From contig DUIO01000167.1 in assembly GCA_013330315.1 (NCBI GenBank), forward strand, positions 300-10,658: a stretch of 10,359 nucleotides of DNA, given 5' to 3'. Made by a program: the position numbers and the translations under genes. The notes beneath the pieces were generated by a model, which was given only the letters and a program-made list of their open reading frames with translations, was not told the origin of the DNA and made no database searches. Of the stretch, positions 1-10,359 are shown in pieces; position 1 is the first letter of the stretch; each line of letters opens with the position of its first letter. The DNA is from Methanosarcina sp. Its GTDB lineage: Archaea > Halobacteriota > Methanosarcinia > Methanosarcinales > Methanosarcinaceae.

Positions 1-1
1 T

Positions 2-1819
2 GGAGTTCATGCCAGAGCACAGGAATCAAAGCAGAAATGCTCAAATTTCTGCAACCAGAAACCCAATCCCAGTTTTTCAGGGTCTACTGCTGATACGATA
101 TTACAGCTTCAGAGAACTGCAGGTAATCAGGCAGTCCAGAAACTGATTAAATCAAGAGCTCTGCAGGCTAAGCTCAAAATCAGCCAGCCTAATGACATCT
201 ACGAGCAGGAAGCTGATAGGGTGGCTAATGAAGTGATGCGAATGCCTTTGAAAACGGGAGACAGCGACCAGTCATCAGTGGACAGTACAAGCACGAAACC
301 CGTAAATCAATTGAAGCCAGGCTGCCTGTTTGCCAAGGGTCCCCCGTGCGGGGAAGAGGAACTTCTTGAAAGAACGACCATGCCTCAGATGATGCATTAT
401 CCCGATCCTGATTCCGGCCAAGGCCCCGATGTTCCGCCGTCAGCGGAGTCAGCCATCAGATCGCTCACAGGTAGGGGGCAATATCTCTCCCGGTCTGAGC
501 GCTCTTTCTTCGAGCCGCACTTTGGGCATGATTTCGGTGGTGTGCGCATACACTCCGGACATGACGCCGGTGAATTGGCCGATGCTTTATGTGCAAAGGC
601 GTTCACGGTGGGGAAGGATGTGGTGTTCGGTGAGGGGGAGCACATTATGGGAACGAGCAAAGGACGGCGCCTATTAGCACATGAGCTAACGCATGTGGTG
701 CAGCAGTCAAGGTCACAATTGCCTATCACTACTGCGACCCGACCCGGCTTGGTGCAACGACAGAAAGGCGATGCGAAGCAAGCGGCGCGAGCCAGGGTAG
801 ACGCGGCGATGAAAAAACTCAAGGCGAAATTCGGACTGGCTAAGGTCACTGAGGAAAATGGTGCCACGTGGAGTGAGTCAGAGTTAGCGAAGGTCGATGC
901 TGCCTTCTCAAAAGTAAGCAAGGAAGATCAACCGTTACTCAAGGATTTACATCTGGTTCGTACGGACAAATTTGAACCTTTTGTGCGGCAAGGGAAAACA
1001 TTCAAGATCGCCGGGACGACCTTCGGTATTGGAATGATAAAACTGGCTAGGGAAGCGTTTCAGGGCGATGCTAGTACGATCCTTCACGAGGTCGGCCATT
1101 TGATACAAAATAAAGTGGCTTCCGCGATGCTAGAGAAGTCCAAGGCCAAGTTTGATCTCGAAGCGACAAGACTAATACTGGCAGAGGGACAGAAAAAGGC
1201 TCCCACTCGGGTGGGCCACGAGATACAAGCCTTTGTCGCAGCACTCAGCCTGGTGTCGGCAGCGGCTATCGATCTGATGAATAGCGGCGAAGATGACCGG
1301 ACAGCTAAGCAAAGTGTTCTGGATGATGCCAAAATGCAAGCCGACATTGCTCGGCTAGAGGTTGAACGGCTTACGAACGATGATGCCGCAAAGACTTGGT
1401 TAGAAGTCCACGACAGGCAGCAAAAGTGGGTTGAGGCAATCGAGAAATATGCAGAGGAGAAGGGAAAAAAGAACCTGACAGGTTTCATTGATGTGGTCAC
1501 GAAGAACAACCTCGCACGGAAGAGGTATGCTCCGTTCACAGACTATGTAGCAGCTCACTGGCCAACTAAGCCGGAAGAATTCTTTGCACAATCATTTCAC
1601 ACGTGGCGCACTAACCCGAATTACATGAAGAGGAATATGAAACCTCTCTTCGATTGGTTCGAGAAGGGAGGCCATCGGGAGAGTAAAGGCTATCTGGAGG
1701 GCAAAGGCGCAATTGAAACAGTGCGTGAAGCTGCCCCCGTGATATATGAGCTGGGGAAAGAATTCAAGGAGACCTTTTGGCCTAAGGAGTTTCAAGATGC
1801 CATCTTTGGAAACCAGTAG
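2..1819 (+). CDS. eCIS-core (DUF4157) protein with C-terminal lethal-factor-like zinc metalloprotease (5' partial)
   Basis: The frame is open from base 2, so the start lies left of the window. Alignment with the leader at 2709 (MVEKTGVKARTQ) suggests only about five codons are missing; an ATG at 221 is internal. Counting GGA at base 2 as residue 1, the protein has a shared leader (1-50), the motif KLKISQPNDIYEQEADRVA (about 60-78) and an eCIS-core/DUF4157 domain (about 150-235) with HELTH at 227-231. The C-terminal part carries a second zinc site, HEVGH, at 362-366. Near the end is YVAAHWPTKPEEFFAQSF, with E526 as the likely third ligand. HExGH followed by EFFAxxF is the signature of anthrax lethal factor-type metalloproteases. 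The inferred role is a protease toxin carried by the eCIS-core module and acting in a target cell. A helical, charged stretch of about 160 residues separates the two active-site motifs. The family call is firm for DUF4157 and good for the protease; the target is unknown. Confidence 0.88.
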   Translation, partial: GVHARAQESKQKCSNFCNQKPNPSFSGSTADTILQLQRTAGNQAVQKLIKSRALQAKLKISQPNDIYEQEADRVANEVMRMPLKTGDSDQSSVDSTSTKPVNQLKPGCLFAKGPPCGEEELLERTTMPQMMHYPDPDSGQGPDVPPSAESAIRSLTGRGQYLSRSERSFFEPHFGHDFGGVRIHSGHDAGELADALCAKAFTVGKDVVFGEGEHIMGTSKGRRLLAHELTHVVQQSRSQLPITTATRPGLVQRQKGDAKQAARARVDAAMKKLKAKFGLAKVTEENGATWSESELAKVDAAFSKVSKEDQPLLKDLHLVRTDKFEPFVRQGKTFKIAGTTFGIGMIKLAREAFQGDASTILHEVGHLIQNKVASAMLEKSKAKFDLEATRLILAEGQKKAPTRVGHEIQAFVAALSLVSAAAIDLMNSGEDDRTAKQSVLDDAKMQADIARLEVERLTNDDAAKTWLEVHDRQQKWVEAIEKYAEEKGKKNLTGFIDVVTKNNLARKRYAPFTDYVAAHWPTKPEEFFAQSFHTWRTNPNYMKRNMKPLFDWFEKGGHRESKGYLEGKGAIETVREAAPVIYELGKEFKETFWPKEFQDAIFGNQ

Positions 1820-1843
1820 CGATCATTCCCGGCACGTGTTTAG

Positions 1844-1879
1844 TTCAATCAGGGATGATAAATTCAATCAGGGATGATA
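1844..1879 (+). repeat. 17-bp direct repeat, period 19, across the YkgJ start
   Basis: The string ttcaatcagggatgata occurs at 1844-1860 and again, identically, at 1863-1879. Each copy contains an ATG, at 1855 and 1874, but the period of 19 puts them in different frames, so only the first reads into the YkgJ protein. The duplication leaves the YkgJ N-terminus partly made of repeat sequence and makes the true start ambiguous. Confidence 0.85.
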
Positions 1880-2478
1880 TATCCCAGGGTCTCCTTTACA
1901 CTCACACCCGTATCGGTGACAACACCAGGAAGATACTGGAGTCCACTTCGTTTCTCTACAGTCTTATAGAGTTGCTCAACGAAAAAGGGGTGATTACGAT
2001 CGAAGAGCTTGATGAAAGGAGATGGCAGGTCGCTGAGCGCCTGGTCAGGGAGTTCGCCGAGAGCGGACTCGGGCTCACGTACCAGGGTCCTGAATACGGC
2101 AAGTACACTTTTGATAAGGAAGCAGATGTCGATTGTGAGAGCAGGCTGGATACGTGTAAAGCAGTATGCTGTAAATTGCCATTTGCGCTGTCAAAACAGG
2201 ATGTAGAAGAGGGGATCATCCGCTGGGAGTTCGGCCGGCCTTATCTGATCGCGCACGGTGGTAATGGTTACTGTGTGCATCTGGACCGGAATACCTATAA
2301 GTGCACAGTTCGGGAACACCTGACAGTACCATGTATGGATTTTGATTGCAGGAATAATAAACAATGGCATGTCTGGGATGATTATGAGAAGAAGATCCTT
2401 AATCCTGAATTGGTGGAACGGATTGACAAAGATAATAGTAAAATCTATTCTTCCTGTTTATCAAACGAATTCAAGTGA
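1855..2478 (+). CDS. YkgJ-family cysteine-cluster protein
   Basis: This 207-residue protein has an N-terminal helical part (about 30-70, with LIELLNEKGVITIEELDERR) and a cysteine-cluster domain. The cysteines are C94, C101, C105 and C106 (CKAVCC), C140, C150 and C160/C165 (PCMDFDCR). This spacing fits the YkgJ/UPF0153 family (CxxxCC followed by scattered Cys and a terminal PC...CR), thought to bind zinc or an iron-sulfur cluster. No enzymatic reaction is established for the family. It is predicted cytoplasmic, with no signal peptide or membrane segment visible. It lies 35 bases after the metalloprotease gene and is probably co-transcribed with it. The start is uncertain: ATG 1855 has only AGGG two bases upstream, no good Shine-Dalgarno, and sits inside a short duplicated sequence. 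An accessory role toward the neighbouring eCIS-core proteins is possible but unproven. Confidence 0.85.
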   Translation: MINSIRDDISQGLLYTHTRIGDNTRKILESTSFLYSLIELLNEKGVITIEELDERRWQVAERLVREFAESGLGLTYQGPEYGKYTFDKEADVDCESRLDTCKAVCCKLPFALSKQDVEEGIIRWEFGRPYLIAHGGNGYCVHLDRNTYKCTVREHLTVPCMDFDCRNNKQWHVWDDYEKKILNPELVERIDKDNSKIYSSCLSNEFK

Positions 2479-2708
2479 TTAATTTCCTGTTATTTTTGTT
2501 AAAAACGAGTATAAGCAGTTACTAACCGTGTCTTACCAGATTTGAGAGCCTGTCTAATGCTTATGATTCTCAGTAACTAACCATCACGACCGATATTTAA
2601 TCTAATATTTTCATTTTGTGGGTGCACTTTTGAATTTTTGGCACAGTTTTCAATCTCTGGCTGGTATAATTAAAATCTAAATTACCAGATATAAATTGGG
2701 ATGGGTAT
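2479..2708. other. Intergenic gap with T-tract, small repeats and candidate promoter
   Basis: No convincing ORF is seen here. Just after the YkgJ stop there is a T-rich run (2491-2500, tatttttgtt), which could act as an archaeal U-tract terminator. A 12-base near-repeat, cagttactaacc at 2516-2527 and cagtaactaacc at 2571-2582, differs at one base. The last 50 bases before 2709 carry the promoter candidate listed separately. The gap suggests that the 1414-residue gene is transcribed independently of the gene pair upstream. Confidence 0.5.
2661..2689 (+). promoter_or_regulatory. Candidate TATA element inside an imperfect inverted repeat
   Basis: CTGGTA at 2661-2666 pairs with TACCAG at 2683-2688. 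The match extends inward (ATT with AAT) if two bases are bulged. An A/T-rich stretch, tataattaaaat (2665-2676), lies in the left arm and loop. A TATA box there would place transcription start near 2690, giving a short leader of about 20 bases before ATG 2709. Overlap of a dyad with a TATA element would suit an operator. The ribosome site before 2709 (gggatgggtat) is weak. Confidence 0.35.
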
Positions 2709-5700
2709 ATGGTTGAAAAAACTGGAGTTAAAGCCAGAACACAAGAAACAAAGCAGAAATGCTCGAATTCTTGCAAACAAAATACTAGCTATATTCCTTC
2801 AGTTTCTCCTGCCGATAGAATCCTGCAACTTCAAAGAACTGTGGGTAATCAGGCAGTCCAGAGGTTGATCAGGTCAGGAACTTCACAGGCTAAATCAAGA
2901 ACTTTGCAGGCTAAACTCAGGATAGGTCAGCCTGATGATATTTATGAACAGGAAGCTGATAGGGTTGCTGAGCAGGTTATGAGAATGCCTGGGCCGCAGG
3001 TTTCAGAGGGAAGACAGGTAAGAATGAAGACTTCAAACCACATCCTGAATAACTCTCTACAGCTCAGGTGTCCAAAGTGTATTAAGAACAACCCAAAAAA
3101 GGAAGAAGAGGAGGGAACTCTGCAGAAAAAAAAGGGTTCTAGCCCGATTTTCGAAGGGACTCCGGAATTGGAGTTTGATATCAGCAACTCCCGTTCAGGT
3201 GGCCAGCCTTTGACAGAATCTGTGCGAGCTTTCTATGAGCCGCGCTTTGGACATGATTTCAGTCAGGTGCGTGTGCACACGGATTCAAAGGCAGTGCAGA
3301 TGAACCGTGACCTGCAGGCACAGGCATTCACGTATAAGAAGGACATCTATTACGGAGGCGGAAAAGCTCCTGATAAAAATGAGCTGACTGCCCATGAGTT
3401 GACACATGTGGTGCAACAATCAGCGGAAAGTAATTATCAAACAACAATTGAACCGAAAAACAACGAACATAAGCAAACGGCCTATAGTACTGCCAGAGGA
3501 AGTATTAATCTTCAGGGAAAAATACAGCCCACCGACAGCTGGGCACATAGACTAATAGTTCAGCAGATTGACCCCGGAAACCATGGAATATTAAATTCTG
3601 CTCAAAAAGTATCAGGCACTCGACTCCAAAAAAAAAGCGAACTTGACGACGAAATAGCTGACACTCATTCTAGCGGTAATGCAATAAAGGTCGGAACTGG
3701 TGGTAATGAGACTCCAAAAATGTCAGAATGCCCGCGTGTACCTACCGGATTGGGAAATATCAGTCCCGATCCTTTATGTCCCAAAGCCACCCACGCTGGT
3801 ACCAATGAACTGAAACGCTTCAATTTCTGCCTCGATTCTGATAAATTAGACCCTCCAGAGCAACTGGAAGGCCTAAACAGTATTATAAGAGACAATCATC
3901 CTTCAACACGGTTTTTAATACACGGATATGCCAGTCCAGAAGGCGATCCAGCTTATAATTTCCGGCTTGCCTGTCATCGTGCCAATAAGATTTCAAAAGC
4001 ATTGGAACCCCTGCTGGGTGAGCAGGTCCGCACCAGGCTGCTCGATCAGAAGCCGAATTTAGAAGAAGATCAGGTAAATGCGGAAATTAAAGCTGAGATC
4101 CAGAGCCGGATCGAGACTGCTTCTCAAGGCCCTACTAACAAGTTTGGCGCTTCAGAGTTTAACCGAGTCGCTCTGGTCTATGGGCAGATCCCAGGTGGGG
4201 AAAAGCCTATGGAACCGAGTTGTGCTGAGGCTCCTCGCCATGTTGGGGACATTAAACCGGAAATTCCATGTGATGAACCAACGATCGATCTAAAAAATAT
4301 GAGCGGCAGCCCGCAATTGGGGCATTTCCATTTCTGCCTCGATTCGGACGTTTTGGCATCAGTTAACCCTTCATCTATTGAAAAATTTGCTCATCGCCAG
4401 GCAGCAAGCGCTAATTTCGTGGTTCATGGCTTTGCCAGTATCGAAGGCAAGGCTGATTATAACAAGCGGCTTTCCTGTCATCGGGCTTTGCGAGTTGCAC
4501 GTGAGCTGATTAACGTGGGAGTACGGCCAGAGCAAATTAGAGAGGTCAGCGGCCTGGGCGGGACTGATGTGTTTGGGGATGCAGAGTTCAATAGAGTAAC
4601 TGTAGTTCTTGCCGAACGAGGGAAAATTAATCATTTGAAGGATGGCCCAAAGCCAGCGGACACTTTCCGGCAAAAAGAAGTCATTAGGGATGAGGCACGG
4701 GACAGGTTAATGTCTGGGCAATATAATATGGCCGCAGATGCTTATATCTCGCATTGGACGTGTGGAAGGACGGCTACTATAAGGCAAGCAGTTGAGCGTC
4801 TGAAGATTCTTTTGCCTAAAGACAATAAAAACGAACTGCTAAGAGACGAAGCTAATGGTACAGAGGAAAGTCTCGGTGTGAATACTATTCGCCTGTCGAA
4901 TGTTGCATTACGCGCTGATAATCCTGTTGAATGCACAATGGGACGAATTATTGATATGGCTTTTCATCACGCTGTATTAGGGGATTTAGATTTGGGTAGG
5001 GAGCTGTCAACTCCTCTGGATCTTAATATCAAAGGGCTTGACGTTAAGGCTGAATACAAGAAGATGGAGTTACGTCATAAAGCGGGACTGCATTTAGCCC
5101 ATTTGGCTGGCTTTTCGGCATGTATGGGAAGGCATGCCAGTGCAAAACATGTCCCTGGTAGGGGGTCGACAGGGATAGATGAGCCTTTGAACGATGACCC
5201 GCTGGCGAATATGCCTTCTCCTCTTTGCGTAAAAGCGCCCCAACCATCCAGGCTTCTCCCACCAGTAAAGGACGCGAAGGACCGCCAGGCACCAGATTTT
5301 CTTATCTTTGAAAAGAATTATGCTTTAAATAATGGCACTCTTTCCCAGGTAGACATCGATATCAAAGAGGCAACGCTTTCTCACACAACAAAAACGGAGA
5401 ATAATGTAATTAATGCTTCAGCCAGCGTCTCGCTTCTAGGCAAACCAGATGTATTCCCTGACTATGAGATTGGTTTTATCCAGACTATTCTCGATGACTT
5501 GATGCTGGCTGAGTATATTACCGGTCACTACGTTCTTGAGAAGCTTCCTGTGCCAATCCGTGCCGCTGAGGTAAAAGGTGGAGTTCCGGTACCTCCTCCC
5601 TGGACATCTTTGACTGCAATGAAGCGACCTGATGCTAATGGCCAGGTATCTGTAAACGCCAGTTGGAAGTTCAATACGGAATTTGCAACTTATCTTACCT

Positions 5701-6953
5701 ATTTCCGTCCACCAGGAACAGAGCGCCCCGATCGCCTGGATACCTGGCAGCGACATACAAACGTGGCTATCTGGCTTGTCGCGCGCCGTCTAGGGGCTCC
5801 ATTGGACCGTTTTAACGTCCACTTCTTGGATGGAATCACATACGACGTGACCCAAAACTTTGACGTTGACATCAGGCGCGTTCGTGGCAGCTTAGAGATG
5901 CGAGAGTCAGATCTTCCGGATCAGGAACATGAACACTCTATCGGGACAGGATACTTCAGGGTATCTGAGAAATCGCAGGATCAGGCAGATTCACTTCTTG
6001 CACAATTTGACAAACCTGTAGCCGGAGAGATTGACTTAAATCGTCATATAAGTAAAATTCTGCTTCCCGAGATTTCCAAAAGTGGTGTTGGCCTGGAAAT
6101 TGAGGAATTTAAACAGGTTGTGCAACAGATTCTGGATAACCTTGTGGTCTTTGGGTCAGAGGAGGGGATGCTTAAAGGAGAAGAGAGTACACATATGTCT
6201 CGGCTCGGTTTCGTGTTCAATGATCTTTTCGTTACTGTCCCGATAGACCGCAGGATCGGTAGAATCGGTGGTGGACATGGCACTAGCATTAAAAGCCCTG
6301 GCATGGGAAGTTTTGCACTGTTCAATTTGCAAAAGGCGCTTAATCTCCGTCTTCAGAAGCGAGATTTCCTGAAGCAAGGTCGCAGCGTCGTTCTTAAGCC
6401 CGAAGCAATAAAAAGTCTTCCCGGTACCGCAGATATAGCAGAACTCGCATGGACAATACCCCGTTCTCTAGAGGAACCCGTCCTAAAGAATGACAAAATG
6501 ATAATGCGTGATCTAGCTGTAATGTGGGCATGCGCCGAGTCTCAAGATCCATTGAACCAGTTTGAATTAGGGATTTTGTACTGGATGGACCGTGATGGAA
6601 TGTTGCATCGCTTCCCTGATGTAGGTTTAATTAAGGGTAATCCTGAAACACCTGAAGGGTTTCATACAGCATTTCCCTCCGATCCTGACATAACCCATCC
6701 TGCTGGATTCACAATTGGCACAGCTCACACCCACCCGCCTCATTCTTCAGTAGTTTTTGCTCCTTCAGGACCTTCGAGCCAGGATCTGGAAAATGCAAAG
6801 AAGGGATTGACAGGGAGACAGCATTTTGTAGTTGACCAGGATGGTGTGACAGCTTATTTCTCAGATAGCTCCATAGAGTTTAAGGGTAAGTCAGTCCTTC
6901 CTTCCGGGGTAAAATGTGATGATAAAGACCTTTCACCTTCCCATAAACCATAA
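2709..6953 (+). CDS. Large eCIS-core (DUF4157) protein with tandem OmpA-like domains and a C-terminal JAB/DUF4329-like domain
   Basis: This 1414-residue protein is the longest in the window. In order, it has a basic leader with KQKCSN; an ADRILQLQRTVGNQAVQRLI motif (about 38-55); LRIGQPDDIYEQEADRVAEQ (about 70-90); a CPKC knuckle (121-124); and an eCIS-core/DUF4157 domain (about 155-240) with HELTH at 229-233. Two OmpA C-like domains follow. One (about 370-490) has HGYASPEG and an NRVALV end; the other (about 535-640) has HGFASIEG, LSCHRALRVARELI and NRVTVV. Residues 650-1290 are unassigned. The C-terminus has H1340-T-H1342-P and S1356-S-Q-D1359, resembling JAB/MPN metalloisopeptidases or the DUF4329 domain of polymorphic toxins. 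The H-to-S spacing is longer than in a standard JAMM motif. No signal peptide or membrane span is visible. It is inferred to be an injected or surface-acting effector, with the OmpA-like domains perhaps for attachment. An archaeal host without murein makes OmpA-like domains notable. Confidence 0.9.
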   Translation: MVEKTGVKARTQETKQKCSNSCKQNTSYIPSVSPADRILQLQRTVGNQAVQRLIRSGTSQAKSRTLQAKLRIGQPDDIYEQEADRVAEQVMRMPGPQVSEGRQVRMKTSNHILNNSLQLRCPKCIKNNPKKEEEEGTLQKKKGSSPIFEGTPELEFDISNSRSGGQPLTESVRAFYEPRFGHDFSQVRVHTDSKAVQMNRDLQAQAFTYKKDIYYGGGKAPDKNELTAHELTHVVQQSAESNYQTTIEPKNNEHKQTAYSTARGSINLQGKIQPTDSWAHRLIVQQIDPGNHGILNSAQKVSGTRLQKKSELDDEIADTHSSGNAIKVGTGGNETPKMSECPRVPTGLGNISPDPLCPKATHAGTNELKRFNFCLDSDKLDPPEQLEGLNSIIRDNHPSTRFLIHGYASPEGDPAYNFRLACHRANKISKALEPLLGEQVRTRLLDQKPNLEEDQVNAEIKAEIQSRIETASQGPTNKFGASEFNRVALVYGQIPGGEKPMEPSCAEAPRHVGDIKPEIPCDEPTIDLKNMSGSPQLGHFHFCLDSDVLASVNPSSIEKFAHRQAASANFVVHGFASIEGKADYNKRLSCHRALRVARELINVGVRPEQIREVSGLGGTDVFGDAEFNRVTVVLAERGKINHLKDGPKPADTFRQKEVIRDEARDRLMSGQYNMAADAYISHWTCGRTATIRQAVERLKILLPKDNKNELLRDEANGTEESLGVNTIRLSNVALRADNPVECTMGRIIDMAFHHAVLGDLDLGRELSTPLDLNIKGLDVKAEYKKMELRHKAGLHLAHLAGFSACMGRHASAKHVPGRGSTGIDEPLNDDPLANMPSPLCVKAPQPSRLLPPVKDAKDRQAPDFLIFEKNYALNNGTLSQVDIDIKEATLSHTTKTENNVINASASVSLLGKPDVFPDYEIGFIQTILDDLMLAEYITGHYVLEKLPVPIRAAEVKGGVPVPPPWTSLTAMKRPDANGQVSVNASWKFNTEFATYLTYFRPPGTERPDRLDTWQRHTNVAIWLVARRLGAPLDRFNVHFLDGITYDVTQNFDVDIRRVRGSLEMRESDLPDQEHEHSIGTGYFRVSEKSQDQADSLLAQFDKPVAGEIDLNRHISKILLPEISKSGVGLEIEEFKQVVQQILDNLVVFGSEEGMLKGEESTHMSRLGFVFNDLFVTVPIDRRIGRIGGGHGTSIKSPGMGSFALFNLQKALNLRLQKRDFLKQGRSVVLKPEAIKSLPGTADIAELAWTIPRSLEEPVLKNDKMIMRDLAVMWACAESQDPLNQFELGILYWMDRDGMLHRFPDVGLIKGNPETPEGFHTAFPSDPDITHPAGFTIGTAHTHPPHSSVVFAPSGPSSQDLENAKKGLTGRQHFVVDQDGVTAYFSDSSIEFKGKSVLPSGVKCDDKDLSPSHKP
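2874..2915 (+). repeat. 21-bp in-frame tandem duplication in the leader
   Basis: Two 21-base units abut: 2874-2894 encodes SGTSQAK (residues 56-62) and 2895-2915 encodes SRTLQAK (63-69). They match at 18 of 21 bases. The three sister proteins have only one unit at this place (SRALQAK or SGMMQVK), so this gene gained seven codons between its GNQAVQ and LRIGQPDD motifs. Confidence 0.85.
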
Positions 6954-7235
6954 GAATAACCTGGTGGAAGGAAAGAATATTTTCTATTGATTTTGGCCTG
7001 AATTTGATAGTATGTTTTCGAGAACTACTCTTTGCATCAATGGAAGGCTGGAATCGAATTTCTTCTGCTGTCCATAATAAATGTTTTAAAACTTTTGGAA
7101 AATAATTGATTTATTACGATTCTTCGCTTAATAAGATGCATTAGAGCAATTATAATTTAATTTTGGTTTTTTTAAACTTTTGATTTCTAATTGATATTTA
7201 AGGCATAAATTAATAAATATAAAGGGGGGCGGATT
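6954..7235. other. A/T-rich intergenic gap upstream of the cysteine-array gene
   Basis: No supportable gene is seen. A seven-T tract at 7167-7173 (followed by aaac) is a possible terminator for the preceding large gene. TATA-like stretches lie at about 7149-7160 (aattataattta) and 7192-7200 (tgatattta). Either could direct a transcript into the next gene. The last 12 bases hold the G-run described separately. Confidence 0.4.
7224..7232 (+). promoter_or_regulatory. G-rich ribosome-binding candidate before an ATA start
   Basis: The run GGGGGGCGG ends three bases before ATA 7236. It aligns with the Shine-Dalgarno of the sister gene at 9763: cggattata-gctgat here against gtgattatatggctgaa there. 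The comparison shows that the TG of the expected ATG is absent. The site therefore marks where translation probably began ancestrally, and may still begin if ATA or ATT is used. Confidence 0.45.
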
Positions 7236-9599
7236 ATAGCTGATAAAACTGCAATTCACGCCAGAACACAAGAATCAAAGCAGAAATGCTCGGAGTTTTG
7301 TAAGCAAAGGCCGCATTTCAATTATTCGAGCTCTCCAGCAGACAGAATATTATACCTTCAGAAAGTTGCAGGCAATCAGGCAGTTCAGGAACTGATTAAA
7401 TCAAGAGCTTTGCAAGCTAAACTCAGGATAGGCCAGCCTGATGATATTTACGAGCAGGAAGCTGACCGGGTAGCTGAACAGGTTATGAAGATACCTGACT
7501 CTGTTCTCCAGCGAAAGTGTGCTAAATGCGATGAGGATATAGAAAGGCCTTTGCAAACTAAAAAATTGCCAGGGCAGGTGTCTGTAACCCAAAATCAAGA
7601 TGTGCAGTCTATTGTATCGGATGTATTGAACTCTCCTGGTCAGTCACTGGACTCTATTACGCGTGCGTTCATGGAGCCTCGCTTTGGGCAAGATTTTTCC
7701 AGGGTGCGCGTGCATTCCGGTACGGCTGCCGAGCGGTCGGCACGGGAGGTGAATGCCAACGCCTACACGGCTGGTCACGACATTGTGTTTGGTGCAGAAA
7801 GATTTTCGCCGGGAACGACAGAAGGAAGGCGCTTGATTGCTCATGAACTGACGCATATAGTGCAACAAAAAGGTTCAACTCCTTTAATCCAGAGACAGCC
7901 TGACCAGGATGACGATCTTAATATGAGGCGGCGCGACGAGATCGCCTTATCCCGAAGGTCTCCAGGGAAATTCGAAATTGGAACCGGATTTCCTCCAGTT
8001 ATGACCCTTTTCAATTTTGTGATTAATGATTACCAGCTCAAAAAGGAACACAAAGATAACCTGAAAATCCTTGGTAAACTATTCGGTCTGATGGATACGG
8101 CCAGGTGGCAAGTTTTCGTAATCGGCCATGCAGATAGCACGGGTGAACCGGTGATCAACGACCCCTTGTCTGCAAACAGGGCTAACGAGGTCAGCAAGTA
8201 CTTAAATAGTGTGGCAAAGGGGAACTATTTCATCCAGGGTGAAGGAGCAAATCGACCTGCTGCGACCAATGAATCGATATCGGGAAGATCCAGAAATCGA
8301 CGTGTTGATATTACTTTCTCGAATCCCTATATTGACATCAACATCCCCGATCCCATACCAGACCCTAAAACTGTCTGTCAGCAATTCCCCTTCTTGTGTA
8401 ATGAGGACAAATTCTGTAATCTTTACCCCTTTTTGTGCGGTGATGGATTTTGCAAAGAACACCCCAAATGGTGCGGGCTTCCGGTGCTTTGTTTGCTGTT
8501 TCCGCCAGTTTGCGCCTGCCTTGCGAAGCCGATTGCCTGTGCATGTGGAAGGTATCCCGCATTGTGTGTCTGTCTTGCGAATCCTAAAGCTTGCATCCCC
8601 AAACTCCCGAAACCAGATGACGACAAACCTAAACGTAAGAGGGCATGTCCCACCAGGGTTGACCTGCCTTCCGGTGTAATTGAGGCAAATAAAAGCGAGA
8701 AGATAGGTTTTGCCAGGCTCTGGTATCCTTTTGAAATGAATATAGATTTTTCCCAGGACTCGTCGGGATGTGAATGTGCTTGCGGAGAATATACGCAACT
8801 GGTAAGGGGATTCTTCGAACGCGACAAGACGGGCAAGGGGTCTTGGAAGAGGGATAAGCATGAGTTGACAACAGGAGTCTACTTGCACGAAACTATTTAC
8901 CAGGAAGACGGCTTACGTGGAGTTGGTGCTTATGGTCATCGATACTGGGATGATGATACGAGAAAACAGCCTAAGCCGGATACTAAGGACGATACATTTC
9001 TACTGACAAGGGAAACCGGGTGCCAGTATCGGGGAAAAGACGAGCCGAGCATGGAAAGTGACAGGAAATATCGCGCAAGAATAAGGATGTACCTTGAGTT
9101 CGCAGGTGGCCCCGTTGATGTCTGTGAATCGCCCGGGCAGAGGCTCGGCCAGCAGACTCATTGGAGAACGTGGATTATCCATGGAGAGGCACAAGCAAAG
9201 TCCCCGCCGCCCGGACCAGTCACCCCTCCTACGAATTCCCCGAGTACTACCTCTCCTGAGGTAACTGAAGCAAAAGAGACCGATATCCCTCAGGGAAAAC
9301 AATCTCCCTCATGGTACGCCGGCGGTATCCCATCTGATGCGATATCACGTACACGAGAGTATCGGATGGCTGTGGGATTCAAAGTTGACGGAGTCACCAA
9401 ATTCTCCCTCGTGACGGTTAGAATTGAGGCATCTGAGCCAGATTTTATTACTATAATCACAACGAACAAGAGGAATCTAAATCTGAATCCCGATGACCCT
9501 AAAAACCCCATAATTGTTATGCCTGACCATCGCGAGCGGATAAAGAGAAGCATATTACTGAAGGTCGAGAACGAACTGAAGAGCTGGATATCTCCTTGA
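7236..9599 (+). CDS. eCIS-core (DUF4157) protein with OmpA-like domain and seven-unit cysteine array; canonical start missing
   Basis: The reading frame is open from base 7209. Homology to the sister leaders starts at ATA 7236 (ADKTAIHARTQESKQKCSEFC). No in-frame ATG, GTG or TTG occurs before TTG 7410, which lies inside the conserved leader. I therefore place the gene at 7236 (787 residues if ATA is used) and mark the start as abnormal. Domains in order: the shared leader and IGQPDDIYEQEADRVAEQV (to about 85); a CAKC knuckle (95-98); eCIS-core (about 125-210) with HELTH at 203-207; and an OmpA-like domain (about 250-364) with GHADSTG, LSANRANEV and GRSRNRRVDI. Next is a cysteine array (381-455), then a CECAC-containing region from 512, a Pro/Ser/Thr linker (about 656-680) and a final domain to 787. 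The C-terminal third is not recognised. The likely role is a structural or adhesive effector rather than an obvious enzyme. Loss of the start may make it poorly expressed. Confidence 0.82.
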   Translation: MADKTAIHARTQESKQKCSEFCKQRPHFNYSSSPADRILYLQKVAGNQAVQELIKSRALQAKLRIGQPDDIYEQEADRVAEQVMKIPDSVLQRKCAKCDEDIERPLQTKKLPGQVSVTQNQDVQSIVSDVLNSPGQSLDSITRAFMEPRFGQDFSRVRVHSGTAAERSAREVNANAYTAGHDIVFGAERFSPGTTEGRRLIAHELTHIVQQKGSTPLIQRQPDQDDDLNMRRRDEIALSRRSPGKFEIGTGFPPVMTLFNFVINDYQLKKEHKDNLKILGKLFGLMDTARWQVFVIGHADSTGEPVINDPLSANRANEVSKYLNSVAKGNYFIQGEGANRPAATNESISGRSRNRRVDITFSNPYIDINIPDPIPDPKTVCQQFPFLCNEDKFCNLYPFLCGDGFCKEHPKWCGLPVLCLLFPPVCACLAKPIACACGRYPALCVCLANPKACIPKLPKPDDDKPKRKRACPTRVDLPSGVIEANKSEKIGFARLWYPFEMNIDFSQDSSGCECACGEYTQLVRGFFERDKTGKGSWKRDKHELTTGVYLHETIYQEDGLRGVGAYGHRYWDDDTRKQPKPDTKDDTFLLTRETGCQYRGKDEPSMESDRKYRARIRMYLEFAGGPVDVCESPGQRLGQQTHWRTWIIHGEAQAKSPPPGPVTPPTNSPSTTSPEVTEAKETDIPQGKQSPSWYAGGIPSDAISRTREYRMAVGFKVDGVTKFSLVTVRIEASEPDFITIITTNKRNLNLNPDDPKNPIIVMPDHRERIKRSILLKVENELKSWISP
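8376..8594 (+). repeat. Seven-unit C-x3-P-x2-C protein repeat
   Basis: Within 73 codons there are exactly 14 cysteines, all in seven copies of C-x3-P-x2-C: CQQFPFLC, CNLYPFLC, CKEHPKWC, CLLFPPVC, CLAKPIAC, CGRYPALC and CLANPKAC. The first spacers are five, four and five residues (NEDKF, GDGF, GLPVL). The last three units are joined by single residues, giving CAC, CAC and CVC. Such an array could be disulfide-laddered outside the cell or bind metal inside it; I do not recognise a named family. Confidence 0.85.
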
Positions 9600-9620
9600 A
9601 GGAATTCGATCAGTAGCGAG

Positions 9621-9653
9621 GGAAAGAAAGAGACCTTAAGGAAAGAAAGAGAC
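9621..9653 (+). repeat. 14-bp direct repeat, period 19
   Basis: ggaaagaaagagac occurs at 9621-9634 and 9640-9653. It begins 22 bases after the preceding stop. The period matches that of the repeat after the first eCIS-core gene at 1844-1879, although the sequences differ. Confidence 0.75.
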
Positions 9654-9753
9654 GCATGCTCATTAAAAGTTTAAAAGCAGCGAATATAGCGGTTATCGAG
9701 ATGGAACTTACAGAAGCTGGATACTACAGTCGTGATTAATCTGCAATACACAG

Positions 9754-9759
9754 GGTGAT
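9754..9759 (+). promoter_or_regulatory. Shine-Dalgarno for the gene at 9763
   Basis: GGTGAT matches the archaeal 16S 3'-end complement (GGAGGTGATC), with correct spacing when aligned through the second GG. It supports ATG 9763 as the true start and gives the reference for judging the damaged start of the gene at 7236. Confidence 0.7.
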
Positions 9760-9762
9760 TAT

Positions 9763-10359
9763 ATGGCTGAAGAAATTGTTGCAACTGCCAAAAGACAGGA
9801 ACCAAAGCAGAAACGTTCAAATCTTTGCAAACAAAAGCCCGGTAATAATTCTTCAATATCCCCTGCTGACAGAATATTGAAACTTCAGGAAACTGCAGGC
9901 AATCAGGCAGTCCAGAGGTTAATATCAGGCATGATGCAGGTTAAACTTAGAATAAGCCAGTCCAATGATATCTATGAGCAGGAGGCTGACCGAGTGGCCG
10001 AGCAGATAATGAGGATGCCGGGTCCTGTTCTCTATCACAAGGCTGCTATGTGTGATAAAGATCAAATGTGTGATAAAGATCAAAAAAAGGTTCTCCAGGC
10101 TAAAGATTTGCCAGGGAAGTTGCGGGGAACTCATGACTATGAAATTTCACCTCTTGTCCATGAAGTACTGCAATCTTCTGGCCGTCCGCTGGACCCGGCT
10201 ACCCGTGAGTTTATGGAGCCGCGCTTCGGTTACGACTTTTCGGGAGTGCGTATGCATTCCGGTACGGCAGCTGAGCAATCGGCGCGGGATGTAAGCGCCC
10301 AGGCTTATACGGCAGGGAATAATATTGTATTTAACAAGGATCAGTTCGCGCCAGGAACG
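9763..10359 (+). CDS. eCIS-core (DUF4157) protein, N-terminal part (3' partial)
   Basis: ATG 9763 has a good ribosome site, and the frame stays open to the window end (199 codons). The product begins MAEEIVATAKRQEPKQKRSN, a leader in which the KQKC cysteine of the sisters has become arginine. It continues with SPADRILKLQETAGNQAVQ, IYEQEADRVAEQIMRMPG (about 68-86) and most of an eCIS-core domain (about 125-199, with FMEPRFGYDFSGVRMHSG). The window stops about 11 codons short of the expected HELTH, so the variable C-terminal effector part is not seen. The eCIS-core portion is closest to that of the gene at 7236 (AFMEPRFGQDFSRVRVHSG). The linker contains a tandem MCDKDQ repeat instead of the CxxC knuckle of the sisters. 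Its effector type cannot be stated from this window. Confidence 0.88.
   Translation, partial: MAEEIVATAKRQEPKQKRSNLCKQKPGNNSSISPADRILKLQETAGNQAVQRLISGMMQVKLRISQSNDIYEQEADRVAEQIMRMPGPVLYHKAAMCDKDQMCDKDQKKVLQAKDLPGKLRGTHDYEISPLVHEVLQSSGRPLDPATREFMEPRFGYDFSGVRMHSGTAAEQSARDVSAQAYTAGNNIVFNKDQFAPGT
10048..10083 (+). repeat. 18-bp perfect in-frame tandem repeat (MCDKDQ twice)
   Basis: The 18-base unit atgtgtgataaagatcaa is present twice without mismatch, at 10048-10065 and 10066-10083. It encodes MCDKDQMCDKDQ at residues 96-107. Identity at all 18 positions indicates a recent slip or duplication. It lies where the sister proteins carry CPKC or CAKC. Confidence 0.9.

Follow-up and report, generated by a model that had tools for sequence, protein, structure and literature searches.

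At least five eCIS-core (DUF4157) genes lie on one strand of C311, a contig of a Methanosarcina bin. Four of them fall in the 10,359-nucleotide stretch analysed here (the window) and the fifth (C311:11682-12542) begins about 1 kb beyond it. The array most likely encodes a set of interchangeable proteins for injection by a phage-tail-like machine, and it is very probable that it forms a modular eCIS cargo cassette, in which an N-terminal module (N-module) docks or loads the protein and the payloads act in a target. The five tandem genes each join a common N-module (leader, helices and DUF4157 core) to one of several payloads; the N-module would dock the protein to the base of the tube or spike and load it, and the particle would carry the payload into the target cell, where it would act. 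Cargo cassettes of this kind are already known, and it is less expected that an archaeon encodes OmpA payloads of murein-binding type and that a YkgJ-like gene is linked to the array. Feature positions are collected in Table 1.

Table 1. Features of the window, numbered from its first nucleotide.
Feature	Position	Strand	Evidence or remark
Cargo gene 1	2..1819	+	5' end lost in scaffold gap; N-module 2-706 plus zincin-like payload
eCIS core (PF13699), gene 1	488..715	+	eCIS_core E 2.9e-28
Zincin-type motifs, gene 1 payload	HEVGH 1085-1099, EEFF 1574-1585	+	motif search
YkgJ-like CxxCxxCC protein, 207 aa	1855..2478	+	PF03692 E 0.025, below cut-off
Cargo gene 2, 1414 aa	2709..6953	+	N-module, two OmpA-type domains, long middle without family assignment, C-terminal JAMM-type motif
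eCIS core, gene 2	3207..3425	+	PF13699; payload exchange junction at 3' end
OmpA-type motif, copy 1, gene 2	3924..3983	+	motif; weak OmpA-lipoprotein match, residues 386-430
OmpA domain, copy 2, gene 2	4395..4577	+	PF00691 best stretch; E 4.9e-13 for whole protein
JAMM-type motif HTHP-x12-SSQD, gene 2 C-terminus	6726..6785	+	motif
Cargo gene 3	7209..9599	+	open in frame from 7209 onward, with the leader; earliest start codon (ATG/GTG/TTG) 7410
eCIS core, gene 3	7647..7874	+	PF13699
OmpA domain, gene 3	8016..8300	+	PF00691 E 3.4e-11; GHxD and LSxxRA motifs
Cysteine-rich stretch, gene 3	8373..8597	+	14 Cys in 75 residues
Cargo gene 4, N-module	9763..10359	+	eCIS_core E 1.8e-19; cut by window end

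The common front end described in the initial annotation is present in all four window genes, each a plus-strand frame with the leader and the motifs GNQAVQ and IYEQEADRVA. The same order had been said to run as far as AHELTH in all four; this holds for genes 1-3, but in gene 4 that position lies outside the window, and the HExxH of its core is absent from the assembled sequence, where a scaffold gap falls within the core. In gene 5 the motif reads AHELMH. Pfam eCIS_core (PF13699) matches the four window genes at E 1.8e-19 to 9e-32, and the five genes score 70.1-109.5 bits against a curated cut-off of 22, with pairwise N-module identities of 39.1-56.5%. In the module, a hydrophilic leader that is mostly disordered precedes short helices carrying the two motifs, and the core follows. 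No hydrophobic N-terminal stretch was found in 13 N-modules (maximum 11-residue Kyte-Doolittle mean 0.55). In a model of a single N-module the leader has a pLDDT of 53-55 and the core is predicted well (block means 79-97, residues 121-212); a Foldseek comparison of this model with the PDB gave no match (best E 5.2). A search with the A3 profile returned weak matches only, the best to BepA (E 0.038), an M48 peptidase, and cleavage by the HExxH of the core is possible.

Contig C311 starts inside a particle-operon gene. Its first 297 bases (C311:1-297) encode 99 residues of the last gene of the particle operons in two Methanosarcina relatives, G002 and G008 (each 99% complete), with 89 of 99 residues identical to the G002 protein (90%; residues 426-524 of 543) and 84 of 99 to that of G008 (85%; residues 418-516 of 535). 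In both relatives an orthologous cargo array, of three genes in G002 and five in G008, is located directly 3' of the operon, which in G002 encodes an AAA+ ATPase, sheath, two gp19 tubes, CIS_tube+LysM, Phage_base_V, PAAR, gp25, two Baseplate_J proteins and Tail_P2_I. The operon-end gene on C311, taken together with the position of the array in the relatives, indicates that the window represents the cargo end of an eCIS operon and that the particle genes of this operon lie off the contig, in agreement with the eCIS linkage originally proposed. In all 12 relatives with a core gene as well as a tube gene, the two occur on one contig, the closest core gene being 1.6-21.5 kb from a tube.

The initial annotation had named an absence of contractile-system genes from the genome as evidence against its reading. 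The window's own bin (61% complete) indeed yielded no match to the gp19 tube, the sheath or the G002 Baseplate_J protein, but C311 does hold part of the operon-end gene. Apart from that fragment, the empty searches would suit a decaying remnant, in which the particle operon has been lost and genes 3-5 are damaged, a reading that overlaps with the cargo cassette as to origin and that we consider unlikely. Also consistent with decay, the leader frame of gene 3 has no ATG, GTG or TTG start (the first in-frame candidate, TTG 7410, is 3' of GNQAVQ), the assembled gene 5 is interrupted, and the array on C311 is followed by a type I-C cas cluster, where G002 has a gene that we take to be pheT-like. 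However, the end of the contig falls inside the operon, the estimated completeness leaves about 39% of the genome unaccounted for, and the payload of gene 1 shares 97% identity with that of its relative. The breaks in genes 4 and 5 coincide with two-N scaffold gaps or precede them by about 120 bases and can therefore be explained by assembly. The gap at C311:10659-10660 ends the window inside the core of gene 4, whose payload resumes 3' of it (C311:10721-11524); the relative of this gene in G008 (G008_d) is a single ORF with a payload 84% identical. No tRNA was found in C311:1-20000 and no CRISPR-like direct repeat in C311:19799-22306.

The module was then followed across genomes. In a phylum sample of 392 genomes, the gp19 tube occurs in 26 of 32 with a strong core (E <= 1e-8, a cut set after the core matches had been viewed) versus 15 of the 360 others (Fisher p 1.6e-24), and for all 55 core matches at E <= 0.001 in 26 of 55 versus 15 of 337 without a core; none of the 23 weak-core genomes left out by the stricter cut has gp19. 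Whole-genome searches of 49 named genomes that carry the module found it in 47. These samples overlap, as L084 lies in Methanosarcina sp. DH2 (which is G008), and G436 (L112) and G240 share tube coordinates. The module is therefore not mostly found in genomes without contractile systems, a distribution that had been named at the outset as counting against the eCIS reading. Array size had been thought noteworthy; five genes are present, but the number is not unusual, since 11 of the 32 strong-core genomes have at least five matches (the window's own genome included, the matches not all in one array, and with up to 13 candidates scored).

Some of these counts would fit a module that is a general polymorphic-toxin front end, exported by another route (secreted or membrane-associated) and encoded beside a contractile system but not carried by it. 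No gp19 was found in six of the 32 strong-core genomes, including that of the window, and tube or sheath lies within 10 kb of the module in only 8 of 77 named loci (7 of 39 among loci of 19 kb or more), which counts against tight linkage; the +/-10 kb test was dropped as a measure because the tube in G008 is itself 15-24 kb from the array. A review names DUF4157-family proteases as a polymorphic-toxin signature (PMC6393860). We nevertheless regard this explanation as improbable, given gp19 in nearly all of the named genomes, an array continuous with the operon in G002 and G008, N-modules without an N-terminal hydrophobic signal, and the sheath-dependent release of haloarchaeal DUF4157 proteins (Zachs 2024, PMC11566945). 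Still less credible is a bacterial eCIS locus that contaminates the bin, although the module is also present in Cyanobacteria, Nitrospirota, Chloroflexi and others. Where relatives were found, the closest are mostly in G002 and G008, of the same genus (gene 1 payload 97%, gene 2 N-module 81%, gene 4 and 5 payloads 84-87%, operon-end gene 85-90%), and among named genomes Methanosarcina sp. DH2 gives the best match to the module. The host that had been called a probable archaeon is a Methanosarcina, congeneric with G008.

Within the cargo cassette, N-modules and payloads reassort among relatives, and the boundary is the end of the eCIS core. The N-module of gene 2 is 81% identical to that of G002_b but the payloads of the two genes are unrelated, and their DNA identity is 74-98% up to the core end, 63% across it (120-base window) and 38-52% thereafter. 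Between G002_c and G008_e it is 43-45% upstream, 58-79% in the module and 83-97% from the core end onward. Payload swapping behind a shared module, as suspected initially, is seen in this fall or jump of identity. Gene 1 is orthologous to its G002 relative along the whole length, with 87% identity in the N-module. The payloads had also been said to diverge completely; this is not so for OmpA, which recurs in genes 2 and 3 and weakly in gene 4 (Pfam E 0.0018, below cut-off), while otherwise no pair of payloads among genes 1-3 reached a local score of 75 or E 1e-4. A scan of 80 module proteins found OmpA in 8, of which two are from the window, and for the cargo proteins PHROGs and PADLOC gave nothing but OmpA/MotB-region matches.

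The payload of gene 1, first described as a lethal-factor-like protease, has the HEVGH and EEFF motifs but no significant profile or PDB sequence match (best PDB E 0.73), and the core is the sole Pfam family at cut-off in this gene. HExGH and PEEFFA are kept in a cyanobacterial protein 32% identical to it, and HExxH with a distal conserved glutamate is what we take to be the signature of the lethal-factor-like (gluzincin) protease family. An AlphaFold model of this payload from three sequences was too poor for use (pLDDT 41). In gene 2 the OmpA assignment is borne out by PF00691, with two Pfam OmpA stretches at E <= 0.1 and one at 0.001. Both copies retain the Arg of LSxxRA but have GYAS or GFAS at the Asp position of GHxD. 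The proposed JAB domain at its C-terminus shows the HTHP-x12-SSQD motif, and the Prok-JAB match is non-significant (E 1.3).

The array resembles known systems in several respects. Proteins with DUF4157 and C-terminal toxins are described as eCIS-associated toxins (Geller 2021, PMC8213781), and five are predicted in the methanogen Methanomethylovorans hollandica (Danov 2024, PMC11297309). Like them, the array combines an N-terminal eCIS core with varied C-terminal domains, lies at the 3' end of the operon, and has a hydrophilic, disordered N-terminus without an apparent Sec-type signal; unlike them, its payloads are mostly without family assignment and OmpA recurs. The word Methanosarcina is absent from the main texts of both papers. 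As in the T6SS-like contractile system of Halogeometricum borinquense, archaeal DUF4157 proteins are encoded near a contractile system, with several genes per genome. That system is contact-dependent, with toxin-immunity pairs and sheath-dependent release of cargo, whereas no cognate immunity gene is evident at the present locus; the haloarchaeal study states that methanogen contractile systems lay outside its scope (PMC11566945). Contractile clusters (PLTS) are also described in ANME archaea and Methanomethylovorans hollandica, in a paper whose text mentions DUF4157 0 times (PMC9012536). Streptomyces Sle2, a DUF4157 protein that co-elutes with the tube initiator (PMC13277306), and Tme (PMC11126660) associate with tube initiator or spike proteins, which supports a docking role for the N-module, although Sle2 is a small partner in trans and the module here is in cis with each payload. 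Our literature search found no experiments on methanogen eCIS, and one paper states that it has yet to be tested whether bacteria are among the targets of archaeal contractile systems (PMC12352652).

Gene 3 bears on the nature of the target. It had been annotated as OmpA plus a cysteine array, and both elements are confirmed (Table 1); the OmpA domain also matches PDB entries 5m38, 7bba and 3td3 by sequence. Both the Asp of GHxD and the Arg of LSxxRA are retained, presumably the functional positions of the murein-binding domain, and this conservation suggests that at least some of the cargo anchors to murein and hence that the target is bacterial. To our knowledge, Methanosarcina species have no murein. 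The array is most likely a known kind of cargo array in a little-studied, methane-making host, and relatives in near-complete Methanosarcina genomes, together with the clean module boundary, make N-module loading and attack of an archaeon on bacteria directly testable. A fuller scenario is tentative: the Methanosarcina eCIS may deliver murein-anchoring cargo to neighbouring bacteria, recombination at the core end may renew the arsenal, and the YkgJ-like protein may be a dedicated accessory, such as a modifier or protector of cargo. The YkgJ-like gene is a candidate accessory gene of the locus. In its relatives the PF03692 match is below cut-off in one and above it in a second (59% identical), and of 20 stretches matched, 16 have a core or tube match no more than 10 kb away.

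On the forward strand of the window there are three cargo genes (genes 1 to 3, gene 1 without its 5' end) and the beginning of a fourth, every one of them matching PF13699 (DUF4157, the eCIS core), and a fifth follows on the same contig; the one-strand array of eCIS-core genes recognized in the initial annotation is therefore confirmed. The contig, C311, is 22,306 bases long (the window spans C311:300-10658) and belongs to a bin of 2.34 Mb in 360 contigs that is 61% complete. Coordinates of the array, its surroundings and related loci are collected in the table.

Features of the cargo array, its neighbourhood and related loci
Feature	Position	Remarks
Part of last operon gene	C311:1-297	99 residues
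Two-N gaps	C311:298-299; C311:10659-10660	coincide with both window edges
YkgJ-like (CxxCxxCC) gene, 207 aa	window 1855-2478	between genes 1 and 2
Gene 3 leader region	window 7209-7410	conserved open frame, no ATG/GTG/TTG start
Gene 5	C311:11682-12542	past gene 4
Interruption of gene 5 in the assembly	C311:12532-12663	near scaffold gap; single ORF in relatives in G002 and G008
Small ORF	C311:13387	start resembles 143/144-aa ORF closing the array in G002 and G008
Type I-C CRISPR-cas cluster	C311:14356-22122	beyond window, directly 3' of array; Cas3, Cas7, Cas8c matched
Cargo-like gene (L062)	G008:C26:227087-228487	leader and ankyrin repeats, no eCIS_core match
Protein with gene 1's zincin-like payload (G424)	L163:307-2592	PG_binding_1 domain ahead of payload instead of eCIS core
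YkgJ-like relative	G053:C83:24340-25023	
YkgJ-like relative	G055:C8:45296-45970	
YkgJ-like relative	G048:C44:18890-19450	

In the Methanosarcina relative G002, the particle operon lies on one contig of 5.02 Mb. Its order (family labels from a scan of all frames but three further ones) is AAA+ ATPase, carboxypeptidase-regulatory-like protein, sheath, two gp19 tube genes, CIS_tube with LysM, a weak-YQBQ protein, Phage_base_V, PAAR, gp25, two Baseplate_J genes, Tail_P2_I and a 543-aa protein without Pfam match, followed by three cargo genes. The frames of a second relative, G008, which belongs to the same genus as the window's genome, keep this order by size and sequence (tube and sheath being the particle genes assigned to families there) and end in five cargo genes. 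The start of C311 matches residues 426-524 of the G002 543-aa protein (identity 89/99 with G002 and 84/99 with G008; four of the 103 columns of the BLAST alignment cross the scaffold gap), so the contig opens partway through the gene that closes the operon, with the array next in line, as in both relatives. Apart from this fragment, gp19, sheath and the 1,215-aa Baseplate_J protein gave no match in the organism's own bin, an absence that weighs little because some 39% of the genome is missing.

The N-terminal module (leader, helices and core) is linked to genomes with contractile systems, rather than occurring mostly in genomes lacking them. Among 59 genomes (own included), the core was found in 15, gp19 in 14 and both in 12 (Fisher p 3.3e-8), and in all 12 the tube gene is 1.6-21.5 kb from the nearest core gene on the same contig. 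Across a phylum sample of 392 genomes, gp19 is present in 26 of the 32 with a strong core match (E <= 1e-8) versus 15 of the 360 others, and it was found in 47 of 49 named genomes carrying the module (drawn from 50 of 77 module loci), the two exceptions being a Methanomicrobiaceae archaeon of 1.6 Mb (L120) and an uncultured bacterium (L121). As gp19 occurs in phages too, it is by itself no proof of an eCIS.

Payloads are swapped behind the common module, as had been proposed. Gene 2 and its counterpart G002_b share 81% identity in the module and none in the payload, while the payload common to G002_b and G008_a is 84.5% identical, with what we take to be an HNH-like end. In other pairs, module and payload identities are 87 and 97% for gene 1 and G002_a, 60 and 84% for gene 4 and G008_d, 84 and 86% for gene 5 and G008_e, 54 and 87% for gene 5 and G002_c, and 59 and 90% for G002_c and G008_e. 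Compared as DNA in 120-base intervals, gene 2 and G002_b have identities of 88-98% ahead of the start and 74-90% in the module, falling to 63% in the interval with the core end (nucleotide 711) and 38-52% downstream. G002_c and G008_e display the reverse, with 43-45% upstream, 58-79% in the module and 83-97% from the core end (nucleotide 633), and gene 4 and G008_d resemble them (36% upstream, module 64-78%, payload 74-92%). For gene 5 and G008_e, identity drops once more, to 50-56%, close to where gene 5 is broken. A difference in evolutionary rate alone does not explain junctions of opposite sense at the same site, so the 3' end of the core is a place of exchange.

The payload of gene 1, initially annotated as a lethal-factor-like protease, carries HEVGH and PEEFFA motifs, and that name stands as a motif-level lead only. 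Among 80 genomes searched, its relatives are confined to G002 and G424, a cyanobacterial assembly that contains L092 and whose protein is 32% identical; the G424 protein has no eCIS_core match, and tube, sheath and core gave none in the surrounding 20 kb. Gene 2 has two OmpA-type domains and a JAMM-type motif at the end. For gene 3, OmpA followed by a cysteine array holds, with PDB matches to 5m38 (E 1.6e-13) and 7bba (E 1.7e-13) and then 14 Cys within 75 residues. Gene 4 combines a domain containing the string HEIIE with a weak OmpA match, and gene 5 has weak matches to coiled-coil families only. Further payloads in G008 include a weak reprolysin-like match and, after a module that is shortened, ankyrin repeats. 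Among named domains, OmpA accompanies the core most often, in 8 of 80 proteins (two of the 8 from the window). The 80 are three window genes plus 77 of 128 core frames from 77 loci; the remaining frames were set aside because of their size, because they duplicated Methanosarcina sp. DH2 sequences, or to limit total residues.

An AlphaFold model of the gene 3 module (50 sequences) places helices at residues 35-56 and 72-86; confidence is low for the leader and good for the core, whose last element is the HELTH helix. It fits an arrangement in which the leader would be a flexible loading part, the core a docking part and the payload held on a linker. The cargo-like gene L062 indicates that the leader can occur without the core. 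The startless leader of gene 3 may stem from a non-standard start or a mistake in the assembly, or the leader may have been lost.

Methanomethylovorans hollandica is a methanogen of the same family as Methanosarcina, and module-payload eCIS cargo is a known kind that occurs there also. Passages of Danov 2024 (PMC11297309) give five predicted toxins for it, and the portions covered of the literature on DUF4157, eCIS core, contractile injection, archaea, recombination, effectors and OmpA held no report of Methanosarcina eCIS cargo. Beyond its genomic position, shared module, exchange and co-occurrence, which are observed, the array can be read by analogy: the module would dock onto the tube initiator or spike (from parts of PMC13277306 and PMC11126660), and release would be sheath-dependent, as in a haloarchaeon (from part of PMC11566945). 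A finding that speaks against a role for the protease motif of the core is that one antibacterial cargo reportedly acts without depending on this motif (Xu et al. 2022, in an excerpt of PMC11297309).

The neighbourhoods of C311, G002 and G008 differ beyond the small ORF closing the array. The cas5, cas4, cas1 and cas2 genes of the C311 cluster are presumed from their sequences, and the final 2.5 kb of C311 showed no CRISPR-like repeat; at the position of the cluster G002 has a gene that we take to be pheT-like. The YkgJ-like gene recurs at archaeal eCIS loci, and its distribution does not track the gene 1 payload with its two relatives. Many copies are fragmented. Of the 20 YkgJ-like stretches, matched in 9 of 59 genomes with the organism's own counted, 16 are no more than 10 kb away from a core or tube match.
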